A DNA stretch of 64,000 nt, taken from positions 1-64,000 of the forward strand of contig CANRDI010000005.1 in assembly GCA_947629335.1 (NCBI GenBank). The letters are read 5' to 3'. The notes beneath the pieces were generated by a model. The model had not been told where the DNA came from. It did not search any database and worked only from the letters and a program-made list of their open reading frames with translations. This stretch comes from an uncultured Clostridia bacterium. GTDB taxonomy: Bacteria > Bacillota > Clostridia > Oscillospirales > Ruminococcaceae. The translations under genes and the position numbers were made by a program. Positions 1-64,000 of the stretch are shown piece after piece (the first letter of the stretch is position 1; every line of letters begins with the position of its first letter).

Positions 1-60
1 GAAAAACCTTTTGAAAAAGGTTTTTCCCCTTGAACCCCTTTTCCAAAACTTTTATGTCAC
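1..60. repeat. Dispersed hairpin repeat, partial copy at window edge
   Basis: A stem (1-10 with 17-26) is followed by a C-rich stretch and the tail AAAACTTTTATGT. The same layout (long A/T-G/C hairpin, short spacer, AAAACTTTTATGT) recurs at 1797-2110, 33465-33972, 39130-39325 and 47325-47420. It lies downstream of the minus-strand gene ending at 163, so it may act as a terminator. The remaining bases to 162 hold a second motif, GGTATCGCC-TGC-GGCGAT on the minus strand near 101-117, related to one at 58928-58948. Confidence 0.6.
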
Positions 61-162
61 CTACGGTAAATGGGATAGGTGGCTGCAAACTTATAAAAAT
101 CGCCGCAGGCGATACCTTAGCTGTACACTATTAACTATAAACTGTACACTAACAAAAGTTTT

Positions 163-1185
163 TTAACAATCAACTATCTCTTGCACCGTATACTCGCCGT
201 TTGCGTTTTTGCCTGCCCAGCCGAATGTGATATTTTCCTGTTCGGTTAGTTCAAGGTCTGCAAGGTCGTTTTCCGAGATGAAAATTATGATGCCTTTGCG
301 ATCGGTATACGTTAATTTGCGCACTTCAAACGGAATGTTTTTGACTTTGAGTTCGGACAAAGTATTTTCGTAAACGGCTTCACGAGACAACTTTATGGAA
401 ACATTTATTTCATCATACAGACTTTGAAGAACTTTTTCTCCTGCCTCAATGTCGGCTTCAAGTTTTTCTCTGTCAAACTTCCCGTCCGTTATATAATCGC
501 CCAGAGATTTTAATGTTTCCATAACTGTCTCGCCGTTGACTACATAAGTGTCTAAAATCTCCGTTTCATCTCCCGATGTAAGGTGTTGAACTTCTTCCTG
601 CTCCATTACATAGTCGTAAGTTGTCACGAACTCACGGAGTTTCTCAATTTTATTTCCGAGCTCGGTTTGTTCATCGAGTATTTCACTTAACGTTCTGCCG
701 TTGTAAACATAGTCATAGTTGCACCCTGTCAGCAATGACACCGCGAAAATGCTGTCGGCGTCATGTTTTTTAAACTCACACGTTAACTCATACGACACCG
801 CTTTTCCGTGCCATAACTCCATGCATACGCTTTCGACAATTTCCGCTCCCGCTATGCTCTGCGACCAGATGACATTTTCGGGGATTTCGGGTGTTTCGGG
901 TATGCCTGACGAGGACTGAATGTTTGAATTTTGAGAATTGTCGGAAGTTGTGTTGTTTGAATTAGTGGTGATGTCCGGTGTTGAAGCAACAGGCGCGGAA
1001 TCATGTGTAACGGAATTTTTACGGTTAAGGACATTTACTCCCGCAACTGCCATTGCCGTAACGCAGCAAGTCAAAGAGCCTGCTGACGCTATTTTAACGG
1101 CAGTCGTTCTTCTGCGCTTTTGCTGAACCAAATATTCATCTCTGCGTTTAAGCAGACTTGTTGTCATTTCTTCAGATGTCTTCAT
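163..1185 (-). CDS. Putative membrane anti-sigma / sigma-partner protein
   Basis: A 340-residue protein with a basic cytoplasmic N-terminus (residues 1-28), one hydrophobic segment (about 29-52) and a Ser/Thr/Asn-rich linker (about 58-95). A charged, probably extracytoplasmic domain with no recognised family follows. The start overlaps the end of the upstream ECF sigma gene by 14 bases and has an AAGGAGGG ribosome site inside that gene, so the two are translationally coupled. A one-pass membrane protein directly downstream of an ECF sigma factor is the usual arrangement of an anti-sigma factor. I see no zinc-binding HxxxCxxC motif, so the anti-sigma role rests on context only. Confidence 0.6.
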   Translation of the reverse strand: MKTSEEMTTSLLKRRDEYLVQQKRRRTTAVKIASAGSLTCCVTAMAVAGVNVLNRKNSVTHDSAPVASTPDITTNSNNTTSDNSQNSNIQSSSGIPETPEIPENVIWSQSIAGAEIVESVCMELWHGKAVSYELTCEFKKHDADSIFAVSLLTGCNYDYVYNGRTLSEILDEQTELGNKIEKLREFVTTYDYVMEQEEVQHLTSGDETEILDTYVVNGETVMETLKSLGDYITDGKFDREKLEADIEAGEKVLQSLYDEINVSIKLSREAVYENTLSELKVKNIPFEVRKLTYTDRKGIIIFISENDLADLELTEQENITFGWAGKNANGEYTVQEIVDC

Positions 1186-1729
1186 AATTAAAACCCTCCT
1201 TTGTTAGAATGTTTTTGAGAGAAAGTTTAGCGTGATACAAAAGGTCGGTTATCTGGCGCGGGGACTTTTTCATTATCCTTGCGGCGTCTTTGTTGGAAAG
1301 CCCCTCGAAGTAAATCAGCCACAAGATCTGCCTGTAGTCGGGCGCGAGCTTTGAAAGCGCTTTATGCACCGTTATCTTGCGCTCCTCTTTAATGTACGAC
1401 TGTTCAAGGCACTGCCCGTCGTAAATATAGTTTTCCATATCGTCAATAGGCGTGTTTGATAGTTTTGAGCTGTGCCTTATATAGTCGACTGCAACATTCC
1501 GCCCGATCGTGTACAGCCAAGTTTTAAAGCTGCACTTCCCCGAAAACCTCGGCTTTTTGGTTATCAGCCTGAAAAAGGTATCCTCAGCAAGTTCCTCGGA
1601 AGTGCAAAAATTGTTTACAAATGTGTTGATATATAGAATAAGACCGTCCTTGTACGTTTCAACTATTTCCGAAAGCCCGCTGTCGTCGCCGTCAAGGTAA
1701 CGGCGGTAGCTACTTTCACCGTTATCCAT
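1172..1729 (-). CDS. RNA polymerase sigma factor, ECF-type sigma-70 family
   Basis: 185 residues. Region sigma-2 (about 25-90) contains FKTWLYTIGRNVAVDYIRH, a typical region 2.3-2.4 helix. Region sigma-4 (about 118-172) contains LAPDYRQILWLIYFEGLS and a helix-turn-helix ending in PRQITDLLYHAKLSLK. The open frame extends 75 codons further upstream, but that stretch is only translation of the intergenic hairpin repeats. The ATG at 1729 has a GGGTGG ribosome site about 8 bases before it and starts where the family starts. It is coupled to the putative anti-sigma gene that follows. The target regulon is unknown. A TTGACT lies upstream but I see no convincing -10 with it. Confidence 0.85.
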   Translation of the reverse strand: MDNGESSYRRYLDGDDSGLSEIVETYKDGLILYINTFVNNFCTSEELAEDTFFRLITKKPRFSGKCSFKTWLYTIGRNVAVDYIRHSSKLSNTPIDDMENYIYDGQCLEQSYIKEERKITVHKALSKLAPDYRQILWLIYFEGLSNKDAARIMKKSPRQITDLLYHAKLSLKNILTKEGFNYEDI

Positions 1730-1796
1730 TCTGACCACCCTTTCCGCGTTTTTTCTCTCACTTGTTAGTCGTATGTATAAGTCAATTATCGCATTT

Positions 1797-2110
1797 TTTG
1801 GGGAAAACTTTTGAAAAAGGTTTTTCCCCAAGCCCCCTTTCAAAACTTTTATGTAACGTGCTGTACGAGAAAAGCACTTCCATTCTCCAACCGCCGCGCA
1901 AGCGGCGGTACATAAGTTTTTTGAAGAGGAGTTTGAGGGAAAACTTTTTTTCAAAAAAGTTTTCCCTCAATAGCGCTAAGCTAACTCTTGTTTCGCGGCT
2001 AAAGCCGCGACCGGAGAGGAAACTTTTTTGAAAAAAGTTTCCTCTCTGAACTCTCCTTCAAAAAACTTATGTAACGTGCTGTAAGGGAAATGCACTTTTG
2101 CTGATGTGTT
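1797..2110. repeat. Cluster of three dispersed hairpin repeats
   Basis: The intergenic stretch 1730-2142 holds no gene and consists almost wholly of repeats. The middle unit has a GC hairpin (CCGCCGC at 1891-1897 with GCGGCGG at 1902-1908), ACATAAGTTTT, then a perfect 18-bp stem (1933-1950 with 1953-1970). Units at about 1800-1860 and 2013-2080 are in the opposite orientation and end in AAAACTTTTATGTAACGTGCTGTA or a close variant. TCGCGGCT-aa-AGCCGCGA near 1992-2009 is a further stem. The long stems would terminate transcription in either direction. Confidence 0.8.
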
Positions 2111-2142
2111 TGCGGTGGCTTCGCACCCGCATATTCCTCAAC

Positions 2143-3033
2143 TTAATCTGTAATTCCAGTGAGGTCGAAAATTGGCGTATATTCTTCTTTTGCCGAGCTT
2201 TTTTCCTGCATAAAACCCTCAAGCCCTGCCGCGATAACAGCGTCAAGGGCTTTTTGATACTCAAATGTTGTAATTCGGCGGTTGAGCGTTTTAAAGCGCT
2301 CGTCAGTCTTGACCAATCCGAACGGGGTGTACTGGCTCATAATGCTGAACAGTATCTTGTCCTTGAACCGCTCGGCAACGGCGTTTATAACGTTTATCGA
2401 GTCCTTGTACAAATTGGGCAGAACGAGATGTCGGACAATTGTTCCGCGAAGCAGAATATTTCCGTCAAACACGGGCTTTCCCGTCTGACGGACCATTTCC
2501 GAAACGGCGTTCATTGCAGTATTAAAATAGTCGGGAGCATTTGAAAGCCGCTCGGCGGTTTCGCTGTCAAAATATTTCACATCGGGAAGGTAAATGTCCA
2601 CAAGTCCGTCAAGCGCTCTTAAAGTTTCAACGCGCTCATAACCTCCGCTGTTGTATACGATTGGAATTTTAAGCCCGCTTTGTTTAGCAGCTTTCAGCGC
2701 TTTTATTATCTGCGGGACAAAATGCGTGGGATTTACGAGGTTTATATTGTGCGCGCCTTTGAGCTGAAGTTCGAGAAATATTTCCGAAAGGCGGTCTGAT
2801 GTTATCTCCTTACCGAAATTCTCCGCGCTTATCCCATAGTTTTGACAGTAAACGCACTTCATAACACAGCCCGAAAAAAACACCGCGCCGCTTCCGTTAG
2901 TTCCCGAAATGCACGGTTCTTCCCAGAAATGAAGCGCGGCGCGCGCCGCAGTTATTGTATTTTTCATACCGCAAAAACCGAGCGTGTTTTCGCGGTCAGC
3001 TCCGCACTTTCTCGGACACAAACGACAGGTCAT
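2143..3033 (-). CDS. Radical SAM protein, PflX / COG1313 type
   Basis: 296 residues. The N-terminus carries the cysteine pattern typical of PflX-like proteins (CRLCPRKCGADR, residues 3-14, and FCG). The radical SAM triad is C56-x3-C60-x2-C63 (CVMKCVYC), followed by QNY as in pyruvate formate-lyase activating enzymes. Such proteins cleave S-adenosylmethionine at a 4Fe-4S cluster, but the substrate of this branch is not established. I start at 3033 (GAGGAG, 7-base spacing) rather than at the in-frame codon at 3087 because the family begins with the cysteine motif. No glycyl-radical enzyme gene is adjacent, so a role as an activase is not supported by context. Confidence 0.85.
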   Translation of the reverse strand: MTCRLCPRKCGADRENTLGFCGMKNTITAARAALHFWEEPCISGTNGSGAVFFSGCVMKCVYCQNYGISAENFGKEITSDRLSEIFLELQLKGAHNINLVNPTHFVPQIIKALKAAKQSGLKIPIVYNSGGYERVETLRALDGLVDIYLPDVKYFDSETAERLSNAPDYFNTAMNAVSEMVRQTGKPVFDGNILLRGTIVRHLVLPNLYKDSINVINAVAERFKDKILFSIMSQYTPFGLVKTDERFKTLNRRITTFEYQKALDAVIAAGLEGFMQEKSSAKEEYTPIFDLTGITD

Positions 3034-3117
3034 TTTTTGCTCCTCAATAACACACCGCCGCACAAAAACGGCTGTTGTAAAATACAAAGCTCAGTATTTG
3101 TGCGGCGTTTTCTTTTG

Positions 3118-3876
3118 TCATAATACATCTGCTACATCAAGCCATGTCAGCAAAAGCTCGCGTTCTTCGGGACGCTTGAATTTAAGCTGTGCCGCGGCAA
3201 TTATCGGTATCCATTCGCGGACATCTTTTTTATCCGCACCCGTTTTTTCGCAGTAAAGTCTGAGATATTTCTCGGCACTTTCGGTCTTGTGTTTAAGGCA
3301 AAAGCCGACATAAGTCCTCGCCGCGTCCGCAAGAGCATTTCCCTGCTTTGCTTTCAGCCAGTCAACGACAAACGTTCCCTCGTCTCCGACAATGATATTT
3401 TCGGGCAAAAGTTCTCCGTGACAAAGGTTTGTCTGATCCTGAAAAGCGGAGAGTTTTGAAAGAAGCTCGTATTTTTTCACGTCGTCTATCATATCCAGAC
3501 CCTCTATCGAGCGTTTGAGATAGTCCTTCTGGCGGCTGAGCTTCGGAGAACGCAATGCGTTCAGTTCTGTCTGTATATCAACCAAAAGCGTAAGATATTC
3601 ATCGCGCTTTTCGGGAGTTTCACGAATGAGAGCTTCAAGCGTTTTTCCTTTTTTAAAAGCAGTTATTATCGCCCATTTCCCGTCGATTTTCGCCGTTTCT
3701 AAAAGCTCCGGAATTTTTGAATAACCCGTTTCCTCAACTCTCGCATAAGTAAGCGCCTCGTAAAACACAACGCTTTTCGGCTCGTCGGGTTCTTTGAAAA
3801 TCTTTATGCACTTATCCCCGCTCTGATATACCTGGACTTTAGAACTTTCCGAAATAAGATGTTCTTTTGCTTCCAT
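3118..3876 (-). CDS. Phosphotransferase-fold protein with HGE in place of HGD
   Basis: 252 residues of the aminoglycoside-phosphotransferase/choline-kinase-like fold. An N-terminal lobe (QSGDKCIKIFKE) is followed by a catalytic-loop region LCHGELLPENIIV (152-163) and a metal-binding VVDW (D172). The loop normally reads HGDxxxxN; here the catalytic Asp is Glu155 while Asn160 is kept. A clear paralogue at 43455-44204 has the intact HGD (residues 149-151). Both share DGKWAI, KRDEYL, GNA-ADAARTY and the C-terminal PEERE-LL-W block. The substrate is unknown. It lies 15 bases downstream of the HD-GYP gene with a strong AGGAGG site and is probably cotranscribed with it. It may be a low-activity or pseudo-kinase. 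Confidence 0.75.
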   Translation of the reverse strand: MEAKEHLISESSKVQVYQSGDKCIKIFKEPDEPKSVVFYEALTYARVEETGYSKIPELLETAKIDGKWAIITAFKKGKTLEALIRETPEKRDEYLTLLVDIQTELNALRSPKLSRQKDYLKRSIEGLDMIDDVKKYELLSKLSAFQDQTNLCHGELLPENIIVGDEGTFVVDWLKAKQGNALADAARTYVGFCLKHKTESAEKYLRLYCEKTGADKKDVREWIPIIAAAQLKFKRPEERELLLTWLDVADVL

Positions 3877-3890
3877 AATTATGCCTCCTG

Positions 3891-4997
3891 TTAATCAACT
3901 TCGCCTGTATAAATGCCCTTGACCGTAATTGACAAAAATCTGAAATCATTCATAAGGTCAAGCTCTTCGCCGCTGAATTTTCCCATAATCCTTACTACGG
4001 GTCTTAATACATTGTCGTTTGTTTTGATAACAACGCCGTGACGCTTGTCGGAAAGCTCGACCATCGTTCCGACAGGGTATGGGTTAAACGCCTTTAAAAA
4101 CGCCTTCGTCACGTTCAAGTCAAAATGCGTGCCGCTTCCGCCAAGCATATATTCTTCCGTTTCGGGAACGCTCCACGGCACGCGGTACGGACGGTTTGAC
4201 GTGAGCGCGTCAAATACGTCGCACACCGTAAGCACCCGTGCGATAAGCGGAATTTTTTCGCCTGCAATCCCCATAGGATAACCGCTGCCGTCATATTTTT
4301 CCTGATGAAACAAAACCCCCGCAAGGATATTCGGACTGTAGTCGCTGCTGGCTTTAAGGATATTATACCCGATAAGCGGGTGTTTTTTGATCTCGGCAAA
4401 TTCCTCGTCAGTGAGTTTTCCGGGCTTTATTATAATATCGTGGTCAATATTCGACTTTCCGATGTCATGCAAAAGTCCCGAAACGACCGTTTCCTTTATC
4501 TCATTCTGTGGAAGTTTCAGCTCTGAGCAGACGCTCGCCGCAAGCATCGCCACTCTTAAACAGTGCTTGTATGTATAATCGTCATAGTTTTGCAGAGCAA
4601 TCATCTGATTTGCAAGGAAATCCGAGTTTTCCGCAAAGTCGGCGACAATATTGTCTGCAATATTGTCTACCTTTTCAACCGCCTTTTTTGATATTTCGAT
4701 TATCTCTTCGTTGCATTCAAAAATTTCGTTAAGGTCGGAAAGCGCATGAGAAAGGTTTTCATTTATCTTCGGCTTTTCATACGAAATAGGTCCGACGGAT
4801 TTATAGTCGTCGGAAATTTTACCGCCGCCCTCGATATTGACTGTCTTTATGCCCTTTTCCTTGAGCATATCTATCATTCCTGAGGAAAGGAACATTCCCT
4901 TTTTCAAAATTACCTTTATTTCCAATGCGTCCGCAGAAGTAACATCAGACGCCAACTGCATACCTTCGCGCAGATTGCCTACAGGCACGATCAGCAT
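3891..4997 (-). CDS. HD-GYP domain protein, putative cyclic-di-nucleotide phosphodiesterase
   Basis: 368 residues. The N-terminal 60 residues resemble the small DUF3391-like leader found before some HD-GYP domains. The HD-GYP domain spans about 140-310, with His145, the HD pair in LLHDIGK (177-181), His206 in KKHPLIG and HQEKYDGSGYP (231-241). HD-GYP enzymes hydrolyse cyclic di-GMP or related dinucleotides at a di- or tri-metal site. The usual HHE is HQE here, a variant I have not been able to assess for activity. It is followed at 15 bases by the phosphotransferase-fold gene. I see no GGDEF protein in the window. Confidence 0.85.
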   Translation of the reverse strand: MLIVPVGNLREGMQLASDVTSADALEIKVILKKGMFLSSGMIDMLKEKGIKTVNIEGGGKISDDYKSVGPISYEKPKINENLSHALSDLNEIFECNEEIIEISKKAVEKVDNIADNIVADFAENSDFLANQMIALQNYDDYTYKHCLRVAMLAASVCSELKLPQNEIKETVVSGLLHDIGKSNIDHDIIIKPGKLTDEEFAEIKKHPLIGYNILKASSDYSPNILAGVLFHQEKYDGSGYPMGIAGEKIPLIARVLTVCDVFDALTSNRPYRVPWSVPETEEYMLGGSGTHFDLNVTKAFLKAFNPYPVGTMVELSDKRHGVVIKTNDNVLRPVVRIMGKFSGEELDLMNDFRFLSITVKGIYTGEVD

Positions 4998-5034
4998 AAA
5001 AACTCTCCTAACTAACCGAATAAATCTGTTTCAC

Positions 5035-5937
5035 TCATCTTAGCGGGGCGGTATAAACGCCCTTGCTTACATAGTCCCGCAGAATTTCGCGGGCTTTTTC
5101 GGTGTCGCTTTCGTATGTTATCCCAAACCAGCGGCTTGTCGTAAGAATTTCGCGCACCTTATATTTCTTGTCCTTTATCTCCTCGTTTACAACATCGGCG
5201 ATTGTAAGCTCGGCTTTTGTTTCGTCATTTGAAAGACCGTTTAAAAAATCGGAAAGACGCTTTCTGAGAATGTCGAAAAAATCCTCCCTGAAGCCCCACA
5301 TACTCATTGAAACCGTATCGTTTTCGCTTAAAATCCTTTCCTGCGCTTTATACGTTCCGCGGATAACTCCGTCTGCGCCCTTTGCTATCTGCTTTGTTTC
5401 CTCGACAGAAGTCAGAAAGCCCTCGCTGTCGGTCATACAAACGCCGCGGTTTACCGTTCCGTTGTCGGAAAGCGTGTTTTTAAGCAGATAATCCACCGAA
5501 CAAGCGTTTCCCGCAGGCTGTTCAAAAAATCTTGAAAGCGCGTCAAAAGCCTCCGCGCCGTAGAAATCGTCGGCATTGATAACCGCGAAATCCTCTTTCA
5601 ATGCGTCTTTACAGCACCAAAGTGCCTGCGCCGTTCCCCAAGGCTTTTCCCGCTCGCCGAAATCGCCGCTTCTCACGGGAAGAAAATCAGCGGTCTGATA
5701 AACATATTCTGTTTTGATCAGCTTTTCAACGCGCTGTCCTATCGTACTTCTGAAATGCTCGTCGATATCGTGGCGGATTATAAAAAGCACCTTTGTAAAT
5801 CCCGACCTTATCGCGTCGTGAACAGAATAATCAATAAGCAGTTCTCCGTTCGGACCGAGCGGTTCAAGCTGTTTTATCCTGTCTCCGAAGCGTTTTCCCA
5901 TTCCTGCCGCCAAAACAACAAGTGTAAGTTCTTTCAT
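5035..5937 (-). CDS. Sugar-phosphate nucleotidyltransferase family protein
   Basis: 300 residues with a Rossmann-like nucleotidyltransferase core. The N-terminal signature LAAGMGKRFG (residues 9-18) binds the nucleotide triphosphate, KQLEPLG contains the conserved Lys, and INADDFYG near residue 120 carries the metal-binding Asp. The family activates sugar phosphates or similar alcohol phosphates to NDP derivatives. The substrate cannot be read from sequence. The start at 5937 has AGGAG at 6-7 bases and agrees with the family start; an in-frame ATG 15 bases upstream is less likely. No sugar-modifying genes are adjacent. Confidence 0.8.
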   Translation of the reverse strand: MKELTLVVLAAGMGKRFGDRIKQLEPLGPNGELLIDYSVHDAIRSGFTKVLFIIRHDIDEHFRSTIGQRVEKLIKTEYVYQTADFLPVRSGDFGEREKPWGTAQALWCCKDALKEDFAVINADDFYGAEAFDALSRFFEQPAGNACSVDYLLKNTLSDNGTVNRGVCMTDSEGFLTSVEETKQIAKGADGVIRGTYKAQERILSENDTVSMSMWGFREDFFDILRKRLSDFLNGLSNDETKAELTIADVVNEEIKDKKYKVREILTTSRWFGITYESDTEKAREILRDYVSKGVYTAPLR

Positions 5938-6015
5938 AATATTCTCCTGCATTTTTATTGTCTGTAATGTTATTTTTTCCGGATCTGCTGCGGCAAAACC
6001 GTTTTAATTCCTGTT

Positions 6016-8652
6016 TTAGCTGTTTAATCCGTCGATCGACGCGTTTATTTTTTCCAGTCTTTCCTGTGCCTTTTTGAGCTTTGCGCGCTCGTTTTCTATC
6101 TGCCCTGCGGGAGCTTTGGAGAGAAAGCCCTGATTGTTCAGCTTTCCCGACAGGAAATCAATGTCCTTCTGCGCGGCTTTCTTTTCTTTTTCAAGGCGCA
6201 TAAGCTCCTTTTCCTTATCCACAAGCTCGCCCATAGGCATAAATATTCTTGCGCTTTCGGTTACGACCGTCACCATTCCGTCGCTGTTTTCAGCTTTTTC
6301 ACAAACAGTGAGATCTCCCGCCCCCGCCAATTTTTCAAAAAATGCCCGCGCGCTGTCAAACAGCTCTCTATACTGCGTTTCAACAAGCATTGTCACTTTC
6401 TTTGACGGAGGAACATTCATTTCGTTTCTCTGGACGCGAACCGCTTTAATTGCGCCAATGACGCGCGAGAAATCCTCCTGCTCTTTTTTAAACGACAGCT
6501 TTTCGTCATATTCGCACCATTTCGCAAGCATAAGCGTTTTGCTGTCGTCCTTGGGGAGCGACTGCCATATTTCCTCGGTGACAAACGGCAAAAACGGGTG
6601 AAGAAGTTTTAAAATTCCCGTCATAACGTAAACCAGAACGTTTTGCGCCGCAAGCGCGGTTTCTCCGCCAGCCGCTATCCTCGGCTTTGTAAGCTCGATA
6701 TACCAATCGCAGAAAATGTCCCAGATAAAGTCGTAAAGATTTCCGACCGCGACCCCAAGCTCGTATGCCTCAAGGTTTTGCGTTACATTTTTTATAAGGT
6801 CATTGTACAGCGACAATACCCACTTATCCTCTATCGGAAGATTTTTTGGGAGCAAGGGCTTTTCAAAGCCGTCAGGAAGGTTCATAAGGATATATCTTGA
6901 AGCATTCCAGAGCTTGTTTATAAAGTTGCGCGAGTTTAAGACCTTCTTTTCCGACCAGCGCATATCGTTTCCGGGAGCGTTTCCCGTGACAAGCGTAAGT
7001 CTTAAAGCGTCCGCGCCGTACTTATCGATAATATCAAGCGGGTCTACCCCGTTTCCAAGCGATTTTGACATCTTGCGTCCCTGCTCGTCGCGCACAAGTC
7101 CGTGTATAAGCACGTCTTTAAACGGCTTTTGCCCCGTGTGTTCAAGCCCGCTGAATATCATTCTCGACACCCAGAACGTGATTATGTCATAGCCCGTGAC
7201 AAGCGTGTCGGTGGGATAAAAGTAGTTATAATCCTCGGTCTTTTCGGGCCAGCCGAGCGTTGAAAAAGGCCATAATGCCGAAGAGAACCATGTGTCGAGC
7301 GTGTCCTCGTCCTGCTTTACGGGCGCGCCGCACTTCGGGCATTTGTCGATGTTGTCGAGAGTTATCTCGGTGTGTTTACAGTCGGGGTTGTGACAGTAAA
7401 ACGCGGGTATACGGTGTCCCCACCATATCTGCCTTGAAATGCACCAGTCGCGGATATTCTCCATCCAGTAAAGATAGCTGTTTTCAAAGCGCTTCGGCAC
7501 ATAGCGCAGCTCCCCGCTTTTCACAACGTCAATAGCGGGCTTTGCAAGCTCTTTCATTGAAACGAACCACTGGAGTGAAGCTGTAGGCTCGACTGTCGTT
7601 CCACAGCGCTGGCAAGTGCCGACATTGTGCTTGTGCGGCTCGACTTTTACAAGCAGACCTTGTTCTTCAAGGTCTTTTACCATTGCCTTTCTTGCTTCAT
7701 ATCTGTCCATTCCCGCGTATTTCCCGCCGACGCCCTCTTTTATTGTCGCGTCGTCGTTCATCATGTGAATAATCGGCAGGTCGTGACGCTTTCCGACCTC
7801 AAAGTCATTGGGGTCGTGAGCGGGAGTTATTTTTACGCAGCCCGTCCCGAACTCCATATCGACATAATCGTCCGCGACAACGGGAATTTCCCTGTCCGTA
7901 AGCGGAAGTTTCAGCATCTTTCCGACAATATCCGTATAGCGCCCGTCCTTTGGATTTACCGCGACCGCGCTGTCGCCTAAAAGCGTTTCGGGGCGCGTCG
8001 TCGCTATTTCAAGATAACCGCTCCCGTCCGCAAACGGATAGTTTATATGCCAGAAAAAGCCGTCCTGCTCCTCATATTCGGTTTCAATATCGGAAATGGA
8101 CGTGCGGCAGTTCGGACACCAGTTTATTATCCTCTCGCCGCGGTATATAAGACCCTTTTTGTGGAGGTCCATAAACACCTTTTGTACTGCCTTGGAACAG
8201 CCCTCGTCCATTGTAAACCTGTCGCGGCTCCAATCGCAGGAAGAGCCCATTTTGCGCTGCTGTTCCTTTATGCGGTTTCCGTATTTATGCGTCCAGTCCC
8301 ATGCCCTGTCGAGAAATCCCTCTCTGCCGAGCATATCCTTTGTAAGACCCTCTTCTTTCATTGCCGCGACAATTTTCGCCTCTGTCGCAAGAGCCGCGTG
8401 GTCAGTCCCCGGAAGCCATAGTGCCGAGTATCCCTGCATTCTCTTAAAACGGATAAGTATGTCCTGAAGCGTACAGTCGAGCGCGTGTCCCATATGAAGC
8501 TGTCCCGTGACGTTTGGCGGGGGCATTACTATAGTATACGGCTTTTTCTTCGGGTCAACCTCCGCGCGAAAACAGCCGTTTTCCTCCCAGTTTTTGTAAA
8601 TGCGCTCCTCAAAATCTTTCGGAGAGTATGTCTTTTCGAGTTCTTTTCTCAT
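6016..8652 (-). CDS. valS: Valyl-tRNA synthetase
   Basis: 878 residues, full length for class I ValRS. The HIGH-type signature is HMGH (53-56) after PPPNVTGQL, and KMSKS lies near 526-530. An editing domain with TTRPETLLGD and a zinc-like CPKCG motif lies between them. The C-terminal 65 residues form the Lys/Glu coiled-coil arm typical of ValRS (KEKELMRLEKEKKAAQ). It charges tRNA-Val with valine. The GAGGAC site precedes ATG at a good distance. Only about 80 bases separate it from the upstream gene and I see no T-box leader there. Confidence 0.98.
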   Translation of the reverse strand: MRKELEKTYSPKDFEERIYKNWEENGCFRAEVDPKKKPYTIVMPPPNVTGQLHMGHALDCTLQDILIRFKRMQGYSALWLPGTDHAALATEAKIVAAMKEEGLTKDMLGREGFLDRAWDWTHKYGNRIKEQQRKMGSSCDWSRDRFTMDEGCSKAVQKVFMDLHKKGLIYRGERIINWCPNCRTSISDIETEYEEQDGFFWHINYPFADGSGYLEIATTRPETLLGDSAVAVNPKDGRYTDIVGKMLKLPLTDREIPVVADDYVDMEFGTGCVKITPAHDPNDFEVGKRHDLPIIHMMNDDATIKEGVGGKYAGMDRYEARKAMVKDLEEQGLLVKVEPHKHNVGTCQRCGTTVEPTASLQWFVSMKELAKPAIDVVKSGELRYVPKRFENSYLYWMENIRDWCISRQIWWGHRIPAFYCHNPDCKHTEITLDNIDKCPKCGAPVKQDEDTLDTWFSSALWPFSTLGWPEKTEDYNYFYPTDTLVTGYDIITFWVSRMIFSGLEHTGQKPFKDVLIHGLVRDEQGRKMSKSLGNGVDPLDIIDKYGADALRLTLVTGNAPGNDMRWSEKKVLNSRNFINKLWNASRYILMNLPDGFEKPLLPKNLPIEDKWVLSLYNDLIKNVTQNLEAYELGVAVGNLYDFIWDIFCDWYIELTKPRIAAGGETALAAQNVLVYVMTGILKLLHPFLPFVTEEIWQSLPKDDSKTLMLAKWCEYDEKLSFKKEQEDFSRVIGAIKAVRVQRNEMNVPPSKKVTMLVETQYRELFDSARAFFEKLAGAGDLTVCEKAENSDGMVTVVTESARIFMPMGELVDKEKELMRLEKEKKAAQKDIDFLSGKLNNQGFLSKAPAGQIENERAKLKKAQERLEKINASIDGLNS

Positions 8653-8731
8653 TTATTTTGTCCTCTTTCCCTTATCGTATTTATTATCTCCTCGTCAGGA
8701 GTTATTTGTTCGTAAAGATAGCAAGCATTTT

Positions 8732-9271
8732 TCAGCCCCACAACGCGCCGTTTGATAAATTTCCGTCGCGGTCTATATCGACCATAAACCCATGATCGGT
8801 AAACAAGCCGTCCAGATCCATTTCGGCGGATATCGTTTCGTCGTCCTCAATGCAGATAAAGTTTACGGAAATGTGCTTTTTAAACTCTTCGGGCGGTATG
8901 GGAGCGGGACATTCGTCGCTTTCATCATCATACCCCGCGCTCCATATTTCAATAGGTGAGTTGGGGTCGTTTTCATTGACAAAATAGTCAAAAGTGTAGT
9001 CAATAAGCCGCCGCTCTAATTTTGCGGAATTATTGACCGCCCACTTTAGCCGTGCAAAACCGCGCTCGGCGTTTGGGTCTTTATTGCAGCGCACAGTCGC
9101 GCTAACCTTGCCCTCTGCACCGTGCCATACAGCGTTTCCGTCGTAATACTTGTGAATTTGCGGGCGTTTCTTGCCATCAACAAAAATCATGGACTTCGTT
9201 TCGACCAGCTTGAATTTTCCGAGTTCGTTCTCAACAAAAACCGGCTCTTGCTTTTTCCCAAATCCAAACAT
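8732..9271 (-). CDS. DUF2262-like protein of unknown function
   Basis: 179 residues, soluble, acidic and without signal peptide or membrane segment. The C-terminal part (SVNFICIEDDETISAEMDLD and MVDIDRDGNLSNGALWG) resembles the end of DUF2262 proteins, where a hydrophobic strand, acidic residues and a final LWG or similar recur. That resemblance is from memory and not certain. The gene starts 2 bases after rqcH ends and so is almost certainly cotranscribed with it. No catalytic motif is visible. Confidence 0.6.
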   Translation of the reverse strand: MFGFGKKQEPVFVENELGKFKLVETKSMIFVDGKKRPQIHKYYDGNAVWHGAEGKVSATVRCNKDPNAERGFARLKWAVNNSAKLERRLIDYTFDYFVNENDPNSPIEIWSAGYDDESDECPAPIPPEEFKKHISVNFICIEDDETISAEMDLDGLFTDHGFMVDIDRDGNLSNGALWG

Positions 9272-9273
9272 AG

Positions 9274-11004
9274 TTAGTCCTTTCCGCGCAACTTCTCAAT
9301 AACACTTTCGTCGGGAGTTATATAAAGCGTTTTGTTGTTGGTGAAAATTACCATTCCGGGCTTTGCGCCCGCGGGCTTTTTGACATATTTTACCGCCGTA
9401 TAATCCACAGGAACATTTGACGACTCGCGCCCTTTTGAATGATAAGCCGCGAGCTGTGCCGCCTCAAAAATGGTTTCCTCGCTAAGCTGAGAGCCGTTTG
9501 TGCGTATTATAACGTGAGAACCCGCGATGTCCTTGACGTGAAGCCATATATCCGAAGCTTTTGCCGTTTTCAGCGTAAGCATATCGTTTTGCTTGTTGTT
9601 TCTCCCGACAAGTATCTCATACCCGTCACAGGAAATGTATTTAAGCGGCTCGGACAACTTTTTGTCGGGCTTCCCGGTCTGCCTGCCGCCGCGGATATAT
9701 CCCTGTTCGGACAATTCCCGCCGAATTTCCGACAGCTCGCCGTCGTCCTGCGCGCGGCACAGACAGTCAAGAACGCTGTCGAGATAGATAAGCTCGTTCT
9801 CGCTCTCTTTGATAAGTTCGGAGAGCTTTTCTTCGGCATTGCACAATTTACGGTATTCGGCATAATATTTCTGCGCGTTCTTTGCGGGGGTGAGCCTTGC
9901 GTCAAGAGCTATCTCGCGCGTCTCTCCACTGTAAAAATCTTCTGCCGTAAACTTTGTCATTCCTTTTTCAATTCGGTAGATATTTGCGTTTATAAGGTCG
10001 CCGCAAACTCGGAATTTTTCGCGCTCGCCGCACTCCGCAAGCTCTTTCTTGCGTATCTCGATCTTTCTTAGCGTCCTTTCGTATGCGTTGTTTACGGTTT
10101 TCAGAAGATCACGGGCGCGCTGTTTAATGCGGTCTGCCGCATCAAGTCTTGCATAAAAATCATCAACAAGCGCATTTGCAGTTTCAAACGTTTTCCTTTT
10201 GAAATTATCGCCATACTGTTTTATATCAACAAAAGAAAGCTCTTTTTTCTTTCCCTGTTCGTCTATAACTTCCGTAAATTTCGGCGCATTTTTCGCGCTT
10301 TCGATAAACTCGCAAAGCCGCTCTTTCTGCTCATCTGTCAGCTCGCAGCATACCGCGTCAACATCTCCTGCCACGTAAAACGCGCATTCTCTTGCGAAAA
10401 CGGGAGCAATTCCCTCTAAAACCGCAATAAGCGCTTTAGACAGCCTTTCGCGGGAATTTTCGAGCTTTGACAATATACCGCGCGGCTCCGCCTCAAAAAT
10501 ATCAAGCCTTTCCTGCCGCGGGGGAACTTCGTAAATGATGTTCGGAAGTATACGGCGCGAGGTCTCGTCAGAAACCCGCTTTATGCTGTCGATAACGCGC
10601 TCTCCGCGCAATAGTATGATATTCGCCGAACGTCCCATTATCTCCGCGCAAAGCGTGTTTATAACAACGTCGCCTATCTCGTTTATGCACTCGAAATCGA
10701 AACAAAGTATTCTGTCAAGCCCGTCTTGTCTTATCCCTACAAGTTTTCCGCCCTGTAAATGCTTTCGCATAAGCATACAGAACATCGGCGGCGTCTGCGG
10801 ATTATCAAATTCCGCCTCTGTAAGGCAAACACGCGCGCTCGCGGGATTTGCAGAAAAAATAAGCTTATATCTCCCGCCGCTGAGCATACGAAGCGCTATC
10901 AAAAGCTCGTCTTTCGAGGGCTGATAAATTTTCTCGACCCTTGACCCGATAAGCTCCGACAGTTCTTCTTTCACAAAATGAAGCAGCACTCCGTCAAGCG
11001 ACAT
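9274..11004 (-). CDS. rqcH: RqcH / NFACT ribosome-associated quality-control protein
   Basis: 576 residues: NFACT-N domain (about 1-200), coiled-coil middle (about 280-440) and C-terminal NFACT-R/DUF814 domain with SDIWLHVKDIAGSHVII. The Asp-Arg pair in GLDRIL falls at residues 97-98, the positions known to be needed for alanine tailing in the Bacillus subtilis homologue. RqcH binds stalled 50S subunits carrying peptidyl-tRNA and recruits tRNA-Ala to add C-terminal alanine tails. Older annotations call it fibronectin-binding protein. The start has GGGGGT upstream. The 192-base gap before it (11005-11196) holds no gene and no promoter I would defend. Confidence 0.95.
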   Translation of the reverse strand: MSLDGVLLHFVKEELSELIGSRVEKIYQPSKDELLIALRMLSGGRYKLIFSANPASARVCLTEAEFDNPQTPPMFCMLMRKHLQGGKLVGIRQDGLDRILCFDFECINEIGDVVINTLCAEIMGRSANIILLRGERVIDSIKRVSDETSRRILPNIIYEVPPRQERLDIFEAEPRGILSKLENSRERLSKALIAVLEGIAPVFARECAFYVAGDVDAVCCELTDEQKERLCEFIESAKNAPKFTEVIDEQGKKKELSFVDIKQYGDNFKRKTFETANALVDDFYARLDAADRIKQRARDLLKTVNNAYERTLRKIEIRKKELAECGEREKFRVCGDLINANIYRIEKGMTKFTAEDFYSGETREIALDARLTPAKNAQKYYAEYRKLCNAEEKLSELIKESENELIYLDSVLDCLCRAQDDGELSEIRRELSEQGYIRGGRQTGKPDKKLSEPLKYISCDGYEILVGRNNKQNDMLTLKTAKASDIWLHVKDIAGSHVIIRTNGSQLSEETIFEAAQLAAYHSKGRESSNVPVDYTAVKYVKKPAGAKPGMVIFTNNKTLYITPDESVIEKLRGKD

Positions 11005-11196
11005 ACAATTACCCCCGTTGACAGTGTAATAAAAGCGGCGTTTACTGTCTCTCTTTATTGCCGATAATAGATTTAAGCCGCACAGCTTCGCGTTATACGC
11101 GCGTTCGCGTCCAAATCGGCGCGCAAACCTCTAAGTCAAATGCATATTAAGATAAAGCTGATTTTCCGTAATTGCCGAAAAAATTTATCCTGCCGG

Positions 11197-11979
11197 TTAT
11201 ATGCTGTACTCCGCCGGATCTTGTTCGGCTTCCGAAACGATAACTTCCGCATCTGCGAACCTTTCCGAAATCAGCTTTGCGAGGACATTTTTAGCAGCAA
11301 TCTCCGTTCCGTAATGCCCCGCGTCGATAAGTACGATCTGACGGTTCTGCGCTTCTATCCAGAAATTGTGCTTTATATCGCCCGAAATTATCGCGCCGCA
11401 GCCCTTTTCAGCCGCAAGGCGCATAACGTTTTCATCAATGCCCGCACCGCAGCATACCGCGACCCGCGAAATGAGTTTTTCACCTAAGCCCGCGCTGTAT
11501 TTAACCAAACGCAGCCTGAGAGCTTCTTTACAGCGTCCGACGATCTCCCGCGCAGAAAGTTCTTTTTTTAATTCGCATACAGCCCCGAAGCCTTTTCCGT
11601 CCGCCTGTGTAACTTCGAGGGTTTCAAGTTTCTTAAAACCGAGCGTTTCTATCAGCGTATCGTTTACGCCACCCTCGGCAATGTCAAAATTTGTGTGCAT
11701 GGCTATAACAGAAATGTTATTTTTTATCAGCAGCACTATCGGACTGTGTTCGGGTATGTTTTTAAGTCCTCCGAAAATAACGGGATGATGTGAAACAATA
11801 AGCTCCGCGCCCTTTTCAGCCGCCTCGGAAACGACCGCCCGCGTTATGTCAAGACAGCATAAAACGCGCGTCACTTCCCTGTCCTCAGAGCCTGTCAGAA
11901 GTCCGACATTATCAAAACTTTCTGCGGTCTTAAACGGCGCAGCGGCATTTAAATGCCGAAGAATATCTCCTACTGTCAT
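11197..11979 (-). CDS. Nif3-like dinuclear metal-centre protein
   Basis: 260 residues, the short form of the NIF3/YqfO family. The metal-binding motif SHHPVIFGG is at 63-71, AMHTNFD follows, and the C-terminal part has SGDIKHNFW and IDAGHYGTE, which supply the other His and Glu ligands. These proteins form a hexameric toroid with two metals per subunit; their role is unsettled. The start overlaps the trmK stop codon (ATGA). The trmK-nif3 order (yqfN-yqfO) is conserved in many Firmicutes. Confidence 0.93.
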   Translation of the reverse strand: MTVGDILRHLNAAAPFKTAESFDNVGLLTGSEDREVTRVLCCLDITRAVVSEAAEKGAELIVSHHPVIFGGLKNIPEHSPIVLLIKNNISVIAMHTNFDIAEGGVNDTLIETLGFKKLETLEVTQADGKGFGAVCELKKELSAREIVGRCKEALRLRLVKYSAGLGEKLISRVAVCCGAGIDENVMRLAAEKGCGAIISGDIKHNFWIEAQNRQIVLIDAGHYGTEIAAKNVLAKLISERFADAEVIVSEAEQDPAEYSI

Positions 11980-12632
11980 TTACACTTATCTGCCCTTCTT
12001 AAAATTTCCTCCGCTATCCTGCGAAGCCTTTCGGCTTCATCACGATATATCGCCGATCTTTCCATTCCCGAAACGGTTTTCAAAAGTTTTTCGGCTGTCA
12101 TTTTAAGATACCTGCTGTCGGTATTTTTGCCCGTCAAAGCAAATATCTCGTCGGGATTCCGCCGCTCGCCCGTGTACTTTACGAGCATTACGGTATACAA
12201 AAAACCTCCGTCCGAAGCCATTTGCTCCTCGATTATCTCAAATCCGTTTTCACAAAGCCAGCGCCGAAGATGATCCGCCTTTGTCATAGGCTGTAAAATA
12301 AACCGCGTATCTGCGCTCAGAAAACGGCAGCCGCCGATTATTTGCTCAATAAGCTCCCCGCCCATTCCGCAAATAATAACGTCGTCTGCATAAGGAATGT
12401 TTTCAAGCCCGTCGGACTTTATTATCTCAACATTTTTGACGCCGCATTCCTCAACAGTACGCCTTGCCGCTTCAAGAGGACCGTCTTTGATGTCCGAAGC
12501 GTAGACCTTTGCCGACTTTTCGAGAGCAAGAGCCGCCGCGAGCCGTGCATGGTCGGTACCTACATCTGCGGATATAAGCCCCGACCTGCATAACCCGAAT
12601 ACTGTCTGTAGCCTGTTGTCAAGAAGGGGCAT
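11976..12632 (-). CDS. trmK: tRNA (adenine-22-N1)-methyltransferase TrmK
   Basis: 218 residues. The SAM-binding motif I is ISADVGTDHARLAAAL (about 20-35), followed by VYASDIKDGPLEAA and the ICGMGGELI motif characteristic of the TrmK/YqfN family. It methylates A22 of some tRNAs. It starts directly after the stop of the DUF1858 gene and overlaps nif3 by 4 bases, so three genes are translationally linked. Length and order match the family. Confidence 0.93.
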   Translation of the reverse strand: MPLLDNRLQTVFGLCRSGLISADVGTDHARLAAALALEKSAKVYASDIKDGPLEAARRTVEECGVKNVEIIKSDGLENIPYADDVIICGMGGELIEQIIGGCRFLSADTRFILQPMTKADHLRRWLCENGFEIIEEQMASDGGFLYTVMLVKYTGERRNPDEIFALTGKNTDSRYLKMTAEKLLKTVSGMERSAIYRDEAERLRRIAEEILRRADKCK

Positions 12633-12833
12633 TTACTTTGCCATAGCGGCGTTAAGCTGTTTTACGATCTCGTTCGCGTCAACTCCGTGGACCTCACAAG
12701 CCTCGCCGATGCTTTCGCCTCTTGCGCTGGGACAGCCGAGGCAGTGCATTCCCATAGCCATAAGGATAGGAGCGGCAGCCTGAGCGTTTTCATCAAGAAT
12801 TTCTCCGATAAGGGTATTTACCGTAACAGTCAT
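12633..12833 (-). CDS. DUF1858 domain protein
   Basis: 66 residues, entirely a DUF1858 domain (ScdA N-terminal-like). Conserved features are the hydrophobic start VNTLIGEILDENAQA and the cysteine pair in HCLGCPSARGESIGEAC (C31, C34 and a third Cys at 46). Single-domain members are common in anaerobes and are thought to deal with iron-sulphur or redox chemistry, but the function is unproven. It is the first gene of the trmK-nif3 operon, behind its own consensus promoter at 12897-12925. Confidence 0.9.
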   Translation of the reverse strand: MTVTVNTLIGEILDENAQAAAPILMAMGMHCLGCPSARGESIGEACEVHGVDANEIVKQLNAAMAK

Positions 12834-12896
12834 TTTTAAAACTTCCTTTCGTTATTATACAAATTTATTGTGGTATGCACTAAGGCACTTATGATT

Positions 12897-12925
12897 ATTA
12901 TACCACATTATTTTAATTTTGTCTA
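12897..12925 (-). promoter_or_regulatory. Sigma-A promoter of the DUF1858-trmK operon
   Basis: On the minus strand: -35 TAGACA (12920-12925), a 17-base spacer, -10 TATAAT (12897-12902). An inverted repeat GTGGTA (12870-12875) / TACCAC (12901-12906) flanks the expected start site and could be an operator. Beyond it, 12926-13022 is AT-rich with nothing I can name. Confidence 0.8.
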
Positions 12926-13022
12926 CTGATATTTTTGATATTTTATCCAAATTTCCATTTATTCCTTATAAAATATTTGGCGCAAAGACAGCAGCTTTAA
13001 GCTCCTGACTTATTGCAGTTAC

Positions 13023-13055
13023 AAAAAATTCCCCGAAAGTATCGGGGAATTTTTT
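13023..13055 (-). terminator. Bidirectional rho-independent terminator
   Basis: A 13-bp perfect stem AAAAAATTCCCCG / CGGGGAATTTTTT (13023-13035 with 13043-13055) with a 7-base loop and a T run on either strand. It lies 97 bases past the lipoprotein gene and would end its transcript. Confidence 0.85.
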
Positions 13056-13152
13056 GTTCTGTTCATGCAGCGGGCGTTAATTAAAATATATTGAGCATGT
13101 TGCCCGCCGCTTTTGGAATTTAATCGAAGTAAATTACCGACTTAAATTCCGA

Positions 13153-13431
13153 TTAAGATTGAGCTTCGCTGCTGCCTTCAGCTTCGCTGCTGTTACCCTC
13201 AGCCTCGCTGCTGTTACCCTCAGCCTCGCTGCTGTTGCTCTCAGCTTCACTGCTGTTACCCTCAGCCTCGCTGCTGTTGTTCTCAGCTTCACTGCTGTTG
13301 TTCTCAGTCTCGCTGCTGTTGTCTTCTACTACGCTGCTGCCGGAATCAGCAGAAGAGGTGTCCTCTCCGCCGCAACCTGAAAGCATAAGTGCTGCTGCCA
13401 AAACTGCTGTTAAAATCTTTACCTTTTTCAT
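13153..13431 (-). CDS. Small lipoprotein with tandem NSSEAEG repeats
   Basis: 92 residues. A lipoprotein signal peptide (MKKVKILTAVLAAALMLSGC) has the lipobox LSGC with Cys20 as first mature residue. The mature part is almost only Ser, Glu, Asn, Ala and Gly. From about residue 37 on it repeats the heptad NSSEAEN/NSSEAEG. It looks like an extended acidic tether, or the remains of a lipoprotein whose folded domain was lost or never existed. It has a good AAGGAG site and its own promoter at 13629-13657. An open frame on the other strand here is a by-product of the repeat. Confidence 0.75.
   Translation of the reverse strand: MKKVKILTAVLAAALMLSGCGGEDTSSADSGSSVVEDNSSETENNSSEAENNSSEAEGNSSEAESNSSEAEGNSSEAEGNSSEAEGSSEAQS
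13160..13325. repeat. 21-bp tandem coding repeat
   Basis: Units of the type gctgttaccctcagcctc-gct follow one another about seven times, encoding NSSEAEG heptads in the lipoprotein on the minus strand. Copies differ at a few synonymous or Asn/Gly sites, so copy number may vary between strains by slippage. Confidence 0.8.
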
Positions 13432-13613
13432 TTTTCTTTCTCCTTTTCTACTAAATAATTAATGTACCCGAAGCCCTGCTTTTCAGAATAAAAAGCATCC
13501 AAAGCCCCGACCTTATAATGCGCTGAAATATTGCCGGACTGAAAAGTGTACGAAATAAAACGTGCATTTTTATTACAAATAAAGGTTAAAACCTTTTTGT
13601 CCGATCTTTTCAT
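13428..13613 (-). CDS. Possible small upstream ORF in the lipoprotein leader
   Basis: An open frame of 61 codons starts 9 bases after the expected transcription start and ends in an ATGA overlap with the lipoprotein start codon, the layout of a coupled upstream ORF. The ribosome site is weak and the predicted peptide (start MKRSDKKVLTF) is unlike anything I recognise. It may equally be an untranslated leader of about 190 bases. Confidence 0.25.
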   Translation of the reverse strand: MKRSDKKVLTFICNKNARFISYTFQSGNISAHYKVGALDAFYSEKQGFGYINYLVEKEKEK

Positions 13614-13628
13614 CTCATCGCATTGCCT

Positions 13629-13657
13629 ATTATAGCACAACCCCAAATATTTGTCAA
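13629..13657 (-). promoter_or_regulatory. Consensus sigma-A promoter of the lipoprotein gene
   Basis: On the minus strand: -35 TTGACA (13652-13657), a 17-base spacer, -10 TATAAT (13629-13634). The transcript would begin near 13622, giving a leader of about 190 bases. Between this and the aspS promoter, 13658-13969 is AT-rich without gene, T-box or other element I can identify. Confidence 0.85.
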
Positions 13658-13969
13658 TATCTTACGAAAATTTAATATGTAAACAAATGAAGCATACCGT
13701 AAAAGCTGATTAAACCGCCGTTTGCGGCATTTTGCGAATTGCACAAAGAAATCATCGAACAAGCAAATTCCACAAAAATAAATGATATAAAATAAAAAAA
13801 TTCAGTATCTTTTGTGATGTCTGAAAAGAGAATTGTAAAAAACATCTAAGTTTTTTATTTATTGTGCAATTTTCTTTTCAAAAGTACACAAACAAGCGCC
13901 TAAAAAAACATATATTTATTCATTATTATCACTAAGTATCGGCTTAAAATGAAATTTTTGATTTTCCTA

Positions 13970-13998
13970 TTGAAAAAAACAACAAATAATGTTATAAT
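13970..13998 (+). promoter_or_regulatory. Sigma-A promoter of aspS
   Basis: -35 TTGAAA (13970-13975), a 17-base spacer, -10 TATAAT (13993-13998). Transcription would start near 14005, 35 bases before the aspS ATG. That leaves no room for a T-box leader and argues against the upstream ATG at 14007. Confidence 0.85.
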
Positions 13999-14039
13999 AT
14001 TTTTATATGACAAAAAATAAAGAAAAAGGAGATTTTCTT

Positions 14040-15827
14040 ATGGATACAATGGGCGGTCTGAAGAGAACCTGTATGTGCGCGGAGGTTACGCTCGAAATGA
14101 AAGAGGCTACTGTTGGCGGCTGGACGGCAAGAGTACGCGATAAGGGCGGAATCATCTTTATTGACTTGCGCGACAGAACAGGCATAGTTCAGCTCACTTT
14201 CGACGAAACAACGGATAGATCCGTGTTTGAACAAGCCAAGACCGTGCGTTCAGAGGACGTCCTGCTCGTAAAAGGGACTGTCCGCAAGCGTGAAAGCGTA
14301 AACACTGAAATAAAAACAGGCGGCATTGAAATAATGCCGACGGATATGAAAATTCTCTCAAAGGCACAGACGCCGCCGTTTGAAATTGTCAGCAATTCAA
14401 AGACAAACGAGGAACTTCGCCTCAAATACCGTTATCTTGATCTCAGACGCGAACCGCTCGTAAAAAACCTTATTATGCGCCATAATATTGCAAGGGTCGC
14501 AAGAGAATACTTTTACGAAAACGGATTTCTTGAAATAGAAACCCCGATGATGATAAAATCCACTCCCGAAGGCGCAAGAGACTATATCGTTCCTTCAAGG
14601 ATCCACAACGGAAAGTTCTACGCCCTGCCGCAGTCTCCGCAGATGTATAAACAGCTTTTGATGATTGCTGGATATGACCGTTATATCCAGCTTGCGCGCT
14701 GTTTCAGAGATGAAGATCTGAGAGCCGACCGCCAGCCGGAGTTCACGCAGATAGATCTCGAAATGTCGTTTGTCGATGTTGACGACATTTTAGAGTGCTT
14801 GGAGGGATTTGTAAAACGCCTCTACAAAGAAATACTTAATGTCGATATAGACATCCCTCTTCCCCGTCTTACCTATAACGAGGCTATGTCGCGCTACGGT
14901 TCGGACAAGCCCGATACGCGCTTTGAAATGGAAATAAAGGATATTTCCGACACAGTAAAAGACGCTGATTTTGTCGTGTTTAAAAATGCGCTCGAAAACG
15001 GCGGTTCGGTTCGCGGAATATGTGCGAAAAACAGTGCGGCGGTGCTTACGCGAAAGGAAATAGACAAACTTGCCGAATTTGCAAAAGGCATAGGTGCAAA
15101 GGGTCTGGCTTATATCCGCTGGACAGACGAAGAACCGAACTGTTCATTTGCGAAATTTCTTAAAGACGGAGAGCTTAAAAATATCCTTTCGGCGCTGGGG
15201 TGTGAAAAGGGCGACGTCGCGCTTATTGTCGCGGACAAGGATAAAGTAGTTCTGCCGACGCTCGGAGCATTGAGGCTCAAAGCCGCAAAACAGCTCGGAA
15301 TTATCCCCGAAAAGTGGAATTTCACTTGGATAACGGAATTTCCGTTTTTTGAATACAACGACGAAAACGGACAGTGGGAAGCCATGCATCACCCGTTTAC
15401 AATGCCCCTCGACGAGTGTATCCCTTATCTCGAAAGCGATAAAGCAAAGGTAAGAGCCAAATGCTACGACCTTGTACTGAACGGCGTAGAGCTTCTTTCA
15501 GGCTCGATAAGAATAAACGACCCCGCGCTTCAGCAGAAAATGTTTGAAATGCTCGGTATGACAGACGAGGAAATAAAGGCAAAGTTCGGTTTTCTTGTTG
15601 ACGCGTATAAATATGCCGCTCCTCCTCACGGCGGCGCGGGAATAGGGCTTGACCGCCTCGCTATGCTTATGTGCGGCTGCGACAGCCTCAGAGACGTAAT
15701 TGCTTTCCCGAAAGTTCAGAACGCTTCCGAACTTATGAGCGAAGCGCCGGGAACGGTTTCGGAAGAACAGCTCGAAGAGCTTGGGATAAAAATTGCAGAT
15801 AACAATAAGGAACTTAATAATGGATAA
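14040..15827 (+). CDS. aspS: Aspartyl-tRNA synthetase
   Basis: 595 residues, bacterial-type class II AspRS. It has an N-terminal OB-fold anticodon-binding domain (about 10-110, with GWTARVRDKGGIIFIDLRDR), then the catalytic core with motif 1, FRDEDLRADRQPEFTQID as motif 2, a bacterial GAD insertion and motif 3 GAGIGLDRLAMLM. It charges tRNA-Asp. The start is the ATG at 14040 with AAGGAG 8 bases before it; an in-frame ATG 33 bases upstream would lie at the transcription start. The last codons overlap the next gene by 8 bases. Confidence 0.98.
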   Translation: MDTMGGLKRTCMCAEVTLEMKEATVGGWTARVRDKGGIIFIDLRDRTGIVQLTFDETTDRSVFEQAKTVRSEDVLLVKGTVRKRESVNTEIKTGGIEIMPTDMKILSKAQTPPFEIVSNSKTNEELRLKYRYLDLRREPLVKNLIMRHNIARVAREYFYENGFLEIETPMMIKSTPEGARDYIVPSRIHNGKFYALPQSPQMYKQLLMIAGYDRYIQLARCFRDEDLRADRQPEFTQIDLEMSFVDVDDILECLEGFVKRLYKEILNVDIDIPLPRLTYNEAMSRYGSDKPDTRFEMEIKDISDTVKDADFVVFKNALENGGSVRGICAKNSAAVLTRKEIDKLAEFAKGIGAKGLAYIRWTDEEPNCSFAKFLKDGELKNILSALGCEKGDVALIVADKDKVVLPTLGALRLKAAKQLGIIPEKWNFTWITEFPFFEYNDENGQWEAMHHPFTMPLDECIPYLESDKAKVRAKCYDLVLNGVELLSGSIRINDPALQQKMFEMLGMTDEEIKAKFGFLVDAYKYAAPPHGGAGIGLDRLAMLMCGCDSLRDVIAFPKVQNASELMSEAPGTVSEEQLEELGIKIADNNKELNNG

Positions 15828-16287
15828 GAAAGAATACCGCCAATATGCCGCACAGTCGGCGAACGGCGACGCAAAAGCCTTTTCAAAACTCTATCAGACA
15901 GTTTACCGCGATATGTATTTTTCGGCTTTTTATACGCTTAAAACCGAGGAAGAAGCGATAAACGCCGTTACGGAAACAGCCCGCGACGGTTTTAACACTA
16001 TTGCAAATCTTCACAATGAACAGCAATTTCGTTTATATATGTTCAAAACGCTCTGTACAAGAATGAAGTCCGCTTTCAGACATTACTCGGACAATTTGCT
16101 CGACGAAAACCAGCCGGAGATAAAAGAATCTCTTTTTGAGCTTTCGGATCTTGACAGAATGGTAGTCGCGCTCAATATTGCGGGGAAATGTTCAGCCGAG
16201 GATATAGCCTCGTTTGCAGGAATGACAAAATTCGGCGTTAAAAAGCGCCTTGAACGTGCAAAACAAAAACTTGATATAGAAGATTAA
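15820..16287 (+). CDS. Sigma-70-like protein (divergent ECF-type)
   Basis: 155 residues, starting inside the end of aspS (ATGGATAAG). The N-terminal half (AFSKLYQTVYRDMYFSAFYT, then EEEAINAVTETARDGF) is like a weakly conserved sigma region 2. The C-terminal part has the layout of region 4, with LSDLDRMVVALNIAGKCSAE and a helix-turn-helix ending GVKKRLERAKQKLD. The region 2.4 promoter-reading helix is poorly conserved, so its activity as a sigma factor is uncertain. It is followed 18 bases later by a large one-pass membrane protein, recalling a sigma/anti-sigma pair. Confidence 0.65.
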   Translation: MDKKEYRQYAAQSANGDAKAFSKLYQTVYRDMYFSAFYTLKTEEEAINAVTETARDGFNTIANLHNEQQFRLYMFKTLCTRMKSAFRHYSDNLLDENQPEIKESLFELSDLDRMVVALNIAGKCSAEDIASFAGMTKFGVKKRLERAKQKLDIED

Positions 16288-16305
16288 AGAAATGGGGGAA
16301 AACAA

Positions 16306-18993
16306 ATGACCGTCGAGGAAATGCGCGCGATAATGAGGCGAAGAGTTGTACCGGAAAATCTCGTCGTACAGAATATTGTGGATTATCTTATTGACGATTC
16401 CGCACAGCTACCTCAGATGAATGCATTTACTTTTCTGAGCCGCCTTCACGAGCTGGGAATGGAATCGGCGGATTTTCTGACGCTTCTTGAGGGCTGCGGC
16501 GCGCCAAGTTCTGTTATTGATAAAATTAAAGCAAATCCTGCGATGAATTTGCATAATCTTGTATTGACCCTTGAAAATTCCGAGCTTACCCCCGATGATT
16601 ACAGCGAAATGCTGTATACGGCGCGGCTCGTATGGGAACAGACCAAAACGAGCGGAGGAACAATAGTTCCCGAAATGCGCAGCATTCGTGAAAGAAATGT
16701 TTCAGACAGTACGTCTTCACCCTCTGAGGAAGATGAAAAAACCGTTTCCGAGATATTTGACGATTTACCCGAAGAAACCGACGATACGGACAAATATCTC
16801 AGCGACGACGAGGATTCGCCTGACGACGAGCCGTCATTTGAGGAAATAATGCGGCATATAAACGGAGCGGGAAAGTCCGAGAACGTTTCCGAAAACTCCC
16901 CCAAAAGCTCCGCAGAAATACAGCAAACCGAAAATACGGATAAAGCCGAACAGGAAAAAACTGCGGAAAACGAAACAGCTCCCGACAATAAGGAAACTGT
17001 CATTGAAAACTCAAATGAAAACGAAGAACTTATTATAAAGGACGTTTCCGAGGAAACGCCGAAAGAAGTTTCCGAAGCTGCTCCAAAGGAAACTGCAAAA
17101 GAAACTTCGGAAGATCAGACTTCGGAAGAAGTGCTTTACGGAATGTCTGCTCCCCGTGACCTTGACGATACATCTACGCTCATTATCTCCTTAGACCCCG
17201 AAAAGCTAAAAAAGGACATAGAAAAAAGTTCGTCAACTGCCGAAGAAATTCCCGATCAACAGACAGCCGAGGAAGAACCAAAAACTGACGAGGAACTCCC
17301 CGAAATGCTCTCACTGAAAAACAGCTCAGAGTATGACGAGGATGATGAAAACGAAGATGATAACAGCTCGGAAGTTCTGTCGGACGACGCTGACGACGAT
17401 AATAACGAAGACGCTGATAATGACGAGGACAGCGATAATGACGAGGACGATAATGATGATGATGATGAAGATGATGACAATGATGACGACTATGATGATG
17501 ACGAGCATGACGGGCATTCGGCAAGGCTGAGAGCCTCGAAATACCATAAGCCCGCGCTTATCATATCCGCGGCGGGTGCGGTCGTTTTGTTCATTATCTG
17601 CGCTTATATGACCTATTTCAAAGATTTTTTGTCATTTATTAACACAAAAAAAACCGAATATGCCGAAAACGCCGAGGAAATTTTCGCAGAGATATACGAA
17701 AGCTATACGGCGGATATAATCGGAGGCGGAAACGCTCAGAAATATTTTTCGGGCGAAAAACTTTTCGGAAATTATCTCATTTCTCAGGACGGATTTGGAA
17801 TGTATACGGACGGACAGTTCATATACTCCGCCTTTGGCGATAAGATAGTTTCTTACAGCTCTGTCGGCTTGAACTCTGAGGAAAAAAGCGTGATACTCCC
17901 GCCCGAAAGCACGGAATTTGTCGAAATATGGGAGGGCGAAGGCTCGGTCATAGCCGTTTTCACAGGGGCAGAATGCGGATTTATGAAAATCGAAAACGGA
18001 AATGCGGCGTTTACCGTCCGTCAGGACGGAGGGCTTTGCGATTTCATTGTCGAAGAAAATGAGATAAGCATAGGCTCGGTCTATGTGCCGCATTATACCA
18101 AAAACTTCAAAGCGGCGGACGTAAACGAATATCTCCCCCGCGTCGGCAAAAACGAAAAGAACGCAATGGCGGCTGAAAATATCATTCTCGGAAGGTCGAG
18201 CGGATGTTCTTATGCAGTATACGGGAAATACTCGCTTTCAGACGGAAACATTTTACTGACGAAGGCGGCGCTCGGAGATCCTGTCTATTCGGGAGCATAC
18301 GGCATATGCGCGATGAACTATACGGATAAAGACGGAAAAGAACACGGAAGGATGATCCGTTTTACAGATGAACCGCTTGAAGAAACGACAGAAAAGATCG
18401 CCTCATCTGCCAACAGCGGCAATTATTTCGTTACGCTTCAGGGAAATGTTTTAAAGTTATACAATAATGAATTTGAGGAATTGAGCATGTGCGAAAATCT
18501 TTCTCAGCTTCCGAAGGGAATGAGGTTTGAAAGCGAAAAGCTGCTGCTCAACGGCGAAAACGGCATTTTCTCAGTAATTGACTGCACACAAGCCGAAACG
18601 CCCGCCATATTTGAAACGCAGAAAGCAGTCGGCATTGTCCGCAAAGACAGCGCGGCGCTCTTTAATGTCGACAATATGCTCACGGTCAATTATCTTAAAC
18701 TTGAAAACGGCTCGCCGAAACCGATCGGAACATATACAAAGCACCTTTCGGAAAGCGAACTCTCGACGCTTGAATTCGGCGGGGCGAAAATGACGGCGTT
18801 CTGCTCGGACAGCTGTGCGCTGGCTTACAAATATTTTGATGGAGTTTCAGTTGTTTCAAACTGCGTCGTTTTCGGAGGGAAAACTTTTACGGATACCCTT
18901 TATGACGACAGAACAGGATATACTGCTGTTTTCACATACAAAAACAGCATGATAGCGGTAAGTTCAAAGGGAGCTAAAACGGTTTTTGAATAA
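16306..18993 (+). CDS. Large one-pass membrane protein, acidic inside, beta-rich outside
   Basis: 895 residues. Residues 1-110 form a helical, charged N-terminal domain. About 120-405 is low-complexity and very acidic, ending in long Asp/Glu/Asn runs encoded by GAT/GAC/GAA repeats. One membrane segment (ALIISAAGAVVLFIICAYM, about 416-437) precedes some 450 extracytoplasmic residues in repeated short strand patterns, which suggest a beta-propeller-like or multi-strand domain (inferred). No catalytic motif is visible. The gene follows the sigma-like gene with a GGGGG ribosome site. An anti-sigma or envelope-sensing role is a contextual guess. Confidence 0.6.
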   Translation: MTVEEMRAIMRRRVVPENLVVQNIVDYLIDDSAQLPQMNAFTFLSRLHELGMESADFLTLLEGCGAPSSVIDKIKANPAMNLHNLVLTLENSELTPDDYSEMLYTARLVWEQTKTSGGTIVPEMRSIRERNVSDSTSSPSEEDEKTVSEIFDDLPEETDDTDKYLSDDEDSPDDEPSFEEIMRHINGAGKSENVSENSPKSSAEIQQTENTDKAEQEKTAENETAPDNKETVIENSNENEELIIKDVSEETPKEVSEAAPKETAKETSEDQTSEEVLYGMSAPRDLDDTSTLIISLDPEKLKKDIEKSSSTAEEIPDQQTAEEEPKTDEELPEMLSLKNSSEYDEDDENEDDNSSEVLSDDADDDNNEDADNDEDSDNDEDDNDDDDEDDDNDDDYDDDEHDGHSARLRASKYHKPALIISAAGAVVLFIICAYMTYFKDFLSFINTKKTEYAENAEEIFAEIYESYTADIIGGGNAQKYFSGEKLFGNYLISQDGFGMYTDGQFIYSAFGDKIVSYSSVGLNSEEKSVILPPESTEFVEIWEGEGSVIAVFTGAECGFMKIENGNAAFTVRQDGGLCDFIVEENEISIGSVYVPHYTKNFKAADVNEYLPRVGKNEKNAMAAENIILGRSSGCSYAVYGKYSLSDGNILLTKAALGDPVYSGAYGICAMNYTDKDGKEHGRMIRFTDEPLEETTEKIASSANSGNYFVTLQGNVLKLYNNEFEELSMCENLSQLPKGMRFESEKLLLNGENGIFSVIDCTQAETPAIFETQKAVGIVRKDSAALFNVDNMLTVNYLKLENGSPKPIGTYTKHLSESELSTLEFGGAKMTAFCSDSCALAYKYFDGVSVVSNCVVFGGKTFTDTLYDDRTGYTAVFTYKNSMIAVSSKGAKTVFE

Positions 18994-18998
18994 AGCTC

Positions 18999-19027
18999 TT
19001 GACAGAAGCAAGTATTTTTTGTATAAT
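18999..19027 (+). promoter_or_regulatory. Perfect consensus sigma-A promoter
   Basis: -35 TTGACA (18999-19004), 17-base spacer, -10 TATAAT (19022-19027), starting within 6 bases of the end of the preceding gene. The expected start near 19034 is just ahead of a tiny membrane-protein ORF and about 126 bases before the DUF624 gene. Confidence 0.9.
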
Positions 19028-19039
19028 GGAAGTGGTTTT

Positions 19040-19147
19040 TTGAATGAGAAAAAACGCGCGCTGATTATCAAGATCAGCAAAGTGACGGCTATATTGCTGG
19101 CGGTAGCTTTGATCGTCGGTATAGTGGTACAGTCGTTTTTATATTAA
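19040..19147 (+). CDS. 35-residue single-pass membrane miniprotein
   Basis: The frame starts TTG AAT GAG AAA AAA and encodes MNEKKRALIIKISKVTAI, then a hydrophobic stretch (LLAVALIVGIVVQSF) ending LY-stop. Five basic residues lie before one membrane segment, giving a cytoplasmic N-terminus. Size and layout resemble the DUF4044/Prli42 class of Firmicute miniproteins, though I cannot confirm homology. The TTG lies about 6 bases from the predicted transcription start, so it would be nearly leaderless unless also read from upstream; GGAAGTGG precedes it. The DUF624 gene follows after 12 bases. Protein-like composition and spacing support a real gene. Confidence 0.6.
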   Translation: MNEKKRALIIKISKVTAILLAVALIVGIVVQSFLY

Positions 19148-19159
19148 GGATATGGTCTG

Positions 19160-19975
19160 ATGGGATTATTCAATAATACTGTGGGTCCGGGCGTTCCCAA
19201 AAACGCGCCGAAGAAAAAACCCTTCTTTCGTTTTTGGGAGCTTTTCGGAAATAAATTCTGGGATTTTTTCAAGATCAATCTGATATATTTTGTTTTCTGC
19301 ATACCCGTTGTGACTATAGGTCCGGCTACCGCGGCAATGACCGCTCTAATGCGGAATATCTATCTCGAACGTCCTCAGTTTTTTTTGCATGATTTCATAA
19401 AAGAATTTAAAAAGAATTTTAAACAGGCGTTTGTTATCGGCATAATAGACCTGCTTGTAGCGGCGGTATTTGTGTTTTCGGTATTGATGTTCTTTTCGCT
19501 CGAAGACCTGACTTCGACGGATTCCGTTGTGTTCGCGCTTTCTCTGGCGGCGACCGTTCTGTTTCTGATAATGAATTTCTATATTTATCCGCAGATCGTT
19601 GCACTCGATTTAAAACTGCTCGATATATTCAGAAACGCGCTCGTGCTTTCTCTGCTGAATATAGGTCCTGAGCTTATTGCGCTCGTGTTTGTGGCGGGAT
19701 ATATCTTTCTTGCGGCAAATTTCCCCATGTTTGTGCTTGTGCTGACGCCGTTTATACCGCTCGCGTGGCTGGGATTTTTGTCGGTGTTCTGTTGTTATCC
19801 GGCGATACAAAAGCATATAATCGTTCCATACTACAAACAGACAGGAGAGAAAAATCCCGAAATCCCGGACTATGACGAGGAACCTGTCTTTGAGGATATG
19901 GGCGGACGCGAAGAACCTATAAAACTTAATAATTCCAAAAAATCTAAGGGATCAAAGGGTAAGATAATAAAGTGA
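19160..19975 (+). CDS. DUF624 (YesL-like) membrane protein
   Basis: 271 residues. After a short cytoplasmic N-terminus comes the family signature KINLIYFVFCIPVVTIGPAT (about 38-57) with ATAAMTALMRNIYL, then three or four further membrane segments and a charged Lys-rich C-terminus. DUF624 proteins are often found with carbohydrate ABC transporters, but none is nearby, so the function is open. AAGGA lies 9 bases ahead of the ATG. It is probably cotranscribed with the miniprotein. Confidence 0.85.
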   Translation: MGLFNNTVGPGVPKNAPKKKPFFRFWELFGNKFWDFFKINLIYFVFCIPVVTIGPATAAMTALMRNIYLERPQFFLHDFIKEFKKNFKQAFVIGIIDLLVAAVFVFSVLMFFSLEDLTSTDSVVFALSLAATVLFLIMNFYIYPQIVALDLKLLDIFRNALVLSLLNIGPELIALVFVAGYIFLAANFPMFVLVLTPFIPLAWLGFLSVFCCYPAIQKHIIVPYYKQTGEKNPEIPDYDEEPVFEDMGGREEPIKLNNSKKSKGSKGKIIK

Positions 19976-20000
19976 TACAAACTGTATAAAATGTCAAAAC

Positions 20001-20022
20001 TCAGGCTTTATTGACAGCCTGA
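20001..20022 (+). terminator. Hairpin between DUF624 gene and purA
   Basis: TCAGGCT (20001-20007) pairs with AGCCTGA (20016-20022) over an 8-base loop TTATTGAC, followed by AT-rich sequence without a strong T run. It may be a weak terminator or a leader element for purA. A very similar hairpin precedes metY (30579-30602). Confidence 0.45.
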
Positions 20023-20026
20023 ATAA

Positions 20027-21363
<1,337 letters not shown>

Positions 21364-21364
<1 letters not shown>

Positions 21365-22134
21365 TGAAAATTTTATTTATAGGCGACGTTGTTGGCGCGG
21401 CGGGAGTAAACGCTCTTTTGAGCGGACTTTCCGAGATAAAGCGCGAATATGAGGCGGACTTTACGATAGTAAACGGCGAGAACAGCTCGGAAAACAACGG
21501 CATAAGCGCGTCCTCGGCGCAGGAAATAATGCAGAGCGGAGCAGACGTTATTACCACAGGCAACCATGCGTTCAGAAGGAAATCGATCCTGAGCGTATAC
21601 GAACACAACGAGCGCATAATACGTCCCGCAAACTACGGAAACGCCGTCGCGGGAAGAGGCTTTTGCGAGGTGGACTGCGGAGCATATTCCATAGCGGTCA
21701 TAAACCTTATGGGAACATCTTTTATGCAGCCCGTTGACAATCCTTTTAAGTGCGCGGACGAGATCCTCGGTCAAATAAAGTCGAAAATTATTATCATAGA
21801 CTTTCATGCGGAAGCTACGAGTGAAAAGTACGCAATGAGCTGGTATCTTTCGGGGAAAGTTTCTGCGGTCATCGGAACGCATACTCACGTTCAGACAGCC
21901 GACGAGCGCATTATAAACGGCACGGGCTGTATAACAGACGTCGGAATGACAGGCCCGATAAACTCTGTTCTCGGCGTAAGAAAGGATATAATCATAAACA
22001 AGTTTGTGGACTATATCCCGCGTCCTCATGTCTTTGCAGACGGCGAATGCAGCATAAGCGGAGTTTGTCTGGAAATTGACCGTAAAAGCGGCAAATGCGT
22101 GTCAATAGAACGTATTTACAGAACGGTAAAATAA
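21364..22134 (+). CDS. ymdB: YmdB-family metallophosphoesterase
   Basis: 256 residues of the TIGR00282 family. Metal-binding residues lie in GDVVG (7-11), NGENSS (37-42), TTGNHAF (64-70) and the C-terminal IIDFHAEATSEK and GTHTHVQTAD. Bacillus YmdB is a phosphodiesterase active on 2',3'-cyclic nucleotides and influences biofilm and motility decisions. The neighbouring spoVS reproduces the ymdB-spoVS order of Bacillus. The start overlaps the purA stop by one base. Confidence 0.93.
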
Positions 22135-22353
22135 AATCGGACTGCAATATAGGCTGTAAAAAACTTACAGCGGCTAAAAAAGTCAGATGCCGATAAACAT
22201 ATCGGTCGGCGGCGACAATATCCATACGGCAAAATTGTCTGCAAATTCAAAACACTATATCGGAATATTGTGCGAAATAAATATATTCAGCACTTTATAA
22301 AAAAATAAAAAAATGGAAAGGTGAAACAAAAAGTTTCAGGAGGGTAATGAAAA

Positions 22354-22614
22354 ATGGAAGTGGTTAAAGTTTCTTCTCATTCCGTACCAAAATCGGTAGC
22401 GGGAGCAATCGCGGCGGTTATCCGCGAAAACAGAGAGGTCGAAGTCCAGGCGGTAGGAGCGGGCGCAGCAAATCAAGCGGTCAAATCTATTGCAATAGCA
22501 AGAAGCTATATGGCGCTCGTGGGTGTTGACCTTATCTGTATTCCGGCGTTTACGACGGTAGATATCGACGGCGAAGAACGCACGGCTATGAAGTTTATAG
22601 TTGAGCCGCGCTGA
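22354..22614 (+). CDS. spoVS: Stage V sporulation protein S
   Basis: 86 residues, complete SpoVS/Alba-like fold: MEVVKVSSHSVPKSVAGAIA at the start, then a helical middle with VQAVGAGAANQAVKSIAIAR and FIVEPR at the end. It is a small nucleic-acid-binding-like protein affecting coat and cortex formation. A strong AGGAGGG site lies close upstream, with a GAAAC-aaaaa-GTTTC hairpin immediately before it. The 219-base gap before it contains CTGTAA-aaaac-TTACAG (weak terminator for ymdB) and no gene. Confidence 0.95.
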   Translation: MEVVKVSSHSVPKSVAGAIAAVIRENREVEVQAVGAGAANQAVKSIAIARSYMALVGVDLICIPAFTTVDIDGEERTAMKFIVEPR

Positions 22615-22619
22615 AAAAA

Positions 22620-23573
22620 ATGGCGAAGATCCTGCTGATAACTACGGGCGGAACGATCGCCTGTCCCGATACGGACAAAGCGCGGAAGCCCGAAAATTCC
22701 GCAGAGACTTTTCTCGGAGTTCTTACGGGAATTGAAAATTACGACTTTGAAATTTCCGAGCCGTTCTGTCTGGACAGTACAAATATGACTCCGAGACACT
22801 ATGTACAGATTGCAAAGATAATACGCGAAAACTATCGCAAATTCAACGGATTTGTAATAACTCACGGGACGGATACGCTCGCCTATGCCGCCGCGGCTTT
22901 GTCATGTCTTGTGGAAAACAGCGCAAAGCCGATAGTACTGACAGGAAGTATGAAGCCGTTTTTTTCGGAACCATCAGACGCTCCCAAAAATCTGAAAAAC
23001 GCTCTCATGTTCGCAGGAGAACAAAAAGCATACGGCGTTTCGGTAGTTTTCGGGCGGTTTGCATATGACGCTGCGCACGTTTCAAAGATACACACAACGG
23101 CGATAAATGCTTTTGAAAGCGTGAATTTTACTCCTTTGGCTTCGTTTGAGCGGGAAAGGATCGTTTTTACCGAGCCGAAAGCCGAATACAGCGGAACAGT
23201 TCGATTTTACGAAATGCTCGACGAACGGGTCGAGGCGGTTTTTCTTGTTCCGAAAACATTGCCGCCGATAATACGAAACGACACAAGGGCGGTAATTATC
23301 CTCGGCTTCGGAACAGGCGGTATGCCGGAATATCTCATTGATTTTCTGAGAGAACTTGTTTCACGGGGAATTTACGTCATTATGTCCACCCAGGTTCTCC
23401 GAGGCGGAAGCGATCTGTCTCTTTACAGCGTAGGAAGCAGCATATCGGAAAGTTTTCCCGTAATAGACGCGGGAAAAATGACTGTCGAATATGCGGTCAT
23501 GAGGGCAATGTTTGCGCTTTCACAGTCTGACGGTTTGAAAGACTTCAGGAAAATTTTTCTCGGCAAATTTTAA
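22620..23573 (+). CDS. L-asparaginase, type I-like
   Basis: 317 residues. Both catalytic signatures are present: TTGGTIA (8-14) with the nucleophilic Thr12, and THGTDTLAY (81-89). VLTGSMKP follows, then the dimer domain. There is no signal peptide, so it is a cytoplasmic enzyme converting asparagine to aspartate and ammonia. It starts 5 bases after the spoVS stop with no clear ribosome site and is likely coupled to spoVS. A GatD-type or glutaminase specificity cannot be excluded from sequence alone. Confidence 0.92.
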   Translation: MAKILLITTGGTIACPDTDKARKPENSAETFLGVLTGIENYDFEISEPFCLDSTNMTPRHYVQIAKIIRENYRKFNGFVITHGTDTLAYAAAALSCLVENSAKPIVLTGSMKPFFSEPSDAPKNLKNALMFAGEQKAYGVSVVFGRFAYDAAHVSKIHTTAINAFESVNFTPLASFERERIVFTEPKAEYSGTVRFYEMLDERVEAVFLVPKTLPPIIRNDTRAVIILGFGTGGMPEYLIDFLRELVSRGIYVIMSTQVLRGGSDLSLYSVGSSISESFPVIDAGKMTVEYAVMRAMFALSQSDGLKDFRKIFLGKF

Positions 23574-23593
23574 AACGAAAGGGCGTTTGAAAT

Positions 23594-24508
23594 ATGAAAT
23601 GTGTTTCGGTAGAAAAGCTCAACAGCGCTGCAAAAAATCCGAGCGAACTTATTTCGGAGGGCGAAAAACTCTATTCCGAACAGCTTTCCGCCGCCGCGGC
23701 CGCGATCTTTTCCGAACGCGAAAAACGCCCCGTAGTTCTGCTTTCCGGACCATCGGGTTCGGGAAAAACAACGTCGGCATACAGAATTTCACACCTGCTT
23801 GAAGAGTATGGCTGTAAAGCGCATATCATTTCAATGGACAACTATTTTCTCCCGATGCACGAAAACGAAGCCGCGCGGGACGAAAACGGGAATATTGATT
23901 TTGAAAGCCCGTACAGACTTGATATTCCTCTGTTTAAAAAACATCTTGAAATGCTTTCAAAGTGCGAGGAGATAAATATTCCCTCGTTTGATTTTGCAAA
24001 GCAAGAGCGATATGGCGGAATGAAGCTGAAGCGCGAAAAGGGCGAGCTTGTTATTTTAGAAGGAATTCATGCATTAAATCCGCTTGTCACGGGCGATTGT
24101 GACGATTTTACGACCTGCGTTTACGTCAGCGTCCGAACGCGCATATCAAACGGCGAAAAACTTCTTCATCCGTCAAAAATCCGCCTTATGAGACGGCTTA
24201 TGCGCGACAAGCTCTACCGAGGACGAAGCCTTTCGGAGACATTTGAGTTCTTTAAATCGGTAGAACGAGGAGAGGGACTTTACATAATGCCGTTTAAATA
24301 TCGAGCGGATTTTGACATCGATACCTTTATAGAATATGAGGCTTCGGTTTATCGGAATATACTTCTGCCCGAACTGGAAAAAGCGGCGGCGGATTATCCC
24401 GATTACGGCTTTTATGCAGACATAGAGGAGTTTCTGAGACTTTTGGAGCCGATAGAAAAAAAGTATGTTCCCGAAAATGCGCTTATCCGCGAATTTATCG
24501 GAGAATAA
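23594..24508 (+). CDS. Uridine-kinase-like P-loop nucleoside kinase
   Basis: 304 residues. An about 45-residue N-terminal part precedes the Walker A loop GPSGSGKTT (52-60). MDNYFLP and a Walker-B-like VILEGIHALNP follow, as in uridine kinase and the kinase half of Tgt/uridine-kinase hybrids. It probably phosphorylates uridine or a related nucleoside. AAAGGG lies 10 bases before the ATG. It closes the purA-ymdB-spoVS-asparaginase series. Confidence 0.85.
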   Translation: MKCVSVEKLNSAAKNPSELISEGEKLYSEQLSAAAAAIFSEREKRPVVLLSGPSGSGKTTSAYRISHLLEEYGCKAHIISMDNYFLPMHENEAARDENGNIDFESPYRLDIPLFKKHLEMLSKCEEINIPSFDFAKQERYGGMKLKREKGELVILEGIHALNPLVTGDCDDFTTCVYVSVRTRISNGEKLLHPSKIRLMRRLMRDKLYRGRSLSETFEFFKSVERGEGLYIMPFKYRADFDIDTFIEYEASVYRNILLPELEKAAADYPDYGFYADIEEFLRLLEPIEKKYVPENALIREFIGE

Positions 24509-24761
24509 CATAAACTCGGCTTTCCAAATCAATGCAAATTTACAGAAAAATATATCCGTCACTAAAGAAAAGCCGTTTAAGATCCATTTAAAAACAGTTA
24601 TACATATTTATATTGTATTTTATATGCAGTCAAAGGGCGAACAAATAAAAGTTATTGCCTTTTTTACCATAATTTGCGGTTGATTTTTGTCATGTTACAC
24701 AATAGCAAAGTTACTAAAAAATTAAAATTAGTGCATTATATAAAAATATTCTTTTTCTTTG

Positions 24762-24790
24762 TTGACAAAACCAAATTCCAGTGTTATAAT
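24762..24790 (+). promoter_or_regulatory. Perfect consensus sigma-A promoter of the polysaccharide operon
   Basis: -35 TTGACA (24762-24767), 17-base spacer, -10 TATAAT (24785-24790). The start would be near 24797, leaving a leader of about 157 bases before VanZ. The leader has several imperfect stems (GATAAATATC near 24835; GTGC / GCAC about 30 bases apart) but matches no riboswitch I know. The preceding stretch 24509-24761 is AT-rich and appears empty. Confidence 0.88.
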
Positions 24791-24953
24791 ATTATCGTAG
24801 CAAGAAGTGTAATTGTGTAACGGACTGTGCAGAATGATAAATATCATCGTATTTGTGGGCACAGATTAAACGGGAAAACGTTTTCGGCAATATGTATAAT
24901 GTATAGCAGAAACGTTATTTCGTTTGTCTGAAATTCTTTATAAAGAGATAAGT

Positions 24954-25475
24954 ATGGACCTGAAGCTTAAAGTTAGAATTTTCGTATCATTATTTTTGCT
25001 TTTTTTCACAATGTTCGCAATCTTTAATTTTTCCGCACAGAACGGAAACGAAAGCAACGGGTTAAGTTCTATTTTTTCACGGCTTTTCTGTAAGTTGCTT
25101 TTTTCCGGGTTTGATGAGATGACTTCGGAGCAGCAGCTTTTTGTTGTTTCGGGAATAAATCATTTTGTCAGAAAAGCTGCGCATTTTACGGCGTATGCTG
25201 TTCTCGGATTTTGCTCGTATACATCTGTATATTTGATAGGTATAAGACTTAAAGGGGTATATCTCCCCGCCGTAATGTTATGTGCCGCTTATGCGGTTTT
25301 GGACGAAATCCACCAGTATTTTACACCGGGCAGATCAATAAAGATAACAGATATGCTGCTCGATACGGTGGGAGGGGCGTTTGGCGCTCTTGCGGCGATG
25401 GTTGTGGGGATCGTGATAGTACATATCAAGACACAACTGAAGAGAAAAAAGTACAAACCGGAGGAAGTTTCATAG
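24954..25475 (+). CDS. VanZ-family membrane protein
   Basis: 173 residues with a first membrane segment (FVSLFLLFFTMFAIFNFSAQ), the VanZ hallmark NHFVRKAAHFTAYAVLG and YAVLDEIHQYFTPGRSIKIT, and two more membrane segments. The His/Glu/Arg pattern is strictly VanZ-like; the biochemical role of the family is unclear. I start at the ATG with AAAGAG upstream; a TTG 30 bases earlier is possible. It is the first gene of the operon, and its stop overlaps the next start region. Confidence 0.88.
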   Translation: MDLKLKVRIFVSLFLLFFTMFAIFNFSAQNGNESNGLSSIFSRLFCKLLFSGFDEMTSEQQLFVVSGINHFVRKAAHFTAYAVLGFCSYTSVYLIGIRLKGVYLPAVMLCAAYAVLDEIHQYFTPGRSIKITDMLLDTVGGAFGALAAMVVGIVIVHIKTQLKRKKYKPEEVS

Positions 25476-26354
25476 ATGGAAGAAAACGAACAGACTATTG
25501 ACCTAAGGGTCTTGCTGAAAGTACTGAAGGATCGCCTTCTGCCAATAGCTGCGTCGGCACTTATAGCTGCTGCGTTGGGATTTATGCTTTCGGCAGTCAT
25601 TATTCCGAAGCAGTATACGGTCGAAGCAAGACTGTTTGTCGAGAACTCCGTCGATAACAGCAGCAACTCCTCCATAAATATCAACGACATTAACGCTGCT
25701 CAGAAAATCGTCACCACCTGTCAGGTTCTTTTTACAAGCGACAGAGTACTCGGAGATCTAAAGTCTGTGTTTGACGATTATACTATAAACGAGCTTAAAG
25801 ATATGATCGTTATAGAAGCAGTAGACAGCACTGAAATTTTGAGGATAGCTGTTACGACGCTTGATCCGCAGACTTCTGTTGATATGGTGTCGAAACTTGT
25901 CGAGCTTTCAATAAACGAGTTTGAAAGGGTTATAAAAAACGGTTCTATCATACCGATCTATCCAGACGCGGAACACCCGCTTGAGGCTCCGTTAAGTCCT
26001 TCTTTTCCGAGCATTCCCATGTTCTCGGTGGTAGGTCTGTTTATAGGTCTTGTGGTTTCGTATATTGTCTTTCTGATAATTGAAATGATAGACATAAAGG
26101 TGAAGCCGGGCGACGATCTCATGCAGATGTACGGTATACCGGTATTTGCCGAGATCATGGATTTTGAGCTTTCCGATAAGAGCAGCTATAAATATAAGTA
26201 TTATTCAACAAGTACACCGGCTGCTTCCGGATCGACCCCAAAACCAACTGCAAAAGGCGGATCAAAGAGCATTTCGCCTTTATCAAAAAATACGGTTTCC
26301 GCAAATTCTTCTGACGCCGAAAAAATAGGCGACAAAAGAAAGGAGAACGCTTGA
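25476..26354 (+). CDS. Polysaccharide chain-length determinant (Wzz/CpsC type)
   Basis: 292 residues. Two membrane segments (about 17-38 and 184-206) flank an extracytoplasmic domain, with a Pro/Ser-rich second-segment entry (PLSPSFPSIPMF) typical of polysaccharide co-polymerases. The C-terminus (about 210-292) is Ser/Lys-rich and cytoplasmic. In Firmicutes such proteins activate the separate BY-kinase, whose gene follows with overlap. The start has GGAGG and lies next to the VanZ stop. Confidence 0.9.
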   Translation: MEENEQTIDLRVLLKVLKDRLLPIAASALIAAALGFMLSAVIIPKQYTVEARLFVENSVDNSSNSSININDINAAQKIVTTCQVLFTSDRVLGDLKSVFDDYTINELKDMIVIEAVDSTEILRIAVTTLDPQTSVDMVSKLVELSINEFERVIKNGSIIPIYPDAEHPLEAPLSPSFPSIPMFSVVGLFIGLVVSYIVFLIIEMIDIKVKPGDDLMQMYGIPVFAEIMDFELSDKSSYKYKYYSTSTPAASGSTPKPTAKGGSKSISPLSKNTVSANSSDAEKIGDKRKENA

Positions 26355-26356
26355 TA

Positions 26357-27088
26357 ATGGCAAAGGTAAAAAAAGGAGAAAGACTCCCGATAAACCAGTC
26401 ACGAAAGTTTATCCTTTCAGACAAGACACAGTTTGTTATAAAAGAAGCATACAAAACAGCAAGAGCAAATCTTGTGTTTTCAATGGCGACGTGTGAATCA
26501 AAGGTAGTAATTGTTACAAGCTGCGCTCCGGCAGAAGGAAAAAGCACAAACTGCCTTAATATGGCGATAACAATGGCTGAAACAGGCGCGTCGGTGCTGC
26601 TGATAGACGGAGATATGAGAAAGCCCGTTCAACATTCGCTTTTAAAGCTCGATAATAAAAAGGGTCTTTCCTCAATTTTAGGAGGAATTACGAGCGATAT
26701 TGGAAAAGCGGTCAAAAAGGGCGTGAGAAGTAATCTCGATGTGCTTACGTCGGGTCCTATTCCGCCAAATCCCGCAGAGCTTCTCTCAGGGAAAAGAATG
26801 GCAGAGCTTTTGGAGATTGTCGCAAATCATTATGATTACGTTTTCATTGATACGCCGCCCGTAACGGTCGTTACAGACGCATTTCTTATGAACGAGATTG
26901 TCGCAGGAATTGTCTTTGTAGTAAAAGAAGGTTCTACAACGCACGTCGAAATAAACGAGGCTTTGCAAAAAGCCAAGATGATGAACGCGAAGGTCTTGGG
27001 AATGATAAAAGTCAACTGTGATTATAAGGGGAAATCAGGATATTCTTCTTATAAGTACAAATATAATTACGATTACAAAAACAACTAA
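26357..27088 (+). CDS. Bacterial tyrosine kinase CpsD/Wze type
   Basis: 243 residues. Walker A APAEGKST (57-64), Walker A' LLIDGDMRKP (81-90) and Walker B DYVFIDTPP (about 154-162) define the P-loop BY-kinase fold. The C-terminus is a tyrosine cluster (YSSYKYKYNYDYKNN), the usual autophosphorylation tail. It works with the upstream Wzz protein and downstream CpsB phosphatase to control capsule or exopolysaccharide assembly. Either TTG 26351 (5-base spacing from GGAG) or ATG 26357 (11 bases) may start it; I chose ATG. Confidence 0.93.
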   Translation: MAKVKKGERLPINQSRKFILSDKTQFVIKEAYKTARANLVFSMATCESKVVIVTSCAPAEGKSTNCLNMAITMAETGASVLLIDGDMRKPVQHSLLKLDNKKGLSSILGGITSDIGKAVKKGVRSNLDVLTSGPIPPNPAELLSGKRMAELLEIVANHYDYVFIDTPPVTVVTDAFLMNEIVAGIVFVVKEGSTTHVEINEALQKAKMMNAKVLGMIKVNCDYKGKSGYSSYKYKYNYDYKNN

Positions 27089-27109
27089 CGGTAATATGGG
27101 AGAACCGCT

Positions 27110-27823
27110 ATGACGGATTTTCATTCACATATACTGCCGGGCATTGACGACGGGTCACAAAACGTTGAAATGTCTGAAAAAATGCTTGAACTTGAGGCAG
27201 CGTCGGGAATAACGACAATAGTTGCAACTCCGCACTTCTACCTCTCGGAGCAAAGCGTCGAAAGATTTGTGCGAAAGCGCGAGGCGGCTTTTCAGGAGCT
27301 TTTGCCTGTCGCAGAAAATATGGGTATCGATATTGTATGCGGAGCAGAGGTTTATTACTCTCCGTCGCTTATTGATGAAGATCTTTCAAAACTTTGCATA
27401 GGCGACACAAGATATATGATGATAGAACTCCCGTATACAAAGCTGACTGATAGTTTTATCAGAGAATTTCATAGCTTTATAGGAAACATCTCTTCTGAAA
27501 TAACGCCTATTCTTGCGCACGCAGAGCGTTATCTCAGATTTACGGACGAAAACAGCGTTTATGAAATAATGAACTGTGATATGCTTGTACAGCTTAATAG
27601 CGGTTCGTTCAAGCCGTTTTCTTCCGAGATAAAATTTATGCTTGACCTTATCAAGCATGATATGGCTCATCTGCTCGGAACGGACTGTCATAACACATCT
27701 TCCCGTCCGCCGAATATGGATATAGCCAAAAAAATGATTGGAAAGAAACTTTCTGCAAGGAGCTTTGACCGCCTTATGTATAACGCGGAGGTAGTGCTTT
27801 CCGACGAAGTTATTGGTGAGTGA
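27110..27823 (+). CDS. CpsB/CapC-type tyrosine phosphatase (PHP fold)
   Basis: 237 residues. The PHP-family metal ligands are in DFHSHILPGIDDGS (3-16), VATPHFY, ILAHAERY and LGTDCHN. This family dephosphorylates the tyrosine tail of the cognate BY-kinase, encoded immediately upstream. The gap to the kinase is 21 bases with a GGGAGA site. Confidence 0.93.
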   Translation: MTDFHSHILPGIDDGSQNVEMSEKMLELEAASGITTIVATPHFYLSEQSVERFVRKREAAFQELLPVAENMGIDIVCGAEVYYSPSLIDEDLSKLCIGDTRYMMIELPYTKLTDSFIREFHSFIGNISSEITPILAHAERYLRFTDENSVYEIMNCDMLVQLNSGSFKPFSSEIKFMLDLIKHDMAHLLGTDCHNTSSRPPNMDIAKKMIGKKLSARSFDRLMYNAEVVLSDEVIGE

Positions 27824-27824
27824 T

Positions 27825-28949
27825 ATGATAGTTTACTATCTGATGTTGATTGGTTCGATTGCGATCGGAATACCGCTTTGCAAGGTAAAGCACGGAAAGA
27901 TGTTCTACTGTTCAATAATGGGAGTTGCGTTCTTTCTTGTGGCGGCTCTGCGTTCAAGCGTCGGATATGACTATAATCTGTACGGCTCTTGGTTTTTGGA
28001 CTACAGATACAATATTGATTTCCAAATACACTTTACGGAAAACAAGGTCGAAAAGGGCTTTCTTATGCCGGTTAAATTCCTCGCGGAAGTAACCGACAAC
28101 TATCAGATAATGTTTGTTATTATAGCTGCCTTTTTAGCGGCGGCAGTAATGATATATATCTACTTCAATACTGAAAAAGCATATCTCGGTGTGTTCTGCT
28201 TTTTAGCATTCGGAGTTTTCTTTAACTCGATGAACTTTATGAGACAGATGATAGCGGCGTCAATTCTTCTGTACGCTATGCAGTACATAAAGAAAAAGCA
28301 GTTTTTCAGGTTCTTGGTTTTTGTGATATTCGCCGGAGCTTTCCATGTTTCCGCGCTGATAATGGTGGTGTTCTACTTCCTGCTTCAGATAAAGATGAAC
28401 TGGAAAAGTCTGGGGGTATATACTGGAATTTTGATTTTGTACTTCATATTCTCAGAGCCTGCACTCAGATTTATCACAAGGTATTTTTACACGGGTTATC
28501 AGCTCGGCAGCAGTGTCGAGATAACAAAGGGCATTACGCCTATATATACGGTGTTTTTCGGAATTTTCTTTGTGCTTGCCTTTATTGTGAGAAAAAGGCT
28601 GTGTGAAAAGGATCAGTTTAACAACGTACTGATAAATTGCATGTTTTTCGACTTTTTCTTTGAGGCAATGGGAGCAAAGCACGGAGTTATCTCGCGTTTT
28701 GCGGTATTGTTCATAATTCCCGCGGTGACGGTTCTTGTGCCAAAGGTTATTATGGAGTATGTCGAACTTTTCAAGGAAAAGTTCGGGAAAGACAAGAATA
28801 AACAGCTTATTTCCAAAGCAGTTGTGCTTAGTGTATTTGCGACGTTCTGCACCTGTATGTACACATATATGATCGTCAACAACTATAACGGCGTTATGCC
28901 GTATCAGACCGTTTTATCCGAAAGAGGTACTGAAAATGCTGAACAGTAG
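27825..28949 (+). CDS. EpsG-family polysaccharide polymerase-like membrane protein
   Basis: 374 residues with about ten hydrophobic segments. The EpsG/Wzy-like block RSSVGYDYNLYGSWF near residues 45-60 and SMNFMRQMIAASILLYAMQ are typical: these proteins have a conserved Arg-Gln pair after an N-F-R motif. It is the presumed polymerase of a repeat-unit polysaccharide. ATG follows the phosphatase stop directly. Confidence 0.85.
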   Translation: MIVYYLMLIGSIAIGIPLCKVKHGKMFYCSIMGVAFFLVAALRSSVGYDYNLYGSWFLDYRYNIDFQIHFTENKVEKGFLMPVKFLAEVTDNYQIMFVIIAAFLAAAVMIYIYFNTEKAYLGVFCFLAFGVFFNSMNFMRQMIAASILLYAMQYIKKKQFFRFLVFVIFAGAFHVSALIMVVFYFLLQIKMNWKSLGVYTGILILYFIFSEPALRFITRYFYTGYQLGSSVEITKGITPIYTVFFGIFFVLAFIVRKRLCEKDQFNNVLINCMFFDFFFEAMGAKHGVISRFAVLFIIPAVTVLVPKVIMEYVELFKEKFGKDKNKQLISKAVVLSVFATFCTCMYTYMIVNNYNGVMPYQTVLSERGTENAEQ

Positions 28950-29487
28950 AGCCATAATAGATTACCTGCTGAACAGAAAAAACAGCCTTTTGGAAAACAT
29001 TCTGATGTGTTTTGCAATAACTTTAACATGTGCTTTTTTCTGGTATGACGATTATTACAGCTTTATGAGCATACTTCGGCCGATAGCGTCGGTATTGCTT
29101 GTAGTATCATGGCTTTGGTGCGGATTTTTGAGCGGCAAGGACAAAAAATGGGGTTTCCTCGTTTTTTCGGGAGCATATTGGCTCATACCTTATCTGTACT
29201 GCTTGTGGTATGAAGCGAGAGATGACAGCCAAGGCTATAACGCTTTTCTATCGCTTTCATACAAGTTTTCAGATCTGCTTTTTGATAAACCAATGCAAAG
29301 TATCGCAGAGTTTACACACTGCGGTGTCTATATATGGGTCTTGTCCTTAATGATTTTAGTTTGTACGGTGTATTTTGTCGGTTCAAATCTTTCGGACATC
29401 TATCGGAAGAAAGAACAGTCAGAAAACGCTGAGAACGAAGCAGAATACGAGGATGAGGATCAGCCGTATGACGACGAAAACGTCTGA
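28936..29487 (+). CDS. Membrane protein of unknown function in polysaccharide operon
   Basis: 183 residues with four hydrophobic segments (about 20-37, 45-63, 72-90 and 128-148) and an acidic C-terminal tail (EDEDQPYDDENV). It overlaps the end of the EpsG-like gene by 14 bases, so it is cotranslated. I do not recognise a family. A helper of the polymerase or of export is possible but unsupported. Confidence 0.65.
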   Translation: MLNSRAIIDYLLNRKNSLLENILMCFAITLTCAFFWYDDYYSFMSILRPIASVLLVVSWLWCGFLSGKDKKWGFLVFSGAYWLIPYLYCLWYEARDDSQGYNAFLSLSYKFSDLLFDKPMQSIAEFTHCGVYIWVLSLMILVCTVYFVGSNLSDIYRKKEQSENAENEAEYEDEDQPYDDENV

Positions 29488-29579
29488 ATGCGGCGAGTGG
29501 GAAATGTTTTATTAGTTTGGTAACACCTTGTCCGAAAGGACGGTTGTTATAAATCTTTGAAGAAAGGAGGACAAATCAA

Positions 29580-30308
29580 ATGAAGAAGTTTACAAGCAAG
29601 GTTTTTGCAGGTATTTTCGCTGCTGCTGTAATGGCAACTGCTGCATTTGCTTCTGACTACTCAGAGGATCCCGGCTACGGTATACCTGATACTGAGGTAG
29701 TTGAGAATCAGACTGTAACTGACGCTATCGCTACAGCTACAGCTACAGGCGACGATGCTAAAGTAGAGCTCGAAGACGTAGGCGGCTCTCTTACTGCTGA
29801 CGCTGTTACTGCTCTTAAGACTGCTGGAAGAGATGTTGTTATCACCAACAATGGTGTAACCATCGAGATCCCTAAAGCTGAAGTAGCAAAGCTTGACGGC
29901 GCTGTTGACCTTACAATGGGTGTCACCAAATTGGATGCTGACACTCAGCTCGCTAACAAGGTTGAGGTTAGCAAGGACGCTGTTATGATCGGTCTTGCTG
30001 CTGATGACGGTACAAAGTTCGGCGCAACTCTTTCCGTAACAGTTCCGTGCACAATCGCAAATCCTGTTCTTTACCACGTAGATGGCAAGGGTAATGTAAG
30101 CGTTGTGAAGGATGGTGCTAAGGCTAATGCAAACGGTACTGTTACCGTAAGCATCAGCGGTGCATCTTACTACATCATCGCTGAAGATGGTGCAGTAAAG
30201 GGTGCTGACGGCAACGTTAATACAGGTGTTGTTCTTCCGATCGCACTCGTTGCGCTCGCAGGCGGCTCTGTAGCAGTATCTGCAATCGCTGCTAAGAAGA
30301 GAAAGTAA
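29580..30308 (+). CDS. Secreted, C-terminally anchored surface protein
   Basis: 242 residues. The signal peptide (MKKFTSKVFAGIFAAAVMAT, cleavage probably after AFA) leads to an Ala/Thr/Val/Asp-rich beta-type region. The end has NVNTG, a hydrophobic segment (VVLPIALVALAGGSVAVSAI) and AAKKRK, the layout of a sortase signal, with NVNTG in place of LPxTG or NPxTG. Codon choice (GCT, GGT, AAG, GTT, ATC) is clearly unlike neighbouring genes and suggests high expression. AGGAGG precedes the start and GTCC-gaaa-GGAC lies in the leader. A strong terminator follows. The function is unknown. Confidence 0.75.
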   Translation: MKKFTSKVFAGIFAAAVMATAAFASDYSEDPGYGIPDTEVVENQTVTDAIATATATGDDAKVELEDVGGSLTADAVTALKTAGRDVVITNNGVTIEIPKAEVAKLDGAVDLTMGVTKLDADTQLANKVEVSKDAVMIGLAADDGTKFGATLSVTVPCTIANPVLYHVDGKGNVSVVKDGAKANANGTVTVSISGASYYIIAEDGAVKGADGNVNTGVVLPIALVALAGGSVAVSAIAAKKRK

Positions 30309-30330
30309 TTTCTCTACTTAAACGCAAAAC

Positions 30331-30369
30331 TAACGGCGCGGTGTAAAAGCCGCGCTGTTAATTTTTTTG
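30331..30369 (+). terminator. Strong rho-independent terminator
   Basis: An 11-bp stem (30331-30341 with 30350-30360, one G-U pair; core GGCGCGG / CCGCGC) with an 8-base loop, followed by ATTTTTTT. It ends the surface-protein transcript. Confidence 0.93.
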
Positions 30370-30399
30370 TCCTTTCAGTAAATTTTTTTAAAAAACCTA

Positions 30400-30428
30400 T
30401 TGACAAAGTAAGGAATAGGGTTTATAAT
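30400..30428 (+). promoter_or_regulatory. Perfect consensus promoter of metY-cysK
   Basis: -35 TTGACA (30400-30405), 17-base spacer, -10 TATAAT (30423-30428). Start is expected near 30435, within a palindrome. Confidence 0.92.
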
Positions 30429-30436
30429 ATAATCAA

Positions 30437-30453
30437 CCTACTTGATTGGTAGG
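30437..30453 (+). promoter_or_regulatory. Candidate Rrf2-family operator
   Basis: The palindrome CCTAC-ttgattg-GTAGG covers about +3 to +19 of the predicted transcript, where a bound repressor would block initiation. An Rrf2 regulator is encoded downstream of cysK, and CymR/IscR-type Rrf2 proteins commonly control cysteine genes. The match is positional and by symmetry, not to a proven consensus. Confidence 0.5.
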
Positions 30454-30473
30454 AATTATTGAAAGGACAACGC

Positions 30474-30566
30474 ATGAAAAATGAAACACAAGTATTTTCG
30501 ATGTATGACGGGTTCTTCTACGGCGCGAATGTGCCGAATATTACCACTATAACATTCATAACGTAA
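30474..30566 (+). CDS. 30-residue leader peptide upstream of metY-cysK
   Basis: AAAGGA lies 6 bases before ATG. The peptide reads MKNETQVFSMYDGFFYG, then ANVPNITTITFIT-stop. The Thr/Ile-rich end (ITTITFIT) is reminiscent of the enterobacterial thr leader, although the downstream genes make homocysteine and cysteine. A perfect 8-bp hairpin lies between its stop and the metY ribosome site. The arrangement suggests translation-dependent attenuation or a small regulatory peptide. It contains no Cys and only one internal Met, so direct sensing of Cys or Met by ribosome stalling is not obvious. Confidence 0.55.
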   Translation: MKNETQVFSMYDGFFYGANVPNITTITFIT

Positions 30567-30578
30567 ATAAAATCAAGT

Positions 30579-30602
30579 TTCAGACTTTCTCGACAGTCTG
30601 AA
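30579..30602 (+). promoter_or_regulatory. Leader hairpin before metY
   Basis: TTCAGACT (30579-30586) pairs perfectly with AGTCTGAA (30595-30602) around TTCTCGAC. No T run follows; the metY AGGAGG begins about 6 bases later, so the hairpin could affect ribosome access. It resembles the hairpin before purA (20001-20022). Confidence 0.5.
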
Positions 30603-30621
30603 CATTTAGGAGGAACTTATT

Positions 30622-31923
30622 ATGTCAGACATTAAAAATTCATCAACCTGGAGCTTTGAAACCAAACAGCTCCACATTGGACAGGAAAACGCAGATCCCG
30701 CTACCGACGCACGCGCTGTACCAATATATGCAAGCACCTCGTTTGTGTTTCACAACAGTCAGCATGCCGCAGACCGCTTCGGGCTTCGTGACGCGGGAAA
30801 CATCTACGGCAGACTTACAAATCCCACTCAGGATATTTTCGAGCAGAGAATTGCAGCGCTTGAAGGCGGAACAGCGGCGCTCGCTACTGCATCGGGAGCG
30901 GCAGCGATAAATTATACCATTTCGGCACTTGCAAGAAGCGGAGAACACATCGTTGCTTCAAAAACTATTTACGGCGGGACTTATAACCTGCTTGCGCACA
31001 CTCTCCCGCTCAGTTCGGGAATAACGACAACGTTTGTTGACCCTGAGGAGGATAATTCCTTTGAAAAGGCAATTCAGCCGAATACAAAGGCTATCTTTAT
31101 CGAAACCCTCGGAAATCCAAACTCAAATATCATTGACATTGAAGAAGTTGCGAAAATCGCACATAAACACGGTATTCCGCTTGTTGTAGACTCGACTTTC
31201 GCAACGCCCTATCTCGTAAGACCGCTTGAATACGGCGCGGACATCGTTGTTCACTCGGCGACTAAGTTTATCGGCGGTCACGGAACGGCGATCGGCGGAG
31301 TTATTATTGACGGCGGGTTTGACTGGGATAAGTCGGGAAAATATCCGTGGATCTCAGAGCCAAATCCCTCTTATCACGGCGTTTCATTCTCAAAAGCTGT
31401 CGGAAAAGCGGCGTTTGTCACCTACATACGCGCTATATTGCTCCGTGACACGGGCGCAACGCTCTCCCCTTTCCATGCATTCTTGTTTTTGCAGGGGCTT
31501 GAAACGCTGTCACTGAGAGTTGAACGTCATGTGCAGAACGCGCTTAAAATTGTCGAATATCTTAACTCTCACCCGCAGGTAGAGGCAGTTCATCATCCCT
31601 CGCTCGAAACTGAACCGAGCCATAGACTGTATAAAAAATATTTCCCGAACGGCGGCGGTTCGATTTTCACATTTGAGATAAAGGGCGACGATAAAACCGC
31701 GCAGAAGTTTATAGACAACCTTGCGATATTCTCGCTTTTGGCGAATGTTGCAGACGTAAAGAGCCTCGTTATCCACCCTGCAAGCACGACCCACTCTCAG
31801 CTTACCGAAGAAGAGCTTCTTGACCAAGGCATAAAACCAAACACCATTCGCCTTTCAATAGGCATAGAAAACATAAACGACCTTATTGCCGCGCTTGACG
31901 CAGCGTTTAAAGCCGTAGAATAA
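30622..31923 (+). CDS. metY: O-acetylhomoserine sulfhydrylase
   Basis: 433 residues, Cys/Met-metabolism PLP family, long form typical of O-acetylhomoserine aminocarboxypropyltransferase. It has the N-terminal FETKQLHIGQ, TNPTQDIFEQRIAALEGG, and the PLP lysine in SATKFIGGHGTAIGG (Lys about 215). The C-terminal PASTTHSQL block binds substrate carboxylate. It forms homocysteine from O-acetylhomoserine and sulphide. AGGAGG precedes the start. cysK follows 12 bases later, so both sulphide-fixing routes are cotranscribed. Confidence 0.96.
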   Translation: MSDIKNSSTWSFETKQLHIGQENADPATDARAVPIYASTSFVFHNSQHAADRFGLRDAGNIYGRLTNPTQDIFEQRIAALEGGTAALATASGAAAINYTISALARSGEHIVASKTIYGGTYNLLAHTLPLSSGITTTFVDPEEDNSFEKAIQPNTKAIFIETLGNPNSNIIDIEEVAKIAHKHGIPLVVDSTFATPYLVRPLEYGADIVVHSATKFIGGHGTAIGGVIIDGGFDWDKSGKYPWISEPNPSYHGVSFSKAVGKAAFVTYIRAILLRDTGATLSPFHAFLFLQGLETLSLRVERHVQNALKIVEYLNSHPQVEAVHHPSLETEPSHRLYKKYFPNGGGSIFTFEIKGDDKTAQKFIDNLAIFSLLANVADVKSLVIHPASTTHSQLTEEELLDQGIKPNTIRLSIGIENINDLIAALDAAFKAVE

Positions 31924-31935
31924 GGAGATAATATT

Positions 31936-32868
31936 ATGTCAAACATATATACATCAGCAGATCAGCTTATTGGAAAAACTCCGATCTTGGAGCTTACTCA
32001 TATTGAAAAGGAAGCAGGACTTAAAGCAAAGATCCTCGCAAAACTTGAATATTTCAATCCCGCGGGTTCGGTAAAGGACAGAATAGCAAAGGAAATGCTC
32101 GACGACGCGGAGCGTTCGGGTAAACTTAAAAAAGGCGCGGTAATTATTGAGCCGACAAGCGGAAACACGGGTATCGGGCTTGCGGCAGTTGCTGCGGCAA
32201 GAGGCTATAGAATTATAATTGTTATGCCCGAAACAATGTCTGTTGAACGCAGGCAGCTTATGAAAGCATACGGCGCAGAGCTTGTGCTTACCGAAGGCTC
32301 AAAGGGAATGAAAGGCGCAATTGAAAAGGCAAACGAGCTTTCAAAGGAAATCGAGGGCGCGTTTATTCCCTCACAGTTCACAAATCCCGCCAACCCCGAA
32401 GCTCACAGAAAGACGACTGCTCCCGAAATCTGGGAAGATACAGACGGAAAAGTAGATTATTTTATTGCAGGAGTAGGCACGGGCGGCACGATAACAGGCG
32501 TCGGCGAATATCTCAAAGCAAAAAAACCCGATATCAAGATAATTGCTGTTGAGCCGAAAACAAGTGCGGTGCTTTCGACGGGAATTGCAGGAAAGCACGG
32601 TATTCAAGGAATTGGCGCGGGATTTGTTCCGGAAGTGCTGAATACGAAAATTTATGACGAGATTATTCCTGTTAAGGACGAAGACGCTTTCACAGCAGGA
32701 AGGCTTATCGGAAATAAAGAGGGTGTTCTTGTCGGAATATCATCGGGCGCGGCATTGTGGGCGGCAATTGAAATAGCAAAGCGTCCCGAAAGTGCGGGAA
32801 AGAACATTGTTGTTCTGCTCCCCGACACGGGCGACAGATATTTATCAACAGCACTGTTTGATGTATAA
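31936..32868 (+). CDS. cysK: Cysteine synthase A
   Basis: 310 residues, beta-family PLP enzyme. The PLP lysine is Lys47 in [12 protein letters not shown], the substrate loop is [10 protein letters not shown], and GTGGTITG binds the cofactor phosphate. It makes cysteine from O-acetylserine and sulphide. AAGGAG precedes the start, and it forms an operon with metY. The 179-base gap to the Rrf2 gene has no clear terminator or promoter. Confidence 0.96.
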
Positions 32869-33047
32869 CATCAGCAATCATTCTCACAAATAAAAATACT
32901 CGGACGTGAAATAAATTTTCCTCGGAAAGAGAAAAATTTTGCAGATGTACACTGTGTCGGGAAGATCCGTAAAAACTATGCAGACAATTTGTCGCATGAC
33001 CTGCATTTCGGCGTCTTTGAGTACAAGTCTGAATAAGGGGTAGAGCG

Positions 33048-33458
33048 ATGAAACTTGTATCGACAAGAGGGCGCTATGCTCTGAGGGTATTGATAGACCT
33101 TGCGGAGCATAATGAAGGGAACTATATACCGATGAAGGAGATTGCCGCAAGGCAAGGTATTTCACTGAAATATCTTGAACAGATAATGCCCGTTCTTATG
33201 AAAAACAAGGTAATAGAAGGGGCAAGCGGCAAAGGCGGCGGATACAGGCTTAATCGACCGCCCGAAAAATACGTGGTCGGTGAAATTCTTTCGCTTACCG
33301 AAGGCGGACTTGCGCCGGTGGCATGTCTTGAATGTGATGCTGAAAAGTGTGAGAGAATAGATGATTGCAGGACAATAGGAATGTGGAAAAAATACAAAGA
33401 CCTTACGACAGATTTTTTCAACGGTATAACTATTGCCGACTTGATGAAAAAGGAATAA
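33048..33458 (+). CDS. Rrf2-family transcriptional regulator
   Basis: 136 residues. Winged helix: RGRYALRVLIDLA and IAARQGISLKYLEQIMPVL, then GKGGGYRL. Cysteines C93, C96, C101 and C107 (ACLECDAEKCERIDDC) lie where IscR has its three cluster ligands, so a 2Fe-2S cluster is plausible, whereas the cysteine repressor CymR has no such set. Next to metY-cysK it probably regulates sulphur or Fe-S genes. AAGGGG precedes the ATG. Confidence 0.9.
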   Translation: MKLVSTRGRYALRVLIDLAEHNEGNYIPMKEIAARQGISLKYLEQIMPVLMKNKVIEGASGKGGGYRLNRPPEKYVVGEILSLTEGGLAPVACLECDAEKCERIDDCRTIGMWKKYKDLTTDFFNGITIADLMKKE

Positions 33459-33464
33459 CACAAC

Positions 33465-33972
33465 AAGGGGGAACTTTTGAGAAGTTCCCCCTAATGCATT
33501 GAAGGTAAGACGTAAGAGGTAAACAAAAAGACGGACAACGTTTCATATTTCCGACCGCCGCGCAAGCGGCGGCACATAAGTTTTTTGAAGGAGAGTCCAG
33601 AGAGGAAACTTTTTTTCAAAAAAGTTTCCTCTCTGGCAAGGGTGCGGGGGCAGCGCCCCCGCAAACGCCAAAAAGCGCTAAAGGGCGCGAGGAAAACTCT
33701 TGTTTTCCCCGCACCCAAGATTAAAAGCCGTAGGCTTTTAATCTGATGCACATAAGCTTCGCTTGTTTCGCGGCTTCGCCGCAACCGGAGGGGAAAACTT
33801 TTTTGAAAAAAGTTTTCCCCTCCGGTCTTCCTTTTCAAAAAACTTATGTTCCGCGCCTTGCGGCGCGGTCGAAGTGCCATTCGGTTTTACTCTGCCGCAC
33901 AAGCAGCAGTACTAAAGTTTTTAAAAGGGGGGAAAACTTTTTCAAAAAGTTTCCCCTCCAAATTTTCCTTCT
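33465..33972. repeat. Composite of dispersed hairpin repeats
   Basis: The 513-base convergent gap holds no credible gene. It contains a short terminator-like hairpin at 33467-33493 (GGGGGAACTT / AAGTTCCCCC), then CCGCCGC-gcaa-GCGGCGG near 33557, and ACATAAGTTTTTTGAAGGAG. A long stem at about 33599-33639 and GC-rich stems GGGGGC-agc-GCCCCC and AAAGCC-gta-GGCTTT follow. A second long stem at 33785-33830 leads to AAAAAACTTATGT and CCGCGCC-ttg-CGGCGCGG. The same modules occur at the other repeat loci. Both flanking genes read into it. Confidence 0.8.
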
Positions 33973-34394
33973 CAAAACGCCTTCATATCATCTATAGTAA
34001 GCGTTTCTATACCGTTTTGTTTCAAAACTTCCTCCGCAGCTTTATTATCTCCTACTCGAAGAACAACATAAGCGCCAAGCGCGGGAGCTGTAAAAGCGTA
34101 CATATAGTCTATGTTTATTCCTGCCTTATCTAATAATGTGAGTATTTCGCTCAAAGAACCCGCCTTATCCGTCATCTTTGCCGCAAGTACGTCTATAGCG
34201 GAAATTATCTCGCCCGAAAGAGCTAACTGCGCTTTTTCAAGATCGGAAACGATAAGCCTTAAAATTCCGCAGTCGCTGCTGTCGGCAATGCACATAGCCC
34301 GTATATTTACTTCTGCGTCCGAAATTCGCTTTACTATTTCTGAGAGTTTTCCCGCTTTGTTTTCAAGGAAAACAGTGAGTTGTTTTATTGCCAT
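33972..34394 (-). CDS. Tandem ACT-domain protein
   Basis: 140 residues made of two ACT domains (about 1-68 and 70-138), each with the beta-alpha-beta start and a Gly-Leu/Ile turn (FLENKAGKLSEIVKRI; MTDKAGSLSEILTLL). ACT pairs bind amino acids and regulate partner enzymes. Homologues accompany aryl-CoA ligase and indolepyruvate oxidoreductase genes, as here. I start at 34394 (GGGAGG) rather than at the in-frame ATG 42 bases upstream. Confidence 0.9.
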   Translation of the reverse strand: MAIKQLTVFLENKAGKLSEIVKRISDAEVNIRAMCIADSSDCGILRLIVSDLEKAQLALSGEIISAIDVLAAKMTDKAGSLSEILTLLDKAGINIDYMYAFTAPALGAYVVLRVGDNKAAEEVLKQNGIETLTIDDMKAF

Positions 34395-34445
34395 AAAAAT
34401 ACCTCCCTCATTTATGTTTCCATAGCTTGTCAACACGACCGCGCT

Positions 34446-35753
34446 TTAATCATGGAGCTTGCGCTTGTCGATAACTCTTACCGCCTTGCCCTCGCTTCTT
34501 GCAACAGAATGAGGCGGCATAAGATGTACTTTCGGTCCAATGCCGAGCATTGTCCTCATTGCGCTTTCAAGCAACTTTTCCTTTGCCTGAAGATCGCTTA
34601 TCTTGTCCGAAAACTGTTCAGGCGGAAGTTCAACATTTATATCGAGAGTATCGGTATTGTTTACACGGTCAACAAGTATCTGATAGTTCGGCGGATAACC
34701 CTCTTTCAAAAGCACCGTTTCTATCTGGCTTGGGAACACATTTACTCCGCGTATTATCATCATATCATCGCTTCTGCCCATGGGCTTGCTCATTTTAACG
34801 TGAGTGCGTCCGCAAGAGCATTTTTTCCTCGTCAGCACACAGATGTCGCGCGTTCTGTACCTCAAAAGCGGAAACGCCTCTTTATCAAGAGAAGTAAACA
34901 CAAGCTCTCCCTTTTCTCCTTCGGGAAGTACTTCCCCCGTGTCTGGGTCTATTATTTCCGCATAAAAATGGTCTTCATTTATGTGCATTCCCGTCTGTTC
35001 TTCACACTCAAACGAAACGCCCGGACCGCTTGTTTCAGTAAGCCCGTAGATGTCGTATGCCTTTATTCCGAGGCTCTTTTCGATGCTTCTGCGCATTTCT
35101 TCCGTCCATGGCTCGGCGCCGAAAATGCCCGCTTTGAGCTTATTGTCCTCAGGCTTATATCCTGCCTCGGCGAGACTTTCTCCTATGTATGCGGCATATG
35201 ACGGGGTACAGCAAAGAATTGTCGCTCCCAGATCCATCATAAACTGTATCTGACGCTCGGTATTTCCCGACGACATCGGAAGCGTAAGACAGCCGACCTT
35301 GTGAGAGCCGCCGTTCAGCCCAGGTCCGCCCGTAAACAAGCCGTAGCCGTAGCACACCTGGCAAACGTCCTCATTCGTGCCGCCCGCCGCAACAATAGCC
35401 CTCGCGCAGCATTCCTCCCAGATGTCTATATCATTCTGTGTGTAAAACGCCACAACGCGTCTGCCTGTTGTTCCCGAAGTGGACTGGATACGAACACAGT
35501 TTTTGAGATCAGTTCCAAGCAAACCGTAAGGGTATGCAATTCTCAGATCCTCTTTTGACAAAAACGGGAGCTTTTTTATGTCGTCAACGGACTTTATGTC
35601 CTCAGGCTTTACTCCTTTTGCATCCATAAGGTCACGATAGTACTTCACGTTGTCGTAAACGTGACGGACCTGCTTTACGATCTTCTCGTTTTGTATTTCG
35701 AGAATTTTCTCACGCGGTGCGGTCTCGATTTCCGGCTGGTAATAATTGGGCAT
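34446..35753 (-). CDS. paaK: Phenylacetate-CoA ligase family enzyme
   Basis: 435 residues, ANL superfamily. The AMP-binding loop is STSGTTGRRV, YGLTETSGPG is the core A5 motif, and YRTRDIC is A8. C-terminal KRKLHD lacks the usual longer Lys loop, as is normal for PaaK. CxCGRTHVKMSKPMGRSDDM is also typical. It activates arylacetates with ATP and CoA, or works with IorAB on arylacetyl-CoA. GGAGG precedes the ATG. Confidence 0.93.
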   Translation of the reverse strand: MPNYYQPEIETAPREKILEIQNEKIVKQVRHVYDNVKYYRDLMDAKGVKPEDIKSVDDIKKLPFLSKEDLRIAYPYGLLGTDLKNCVRIQSTSGTTGRRVVAFYTQNDIDIWEECCARAIVAAGGTNEDVCQVCYGYGLFTGGPGLNGGSHKVGCLTLPMSSGNTERQIQFMMDLGATILCCTPSYAAYIGESLAEAGYKPEDNKLKAGIFGAEPWTEEMRRSIEKSLGIKAYDIYGLTETSGPGVSFECEEQTGMHINEDHFYAEIIDPDTGEVLPEGEKGELVFTSLDKEAFPLLRYRTRDICVLTRKKCSCGRTHVKMSKPMGRSDDMMIIRGVNVFPSQIETVLLKEGYPPNYQILVDRVNNTDTLDINVELPPEQFSDKISDLQAKEKLLESAMRTMLGIGPKVHLMPPHSVARSEGKAVRVIDKRKLHD

Positions 35754-35823
35754 TTGCTGTGAACCTCCTTATAATGATTTTATTATTCCCGACAAACTTC
35801 TACCGTCGGGTAATTTCCCGAAA

Positions 35824-36396
35824 TTATGACGAAAAACCAAGCTCGAACGCCTTTTTATTTATCTCGACAAACTGCGGCTTGACAGTTTTTTCAATTGCCG
35901 AAAGCCATTTTTCCTTTTCAATGTCAAAATACTTTGCGAGCCGTCCCATAAGCACGATATTTACCGCCTTTGAGCTTCCCGCCTGTTCCGCTAACTTCAG
36001 CGCGTCAATTTCGTCTATAAAAACTTCCTTTGCCTTTAATTCTTCGAGAATATTTTCGGGATATTCCGCCGCGCCCGTAATCACGGGCATTGGGTCGATC
36101 TGCTGGACATTAACGACAATTTTTCCGCCTTCTTTAAGGCAGTTTGCATATCTTGCTGCTTCTAACTTTTCAAATGACACGATAAAATCGGCTTCTCCCT
36201 CGGAAATTACGGGAGAATATACCTTTTCGCCGAAACGGACGTATGTCACCACCGAACCTCCGCGCTGGCTCATTCCGTGAACTTCGCTTACTTTTACGTC
36301 ATATCCCTCGTCGGTAAGAAGCGCGCCCAGAAGTTTGCTTGCAAGCAGGCTTCCCTGCCCTCCTACGCCAACTATCATTACGTTTTTAGTTTCCAT
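35824..36396 (-). CDS. iorB: Indolepyruvate:ferredoxin oxidoreductase, beta subunit
   Basis: 190 residues. GVGGQGSLLASKLLG (11-25) is the nucleotide-like glycine loop of the gamma/beta-type 2-oxoacid oxidoreductase domain. VSEVHGMSQRGGSVVTYVR is the family hallmark. With IorA it oxidises aryl pyruvates to arylacetyl-CoA, passing electrons to ferredoxin. It lies 11 bases after iorA. Confidence 0.95.
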   Translation of the reverse strand: METKNVMIVGVGGQGSLLASKLLGALLTDEGYDVKVSEVHGMSQRGGSVVTYVRFGEKVYSPVISEGEADFIVSFEKLEAARYANCLKEGGKIVVNVQQIDPMPVITGAAEYPENILEELKAKEVFIDEIDALKLAEQAGSSKAVNIVLMGRLAKYFDIEKEKWLSAIEKTVKPQFVEINKKAFELGFSS

Positions 36397-36407
36397 ATTC
36401 TCCCTCC

Positions 36408-38141
36408 TTATTCCTCAATTGCATTTATTTTGCAAAGCTGTGTGCATACCGCGCAGCCAACGCACTGAGTTGCGTCTATAACGGCTTTGCCGTTCTTTAC
36501 GCTTATCGCGGGACAGCCGAGTTTCATACACATCTTACAGCCTACGCACTTATCGCCGTTTACTTTAAGCGCAGGCTTCGGCTTTACATATTTAAGCAGC
36601 AGCATACACGGTCTGCGTGAAATGATAACTGACGGCTCGTTTACCGCAAGTTCTTCTTTTACAGCCGTTTCGCACTGTTTAAGGTCATACGGGTCTACAA
36701 CTCTTACGCGCTTTATTCCTATCGAGCGCACAAACTCCTCGATATTAACGGCAGTTGCAGGCTCGTTTTTGATGTTAAAGCCCGTGGTGGGGTTCTGCTG
36801 ATGTCCTGTCATTCCCGTAATAGAGTTGTCGAGAATAATTACTGTCGAGTTTGAAGCATTGTACGCGATATTTACAAGCCCCGTCATTCCCGAATGCATA
36901 AAGGTAGAATCGCCTATAACGCAGACGGTTGTCTTTTCGCTTTCCGCGCCGCCGACCTTGTTAAATCCGTGAAGTCCCGAAACAGACGCGCCCATACAAA
37001 GCGTGCTGTCAAGCGCGAACAGCGGTGCGGCGCTTCCGAGCGTATAACAGCCTATGTCGCCCAAAGCGGTTATCTTGTTTTTGGCGAGAACATAGAACAT
37101 TCCTCTGTGCGGACAGCCCGCGCACATAACGGGCGGTCTTACCGGAACAGCCGTGGCAGTCTTTACCGACTTTGGCAGTTCAAGCCCGAATGCTTTTTTT
37201 ATCGTTGTCTGGTTGTATTCGCCTAAAGGTGAGAACATCTCTTTTCCTACGCACTCAACTCCGATATTTTTAACAAAAGTTTCGATTACGCCGTCAAGTT
37301 CTTCGATAACATACAGTTTGTCAACTCCCGCCGCAAAATCTTTTATGAGTTTTTCGGGGAGCGGATTTACAATTCCGAGCTTTAACACGCATACGCTGTC
37401 GCCGAAAACTTCTTTTACATACTGATAACAAGTACCCGCGCAGATTATTCCGATCTTGTTGTCGGTTCCCTTTTCAACGCGGTTAAGGGGGCTTGTTTCG
37501 GCAAATTCCGCGATCTTTTTCGTGCGTTCCTCGACAAACGGGTGACGTTTTACGGCGTTTGCGGGAGCCATTATGTACTTTGTCGGATTTTTCTCATATG
37601 CGGGAAGCTCAATTTCCTTGCGTTCGCCAAGCTCGACAATGCTCTGCGAATGTGCAATTCTTGTGCACATTCTGAACAATACGGGCGTATCAAATTTTTC
37701 CGACAGCTCAAACGCTTCTTTTACAAACTCTTTTGCTTCTGCCGAGTCGGACGGCTCTAACATCGGAACTTTAGCTGCTATGGCATAGTGGCGCGAATCC
37801 TGCTCGTTCTGCGAGGAATGCATGGCGGGGTCGTCAGCTACGAATATAACCATTCCGCCCGTAACTCCCGTATAGGAGAGCGTGAAAAGCGGGTCTGCCG
37901 CAACGTTAAGCCCGACGTGTTTCATAGCGCAAGCCGAGCGCGCTCCTCTCAGCGACGCGCCGAAAGCGGTTTCCGTCGCTACTTTTTCATTCGGCGCCCA
38001 CTCGCAGTAGATCTCGTCGTATTTGGCGGCGAACTCCGTTATTTCTGTCGAGGGCGTTCCGGGATAGGACGAAACGAGTTTTACTCCCGCCTCGTAAAGT
38101 CCTCTGGCAATTGCCTCATTGCCGAGCATAAGTTTTTTCAT
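36408..38141 (-). CDS. iorA: Indolepyruvate:ferredoxin oxidoreductase, alpha subunit
   Basis: 577 residues. The N-terminal pyrimidine-binding domain has SSYPGTPSTEITE. The thiamine diphosphate domain has CAGCPHRGMFY, GDIGCYTLG and VIGDSTFMHSGMTGL. The C-terminal ferredoxin domain has CVGCKMCMKLGCPAI and CVGCAVCTQLC. One of the eight-cysteine clusters has altered spacing, usual in IorA. Reduced ferredoxin from this reaction can feed the Rnf complex encoded in the same window. ATG 38141 has AAAGGA at 9 bases. Confidence 0.96.
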   Translation of the reverse strand: MKKLMLGNEAIARGLYEAGVKLVSSYPGTPSTEITEFAAKYDEIYCEWAPNEKVATETAFGASLRGARSACAMKHVGLNVAADPLFTLSYTGVTGGMVIFVADDPAMHSSQNEQDSRHYAIAAKVPMLEPSDSAEAKEFVKEAFELSEKFDTPVLFRMCTRIAHSQSIVELGERKEIELPAYEKNPTKYIMAPANAVKRHPFVEERTKKIAEFAETSPLNRVEKGTDNKIGIICAGTCYQYVKEVFGDSVCVLKLGIVNPLPEKLIKDFAAGVDKLYVIEELDGVIETFVKNIGVECVGKEMFSPLGEYNQTTIKKAFGLELPKSVKTATAVPVRPPVMCAGCPHRGMFYVLAKNKITALGDIGCYTLGSAAPLFALDSTLCMGASVSGLHGFNKVGGAESEKTTVCVIGDSTFMHSGMTGLVNIAYNASNSTVIILDNSITGMTGHQQNPTTGFNIKNEPATAVNIEEFVRSIGIKRVRVVDPYDLKQCETAVKEELAVNEPSVIISRRPCMLLLKYVKPKPALKVNGDKCVGCKMCMKLGCPAISVKNGKAVIDATQCVGCAVCTQLCKINAIEE

Positions 38142-38176
38142 TTGCAAAATTCCTTTCGTTATATAATAAAAATAAG

Positions 38177-38205
38177 TTGATTTTTTCGCTCAACTATGCT
38201 ATAAT
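38177..38205 (+). promoter_or_regulatory. Promoter of the amidohydrolase gene
   Basis: -35 TTGATT (38177-38182), 17-base spacer, -10 TATAAT (38200-38205). GTTGA-ttttttcgc-TCAAC spans the -35 as an inverted repeat. The divergent iorA promoter must overlap this stretch but is not clear. Confidence 0.75.
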
Positions 38206-38240
38206 CATACTGTTGAATAAAAATAAAAGGAGATAAAAAT

Positions 38241-39053
38241 ATGATTATAGATTTCCACACCCACACTTTTCCCGATAAAATTGCCGAGAAAACAATAGCC
38301 TATCTTGCCGAAAAAGGCAACGTAAAGCCGTTCCGCGAGGGTACTCTTTCTTCGCTCAAAGAAAGTATGAAACGGTCGGGAGTAGACTATTCGGTGATAC
38401 TGCCCGTGGCGACTGTGCCGAGGCAGGTCGTTTCGATAAACAATCTCGCCGCCGAGCTTAACGGCAAGGGCGGCATAATCTACGCAGGCGCAATTCATCC
38501 CGATTATGAAGATATTGACGGCGCGCTTGATTTTATAAAGAACGCAGGGCTTTTCGGCATAAAGCTCCACCCCGACTATCAGGGAGTTTACTTTAACGAT
38601 CCGCGAAACCTCCGCATAATGGAGGGCGCAGCCAAACGCGGACTTTATATCGTCACGCACGCGGGAATTGACGTAGGGTATCCGGACGACGTACACTGCA
38701 CGCCCGATATGGTGCTTGAGGTTCTTGAAAAGCTGAAAGGGATAATTGACGACAAGCTCATTTTGGCGCATTTAGGCGGCTGCGACCTGCCCGACGAGGT
38801 GCTCGAAAAACTCTGCAATAAGCCCGTTTACATGGATACGGCGGTGGTTCTCGACCGTTATCCCGAAAAGTCGGTTGAAATTATCAAAAAGCACGGCGCG
38901 GACAAAATTCTGTTTGCGACGGACAGCCCGTGGGCTGATCAAAAGGCGTTTATCGAGCTTTTAAGGAGCTTTGGTTTTTCAAAGAGTGAAAATGAAATGA
39001 TGTTCAGTGAAAACGCGAAAAAAATTCTCGAAAACGCAGGAACTGTGTTATAA
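38241..39053 (+). CDS. Metal-dependent amidohydrolase (COG2159-like)
   Basis: 270 residues, TIM-barrel amidohydrolase. The metal ligands are in IIDFHTHTFPD (His6, His8), GIKLHPDYQG, THAGIDVG, LAHLGGCDLP and FATDSPWADQ. The family contains decarboxylases and hydrolases such as ACMSD and 4-oxalomesaconate hydratase relatives; the substrate is unknown. AAGGAG precedes the ATG. It stands alone between iorA and the serpin gene. Confidence 0.87.
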   Translation: MIIDFHTHTFPDKIAEKTIAYLAEKGNVKPFREGTLSSLKESMKRSGVDYSVILPVATVPRQVVSINNLAAELNGKGGIIYAGAIHPDYEDIDGALDFIKNAGLFGIKLHPDYQGVYFNDPRNLRIMEGAAKRGLYIVTHAGIDVGYPDDVHCTPDMVLEVLEKLKGIIDDKLILAHLGGCDLPDEVLEKLCNKPVYMDTAVVLDRYPEKSVEIIKKHGADKILFATDSPWADQKAFIELLRSFGFSKSENEMMFSENAKKILENAGTVL

Positions 39054-39129
39054 ATTATTATAACATTTTTGCAGAAAAAAGTCAACCCTCGGCGTCAAAA
39101 TAGTTAAAAATAGACAAAAATGAGCAAGG

Positions 39130-39325
39130 AAATTTTTTGGGGGAAAACTTTTTCAAAAGTTTTCCCCCAAACACCTTTTCAAAACTTTTATATGCTGCGC
39201 CTTACGGCGCGGTCGGAAAGCGGAAACGCTGTTCGTCTTTCGTCCGCCGCGTCAGCGGCGGCACATAAAAGTTTTAGAAAGAGAGTTCAAGGGGGAAAAC
39301 CTTTTTCAAAAGGTTTTCCCCCTTG
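39130..39325. repeat. Pair of dispersed hairpin repeats between convergent genes
   Basis: Two units face each other. The left has the stem GGGGGAAAACTTTT / AAAAGTTTTCCCCC (about 39138-39168), AAAACTTTTATAT and CGCC-tta-CGGCGCGG. The right has CCGCCGC-gtca-GCGGCGG, ACATAAAAGTTTT and a stem CAAGGGGGAAAACCTTTT / AAAAGGTTTTCCCCCTTG ending at about 39325. It is the only material between the amidohydrolase and serpin genes. Confidence 0.8.
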
Positions 39326-39330
39326 TGTAC

Positions 39331-40563
39331 TCATGATATTTCTTCCACCGTCCCCATAAACAGCGGCAAGTTCGCGTTTGTGTCGATTATCATATAAACA
39401 AACGGTCTGTCGAGTATCACTTCTTTTACTTCATCGGTAAACGGCATCCCTTCAGCATTCATTTCGACAACAGTTGCCGCTCCTGCGCGCGTTCCCTTTT
39501 CGCCGACCTCGATAAACGTTTTGTGAATGACGCGGTTTATATAAATATTTCCGTCAGTTGATGAACCAAGCTTTGAAAAATCGGCTTTTTCCTCTCTGAA
39601 AGCGTCCGTCATTCCCATTTGCTTCAATATGTCGCTCATCTCATAACTGCACTCGCACTTGAATTTCGGAAGCCCCGTATCAACCGAACAGCTCTGTTTT
39701 CCGTCAAGTATTGCTTTGAGCTTCTCTCCCGTCAATGACTGCACATAATCTGAAACGGAAATTCCCTCATCGGGCAAAAGTGCCGCAAAAGCATATCCCC
39801 CGCCCGAATAGTATTTCATAAATCCCTTCGCGTTTTCATCTTCAAGATAAGTTCCCTCATCTCCGTACATCATTTCAACATTCTGCATTGTTCCGTCGGC
39901 TTTTGTAAACGTTGTTGTTCTTACATCATTTTTGTAGTAAACGCTTCCCCACTCTGCCTCAAATGCAAGCGCATTTACAAGGCACATAACCGCGTCGGAC
40001 GAAAGGTCTTTCAACACTTCCTTTATCATTCCGTCAGTCTTTTGGTTTACCCATGTGTTTATGTCGCGCACGGTCGTGTTGTCAAATTTTGCTTTGTATA
40101 TGCTCGCGCCGTAATAGTCCGCATTGAGCTGCAAAAAATCAGTGTTCGGCGTAAAGCCTTTTTCCTCTGCAAACCATATTGAATTTGCAGAGCTGAGCTT
40201 AGCTTTTTCGCTCTGCGGAAGCATTTCTGCATATTTATGAATATATGCGTTCAGTTTCTCTGCGGACATTCCGAGCGTTTCTTCCATTTGCGAAAGCGTT
40301 TCGCCGTCCGCGCCGTTTGCCGTCATTGCAAGCGCGCACATCACTGAGAACGGCGAAACAAGCGTATTTTCGCCGTTTTCCGAGTTTTTGAACAGCTCGA
40401 TGGCAAAATCCATAATTCCCTCGTTGTCGCTAAGGTCAATGTCTGTTTTGATTTCATTTGCAGTTATACCGCTCATCAGGTCTTCGGCGCTTACGCTCAT
40501 TGCACACCCCGTCATTGACAGTGCAAGCAGAGCGCTTAAAATTATTGCTGAGATTTTTTTCAT
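39331..40563 (-). CDS. Secreted lipoprotein serpin
   Basis: 410 residues. The signal peptide ends in the lipobox LSMTGC (Cys20), so it is membrane-anchored outside the cell. The whole serpin fold is present: NTLVSPFSVMCALAMTANGA, NSIWFAEEKGF, NTWVNQKTDGMI, LVNALAFEAEW and the C-terminal RPFVYMIIDTNANLPLFMG. The reactive-loop hinge reads EKGTRAGAATVVE (about 350-363), mostly the small residues required for inhibitory serpins but with Arg at P13 where Glu is usual. The loop is about five residues longer than in antitrypsin, so P1 cannot be assigned. Gut Eubacterium siraeum is known to make serpins that inhibit host proteases. It is monocistronic. Confidence 0.93.
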   Translation of the reverse strand: MKKISAIILSALLALSMTGCAMSVSAEDLMSGITANEIKTDIDLSDNEGIMDFAIELFKNSENGENTLVSPFSVMCALAMTANGADGETLSQMEETLGMSAEKLNAYIHKYAEMLPQSEKAKLSSANSIWFAEEKGFTPNTDFLQLNADYYGASIYKAKFDNTTVRDINTWVNQKTDGMIKEVLKDLSSDAVMCLVNALAFEAEWGSVYYKNDVRTTTFTKADGTMQNVEMMYGDEGTYLEDENAKGFMKYYSGGGYAFAALLPDEGISVSDYVQSLTGEKLKAILDGKQSCSVDTGLPKFKCECSYEMSDILKQMGMTDAFREEKADFSKLGSSTDGNIYINRVIHKTFIEVGEKGTRAGAATVVEMNAEGMPFTDEVKEVILDRPFVYMIIDTNANLPLFMGTVEEIS

Positions 40564-40713
40564 AATTCATTCCTCCTTAAAATTTGTTAATGTAAAAAAA
40601 CTTAGCCTGAAACTTTTTGAACAGGTCTGCAATAAACAAACCTTTGTACATAATACCATATAGTTTTGAAAAAAGTTGCATAAAATTTAAATATTTTTTT
40701 AATAAAAAAACTA

Positions 40714-40742
40714 ATGACAAAAAGTTTGAATTATGGTATAAT
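40714..40742 (+). promoter_or_regulatory. Promoter of the adhE-hydS operon
   Basis: -35 ATGACA (40714-40719), 17-base spacer, -10 TATAAT (40737-40742). The start is near 40749, giving a leader of about 94 bases that contains two hairpins. Confidence 0.78.
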
Positions 40743-40765
40743 ACCTATAGTGTATTTTACACAGC

Positions 40766-40823
40766 TTTATCGGAATAATTATGTTCCGATAAACTGCAAA
40801 AAAATCACGAGCCTTTAAGGCTC
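40766..40823 (+). promoter_or_regulatory. Two leader hairpins before adhE
   Basis: First: TTTATCGGAA (40766-40775) with TTCCGATAAA (40784-40793), a perfect 10-bp stem, which as DNA is also a palindrome suited to a dimeric regulator. Second: GAGCCTT-t-AAGGCTC (40809-40823), 7 bases ahead of AGGAGG. Neither is followed by a T run. Neither matches the Rex consensus TTGTTAA-n4-TTAACAA. Confidence 0.6.
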
Positions 40824-40842
40824 TGAAAACAGGAGGCAATAA

Positions 40843-43443
40843 ATGAAAGAAAAAACTTATGAGATCGTCGACAGCGTTGAGAAACTCACAAACGCCCTCG
40901 CGCGCGTAAGAGAAGCGCAGAAAAAGTTTGCCGAGTATTCTCAGGAACAAGTTGACAAGATTTTCCTCGCCGCGGCGACTGCCGCAGACAAAGCGCGTAT
41001 TCAGCTTGCGAAACTCGCTTATGAGGAAACGGGCATGGGCGTTGTCGAGGACAAGGTTATTAAAAATCACTATGCGGCAGAGTATATCTATAACGCCTAT
41101 AAAGATGTAAAGACCTGCGGAATAATAGAAGAGGACAAGGCTTACGGCATAAAGAAAGTTGCGGAGTCCATAGGCGTTGTCGCGGCAGTCATTCCGACAA
41201 CCAACCCCACATCTACCGCTATATTTAAAACTCTTATCTGCCTTAAAACCAGAAACGGCATTATCATAAGCCCCCACCCGCGCGCTAAAAAATCAACTAT
41301 CGAAGCGGCAAAGGTCGTTCTTGAAGCGGCTGTCGAGGCGGGCGCACCCGACGGGATAATCGCATGGATAGACGTTCCGTCGCTCGACATGACAAACCTT
41401 GTTATGAAAGAAGCCGATATTATACTCGCCACAGGCGGTCCGGGAATGGTAACAGCGGCTTATTCAAGCGGAAAGCCTGCTCTCGGCGTCGGCGCGGGAA
41501 ATACTCCTGCAATTATTGACGAAACGGCGGATATACTTCTTGCGGTAAACTCAATAATCCACTCAAAGACTTTCGACAACGGCATGATCTGCGCTTCCGA
41601 ACAGTCTGTAATTGTCCATAAAAATGTTTATGAGGAAGTAAAGAAAGAGTTTATAAACCGCGGCTGTTATTTCCTGAAAAAGAACGAGATAAACAAGGTA
41701 CGCAAGACCATTATCATAAACGGCGCGTTAAACGCGAAGATCGTAGGTCAGTCTGCCTATAAGATTGCCACACTTTCGGGAGTAGACGTTCCCGAAAGCA
41801 CAAAAATACTTATCGGAGAAGTCGAAAGCGTAGATATTTCCGAAGAATTTGCACATGAAAAGCTCTCACCCGTTCTCGCAATGTACAAAGCGGAAGATAT
41901 TGATGACGCTTTTGCAAAAGCAGAACATCTTATCGCAGACGGCGGCTATGGTCACACTTCGTCAATTTATCTCAATGCATCGACCGAAGAAGAAAAGATA
42001 AATAAATTTGCGGAGAGAATGAAAACCTGCCGCATACTTGTAAACACTCCTTCATCTCACGGAGGAATAGGCGATCTGTATAACTTTAAGCTCGCTCCCT
42101 CGCTTACACTGGGCTGCGGCTCATGGGGCGGAAACTCCGTTTCCGAAAACGTAGGGATAAAGCACCTGCTGAATATTAAAACCGTTGCTGAGAGGAGAGA
42201 GAATATGCTGTGGTTCAGAACCCCGCAGAAAATTTATATAAAGAAAGGCTGTCTGCCTGTTGCGCTTGAGGACTTAAAAGGCTATAAAAAGGCGTTTGTC
42301 GTTACGGATAATTTCCTGTACAAAAACGGCAATGCCGACCCCATTTTCAAAAAACTTGACGAAATGAATATTCAGCGCGCGGCGTTCTTTGATGTAGAGC
42401 CGGACCCAACGCTTTCCTGCGCGAAAAAAGGCGCAGAACAAATGAGGGCGTTCGAGCCTGACGTTATTATAGCGCTCGGCGGCGGCTCGGCAATGGACGC
42501 GGCGAAAATTATGTGGGTGCTTTATGAACATCCCGACGCGGACTTTATGGATATGGCTATGCGCTTTATGGATATAAGAAAGCGCGTGTATACTTTCCCG
42601 AAAATGGGAGAAAAGGCGTATTTCGTAGCTATCCCGACCTCCGCGGGAACAGGCTCTGAGGTAACTCCGTTTGCAGTAATAACTGATGAGAAAACAGGCG
42701 TAAAATATCCGCTCGCAGACTATGAACTGCTTCCGAACATGGCGATAATCGACACGGATTTTCATATGACAGCGCCAAAGGGACTTACGGCTGCATCGGG
42801 AATTGACGCGGTAACTCATGCACTTGAAGCTTATGCTTCGGTAATGGCTACGGATTATACCGACGGACTTGCGCTTCAGGCATTGAAGATTATTTTCGAG
42901 TATCTCCCTGTTGCATATAACGAGCCGGACAACATAAAGGCGCGCGAAAAAATGGCTAATGCCGCGACAATGGCGGGAATGGCGTTTGCAAACGCGTTTT
43001 TGGGAGTATGCCACTCAATGGCGCACAAGCTCGGCGCTTATCACCACCTCGCCCACGGCGTAGCAAACGCGCTGCTTATAGAAGAAGTTATGCGCTTTAA
43101 TGCCGAAGAAGTGCCGCCAAAAATGGGAACGTTCTCACAGTACGCTTATCCGCATACGCTTGCGCGCTATGCCGAAATAGCCGACTATCTCGGCGTCAAA
43201 GGAAAGAATGACACAGAAAAGCTCGAAGGTCTTATTCAGATGATAAACGAGCTGAAAGATAAAATAGGTATAAAAAAGGCAATAAAAGACTATGGCGTTG
43301 ACGAACAGAAATTCCTTGATACGCTCGACGAAATGACAGAAAATGCGTTTGACGATCAGTGTACGGGCGCAAACCCGCGTTATCCGCTTATGAGCGAGAT
43401 AAAGCAGATGTATCTTAACGCATATTACGGCAAGAGAAAGTGA
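40843..43443 (+). CDS. adhE: Bifunctional aldehyde-alcohol dehydrogenase AdhE
   Basis: 866 residues. The N-terminal acetaldehyde dehydrogenase (about 1-440) has the catalytic cysteine in NGMICASEQSVIV (about 247). The C-terminal iron alcohol dehydrogenase (about 455-866) has the NAD loop ALGGGSAMDAAK, PTSAGTGSEVTPFAVI and iron ligands in GVCHSMAHKLGAYHHLAHG. It reduces acetyl-CoA to ethanol with two NADH. It is first in an operon with a kinase-like protein, a 2Fe-2S protein, a sensory hydrogenase and a phosphatase, which links ethanol formation to hydrogen or redox sensing by context. Confidence 0.98.
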   Translation: MKEKTYEIVDSVEKLTNALARVREAQKKFAEYSQEQVDKIFLAAATAADKARIQLAKLAYEETGMGVVEDKVIKNHYAAEYIYNAYKDVKTCGIIEEDKAYGIKKVAESIGVVAAVIPTTNPTSTAIFKTLICLKTRNGIIISPHPRAKKSTIEAAKVVLEAAVEAGAPDGIIAWIDVPSLDMTNLVMKEADIILATGGPGMVTAAYSSGKPALGVGAGNTPAIIDETADILLAVNSIIHSKTFDNGMICASEQSVIVHKNVYEEVKKEFINRGCYFLKKNEINKVRKTIIINGALNAKIVGQSAYKIATLSGVDVPESTKILIGEVESVDISEEFAHEKLSPVLAMYKAEDIDDAFAKAEHLIADGGYGHTSSIYLNASTEEEKINKFAERMKTCRILVNTPSSHGGIGDLYNFKLAPSLTLGCGSWGGNSVSENVGIKHLLNIKTVAERRENMLWFRTPQKIYIKKGCLPVALEDLKGYKKAFVVTDNFLYKNGNADPIFKKLDEMNIQRAAFFDVEPDPTLSCAKKGAEQMRAFEPDVIIALGGGSAMDAAKIMWVLYEHPDADFMDMAMRFMDIRKRVYTFPKMGEKAYFVAIPTSAGTGSEVTPFAVITDEKTGVKYPLADYELLPNMAIIDTDFHMTAPKGLTAASGIDAVTHALEAYASVMATDYTDGLALQALKIIFEYLPVAYNEPDNIKAREKMANAATMAGMAFANAFLGVCHSMAHKLGAYHHLAHGVANALLIEEVMRFNAEEVPPKMGTFSQYAYPHTLARYAEIADYLGVKGKNDTEKLEGLIQMINELKDKIGIKKAIKDYGVDEQKFLDTLDEMTENAFDDQCTGANPRYPLMSEIKQMYLNAYYGKRK

Positions 43444-43454
43444 GGGATATTTTT

Positions 43455-44204
43455 ATGAACTTGGATAAAGTTATCGCCGTCAGGAATTCAAAAACGATAT
43501 ACCGCGACGGGGACAAATGTATAAAACTTTTCAATGAGAATTACTCAAAAGACGACGTTCTTAACGAGGCGCTCAATCAAGCGCGAATTGAAAAAACGGG
43601 GCTTAATATCCCTAAAATCATCGAAGTTCTGACTATCGACGGAAAATGGGCGATAGTTTCGGAATATATCGAGGGAAAAACGCTCTCACAGCTTATGAAA
43701 GAAAATCCCTCTAAGAGGGACGAATATCTGGAACTTCTCGTCGATTTACAGCTTGAAGTACACTCAAAAAGAGCGCCGCTTCTCAATAAGCTCAAAGACA
43801 AAATGCACAGAAAGATAGAAGAAGCGGATATCGACGCGACGACGCGCTATGACCTGCACACAAGACTTGAGGGTATGCCGAAGCACAACAAAGTCTGCCA
43901 CGGCGATTTCTGCCCGTCAAACATCATTATAAGACCCGACGGAACACCGTATATTATCGACTGGTCGCATGTCACACAGGGAAACGCGTCGGCTGACGCG
44001 GCAAGAACGTATCTTGTACTGTGGCTTACATGGGACGAGCAAACGGCGGTGCGTTATCTTGACCTGTTCTGTGAAAAGAGCAAAACGGATAAGCGATATG
44101 TTCAGAAATGGATGCCTATTGTAGCTGCGTCGCAGTCGGTAAAGGGAAAACCCGAAGAACGCGAGTTTTTGCTTTCGTGGGCGAATGTTGTTGAATATGA
44201 ATAA
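43455..44204 (+). CDS. Phosphotransferase-fold (APH/choline-kinase-like) protein, intact
   Basis: 249 residues. RDGDKCIKLF in the N-lobe and VCHGDFCPSNIII (148-159) with Asp151 and Asn156 form the catalytic loop; IIDWS carries the metal-binding Asp169. All kinase-critical positions are present, unlike the paralogue at 3118-3876. It follows adhE by 11 bases with GAGGG and precedes the 2Fe-2S gene by 16. Fold relatives phosphorylate small molecules or, rarely, proteins. Its place in an operon with a SpoIIE-type phosphatase makes a kinase-phosphatase relationship worth testing, but that is inference. Confidence 0.85.
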   Translation: MNLDKVIAVRNSKTIYRDGDKCIKLFNENYSKDDVLNEALNQARIEKTGLNIPKIIEVLTIDGKWAIVSEYIEGKTLSQLMKENPSKRDEYLELLVDLQLEVHSKRAPLLNKLKDKMHRKIEEADIDATTRYDLHTRLEGMPKHNKVCHGDFCPSNIIIRPDGTPYIIDWSHVTQGNASADAARTYLVLWLTWDEQTAVRYLDLFCEKSKTDKRYVQKWMPIVAASQSVKGKPEEREFLLSWANVVEYE

Positions 44205-44220
44205 TTAAGGACGGAATTAT

Positions 44221-44478
44221 ATGTTGGTTCAGATTTGCGTAGGAAGCTCATGCCACCTTAAAGGCTCTAAAGACATAGTAGACCTTATGCGCGACGCCGT
44301 AGAAAAAAATAAACTCGACGGCTATGTAACGCTTTCGGGAAGTTTCTGCACGGGAAAATGCAACCGTGAGGGAGTTTCAATAACTATAGACGACGAAGTT
44401 TATACCGGAATTACCCGCGATAATTTCAGCGAGTTTTTTAACGATAAGATACTGGGCAAAGTTGAAAGAGGAATTTGA
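44221..44478 (+). CDS. Thioredoxin-like 2Fe-2S ferredoxin (NuoE/HydC C-terminal type)
   Basis: 85 residues. Cysteines C6, C11, C43 and C47 (CVGSSC, then CTGKC) give the CX4C...CX3C pattern of the thioredoxin-like 2Fe-2S domain of NuoE and hydrogenase subunits. It carries single electrons. It stands 3 bases ahead of the HydS-like gene, so it is a probable electron partner. Confidence 0.92.
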   Translation: MLVQICVGSSCHLKGSKDIVDLMRDAVEKNKLDGYVTLSGSFCTGKCNREGVSITIDDEVYTGITRDNFSEFFNDKILGKVERGI

Positions 44479-44481
44479 TAT

Positions 44482-46152
44482 ATGCAGAATTGTTTAACAC
44501 TGAAAAAATCGAACTGCAAAAACTGTTATAAGTGTATACGCCATTGTCCCGTAAAGTCTATCCGCTTTTCGGGAAACCAGGCGCATATCATAAACAATGA
44601 ATGTATTCTCTGCGGACACTGTGTCGTTGTTTGTCCGCAGAACGCAAAGGAAATAGTAAGCGAGGTAGAAAAGGTAAAGGTACTTCTTCAAAGCGGGATA
44701 CCGATGGTCGCAAGTCTTGCGCCGTCATTTATTGCAAACTTTAACGGCGCAGGTATCGAAGCTCTCACTGACGCGCTCAAAAAGCTCGGCTTTACGGACG
44801 TGGAAGAAACCGCCGTAGGAGCGACGATAGTAAAAAAAGAGTATGAAAGGCTGCTGAAAGAAGAAAACCGGGATATTATCATTTCTTCCTGCTGTCATAC
44901 GATAAATCTGCTTATACAAAAATATTTCCACGCAGAGCTTAAATATCTTGCGGACGTTCTTTCTCCTATGCAGGCGCACTGTGCGGACATTAAAAAGCGT
45001 CACCCTGAGGCTAAGACCGTTTTTATAGGTCCCTGCGTTTCAAAAAAAGATGAAGCACAGTATTATGACGGGTATGTAGACGCGGCGCTTACATTTGACG
45101 AGCTTTCGGAATGGCTGCGAGCGGAAAACATAACTATTGAACAGAAAACTGACAGCAATGAAAAAAGCCGAGCGCGCTTTTTCCCTACTACGGGCGGTAT
45201 ACTCAAAACAATGACGCACAACGCGGAAGGCTATACATATCTTGCAATAGACGGGGTGGAAAGTTGTATTCAGGCGCTCCGCGATATTGAAAGCGGAAAA
45301 ATACATAAATGTTTTATAGAAATGTCAGCCTGCAAGGGAAGCTGTATAGGCGGCCCTGCTATGGAGGTTCGCTCAATAGTAGGAGGCGATCTTGCCGTTT
45401 CAAACTATGCGGGAAAAGAAGATTTCGATATTGCCGAGCAAGATCCAAACGACCTCAGAAAGCTGTTTACGCCTATTGAACTTAAAGGTCAGCAGCCAAC
45501 CGAAACCGAGATAGCGTCAATACTCCGTCAAATGGGCAAATTCAAGCCTGCGGACGAGCTTAACTGCGGTTCTTGTGGGTATAACACCTGCCGCGAAAAA
45601 GCTGTAGCTATATACAACGGAAAGTCGGAGATCTCGATGTGTCTGCCGTTCTTAAAGGACAAAGCCGAGAGCTTTTCGGACACTATAGTAAACAATACCC
45701 CGAACGGACTTATTGTTGTCAATGAAAATCTTGAAGTTCAGCAGATAAACAACTCCGCACGGAAAATTATGAATATCCGTTCGGCAGCGGACGTTTTAGG
45801 CGATCAGGTCATAAGAATTATGGACCCGAAGCCGTTTTTGGACGTTTTAAATTCTAAAACCGATCTGCGAGATGTAAGAACATATCTTGCGGAATACAAC
45901 AAGTTTGTAAAATTCACGATAGTTCACGACCGCGAATATCATGTTCTTATCTGCATTATGCGTGACGAAACCGAAGAACAGACCGAACGCCAGAAGAAGG
46001 AAAATATCAGCCGCCAGACCGTTGAAATAGCGGATAAGGTCGTTGACAAGCAGATGAGAATTGTCCAGGAGATAGCGTCGCTTCTCGGTGAAACTGCCGC
46101 GGAAACTAAGATAGCGCTTACAAAGCTAAAGGAGTCTATAACTGATGAATAA
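44482..46152 (+). CDS. Sensory-type [FeFe]-hydrogenase (HydS-like) with PAS domain
   Basis: 556 residues. There are two 4Fe-4S sites (C12, C15, C18, C22; C41, C44, C47, C51). The H-cluster domain has SSCCHT (C137, C138), GPCVSKKDE (C185) and EMSACKGSCIGGP (C284, C288). A CGSCGYNTC cluster domain lies near 370, a PAS domain at about 405-500 and a helical end. All four H-cluster cysteines remain, but the usual TSCCPxW, MPC and EVMAC contexts are altered, as in group C (putatively H2-sensing) enzymes. No histidine kinase domain is present. The downstream SpoIIE phosphatase overlaps by 8 bases and is the likely output. Confidence 0.9.
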   Translation: MQNCLTLKKSNCKNCYKCIRHCPVKSIRFSGNQAHIINNECILCGHCVVVCPQNAKEIVSEVEKVKVLLQSGIPMVASLAPSFIANFNGAGIEALTDALKKLGFTDVEETAVGATIVKKEYERLLKEENRDIIISSCCHTINLLIQKYFHAELKYLADVLSPMQAHCADIKKRHPEAKTVFIGPCVSKKDEAQYYDGYVDAALTFDELSEWLRAENITIEQKTDSNEKSRARFFPTTGGILKTMTHNAEGYTYLAIDGVESCIQALRDIESGKIHKCFIEMSACKGSCIGGPAMEVRSIVGGDLAVSNYAGKEDFDIAEQDPNDLRKLFTPIELKGQQPTETEIASILRQMGKFKPADELNCGSCGYNTCREKAVAIYNGKSEISMCLPFLKDKAESFSDTIVNNTPNGLIVVNENLEVQQINNSARKIMNIRSAADVLGDQVIRIMDPKPFLDVLNSKTDLRDVRTYLAEYNKFVKFTIVHDREYHVLICIMRDETEEQTERQKKENISRQTVEIADKVVDKQMRIVQEIASLLGETAAETKIALTKLKESITDE

Positions 46153-47317
46153 TCTGTGCTGTGAAGTTGGATATAAAAGCATAAATCATGTCGGCGAACA
46201 GCTTTGCGGCGACCATGTGGACGTTGTGGAACAAGGGGAAAATTCCTCGGTCATTGTGCTTGCGGACGGTTTGGGAAGCGGTGTAAAGGCAAGTATTCTA
46301 TCTACCCTCACCGCGAAAATAATTTCTACAATGATGGCGGAGGGACTGTCGCTTGAAGACTGTGTTGAAACAATAGCGGCAACGCTGCCTATTGACGCTC
46401 AGCGCGGCGTTGCATACTCAACTTTCACTATCATTCACCTTATTGAAAATCAAGTCGCCGAGCTTATTCAGTATGATAATCCTCTTATAATTGTCCTGCG
46501 CGACGGGAAAAATCTCGATTACCCCCGCACCGAGACAACTATCGGCGGTAAAAAAATTTACAGCTCGACAATAAAGCTGCGCGAGGACGATATATTTGTT
46601 GCGATGAGCGACGGCTGCCCGCATGCAGGGATAGGCAGAGCTTATAACTTCGGCTGGAAGCGCGAGGATATAATCGACTACATGGAAGCGATCACGGCAG
46701 GAGGTTATACTGCGAAGACGCTTTCGACAATGCTTGTTGACGAATGTGACAAGATATACGGTCACGAGCCGGGCGACGACGCAACGGCGTGCGTTGTCAA
46801 GGTCAGAAAGCGCGAGCCTATGAATATTCTGTTTGGCCCTCCGTCTAACCGTGCGGACGGTGACAGAATGATGTCGTTATTCTTTTCAAAAGAGGGAAAG
46901 CACATAATCTGCGGAGGCACAACTTCTACTGTTGCAGCAAAATACCTCGGAAAACCGCTGCGCCCTACGCTTAACTTTGAAAGCTCGGATATTCCCCCGA
47001 CCGCGGAATTGGAGGGAGTTGACCTTGTAACAGAGGGCGTTATCACAGTAAACCGCGTACTTGAATATGCAAAGGATTATCTCGAAAAGAACGAGAGCTA
47101 TGAAGTCTGGGGCTTCAAGCGCGACGGCGCGTCGCTTATATCGAGGCTTTTGTTTGAAGAAGCGACGGACATTAACTTTTACGTTGGAAGAGCGATAAAT
47201 CCCGCGCACCAGAACCCCGATCTGCCCATAAACTTCAACATTAAAATGCAGCTTGTAGAGGAACTTTCAAACTGCCTGAAAAAAATGGGAAAGAGGATAA
47301 AGGTGAGCTACTTTTAA
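46145..47317 (+). CDS. SpoIIE-type PP2C serine/threonine phosphatase
   Basis: 390 residues. The PPM/SpoIIE metal site is visible as VIVLADGLGSG (about 36-46), AMSDGCPHAG (about 155) and GDDATACVV (about 208). The C-terminal about 160 residues (from NILFGPPSNRADGDRMM) form a second conserved domain of unknown function seen in phosphatases that accompany sensory hydrogenases. It probably reverses a phosphorylation in response to HydS. AAGGAG lies within the hydS end. Confidence 0.9.
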   Translation: MNNLCCEVGYKSINHVGEQLCGDHVDVVEQGENSSVIVLADGLGSGVKASILSTLTAKIISTMMAEGLSLEDCVETIAATLPIDAQRGVAYSTFTIIHLIENQVAELIQYDNPLIIVLRDGKNLDYPRTETTIGGKKIYSSTIKLREDDIFVAMSDGCPHAGIGRAYNFGWKREDIIDYMEAITAGGYTAKTLSTMLVDECDKIYGHEPGDDATACVVKVRKREPMNILFGPPSNRADGDRMMSLFFSKEGKHIICGGTTSTVAAKYLGKPLRPTLNFESSDIPPTAELEGVDLVTEGVITVNRVLEYAKDYLEKNESYEVWGFKRDGASLISRLLFEEATDINFYVGRAINPAHQNPDLPINFNIKMQLVEELSNCLKKMGKRIKVSYF

Positions 47318-47324
47318 GGCAATT

Positions 47325-47420
47325 AAAACTTTTATGTAACGTGCTGTAATTGAAACGCGCGTTAGTTTTCCGATTATTTCTAACCTCTAAGGGGGAAAAC
47401 TTTTGTTTTCCCCCTTGTTT
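47325..47420. repeat. Dispersed hairpin repeat between phosphatase and rnfB genes
   Basis: It carries AAAACTTTTATGTAACGTGCTGTAA, identical in its first 23 bases to part of the 1797-2110 cluster. GGGGGAAAAC-ttttg-TTTTCCCCC follows. It is a shorter copy that again separates convergent genes. Confidence 0.75.
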
Positions 47421-47429
47421 ACCTTATTT

Positions 47430-48293
47430 CTATTCGCACTGAGCTATAGTTGTAATACACTTTCTTGGGCAAGCCGCCGCACATTCTCCGCAACCGTTGC
47501 ACTTTGAATAATCGATAGATGCGTGATTGTCGTTTACGGTAATAGCACCGTTCGGACATTTCTTCTCGCATATCTTGCAGCCTATACAGCTATTCTGACA
47601 AATTGAGCGCGCAACTTTTCCGGGATCTTTGGAAGAACAGCGCACATCAACTTTCTGTGCCGCGGGGTGAATTACGATAAGTCCGTTCGGACAAGCCTTC
47701 ACGCACTTTCCGCAGGCAACGCACTTTGAAGGATTTACCACAGCCACTCCGTTTATGATCGAAATAGCGTCATGGTCGCAGACGCTTACGCAGTCGCCGT
47801 ATCCGTCACAGCCTGTACGGCAGTTTTTCTTTCCGTTGTAATAGCGCTCTACAGCCTTGCACGAGGGCGTTCCGATAAATGTGTATCTATCCTCAACTGC
47901 TGTCTGACAACCATTACAGCGGACAAATGCTACCTCTTTTTCTGCTTCAAGAGCCTCTTGACCCATTATCTCGGCTATCTTCTTCGCCGCGTCAGAACCG
48001 CCCGGCTTGCACTTGTTGTTCGGAGCGCTCCCCTCGGCAACAGCTTTCGCATAATCCGCGCAGCCCGCATACCCGCAAGCTCCGCAGTTTGCGTTCGGAA
48101 GCGCCTCTGTTATCTGTGTTACCCTCTCGTCCACCTGCACAGCCAGCACCTTAGAACCAACCACGAGCAATACGCCCGCAACCGCTCCAATTGCCGCAAA
48201 AATCAGCACAGGAACTATTATTCCCGAAAATACGTCTACTTTTTCGGCTGCTGCCTCGGAAGCCTGCATAAAAATCATAGAAATATTCATCAT
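47430..48293 (-). CDS. rnfB: Rnf complex subunit RnfB
   Basis: 287 residues. One N-terminal membrane segment (about 23-48), then the Fe-S domain CGACGYAGCADYA and three ferredoxin-like motifs CVACGKCVKACP, CIGCKICEKKCP and CNGCGECAAACP, plus an extra cysteine-rich section. RnfB accepts electrons from ferredoxin. The start is ATG 48293 or ATG 48290; GGAGG is 3 or 6 bases away. It is the last gene of the operon, overlapping rnfA. Confidence 0.96.
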   Translation of the reverse strand: MMNISMIFMQASEAAAEKVDVFSGIIVPVLIFAAIGAVAGVLLVVGSKVLAVQVDERVTQITEALPNANCGACGYAGCADYAKAVAEGSAPNNKCKPGGSDAAKKIAEIMGQEALEAEKEVAFVRCNGCQTAVEDRYTFIGTPSCKAVERYYNGKKNCRTGCDGYGDCVSVCDHDAISIINGVAVVNPSKCVACGKCVKACPNGLIVIHPAAQKVDVRCSSKDPGKVARSICQNSCIGCKICEKKCPNGAITVNDNHASIDYSKCNGCGECAAACPRKCITTIAQCE

Positions 48294-48895
48294 GCACCTC
48301 CAAAAATACCGTCAACCAGTCCGCCAAATCCAACGAATGACAGCGAAACTATCGAAGCCGCAACAAGAGTTATCGGCATTCCTGAAAATGCTTTCGGAAC
48401 AGGGCAGCGCTCAAGCCTGCCGCGTATTCCCGAAAAAATAAGCATAGCTATCAAAAATCCAAGTCCGCCGCCAAGCGCGCAAACGATAGACTCAAGAAAA
48501 CTGTATTTGTTGTCGATGTTCAGAAGCGTTACGCCCAAAACCGCGCAGTTTGTGGTGATAAGCGGAAGATAAACGCCCAGCGATTTATAAAGCGCGGGAA
48601 TGTATTTTCTCAGCACCATTTCTATAAGCTGAACAAACAGCGCGATTATGAGGATAAACAATATCGTGTTCAGATATGTAAGCCCCATCGGCACAAGAAA
48701 CAGGTGATAAAGAGGATATGTCACCGCTGTTGCAAGCACCATAACGCTTGTGACAGCACAGCCCATTCCGAGAGAACCGCTCGTTGTCTTTGAAACGCCG
48801 AGAAACGGACAAATTCCGAGGAATTTCGAGAGAACGAAGTTGTCCGTAAGTATTCCCGTGAAGAGAATTATCATCATACTTTTTGCAAGTTCCAT
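48290..48895 (-). CDS. rnfA: Rnf complex subunit RnfA
   Basis: 201 residues with six membrane segments. The family start FTGILTDNFVLSKFLGICPF and the middle LPLITTNCAVLGV carry the paired cysteines that hold a membrane 2Fe-2S cluster with RnfE. It helps couple electron flow to Na+ or H+ export. The start abuts rnfE's stop. Confidence 0.97.
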   Translation of the reverse strand: MELAKSMMIILFTGILTDNFVLSKFLGICPFLGVSKTTSGSLGMGCAVTSVMVLATAVTYPLYHLFLVPMGLTYLNTILFILIIALFVQLIEMVLRKYIPALYKSLGVYLPLITTNCAVLGVTLLNIDNKYSFLESIVCALGGGLGFLIAMLIFSGIRGRLERCPVPKAFSGMPITLVAASIVSLSFVGFGGLVDGIFGGA

Positions 48896-49608
48896 TATTT
48901 ATTCTCCTCCTTTTTCTCGGTATTCTCCATTTTTTCCGCAGGCTTTTCAAGGCTTATGCAGGACTCTCTGTTCGGGCAAGCCGCACAGCCGGTTGCCTCC
49001 GGCGGTTTTCTGTTTGCTATCTTGTTTACGAGAGCAATCACGCACCCCAGCACGAAAAATCCGCCTGCGGGAAGAATAAACAGCGTCATCGGCTCCATAA
49101 ATTCGGGGCAGATCTGTATCTCAAAACCTGTTCCCGAAAACCATGTTCCGCTGCCGAAAATCTCGCGTATCGAACCTACCACAAAAAGCGCGAGCGTAAA
49201 ACCTATGCCCATTCCCGCGCCGTCAAGCGCCGAAGAAAGCACATTGTTTTTAGACGCGAACATCTCCGCTCTGCCGAGAATGATACAGTTTACCGTGATA
49301 AGCGGCAGATAAATTCCCAAAGCGTCGTAAATGTCGGGAAGATACGCCTGCAATATAAGCTGAATGAGCGTTACAAAGCCCGCTATGATAACGATATAGC
49401 TCGGAAGTCTTACCTGTTTTGGAATTACCTTTTTAAGCAGCGAGATAACAACATTTGAGCATATAAGTACAAATGTTGCCGCCGCGCCCATTCCTATCGC
49501 GTTGAACGCCATTGTTGTAATAGCAAGCGTAGGACACATTCCGAGCAGTGTAACGAGCGTAGGATTTTCCTTTATAAGACCCTTGGTAAATTCCTTCATA
49601 TAGCTCAT
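48895..49608 (-). CDS. rnfE: Rnf complex subunit RnfE
   Basis: 237 residues, paralogous to RnfA with six membrane segments: ENPTLVTLLGMCPTLAITT and YLPLITVNCIILGRAE carry the conserved cysteines. The C-terminus has an extra cysteine-containing cytoplasmic tail (TGCAACPNRESC) common in clostridial RnfE. It overlaps rnfG by 4 bases. Confidence 0.96.
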   Translation of the reverse strand: MSYMKEFTKGLIKENPTLVTLLGMCPTLAITTMAFNAIGMGAAATFVLICSNVVISLLKKVIPKQVRLPSYIVIIAGFVTLIQLILQAYLPDIYDALGIYLPLITVNCIILGRAEMFASKNNVLSSALDGAGMGIGFTLALFVVGSIREIFGSGTWFSGTGFEIQICPEFMEPMTLFILPAGGFFVLGCVIALVNKIANRKPPEATGCAACPNRESCISLEKPAEKMENTEKKEENK

Positions 49609-50183
49609 TTAAACTCACCTCCGCACTTTTCATACGCTTTAAGCGCGATATTTACGGCGCTTGCAACTCCCCTTGATGAGAATGTCGCGGAAGTTACGCC
49701 GTTTACCTCGTTTTCCGCGGGGCTCGGCTTATTTTTCACGATAGTGACCTCGCCCGACTTGCCCTTAAACAGATCGAGGAAAGCAGGGTCATTTGTTTTT
49801 GTTCCAAGACCGGGAGTTTCTTCTCCTACGGAAACAACCGAAATGCCCGCAACTTTGCCGTCTTTAACTCCAACCATAATGTCATAGCCGTTTTTATAGC
49901 CCTTTACAACTGTCTCAAACGATAGAGAGCCGTCGTCTTTTTTCATTATTACCTTTGTTATCTTTGAGAGGTCGCCTTCGCTGAACATTTCCTGCCATTT
50001 TTCAGCGGGAACAACTTCATAGTCGTCCTTTGTACCGCCGTAAATCTGCGTAACGGCAGCCGCCTGCTTGTCGGTTACAATGTTTGAAGTGTCAACATAT
50101 GTAAAGTTGTACACAGCTATAACAAGTCCCGATATAAGCGCCGCAATGACCGCGAGAACAATAACGGGTTTAGCTTTATCCAT
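49605..50183 (-). CDS. rnfG: Rnf complex subunit RnfG (FMN-binding)
   Basis: 192 residues. One N-terminal membrane segment (about 6-25) is followed by an external FMN-binding domain, with the covalent attachment motif NGVTSATFSSRGV near residue 170. The start at 50183 has GGAGGG upstream; the longer frame would add 24 residues inside rnfD. It passes electrons on the outer face of the membrane. Confidence 0.95.
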   Translation of the reverse strand: MDKAKPVIVLAVIAALISGLVIAVYNFTYVDTSNIVTDKQAAAVTQIYGGTKDDYEVVPAEKWQEMFSEGDLSKITKVIMKKDDGSLSFETVVKGYKNGYDIMVGVKDGKVAGISVVSVGEETPGLGTKTNDPAFLDLFKGKSGEVTIVKNKPSPAENEVNGVTSATFSSRGVASAVNIALKAYEKCGGEFK

Positions 50184-51165
50184 TATTTTCGCCCTCCTTT
50201 TTCTTCTTTTCGGGAACGAGCGCTCCAAGAGGCTTTGGTACGGTAAACCTGTCAATTATCGGCGTAAGGCAGTTCATAACGAGTATCGAGAACGAAACGC
50301 CCTCAGGCATTGTCGCAAACTGTCTTATTCCGAATGTTATCAGTCCGCAGCCCACCGCGAAAATTATCTTTCCCTTTGTCGTAATCGGCGTAGTCGAATA
50401 GTCCGTAGCCATAAAGAATGCGCCGAGGACAAGACCGCCGCTCATAAGCTGGTAAAGCATATTTGTAAAGTCAAATCCGTTTTTCAGCAATGTCAGCACC
50501 GCGACCGTTCCGATAAAGCAAACGGGCGTTTCAAAGCGGATAACTCCCCTTGCAAGCAGGTAAAGTCCGCCAATCAAAAGCGCTAAAATGCAGGTTTCAC
50601 CAAGGCAGCCCCCGCGAAGTCCCAAAAACATATCCATAAGCGAATAGGTTTTGGTGATGTCCTCACCGCCTGCCATCATTGCAAGAGGCGTAGCCGAAGT
50701 TGTCGCGTCGATCGTGCTGTCCCAAGCGGAAAGCGGAGCAGCCCACGTCGTCATTGCAGCAGTAAACGAGAGCATAAGCGCAATTCTCGCAGTAATAGCG
50801 GGATTTGCGAAATTCTGCCCAATTCCGCCGAACAGGCATTTTACAATTACAATTGCGATAAAACAGCCTATCACAGCCATATAGACAGGCAAATCAACAG
50901 GCAGGTTAAATGACAAGAGCATACCTGTGACAACTGCCGACAAATCGGAAATTGTGCGCTCTTTTTTTGTTATGATGTTGAACAAAAGCTCGAAAACAAC
51001 ACAGCAAGCACAGCATATGACCGTAAGCACAAGCGCCTTTATGCCGAAAATTATTGTAGCGGCGATAAGTGCGGGACATAATGCTATAATAACGTCGAGC
51101 ATAACATTCTGGGTCGTGCGCGAACTTCTTATATGAGGCGACGCCTCAACAAACAACTTATTCAT
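50176..51165 (-). CDS. rnfD: Rnf complex subunit RnfD
   Basis: 329 residues, NqrB/RnfD family with about nine membrane segments. ASPHIRSSRTTQNVMLDVII is the family start, and TTSATPLA (near 185) is the flavin-attachment motif. ATG 51165 is placed by GAGG at 8 bases; a GTG 9 bases upstream is an alternative. It overlaps rnfG by 8 bases. Confidence 0.95.
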   Translation of the reverse strand: MNKLFVEASPHIRSSRTTQNVMLDVIIALCPALIAATIIFGIKALVLTVICCACCVVFELLFNIITKKERTISDLSAVVTGMLLSFNLPVDLPVYMAVIGCFIAIVIVKCLFGGIGQNFANPAITARIALMLSFTAAMTTWAAPLSAWDSTIDATTSATPLAMMAGGEDITKTYSLMDMFLGLRGGCLGETCILALLIGGLYLLARGVIRFETPVCFIGTVAVLTLLKNGFDFTNMLYQLMSGGLVLGAFFMATDYSTTPITTKGKIIFAVGCGLITFGIRQFATMPEGVSFSILVMNCLTPIIDRFTVPKPLGALVPEKKKKEGENNG

Positions 51166-51175
51166 TTTGTCCACC

Positions 51176-52468
51176 TCACTTTGCTTTCGCTTGCCTTAAA
51201 AAGTCCTTGGCAAGCTGGTTCTTTTCCGCAAGATTGCGTTTTGCGGGACAGACAAAGCTGCACGCACCGCAGTTCATGCAAAGATTTACCTTCAGTCTTT
51301 CGAGCGCTTCGGCGTCGCGCGCATCATACGCGCTCTCAAGCTCCGTCGGCATAAGATTAAGCGCGCATGCCCTCACGCAGCGTCCGCAGCGTATGCAGGC
51401 TGTCGGCTTTCTCTCCACCGTATCAGCGAACAGCAGCACGGCGTTATTTGTTTTCGCAAGAGGCGTATCGGGATCAAACGCACAGTTTCCCATCATCGGT
51501 CCGCCAAGAACTATCCTGTCGGGCTGTTTTCTCACGTCCGCAAAGCCCACGACACTATGAAGAAGCGTACCTATCGGCACGAAAAAGTTTCCGGGAGAAT
51601 TTACTATGTTTCCGTCTATCGTGATCCTGCGCTTTATCAGCGGAACGCCCGTCTTTATGTAACTGTAGATAAATCCCGCCGTCGAAACGTTCATAACCAT
51701 ACAGCCTACGTTTGACGGAAGCTGACCTTCTTTTACGACCCTTCCCGTGAGGGTATGGATAAGAACTTTTTCTGCGCCCTGTGGATATGCTCCCGGAAGT
51801 TTCTTAACGGATATGCCTTCATATTTTCCGCAGATCTCCGTAAGCTTTGAGATAGCCTTTGGCTTATCCTCTTCTATTCCGATTATCGCCTGTGGAATGT
51901 CGAGCATTTTCATAACAAGAGCAATTCCCGCCATAACGCCGTCGGAATTTTCCATAAGCTCGCGGTAGTCGCTCGTGATATACGGCTCGCATTCTGCGCC
52001 GTTGAGCAAAAGATAATCTATCTTATCCTTTGTGGCGAGCTTTACATGAGTAGGAAATCCCGCGCCTCCAAGACCTACCGCCCCGCTTTCGCGCACAGCC
52101 TTTATAAAATCCTCTTTGGTGTCGGCTTTCTGGGGTTTCAGATCTTCAAACATAACGTTTTTATTGTCATTTGTGATAACGACAGTTTTACAGAGCCTGC
52201 CTCCGACGTTCATAACGTCCTTTATCTCCTTAACTGTTCCGCTTACGGAGGCATGTACAGGCGCAGACATAAATGCCTCGCTGTCGCCGATCTTCTGACC
52301 GACTTTTACATATTCGCCCACCTCCACACACGGAGTACACGGCGCGCCGATATGCTGTGCCATACTAATGGCGACCTCTTCGGGCGCGGGAATTTTTCTT
52401 GTCGTCTGCTCTGAAGACGCGCTGAAATGCGGGAGCTTTACTGAATGGAGCTTTGACAAATTCACCAA
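51176..52468 (-). CDS. rnfC: Rnf complex subunit RnfC
   Basis: 430 residues. An N-terminal barrel-like region is followed by the NADH/FMN domain with GLGGAGFPTHVKLA and NGAECEPYITSDYR, then two 4Fe-4S motifs CIRCGRCVRACALN and CMNCGACSFVCP near the C-terminus. It is the NAD+-reducing site. It is the first gene of rnfCDGEAB. The promoter is not evident in the 107-base gap upstream, which is filled by hairpins. Confidence 0.97.
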   Translation of the reverse strand: MVNLSKLHSVKLPHFSASSEQTTRKIPAPEEVAISMAQHIGAPCTPCVEVGEYVKVGQKIGDSEAFMSAPVHASVSGTVKEIKDVMNVGGRLCKTVVITNDNKNVMFEDLKPQKADTKEDFIKAVRESGAVGLGGAGFPTHVKLATKDKIDYLLLNGAECEPYITSDYRELMENSDGVMAGIALVMKMLDIPQAIIGIEEDKPKAISKLTEICGKYEGISVKKLPGAYPQGAEKVLIHTLTGRVVKEGQLPSNVGCMVMNVSTAGFIYSYIKTGVPLIKRRITIDGNIVNSPGNFFVPIGTLLHSVVGFADVRKQPDRIVLGGPMMGNCAFDPDTPLAKTNNAVLLFADTVERKPTACIRCGRCVRACALNLMPTELESAYDARDAEALERLKVNLCMNCGACSFVCPAKRNLAEKNQLAKDFLRQAKAK

Positions 52469-52485
52469 TCCTTTCTGATTTTATT

Positions 52486-52545
52486 CCGCCGCAGGACCTC
52501 GGCGGTTTATTCAGCATTAAGCCGCCGATAACCTTACGGCGGCTT
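52486..52545 (-). terminator. Two GC-rich hairpins between the ATPase gene and rnfC
   Basis: AAGCCGCCG / CGGCGGCTT (52519-52527 with 52537-52545) and CCGCCG / CGGCGG (52486-52491 with 52500-52505). On the minus strand they come about 31 bases after the sacsin-like gene ends and are followed by AATAAAATC, not a clear T run. They probably terminate or attenuate readthrough into rnf. Confidence 0.55.
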
Positions 52546-52575
52546 TGCGCTTAACTCTTATCTTATATTACTTAT

Positions 52576-55500
52576 TTACATCTGTATCTCGCCGATGTTT
52601 CCGACGCTTTTCACAGCGGAAGGCTTTACATTTTCCGCTCCTGCATTTTCTTCTGCCGGAGCGTCGTCGTCATTGCCAATGGGCTTTACATCGTCAACTT
52701 CCTCTTCTGCTTCGTCTCCTTCGCTCTCAGAAGCCTCGGCATTTGAATAGTTGTCCTCGTACCATTTTGCCGCCATCATCGGACTTAACACAAAATCAAG
52801 ACTTTCCGTCGCTCCGTCATAAACGGTTTCCGTAGTCGTTATTCCGTTTTTATCCGGCTCGCAGATGTCATATGTTACCTGCTTGCGGAATTTAACACGT
52901 CCGTACATAAATTCGGGAGGTATCGGGTCCGTCTGCGATATTTCATCAAGCCATGTAAACGGCGACATTCCGCCAATGCTTATATCATCGAAGATCCAAC
53001 CCGCCGCAGCGCTCGCGTCATTATGGCACAAATACAGCGCGAAGCTGAACTTCTGTTCTTTTTCGCCGTTCATAATTCCGATCGAAAAACGCTTTACCTC
53101 AAAGCTGTTGAGAACTCCCGTAGCATATCCGCAGAACGGGCATACGCCGCCATAACCGTAGAGTTTTGCATTTATATCGCGCGCAAAATAGTTTCTATAA
53201 GCCTTCGGGTTATTCTTTTCATACTTTGCGACCTTTCTTACCTCTCCCCTGAGGAAGTCAAACTCTCTTCGGGTCATTGTCGGAACAGGCTTATAGTAAT
53301 ACGGAAGCTGGTCGGAAAGAATTATGTTAGGTTCTTCCGTACCCGAATACAGTCTGAAAAGCCTGTTTTTGTTCGTATCAGTCAGCAAAAACTCGACATA
53401 TGACGCATACTGCGGCTTTGACATACCGTCGCGGAGAATGACAAACTTGTCTGTTTTCTCGCGGTCGGTCGGGTCGAGCGAGTTTTCAATGCCGACGATC
53501 TTCATAAGCTTGTTATTTGAATCAAGAAGGGCGATCTTATCCATTCCGAGGTCGCAAATGAAGATCTTATTGAGCTTTGCTCTTATCTCTGATGTCGAAG
53601 GACACTCCGGAAGAGCCTCTTTAATCTCAGCAAGATCAAATGTAAATCTTCCGGGAGAATATGTAAAGTCGAAACTTCTGTTATTAAACAGCCCGCTCTC
53701 GATAAGCGAATAAACGTCTCCTACTATTTCAAGCAGCTCGGAGTTTGTAATGGCAGGAGGTATCATAAACTGCTTTCCGTATACCGAGAAACGATAGCGC
53801 TTATTTATATCAAGAGCAAGCGTTACATCTCCGCCCTGACTCTTTATTTCTTTAAGGAACGTAACGGTATCCTTTCCGTTTGAGAAAGAGTTTACCATAA
53901 GAGTTACGACCTGATTGAAGATCTGATGGTTTTCAAACCGCATCTCATGAGCCGCAAGGACGTCATAAGCCTTTTTCATATTTCCGATGTTTATCTTTGA
54001 AATTTCAAAACTTATATTTGCAGTTCCTGATGTCACGATAAACTGGAAATATTTCATCGAAATCCTGTAGTCCTCGCCGAACATTTCGTCAATAACATCA
54101 AATGCCTGTGCGAGAGCATTTTCGTCCTGAACAGAGCCGTTTACGATACAGTCGTTCAGCTTCAGGCTTATTATGCTTCTGAACGACACGCCAAGCTCAT
54201 AGTCCTTCAGCTTCTTTACGCCGTAAGACGGCATAAAATACTGATGCCCGTCCTGAAAGAAACTGTAGAGGAATTCCGTTCCGCCCTCGTCTGTTCCGAG
54301 AACGTTCCATTTATACTTTGCAATAAGAACATGGTTGTCGTCTTTTCCATACCATGAGTTCATCTGTTCGATGTCTGCATACAGCGCCTTTGCCGCTTCT
54401 CCGCTCTCATGTTCTTCTTTAGTTACGCCCGCTCTCTCGCTAAAAAAGCCGTTCTTGCGAAGCTCTCCGAATTGAACGGGCTGTTCGCTGTGAGGAAAGA
54501 GTATAGAAACGCTGTTTCCGAAGCGCTCACGAAGTCCTTTTGCAATCTTGCTTGTGGTCACATAGTTATAGAAGAATTCAAATACATACTGTCTGGGGCG
54601 GAGCATATAATTGCCCTCGGACTGAGGATTTGCAATAAGCTCCAGAACGAACAGCTTTTTAAACTCGTCCGCAACATAAAGTATACCCTTTTCGATTTTT
54701 GCAGCGCATTCTTCGAGAGAATCATATTTTATACCCGAACGGTTGTTTGTAATATATTTATTCGGGACAGACACGAAGAATGCCGAGAGCTGTTCATCGA
54801 CAAATTCCTTGCTGTCTGAGCGGACAAAACCCGTAAGCTCAAAGGTCGAAAAATAGTTATATTTTGTCATAAGGACTTTTCCCGCTTCGCGCTTGTTGTT
54901 TGAAATAGCAAACGGGATTATATAGGTAAATCCGTCGTGTTCCGAATGGATAAAGTCCGCTACGCTCTTTCCGTTTTCGAGGAAACGGATCTTTGTTATA
55001 TCGCTTCCCTCTTTGCGGTTGTTGAAAAGTTTATAAACGACCTCGCCGCGCCCGTAGTTTGCAATAGCGATATTGAACGTGCGGTCGAAGCATTCCTCGT
55101 CGTCCACCGATTTAAGGTTCTTTTTCCTTACGAAAGCGAAACACAGATCCACCATATTCATATAGCTGCCCTTTTTGGAGCAGATCGTGCGCAGATTTTC
55201 GTGAAGCGTCTGCTGTTCGTCCAGAGGCAGAGCAAACATAATTTCCGTGTTTTTGAACGGCTCGGCGTTGAGCTGTAAGTCGCGCACTTTAAGCACGCCG
55301 TCGTCGTTTACAACGCGCAGACGATAGCTGTTCGACTTCATTTCAAACCAATCGACATTCAAAAATACGCTCTTAGCGCCCAGACCGAAGCGGCCTTCGC
55401 GCTTTCTATCGCCGTCGTTTCGTCCTATGGAAAGATAGTAGAACACCTGTTCGAGCTTAAAGCCGACTTCGTTATAATTCAGTCTTACCTTTCCGTCGTC

Positions 55501-55803
55501 AAGAAAGTCTACTTCTATCTTTATGTCCTTTTCGTCATAATCGCATCCGAAAATATTCTGAAAAAGCTCGCGGATAATGGATTCGCGCGGATAATCGTTC
55601 GCCAGATTTACCGCGTTTATCGCGCCTCTGCCCGCGTACATATTGTTAAAATATTCCTTAAACGCCGAATCGTCCGCTTCGCCGTTACGGATTTTCTGTT
55701 CGATCTCCTCGATGACCGCCTTTATTCCTTCTTTGTCGCCGGCGGTGTTCCGCTCAAAGAAATCACCCAAAAGTCTTGTAACTGTTTCGCTGCTTGCGCT
55801 CAT
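52576..55803 (-). CDS. Large sacsin/Hsp90-type (GHKL) ATPase of unknown function
   Basis: 1075 residues. The N-terminal ATPase has the N-box IIRELFQN (76-83, Glu79 and Asn83), the sacsin-style second box LNYNEVGF (108-115), and SIGRNDGDRKREGRFGLGAKS (125-145) as lid and glycine-rich box. This is the Bergerat fold as used by sacsin and Hsp90-like proteins, not by histidine kinases. About 700 residues of unrecognised sequence follow. A CPFCG pair near 888 with CH near 925 may bind zinc. The last about 60 residues are acidic. It lies 70 bases after a helicase-like gene in one operon. A role in defence or nucleic-acid processing is inferred from that pairing. Confidence 0.72.
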   Translation of the reverse strand: MSASSETVTRLLGDFFERNTAGDKEGIKAVIEEIEQKIRNGEADDSAFKEYFNNMYAGRGAINAVNLANDYPRESIIRELFQNIFGCDYDEKDIKIEVDFLDDGKVRLNYNEVGFKLEQVFYYLSIGRNDGDRKREGRFGLGAKSVFLNVDWFEMKSNSYRLRVVNDDGVLKVRDLQLNAEPFKNTEIMFALPLDEQQTLHENLRTICSKKGSYMNMVDLCFAFVRKKNLKSVDDEECFDRTFNIAIANYGRGEVVYKLFNNRKEGSDITKIRFLENGKSVADFIHSEHDGFTYIIPFAISNNKREAGKVLMTKYNYFSTFELTGFVRSDSKEFVDEQLSAFFVSVPNKYITNNRSGIKYDSLEECAAKIEKGILYVADEFKKLFVLELIANPQSEGNYMLRPRQYVFEFFYNYVTTSKIAKGLRERFGNSVSILFPHSEQPVQFGELRKNGFFSERAGVTKEEHESGEAAKALYADIEQMNSWYGKDDNHVLIAKYKWNVLGTDEGGTEFLYSFFQDGHQYFMPSYGVKKLKDYELGVSFRSIISLKLNDCIVNGSVQDENALAQAFDVIDEMFGEDYRISMKYFQFIVTSGTANISFEISKINIGNMKKAYDVLAAHEMRFENHQIFNQVVTLMVNSFSNGKDTVTFLKEIKSQGGDVTLALDINKRYRFSVYGKQFMIPPAITNSELLEIVGDVYSLIESGLFNNRSFDFTYSPGRFTFDLAEIKEALPECPSTSEIRAKLNKIFICDLGMDKIALLDSNNKLMKIVGIENSLDPTDREKTDKFVILRDGMSKPQYASYVEFLLTDTNKNRLFRLYSGTEEPNIILSDQLPYYYKPVPTMTRREFDFLRGEVRKVAKYEKNNPKAYRNYFARDINAKLYGYGGVCPFCGYATGVLNSFEVKRFSIGIMNGEKEQKFSFALYLCHNDASAAAGWIFDDISIGGMSPFTWLDEISQTDPIPPEFMYGRVKFRKQVTYDICEPDKNGITTTETVYDGATESLDFVLSPMMAAKWYEDNYSNAEASESEGDEAEEEVDDVKPIGNDDDAPAEENAGAENVKPSAVKSVGNIGEIQM

Positions 55804-55873
55804 ATATTCGCCTCATTTCTCCGCGCGTGGTCTGTCTCGCGCGGGTTTTATTCTGAGCTAAAATCTTTTAGCG

Positions 55874-57829
55874 TCAGATCCCGTCATTGAAGATCCTTAT
55901 ATATTCTCTGAACTGATACCCCGAATTTCTCTGTTTTTCGCGGTATTTCCATATTCCGTAGATAACGGGATACTGGATACAATCGTTAAGCTCGCTGACT
56001 GCATTCTTTATCTTAATGTGGAAATCTTTATCGTCTTTCATTGCGTCAACTTCCGCCTTTGCGTCTTCGAGACCCTTTACCGCCTCGGACGCAAACGGCT
56101 GGTTTGAATAAGAACTGTCGGAGAACGACGCCGCCATTTCGTCGCGCGAAAGAAGTTTTGCGATCTTTCCGTCCCGATCTATCAGGCACAATCCCTCAAG
56201 CTCGTTCATTGCCGCGGCTATATCCGCCGCTGTGGAGCTGTCGTTTATGCCGAGAAGAGTATAAATCTTTTCGAGATTTTTCTCCGCAAAATCGGCAAGC
56301 TGTTTCGTGTTTGATATTCCGTCATCGTCGACAAGTGAAAAATCAGCCTTTATCTTCTTTATAAAGTCGAAGCCCGAATCGGTCTGTTTCGCATGATCCC
56401 TGATGTATTTGAGAGAGCTTACAAGACCCGCCATAAACACGCCTTTTTCTTTTATATCAAACATGATATTTCTTATCGGAAGAGTTCCGCAAAAAGCGTC
56501 CGCTATGCTTCTGCAAAGATTTTTCTCTAAAATGACCGTATCGAATACTTTATTTGAATCGCGGAAGATAACAAATTTTCTGTGCTTTTCGTGCTTAAAT
56601 CCGTGGCGGGTCATTCTCTTTTCAAGAACCGCCGCCGAGAACGGAAGCTCATAGTTTATTACACAGCTTACCGTCTGCATACCTTCGCCCGTTGTCGAAA
56701 GATTATCCATACCGATAATTACACGCGGTCTTTCGTCCACATCTGTATCTACCGAGAGCTTTTTTATGATGACCTCAGGGGTTATCGTCTCGCCTCTTTC
56801 CACAAAGACCTGACTTCCGTAAAGAGCGGTAAAGACTTTTCTGAGGTACTCTATTGTGTTTTTATTGCAGCAGTAGATCATAATTCTCGAATCGTCGTCC
56901 TCAAGAATTTCCGCACTGTATTTCAAAAGCGCCTCAAGTTTTTTGTCAAGTTCAGCCAAATCTTCTACATCCGAACGCGTAAAATAAGACTTCATATAAA
57001 TTTTCTTCTGCCTGTCAAACTTATCGACGTCATACTGCTCGAAAATATTTCCCCCGTAGGTATATGTCGGAAGACCCGAACGCAGGTCAACACGGCGTCT
57101 GAACGTATTTATAACTGAATCCTCAAAACTGTAGTCGAGGAAAACAACCTCTCTTTTATAGTCGTCTGAATAAACAAGCGGATCGTAATATCTCATTACC
57201 GGACTTTCGTCATTGAGCGCACAGGCAGATGTGTCGAGCGCCATTGAGCATACCGCGTCGGCTTTCGCGCTGTCGGAAAGGATACTCTTTATAAGATCCG
57301 AAAGGTCAGCTTTATCGCTGTCTGATTTTGCGGGGAACGGAGCGTTTATAAACAGCTTATCCGCTTTCCAGATTATGTGCTTTCTGTAGCCTATGTAGTC
57401 GGGAACGTCGTTATTAAGCTCTTCGTCTATTATAATAAGATCCCACTTTACTGTTTCTTTTACCTTTTGTTTGAAAACATTATCCGAAAACAGGGTGTTC
57501 TTTGACATCAGGAAAAGTCCCGCGCCCTCTTCGTCAAAGAACAAAAGGGCATTATGAGCGCCGGAGACCATTTTAAAATCGGCGCCGATACTCGTAATAA
57601 ACATTCTGTACCAGCTGTACAATTCGCTCTCGTTTGTTATGACAAGAATGTTCGGATTTTCCTTTTCCGCAAGGACGTCGTATACACTAAGCGCGCACTT
57701 AACATATTTTTCCGAGCCGAATTCTCCGCAGTTAAGCGCGAATCCGAACTTTCGCAGTTTTTCTGCCGCAGCAAGATTAGCCGCGGACAAATTCTGACCG
57801 ACGAGCGGTATCCATTTAAAGTTGCCCAA
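55874..57829 (-). CDS. Degenerate SNF2-like (SF2) helicase
   Basis: 651 residues. Motif II is LIIIDEEL (131-138). The second RecA domain is well kept: SRIMIYCCNKNTIEYLRK (motif IV-like, about 314-331), DNLSTTGEGMQTVSCVINYE (V, 375-394) and LEKRMTRHGFKHEKH (VI, 402-416), matching the SNF2 pattern GLNLQ...VINYDLPWNP..LEQR. The Walker A position reads CGEFGSEKYVK (34-44) and lacks a normal GKT, so ATP hydrolysis may be lost or unusual. Motif VI also lacks the second Arg of GRxxR. The start is TTG with GGAGGT 8 bases ahead and a promoter at 57899-57927. It is paired with the sacsin-like ATPase. Confidence 0.65.
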   Translation of the reverse strand: MGNFKWIPLVGQNLSAANLAAAEKLRKFGFALNCGEFGSEKYVKCALSVYDVLAEKENPNILVITNESELYSWYRMFITSIGADFKMVSGAHNALLFFDEEGAGLFLMSKNTLFSDNVFKQKVKETVKWDLIIIDEELNNDVPDYIGYRKHIIWKADKLFINAPFPAKSDSDKADLSDLIKSILSDSAKADAVCSMALDTSACALNDESPVMRYYDPLVYSDDYKREVVFLDYSFEDSVINTFRRRVDLRSGLPTYTYGGNIFEQYDVDKFDRQKKIYMKSYFTRSDVEDLAELDKKLEALLKYSAEILEDDDSRIMIYCCNKNTIEYLRKVFTALYGSQVFVERGETITPEVIIKKLSVDTDVDERPRVIIGMDNLSTTGEGMQTVSCVINYELPFSAAVLEKRMTRHGFKHEKHRKFVIFRDSNKVFDTVILEKNLCRSIADAFCGTLPIRNIMFDIKEKGVFMAGLVSSLKYIRDHAKQTDSGFDFIKKIKADFSLVDDDGISNTKQLADFAEKNLEKIYTLLGINDSSTAADIAAAMNELEGLCLIDRDGKIAKLLSRDEMAASFSDSSYSNQPFASEAVKGLEDAKAEVDAMKDDKDFHIKIKNAVSELNDCIQYPVIYGIWKYREKQRNSGYQFREYIRIFNDGI

Positions 57830-57898
57830 TATAACGCACCTCCGAATTTTTCGTCATTTACAGCATGGTCTGAAAATGAGCGCAATTTGCTATCTTTA

Positions 57899-57927
57899 AT
57901 TATACACCAAATCCGAACTTATTACAA
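57899..57927 (-). promoter_or_regulatory. Promoter of the helicase-ATPase operon
   Basis: On the minus strand: -35 TTGTAA (57922-57927), 17-base spacer, -10 TATAAT (57899-57904). The leader is about 60 bases. The rest of the 334-base divergent gap (57928-58108) is AT-rich and otherwise empty. Confidence 0.78.
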
Positions 57928-58108
57928 GTATGTCAACCCACATAAAACTATCAAAATCTGAATATAATTTTTTGTGCATTTTTGACAAAACTCCAAAAAA
58001 AGAAGGAAAATTTGTACATTTCAGAGAATAATCACCGTAAACAAAGCCTTAAATTAACTATATACAACACACTAAAGAAAATAATTGAAAAATTGTCACA
58101 TATTACCA

Positions 58109-58137
58109 TTGAAAAATAAAGTGAAATACGCTAAAAT
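58109..58137 (+). promoter_or_regulatory. Promoter of the HD-domain gene
   Basis: -35 TTGAAA (58109-58114), 17-base spacer, -10 TAAAAT (58132-58137). The start would be near 58144, just before GAGGGTGAGG. Confidence 0.72.
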
Positions 58138-58163
58138 ATATACAGAGGGTGAGGTAATTGCAA

Positions 58164-58757
58164 ATGTTAAAAGCTGTTTTATCAAAGAAAAACATTTTTG
58201 ACTGCGGAGATTATATTTCATGCGTTTCAGACCTTATAGAAAACGAAAACATCCTTAAACTCAGGGATTTCAGTCACCATATCGGTACGACACGTTATCA
58301 GCATTCGCTGAATGTTTCATATTATAATTTTCTTCTGTGCAGGTTTCTGGGGCTTGACGCAAAAAGCGCGGCGCGCGCGGGACTTATGCATGATCTTTTT
58401 TTCTACGACCGAAGGAAACATGAAAAAGGCATAGGCGAGAGATCGCATATTTCAGAACATCCTAAGATCGCGTTTTTCAATGCCTCCGAAATGTTTTCAA
58501 TAAGCGAGCTTGAAGGAGATATGATCGCAAATCATATGTGGCCTGCCACTTTACACCTTCCGAAGCACAGAGAAGCGTTTGTAATTACGTTTGTAGATAA
58601 ATTCTGCGCAGTCGCGGAGGTCGCGGTCAGCGTAAAGACAAAAATTTCGAGAAAACGCCGAAAAGAATATGTAAACGCCGTTTCCTCGTCAGAACGCGCG
58701 CTCTCAGCGGCAAAGGCAGATAATATGCAGGAGCAGCCCGCTGAAAGCAAAGTATAA
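58164..58757 (+). CDS. HD-domain (HDIG) hydrolase
   Basis: 197 residues. The metal site is His47 (RYQHSLNVSYY), the HD pair His76-Asp77 (GLMHDLFFYD), and later HMWP and FVDKFCA. Single-domain HD proteins hydrolyse phosphate esters of nucleotides; the substrate is unknown. ATG 58164 has GAGG 9 bases ahead; TTG 58158 is too close. It is divergent from the helicase-ATPase pair by 334 bases, and any link with that pair is speculative. A strong hairpin follows. Confidence 0.85.
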   Translation: MLKAVLSKKNIFDCGDYISCVSDLIENENILKLRDFSHHIGTTRYQHSLNVSYYNFLLCRFLGLDAKSAARAGLMHDLFFYDRRKHEKGIGERSHISEHPKIAFFNASEMFSISELEGDMIANHMWPATLHLPKHREAFVITFVDKFCAVAEVAVSVKTKISRKRRKEYVNAVSSSERALSAAKADNMQEQPAESKV

Positions 58758-58794
58758 TTCCAAATCAAACGTCTTAATAACCTAATATTTTTCC

Positions 58795-58819
58795 GAGGTC
58801 GGTATTTGATACCGACCTC
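58795..58819 (+). terminator. Hairpin after the HD-domain gene
   Basis: A perfect 11-bp stem GAGGTCGGTAT / ATACCGACCTC (58795-58805 with 58809-58819), 3-base loop. The T run is on the minus-strand side (ATTTTT before the stem as written), but stem strength suggests termination of the HD gene. Confidence 0.65.
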
Positions 58820-59124
58820 TCAGTTTGTGTAAAAACACAGTTTGCTGAAAAAATACTTATCTTAACTTGTTTTGAGGGAGCGCAGTATACAGCACACAGG
58901 GGATATAGTATGCAGTAAACAGTAGTAGGTATCCGCCTGCGGCGGATGATATTTGATTGTTTTCAAGATAATAGGGATATGCCGTTTTGGGTGCTTCTTT
59001 AGGAAACGCGTCCGGAATAGGCTGTCAAGAGCTTATGCTGTCAGCATAATTTCTATATCCGAGTTTTTATCCTTGAGGGTCTTTTATTTTTTCATAAAGT
59101 TTTAGAATATTTTCACAAAAACTG
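58820..59124. other. Gene-free stretch with a short repeat
   Basis: No coding frame or RNA gene is recognisable. GGTATCCGCCTGCGGCGGAT at about 58928-58947, preceded by repeated gtatacag/gtatgcagt words, resembles the inverse of 101-160 at the window start. It looks like a second, decayed dispersed repeat family. Confidence 0.4.
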
Positions 59125-59400
59125 TGGAAATTGTCGGAAGTTTGTGTTATAATAATTGCAGAGCAATTATTATAGATTTCAATGCCTTGCGCATACGCAA
59201 AATTTTATTAAAATTTTGCTCCGCGCATATCGGCAAATCATAACATAAATTCTTGCGAATTTATGTTATGATAAATTGCAGAGCAATTATTATAGATTTC
59301 AATGCCTTGCGCATACGCAAAATTTTTTTAAAATTTTGCTCCGCGCATATCGGCAAATCATAACATAAATTCTTGCGAATTAAAAAACGCAGGCGTTTTT
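59125..59400 (+). ncRNA. Candidate structured RNA: promoter, two 120-bp units, terminator
   Basis: A possible promoter (TGGAAA 59125-59130, 17 bases, TATAAT 59148-59153) leads into two tandem structured units and then a terminator-like stem AAAAACGC-AG-GCGTTTTT (59383-59400). Each unit has three hairpins: AATTGC-aga-GCAATT, GCAAAATTTTA / TAAAATTTTGC-like, and ATCATAACATAAATTC / GAATTTATGTTATGAT. The last is perfect in unit 1 (59237-59252 with 59257-59272) and truncated in unit 2. No protein is encoded. This is a hypothesis from architecture; the -35 is poor. Confidence 0.4.
59154..59381 (+). repeat. Tandem duplication, 120-bp period
   Basis: 59154-59261 and 59274-59381 are identical over 108 bases except one base (A at 59207 against T at 59327). 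Such identity implies a recent duplication or active homogenisation. From 59401 to 59496 there is only AT-rich sequence before the M16 gene. Confidence 0.95.
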
Positions 59401-59496
59401 ATTGCCGCTCGATTTGAGAGCTTTCAGCAGATAATAGCGGATATTAAGCCTGTGGATATTTTATTCTCTATAAAATAACGAAAAGGACTGATCGAA

Positions 59497-60753
59497 ATTT
59501 TTGAGCGAAAACAAATTGCCGAAGGAATTTATTTTTCCAAAATAACCGACCCGCGTTATAAACAAAACCGCTTTTTCATCTCACTTTTTACCGACATTTC
59601 CAAAATACCGCGCGAAGACGCGGCTGTGGCGGCTTATGAATTTACCGAATGCAGCGAGCAATATACAGACTATAAACAGCTCTCCTCGGCGCTTCTTGAC
59701 CTATATGACGCGTCGCTTTCCGCGGCGACATCGCTCTTCTGCGGCGCAAGGCGCACAGACGTCTGGGCGGCGGCGCTTGACGACAGATATGCGCTTAACG
59801 GTGAAAAACTCGAATGTGAAACCGCGCGGCTTTTATGCGGCTGCATTTTCCGTCCGCTTGTAAAAAACGGAGCATTTGACGAAAAAATAACCGAAATGCT
59901 CCGAACACAGCTTATCGACAATCTCGACAGCGCTATAAACGACAAAGCTGTTTACGCAAGCGAACGCGCCGCAAAAACCGCTTTCATCGGCGAAGCCGCA
60001 GAACTTCCCGCGTCGGGTCTGAGCGAAAATGCGAAAAATGTTACGGCTGTTTCGGCATTTAACGCTTATCGGGAGATGATGAAAACCGCCCACGCAGAGA
60101 TCTGCGCGGTAGGCTGCTCTGAATTTGCCGAAAGCGAACAGATATTTACCGAAGAGTTTTCTAAACTTGACAGAGAAAATATATATCAGCTTAAAGCTGA
60201 GCCTTCTGCGCTCAAAAAAACTCCCGCAATTATCGAGGACAACCTCGAAATGCAGCAGGCTATTTTAAGAATGTATTTCAAAGCTCCGAAGATGGACGAC
60301 AGACCCGCAAACGCCCTCTTTTCGCGTATTCTCGGCGGTATGACAACTTCCCGCTTTTTTACGAATATCCGTGAGAAACGTTCGCTGTGCTATTACTGCG
60401 GTTCAAGCGCGAACCGTTTCAACAGAACGCTCGTATGCTCTGCGGGAATAGAGCCGCAAAATGCCGAAAAAACGCGCGAAGCGATGCTTGCAGAAATAAA
60501 CGATATATGTGAAAACGGAGTGACGAACGACGAGCTTGAACGCGCTAAGCTCGAAATACTCGACGAGCTTTCTTCGACCTATGACAGCGCTTTAGGCATC
60601 TCAAGCTGGTATCTGTCGCAGATAACCGACGAAAAATTTATCTCTCCCGAAGAATTTGCCGAGCTGATAAAAGCCGCGACGCCCGACCGCGTTAAAGAAG
60701 CCGCACGCAAATACGGTCTTGATACAGTCTATCTGCTGAAAAACAAGGAGTAA
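59497..60753 (+). CDS. M16-family peptidase-like protein, non-catalytic (YfmF type)
   Basis: About 418 residues. The domain spans the whole length but lacks the zinc motif HxxEH; at the matching place it reads AYEFTECSEQYTDYKQLSSA. NIREKRSLCYYCGSSANRF and the C-terminal TYDSALGISSWYLSQI are M16-like. No ATG, GTG or TTG precedes GTG 59626 in frame, yet homology-like sequence (ERKQIAEGIYFSKITDPRYK) continues up to a stop at 59476. AAAAGGA lies 9 bases before ATT 59497, the most likely start; CTG 59488 is an alternative. It pairs with the catalytic M16 gene 10 bases downstream. Confidence 0.82.
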   Translation: MFERKQIAEGIYFSKITDPRYKQNRFFISLFTDISKIPREDAAVAAYEFTECSEQYTDYKQLSSALLDLYDASLSAATSLFCGARRTDVWAAALDDRYALNGEKLECETARLLCGCIFRPLVKNGAFDEKITEMLRTQLIDNLDSAINDKAVYASERAAKTAFIGEAAELPASGLSENAKNVTAVSAFNAYREMMKTAHAEICAVGCSEFAESEQIFTEEFSKLDRENIYQLKAEPSALKKTPAIIEDNLEMQQAILRMYFKAPKMDDRPANALFSRILGGMTTSRFFTNIREKRSLCYYCGSSANRFNRTLVCSAGIEPQNAEKTREAMLAEINDICENGVTNDELERAKLEILDELSSTYDSALGISSWYLSQITDEKFISPEEFAELIKAATPDRVKEAARKYGLDTVYLLKNKE

Positions 60754-60763
60754 ACCAAACAGA

Positions 60764-62029
60764 ATGATGATCGAAAAGATATACAATGACATTATAAAAG
60801 AGACGTGTCTTAAATATGTCTGTTCCTGCGGGACAGAGGTATATATGCTTCCGATGAAGGGGTGGAATACGGCTGTCGCACAGTTTACCGCGCGCTTCGG
60901 CTCTCAGGACAACTCGTTTATTTCCGACGGAAAACTTATCGAGATACCCGACGGAACGGCGCATTATCTCGAACACAAGCTCTTTGAGAGCGACGAAAAA
61001 GACGCTTTTTCACTTTTCGCGCAGACGGGCGCTTCATGCAACGCCGGAACAAGTTTTGACTACACCCAGTATTATTTCAGTTGTGCGGACAATTTCCGAA
61101 AAAATCTTGAAATACTGCTCGGCTTTGTGAGCGAACCGTATTTCACGGAAGAAAATGTTGAAAAAGAGCGCGGCATTATCGGTCAGGAAATAACGATGTA
61201 CCGTGACAACCCCTCATGGCGCGTGTTTACAAATCTTTTAGAAGGAATTTATGTTAAAGATCCCGTAAGGCTCGATATAGCGGGAACTGTCGAAAGCATA
61301 GCGAAGATCACTCCAAAAACGCTCTACGACTGTTATAACACATTCTACGCCCCCTCAAATATGTTTTTATGCGCGGCGGGAAATATCGACCCTGACGAGA
61401 TAGTTCAGATATGCGAAAATAAGCTCAAAAAAGCCAAGCCCTTTAAAATCGGAACAGCGTCTTATGACGAGCCGTATGAGGTAAACAAAAAACTTTTGCG
61501 TATGTCAATGCCCGTTTCAAAACCGATATTTGAAATAGGATTTAAGCGTCCTGCCGTTTACAAAGAACAGGAAATAAGCGACTATATCTATTTCAACATT
61601 CTGCTCGATATGCTTTTCGGAAACTCTTCGGAGTTTTATGAACAAATGCGCATAGACGGCATACTGAACGACGAATGGGCAGTAAGCGTTTTCAACGGCC
61701 GCGGGCATTTCTTTCTTGCCGCGCGCGGGGAGAGCGAAAAGCCGGAACTTGTGCTTGAAAAAATGCAGGAGCTTTTCGTATCTTATAAGAAAGATCCGCC
61801 CGAACGCGAGCTTTTTGAGCGCGTAAAAAAGGCAACCTACGGCTCTCTTGTAAAGGAATTTGCGAACGTAAAAAGCGTATGCACTACGCTTTCCGAAGCG
61901 GCTTTGTCAAATGTTTCGCCGTTTTGCGCCATTCAGACGGCCGCCTCGGCGAGCTATGAAACGCTTTTGGAAAAGCTATACGATATCGACGCGGAAAACG
62001 CCTGCATCTCAATAATAGAACCGCTTTAA
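60764..62029 (+). CDS. M16-family zinc peptidase, catalytic subunit (YfmH type)
   Basis: 421 residues. The inverted zinc motif HYLEH (67-71) and the downstream Glu in ERGIIGQEITMY (about 143-147) complete the site. GASCNAGTSFDYTQYYFSC is the usual following block. Such enzymes act with a non-catalytic partner on peptides in the cytoplasm. Two start ATGs are adjacent; AAGGAG is 13 bases away inside the upstream gene's end. Confidence 0.93.
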   Translation: MMIEKIYNDIIKETCLKYVCSCGTEVYMLPMKGWNTAVAQFTARFGSQDNSFISDGKLIEIPDGTAHYLEHKLFESDEKDAFSLFAQTGASCNAGTSFDYTQYYFSCADNFRKNLEILLGFVSEPYFTEENVEKERGIIGQEITMYRDNPSWRVFTNLLEGIYVKDPVRLDIAGTVESIAKITPKTLYDCYNTFYAPSNMFLCAAGNIDPDEIVQICENKLKKAKPFKIGTASYDEPYEVNKKLLRMSMPVSKPIFEIGFKRPAVYKEQEISDYIYFNILLDMLFGNSSEFYEQMRIDGILNDEWAVSVFNGRGHFFLAARGESEKPELVLEKMQELFVSYKKDPPERELFERVKKATYGSLVKEFANVKSVCTTLSEAALSNVSPFCAIQTAASASYETLLEKLYDIDAENACISIIEPL

Positions 62030-62050
62030 TGACAGCAAAGGAGAAACCGA

Positions 62051-63271
62051 ATGAACGTTTTAGATATGATTTCAAGCTCTGTGACAGAAAAAATAACAGT
62101 TGAATTCCCTAACCTTTTTCAAGGCACTCAGATAACATACAGCCGCGGATTTGAGGTTTTCGGACTGTCAATATACTGGTACGGGATATTGATAGCGGTG
62201 GGGATACTGTTGGCGTATATATATGCGACTGTGCGCTGCGACAAGGTTTTCGGACTTCCGAAGGGAAGGTTTTTCGATGTGGTTTTCGTGTCGGTCATAG
62301 GAGGTTTTTTGGGAGCAAGAATTTACTACTGCGTATTCACCACGCTCGACCCCGATTCGGGCATGAAATATGATTTCATAACCACCTTTACCAAAATACA
62401 CGACGGCGGACTTGCAATTTACGGCGGAATAATCGGCGCGCTTCTGACGGCTCTTGTTATGTGCAAAGTGAGAAAATTAAACTTTTTTGCGGCGTGCGAT
62501 ATTGCCGCGCTCGGTTTTCTTATCGGTCAGACTATAGGCAGGTGGGGAAACTTTATAAACCAAGAGGCGTATGGTTCTGCCTGCGACGCGGACTGGCTCT
62601 TTGCAATGACAGGCTCGAAAATTGAAAACGGTCCCGTTCATCCCTGCTTTTTGTACGAGAGCGCATGGTGCCTGCTCGGATTTATCTTATTGCATTTCTA
62701 CTCGAAAAAGCTCAGGAGCTTTGACGGGGAAATTATGCTGCTTTATCTTTCGTGGTACGGACTGGGAAGGTTCTTTATTGAAAGCGACCGCTCGGACAGC
62801 CTTATGGCAGGAAGTTTTAAAGTATCTCAGATAGTAGCGGCAGTCTGCTTTGTATGCGGCATTGCGCTGTTTATTGTTTTCAAGATAATCACAAAAAAGA
62901 AGAACGTTCCGCTTTATGTAAACACCGAAGCGTCAAAACTGCTTATTGACAAGGAAATACAGGACGAGCTTGACGCAAAAGCAAAGCGCGAAGCCAAAAA
63001 GAACAAAAAAGCTCCGAGCATTCTCGAAAGCGACGATAGCAATGACGAGGAAAACAACGAAAATCCTTCTGAAAATGAAACGGAAAGCATCGACAAAGAT
63101 AATGCCGATAAAGAAGAAAATGCTGACAAAGAAAACATCGGCAAAGAAAGCTCAGACAATGATCTGAGCGAAGAAGCGCCTGCTGAAGAAAAAACCGACA
63201 ATAAAAGCGATAATGAAAACGAAAGTTCGGACGAAAACAATGCCGACAAGCAGGACAACAATAATGCATGA
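62051..63271 (+). CDS. lgt: Prolipoprotein diacylglyceryl transferase with acidic C-terminal tail
   Basis: 406 residues. The core (about 35-285) has seven membrane segments, the Lgt signature GRWGNFINQEAYG, HDGGLAIYGGIIGA and HPCFLYES, and WYGLGRFFIESDR. It transfers diacylglycerol from phosphatidylglycerol to the lipobox cysteine; two such lipoproteins are encoded in this window. The remaining about 110 residues are a Lys/Glu/Asp/Asn-rich low-complexity cytoplasmic tail (SDNDLSEEAPAEEKTDNKSD and similar) absent from normal Lgt of about 260-290 residues. AAAGGAG precedes the start. Confidence 0.96.
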   Translation: MNVLDMISSSVTEKITVEFPNLFQGTQITYSRGFEVFGLSIYWYGILIAVGILLAYIYATVRCDKVFGLPKGRFFDVVFVSVIGGFLGARIYYCVFTTLDPDSGMKYDFITTFTKIHDGGLAIYGGIIGALLTALVMCKVRKLNFFAACDIAALGFLIGQTIGRWGNFINQEAYGSACDADWLFAMTGSKIENGPVHPCFLYESAWCLLGFILLHFYSKKLRSFDGEIMLLYLSWYGLGRFFIESDRSDSLMAGSFKVSQIVAAVCFVCGIALFIVFKIITKKKNVPLYVNTEASKLLIDKEIQDELDAKAKREAKKNKKAPSILESDDSNDEENNENPSENETESIDKDNADKEENADKENIGKESSDNDLSEEAPAEEKTDNKSDNENESSDENNADKQDNNNA

Positions 63272-63319
63272 TAACGCTCAAACCACAGTCTTTTCACCTG
63301 CGGCTGAATAAAAAGAAAA

Positions 63320-63342
63320 GCTCCCGAAAAAAATTCGGGAGC
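63320..63342. terminator. Hairpin after lgt
   Basis: GCTCCCGAA (63320-63328) pairs with TTCGGGAGC (63334-63342). The best T run is on the minus strand (TTTTCTTTTTATT); on the plus strand AAATTATTT follows. It probably ends the lgt transcript. Confidence 0.65.
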
Positions 63343-63372
63343 AAATTATTTGGAAGCCTTTAGCGAGAAAAA

Positions 63373-63489
63373 ATGGAAGGAGATTTAATCAAGACAATAT
63401 ATGTAAACTCGCCCGGCTTCGAAAAATGGAAGGGTGAGGACATGGTGAAACTAATAAATGGAATTTTTATTGGAAGGAAAGAGAAATGA
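63373..63489 (+). CDS. Possible 38-residue small ORF
   Basis: An ATG frame encodes MEGDLIKTIYVNSPGFEKWK and then a Lys/Gly/Ile-rich end (DMVKLINGIFIGRKEK). No good ribosome site precedes it (only GCGAG), and the words aaaatggaagg recur three times within it, so it may be chance or repeat-derived. It is reported because composition is protein-like. Confidence 0.25.
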   Translation: MEGDLIKTIYVNSPGFEKWKGEDMVKLINGIFIGRKEK

Positions 63490-63893
63490 CTGAGCTGTAA
63501 TGAATGTTTTGTTGTCCTCTTGAATTTATTATATCATATCTTTCTGCAATGTCAACATTTATTACAAAACTGTAATTATATTGTAATTTTTTTGAAAGAT
63601 TTTTTAGTTTTAAATCAGTGACCGTAAAGGTTCGTGCAGGAATACAGAGCGAGACCGACTTGAAATATAATTGCTTTCGGAAAATGTCTATAAACCAAAA
63701 AGTATACTTTTTTGCGCGCTGAAAACTGTCAGCAGCTTTCAATAAATTTGTAAACGTTTTCTGTGAAATATATGTAAGGAAAGTGTGAGAAAAAAAGCCA
63801 TTAAGGACGGTTTTTGTGAAAAATGCACAAAAAAGCGCGAAAAAAATCTATTTAAAATATTAAATCTTATTATTTATAAATTTTGGATAACTG
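63490..63893. other. Gene-free AT-rich stretch
   Basis: No credible coding frame on either strand. A minus-strand open frame at 63467-63742 has no ribosome site and no recognisable content. I see no RNA gene. Confidence 0.4.
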
Positions 63894-63922
63894 TAGACTT
63901 TTTTTGAAGCTTGTGTTATAAT
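63894..63922 (+). promoter_or_regulatory. Promoter at right edge
   Basis: -35 TAGACT (63894-63899), 17-base spacer, -10 TATAAT (63917-63922). It would drive the gene that runs off the window. Confidence 0.6.
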
Positions 63923-63930
63923 AATATAGT

Positions 63931-64000
63931 ATGGTAGTGAAACCAAAAGGAAATGCGGTTTTACGTTTATTTCGCAAAATATCCGCAAAAGGCGGAAAAA
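63931..64000 (+). CDS. Partial open frame at window end
   Basis: ATG (63931) or GTG (63937) opens a frame, MVVKPKGNAVLRLFRKIS and onward, that continues past the window edge. The ATG would sit at the transcription start. A second frame from ATG 63953 is also open. Too short to identify. Confidence 0.25.
   Translation, partial: MVVKPKGNAVLRLFRKISAKGGK

Follow-up and report, generated by a model that had tools for sequence, protein, structure and literature searches.

A core gene pair for a predicted sacsin/Hsp90-type ATPase and an SNF2-fold protein with an eroded ATP site in a restricted group of Clostridia

In the window, that is, the whole 64,000-nucleotide stretch of contig CANRDI010000005.1 that was analysed, two neighboring genes encode a predicted sacsin/Hsp90-type GHKL ATPase (A) and a predicted SNF2-fold protein (B), and these genes are core in two genera, stay linked in a fixed order and follow the descent of RpoB, with the ATPase motifs of A retained and motifs of B lost. 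Our best reading, which we think has roughly an even chance of being right, is that the pair forms one clade-specific core machine, vertically inherited and housekeeping in function, in which GHKL-driven remodelling would take place on a non-hydrolysing SNF2 platform and which would be kin to the pairs of conflict islands.

Distribution, linkage and descent of the pair

Gene B (55874..57829, minus strand, TTG start, 651 aa) comes first and gene A (52576..55803, minus strand, ATG start, 1075 aa) follows it after 70 bases, which is the two-gene layout that a first-pass annotation of the sequence had described. Within the window's genus A was present in 41 and B in 40 of the 43 genomes, and each was present in all 27 of the good genomes (completeness of 90% or more, contamination of 5% or less). 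A second genus had A in 69 of 71 genomes and in all 41 good ones. In broader samples A was scarce: it was present in 6 of 197 genomes, from 3 of 125 genera, in a sample of the family, in 16 of 394 genomes (2 of 168 genera) in a sample of the order and in 1 of 398 genomes, the window's own, in a sample of the phylum. The pair is thus core in two genera yet restricted within the family.

Scanning named genomes yielded 100 relatives, of which 80 loci were kept, 36 within the genus (identity at least 61%) and 44 outside it. Their titles name mostly Oscillospiraceae, Ruminiclostridium and Clostridia metagenome bins, with a few labelled otherwise, and several name gut or rumen sites; the bearers are mostly uncultured, largely gut bacteria in which the pair is a fixed chromosomal part. 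As to the co-occurrence that the first-pass annotation had proposed to look for, 71 of the 80 loci showed both genes, and B lies directly 5' of A in all 71; the remaining nine loci (six with A only, three with B only) are all cut by contig ends. Of 41 loci outside the genus, 39 have B and A spaced by -4 to 17 bases; the other two have gaps of 84 bases and, when the start of the longest frame is taken, -125 bases. A plasmid search with A found no match, and pattern scans of viral contigs with A and with its profile, which mainly detect close relatives, likewise found none. Among phage records one and the same entry, MT835670, matched A and B. We rejected MT835670.1 as a case of phage carriage, because it is an unannotated faecal scaffold marked 'UNVERIFIED' whose flanking gene lengths match those of a bacterial chromosome (G132); although filed as bacteriophage, it is most likely bacterial chromosome.

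To compare descent, we looked for RpoB in 30 genomes and used 26; of the other four, three had a fragmentary RpoB and one had no match. The tree of A shared 19 of 23 splits with that of RpoB and the tree of B 21 of 23, while A and B shared 20 of 23 with each other (splits counted without support values). Median patristic distances were 3.1 times those of RpoB for A and 4.5 times for B. Pairwise dN/dS among three close relatives was 0.06-0.12 for A and B as compared with 0.04-0.09 for the neighbors compared, and GC content (0.45 for A, 0.44 for B) was within about one standard deviation of that of the 22 other genes of the window (0.46, sd 0.02). The descent of the pair is congruent with that of RpoB, its selection is purifying and its composition native.

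These results do not bear out the suggestion of a new mobile defence module. The marks of such a module, patchy presence and a mobile context, were not found within the two genera, whose good genomes all carry A (27 of 27 and 41 of 41), whereas at the scale of the family presence is restricted; and the lack of patchiness, together with RpoB-congruent descent, native composition and the absence of A from plasmids and viral contigs, weakens a defence reading. The genes are core genes with species-like descent in their genera, unlike a mobile defence system. Of one outcome that the first-pass annotation had named as a refutation, universally conserved core genes with a known housekeeping role, the first half holds clade-wide and the second does not.

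Promoter, 3' end and genomic surroundings

The annotated promoter, TTGTAA-17-TATAAT, lies 5' of B at 57899..57927 (minus strand), and the window has a single match to the pattern TTGTAATN{12,16}TATAAT, where 0.02 would be expected. We found TTGTAA-17-TATAAT 5' of B in all 15 genus loci inspected (the window and 14 chosen from the 80-locus set), and it is kept even at some loci whose B is only ~50% identical, so that the comparison provides good evidence for its use.

The picture of a self-contained module closed by a hairpin stands in part. Two strong GC-rich hairpins are indeed present 3' of A (52486..52545, minus strand), but a T-tract is absent on the minus strand, and a terminator scan of the window found no minus-strand terminator-like site 3' of A, the terminator-like site at 52486-52505 having the plus-strand orientation. 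Since rnfC starts 107 bases downstream of A on the same strand, transcriptional read-through from A into rnfC appears possible. Genes of the rnf type also lie 3' of A, as in the window, in 11 of the 19 loci drawn from other species of the genus or relatives. By Pfam, the six proteins neighboring the pair in the window are of Rnf, HD, M16 protease and Lgt types, and no defence genes were recognised among them. The HD-domain gene is divergent (58158-58757), and a relative of it adjoins B at 20 loci of the 80-locus set, all of them in the genus. HD genes were considered as a third member of the system and set aside, as those near the pair in two genera are not similar (E 0.40).

Outside the genus the surroundings differ at some loci. 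In 16 of the 80 loci, all of them outside the genus, mraZ and rsmH lie 3' of A, with mraZ at a distance of 213-1273 bp; this amounts to 16 of the 32 outside loci that have at least 1.5 kb of sequence after A. One such locus holds, by Pfam, mraZ, rsmH, a penicillin-binding protein, a Mur ligase, mraY, ftsW and murG, that is, a dcw cluster. On the flanks available, the 36 genus loci all lack this location, and in the window's genome the dcw cluster is on a different contig from the pair. The RpoB tree includes 16 genomes from outside the genus, and eight of them (L124, L120, L141, L149, L151, L155, L153 and L156) have the dcw location, which is thus spread over several branches; in another, L148, the sequence after A is too short to judge. 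A T-run hairpin, detected by eye, stands between A and mraZ in all six gaps inspected, and because it is terminator-like we did not adopt co-transcription of A with the dcw genes. The proximity is positional and carries little weight in the mechanism proposed below. Two minor features were noted in these spacers and around the pair. Palindromic ACACAATATATTGT-like boxes, which we take to resemble NrdR boxes, were seen by eye between the stop of A and the terminator-like hairpin in L124, L141, L149, L153 and L156. In addition, TTTTTTGTGCA, followed by an A/T-rich stretch, is present at positions 57968-57990 of the window and also after the hairpin in L119, L124 and L149, and so is found by the pair in different genera.

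Predicted folds and motifs of the two proteins

The AlphaFold model of A (pTM 0.52) aligns over residues ~54-432 with the N and middle domains of Hsp90, TopoVI-B and GyrB, which places a predicted GHKL ATP-binding and middle domain at residues 54-432 (54508..55644, minus strand). The N-box E79-L-F-Q-N83 (55555..55569, minus strand) keeps E79, Q82 and N83 in 48 of 48 sequences, and the ATP-lid motif G137-RFGLGAK-S145 (55369..55395, minus strand) keeps G137, R138, F139, G140, G142, K144 and S145 in all 48 as well. T186 is likewise invariant (48/48), as is R355 in the middle domain (54739..54741, minus strand), a candidate catalytic arginine to which we assign this role by likeness to Hsp90 and sacsin. 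With an N-box of the form ExxxN, a Gly-rich lid and the N plus middle fold present, motifs and model together confirm the assignment of A as a GHKL ATPase of the sacsin/Hsp90 type, as the first-pass annotation had predicted.

A resembles the N-terminal ATPase domain of sacsin (NCBIfam NF047352) and Hsp90/HtpG in its N-box, lid and N plus middle layout, and differs from them in three respects. The NCBIfam model P_loop_sacsin matches residues 75-154 under its curated cut-off (E 1.5e-4, 22.2 bits against 50). The aspartate of the DxG motif, the adenine contact, is replaced by glutamate in all 48 sequences (N111-E112-x-G114-F115). Finally, the long C-terminal part is unmatched, with ~590 residues beyond the middle domain lacking a fold placement. 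Near the C terminus C888-x2-C891 ... C926 (53026..53142, minus strand) is invariant in 48 of 48 sequences and may form a metal-binding site. The tail, residues 1021-1075 (52579..52743, minus strand), has a pLDDT of ~29, varies within the genus and is missing from several relatives in the alignment.

Other searches with A were sparing in matches. Neither the single sequence nor the profile matched the sequences of solved structures at E <=1. The lone Pfam match at E <=1 was Syja_N (E 0.0098), which is under its own cut-off and which we judged to be a chance match; a MORC model was thus missing among the hits. MORC proteins combine a MORC-type GHKL with an S5 module. The VIA-align list for A is without sacsin or MORC structures and is uninformative on their absence. 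PADLOC gave a match to TmtA over 75 residues only (E 0.013) and no named system, and PHROGs matched neither A nor B. In one locus (L113) A is split over two frames. A 1597-aa frame at G1082:C55:12644-14944 has two stretches like the ATPase domain of A and is another sacsin-like protein.

The predicted model of B (pLDDT 89.6, pTM 0.91) matches SNF2 motors over residues ~3-473, with RapA (8spg, E 6.9e-13) as the top Foldseek hit, and comparison with these motors places two RecA-like lobes plus an extension at residues 3-473 (56411..57823, minus strand). The single sequence of B had no match to the sequences of solved structures at E <=1. A profile built from B and 57 relatives matched the C-lobes of DEAD-box proteins and of RapA (best E 2e-6 and 3.7e-6) and gave a weak second RapA stretch over the P-loop region (i-Evalue 1.9); a match to Pfam Helicase_C was under the cut-off. 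Full-length matches to helicase subunits of DISARM, Dpd, Hma or BREX were not found, the best stretches lying only in the C-terminal lobe of B (best E 1.7e-7). Scans with Pfam, PADLOC and NCBIfam recognised no nuclease or other effector domain in either A or B.

In the alignment of 58 B sequences the ATP site is eroded by more than one route. The Walker A remnant EFGSEKYVK (residues 36-44; 57698..57724, minus strand) still has the P-loop lysine K41, which is kept in 54 of 58 sequences, and genus members have lost the third glycine and the S/T of the loop. In motif II, LIIIDEEL (131-138; 57416..57439, minus strand), the Mg aspartate D135 is kept in 58 of 58 and E136 in 20 of 58; the DE is retained in the window's B and most genus members, and outside the genus its E is gone in most. 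Motif VI, LEKRMTRHG (402-410; 56600..56626, minus strand), keeps R405 in 58 and R408 in 50 of the 58. A complete SNF2 ATP site, K[ST] together with DE, occurs in none of the 58, one of which is unreadable at motif I. On model and alignment, then, B is confirmed as an SNF2-fold protein with two predicted RecA-like lobes and a ruined Walker A loop, in agreement with the earlier description of a degenerate SNF2 protein.

Related pairs, the proposed machine and its rivals

Bacterial or antiphage pairs of a sacsin/GHKL protein with SNF2 were not found described in the open-licence literature searched, in keeping with the first-pass annotation, which knew of no system with exactly this pair. The sections of PMC3710099 consulted contain both SNF2 and sacsin, not as the combination of the core pair. 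The nearest published parallel, in those parts of the source that bear on it, is a set of predicted MORC/paraMORC GHKL and SWI2/SNF2 restriction-modification operons, described there as highly prone to lateral transfer and as containing many nucleases and methylases, in which the GHKL gene adjoins a superfamily II helicase gene, of the SWI2/SNF2 type in one class (Iyer, Abhiman, Aravind 2008; PMC2292703). The core pair shares with these operons the adjacency of GHKL and SF2 helicase genes, and differs from them in that its GHKL protein is sacsin/Hsp90-like, it stands alone, it is core with RpoB-like descent and its SNF2 site is eroded.

A second pair closer to hand was found in the congener G214, where, besides the core pair, an 816 aa SNF2 gene overlaps a 1117 aa GHKL gene (L214:6063-11863). 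This accessory pair was the only full-length match among the 43 genus genomes, had no match among 295 genomes of the order at E 1e-8 (a set without G214) and in PADLOC gave no named system, its helicase matches being partial; a profile of its ATPase, searched against 398 genomes of the phylum, found the window's A alone at E <=1e-6. Pattern scans of viral contigs with the accessory proteins, which mainly detect close relatives, found no match. The sole plasmid record matched by these proteins is pFN9B of Lysinibacillus capsici (NZ_CP106864.1), which carries a similar pair in a run, L216:3192-15081, of PD-(D/E)XK, UvrD-like, SNF2 and GHKL genes that adjoins integrase and type IIG restriction genes and is a candidate defence island. 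The accessory and core pairs are alike in gene order, in the homology of their SNF2 and GHKL domains and, by eye, in a C-terminal CxxC...C pattern of both ATPases; they differ in that the accessory pair is rare, has its SNF2 motifs intact (DEVGTGK[TS] and DE[CA]H are retained in the SNF2 genes of both G214 and the plasmid) and a GHKL D-x-G rather than E-x-G, and in its plasmid copy lies amid restriction and nuclease genes. B aligned with the accessory SNF2 over 357 columns (E 2.7e-21), to which generic SNF2 kinship contributes, and the alignment of A with the accessory GHKL spans just 130 columns, all in the ATPase domain (E 3.5e-7). Common ancestry of the two pairs is what these alignments suggest, with the homology of A limited to those ~130 columns. 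Since the rare related pair shares its plasmid region with genes for restriction and nucleases, the core pair may have an ancestral link to conflict systems.

We therefore propose the following machine as a working model. A, as an ATP-driven clamp, would bind ATP through its Bergerat pocket, shut on itself by way of the middle domain and reshape a bound substrate, while the two-lobed SNF2 shape of B would grip DNA or nucleoprotein; without ATP hydrolysis of its own B would act as a platform or targeting subunit, with the energy supplied by A. The pair would serve a chromosomal or nucleoprotein housekeeping task and share ancestry with the GHKL and SNF2 pairs of conflict islands. We infer the A-B complex, hydrolysis of ATP by A and not by B, the nucleic acid substrate, the common ancestry of the pairs and the cellular task. 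If true, the pair would offer an example, reduced to two proteins, of an Hsp90-like engine on an SNF2 scaffold, and a core operon of uncultured bacteria gains a concrete, testable biochemical hypothesis. Counting against this reading are the invariant E-x-G of A, the pTM of its model and its unplaced C-terminal part, the evolution of A and B at rates above that of RpoB and the absence of the pair from most of the family. A bolder version, to which we give a minority share of belief, is that a mobile conflict module with an active SNF2 and a GHKL protein was domesticated in a gut Oscillospiraceae-type lineage, perhaps beside dcw, and became obligate, its SNF2 decaying by different routes until the Hsp90-like subunit was the sole motor, as an independent bacterial analogue of GHKL-SNF2 (MORC-type) chromatin machinery. 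Such GHKL and SNF2 pairs are known from plant gene silencing (MORC6 and SNF2 proteins). A pair universal in its genera, with species-like descent and only the GHKL motor kept, would then show such systems becoming housekeeping. Domestication fits the accessory pair and the GHKL and SF2 associations reported in the relevant parts of PMC2292703, though for A the homology behind it is limited.

Absence from most of the family and fast evolution, ~3.1 and ~4.5 times RpoB for A and B, fit a clade-limited conflict gene as well, and one rival is accordingly an innate anti-phage defence fixed in the clade, with A and B sensing or blocking phage nucleoprotein and core because always useful. The recurrence of GHKL and SF2 helicase pairs in predicted restriction-modification operons, in the portion of PMC2292703 concerned, and the accessory pair's setting by PD-(D/E)XK, UvrD and type IIG restriction-modification genes on a plasmid argue for it. 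We nevertheless consider it unlikely, given the lack of patchiness in two genera, the RpoB-congruent descent, the window without recognised defence neighbors, the absence of A from plasmids and viral contigs and the lack of an effector domain in A or B.

The remaining alternatives concern what the two proteins do together. That A is a dedicated Hsp90-like chaperone for a protein client, such as the division or cell-wall machinery, with B as client adaptor and no nucleic acid involved, strikes us as quite unlikely: Hsp90/HtpG is among its nearest solved folds and mraZ-rsmH follow the pair in half of the outside loci that can be judged, but the SNF2 fold of the partner and its invariant arginine in motif VI speak for nucleoprotein, the terminator-like hairpin separates A from mraZ in the gaps inspected, and the dcw location is missing from the genus loci, as their flanks show, and from the window's genome. 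The retention of K41, D135 and R405, and of DE in the window and most genus members, counts against a wholly non-hydrolysing B and would allow nucleotide binding or an odd hydrolysis; yet that B still works as an ATPase through a P-loop of non-canonical form, and the pair is a two-motor machine, seems distinctly improbable to us with the third glycine and S/T lost in the genus, the E of DE lost in most others and the complete set found in none of the 58 sequences against both accessory relatives. Very improbable indeed, in our estimation, is a RapA-like recycling factor for RNA polymerase in which A replaces a lost motor. RapA has N-terminal Tudor-like domains and an active ATPase. B has a degenerate P-loop and/or motif II, and its model begins at lobe 1; in the fold of both lobes B is like RapA and other SNF2 remodellers, and RapA is both the top structural hit of its model and among its best sequence matches.
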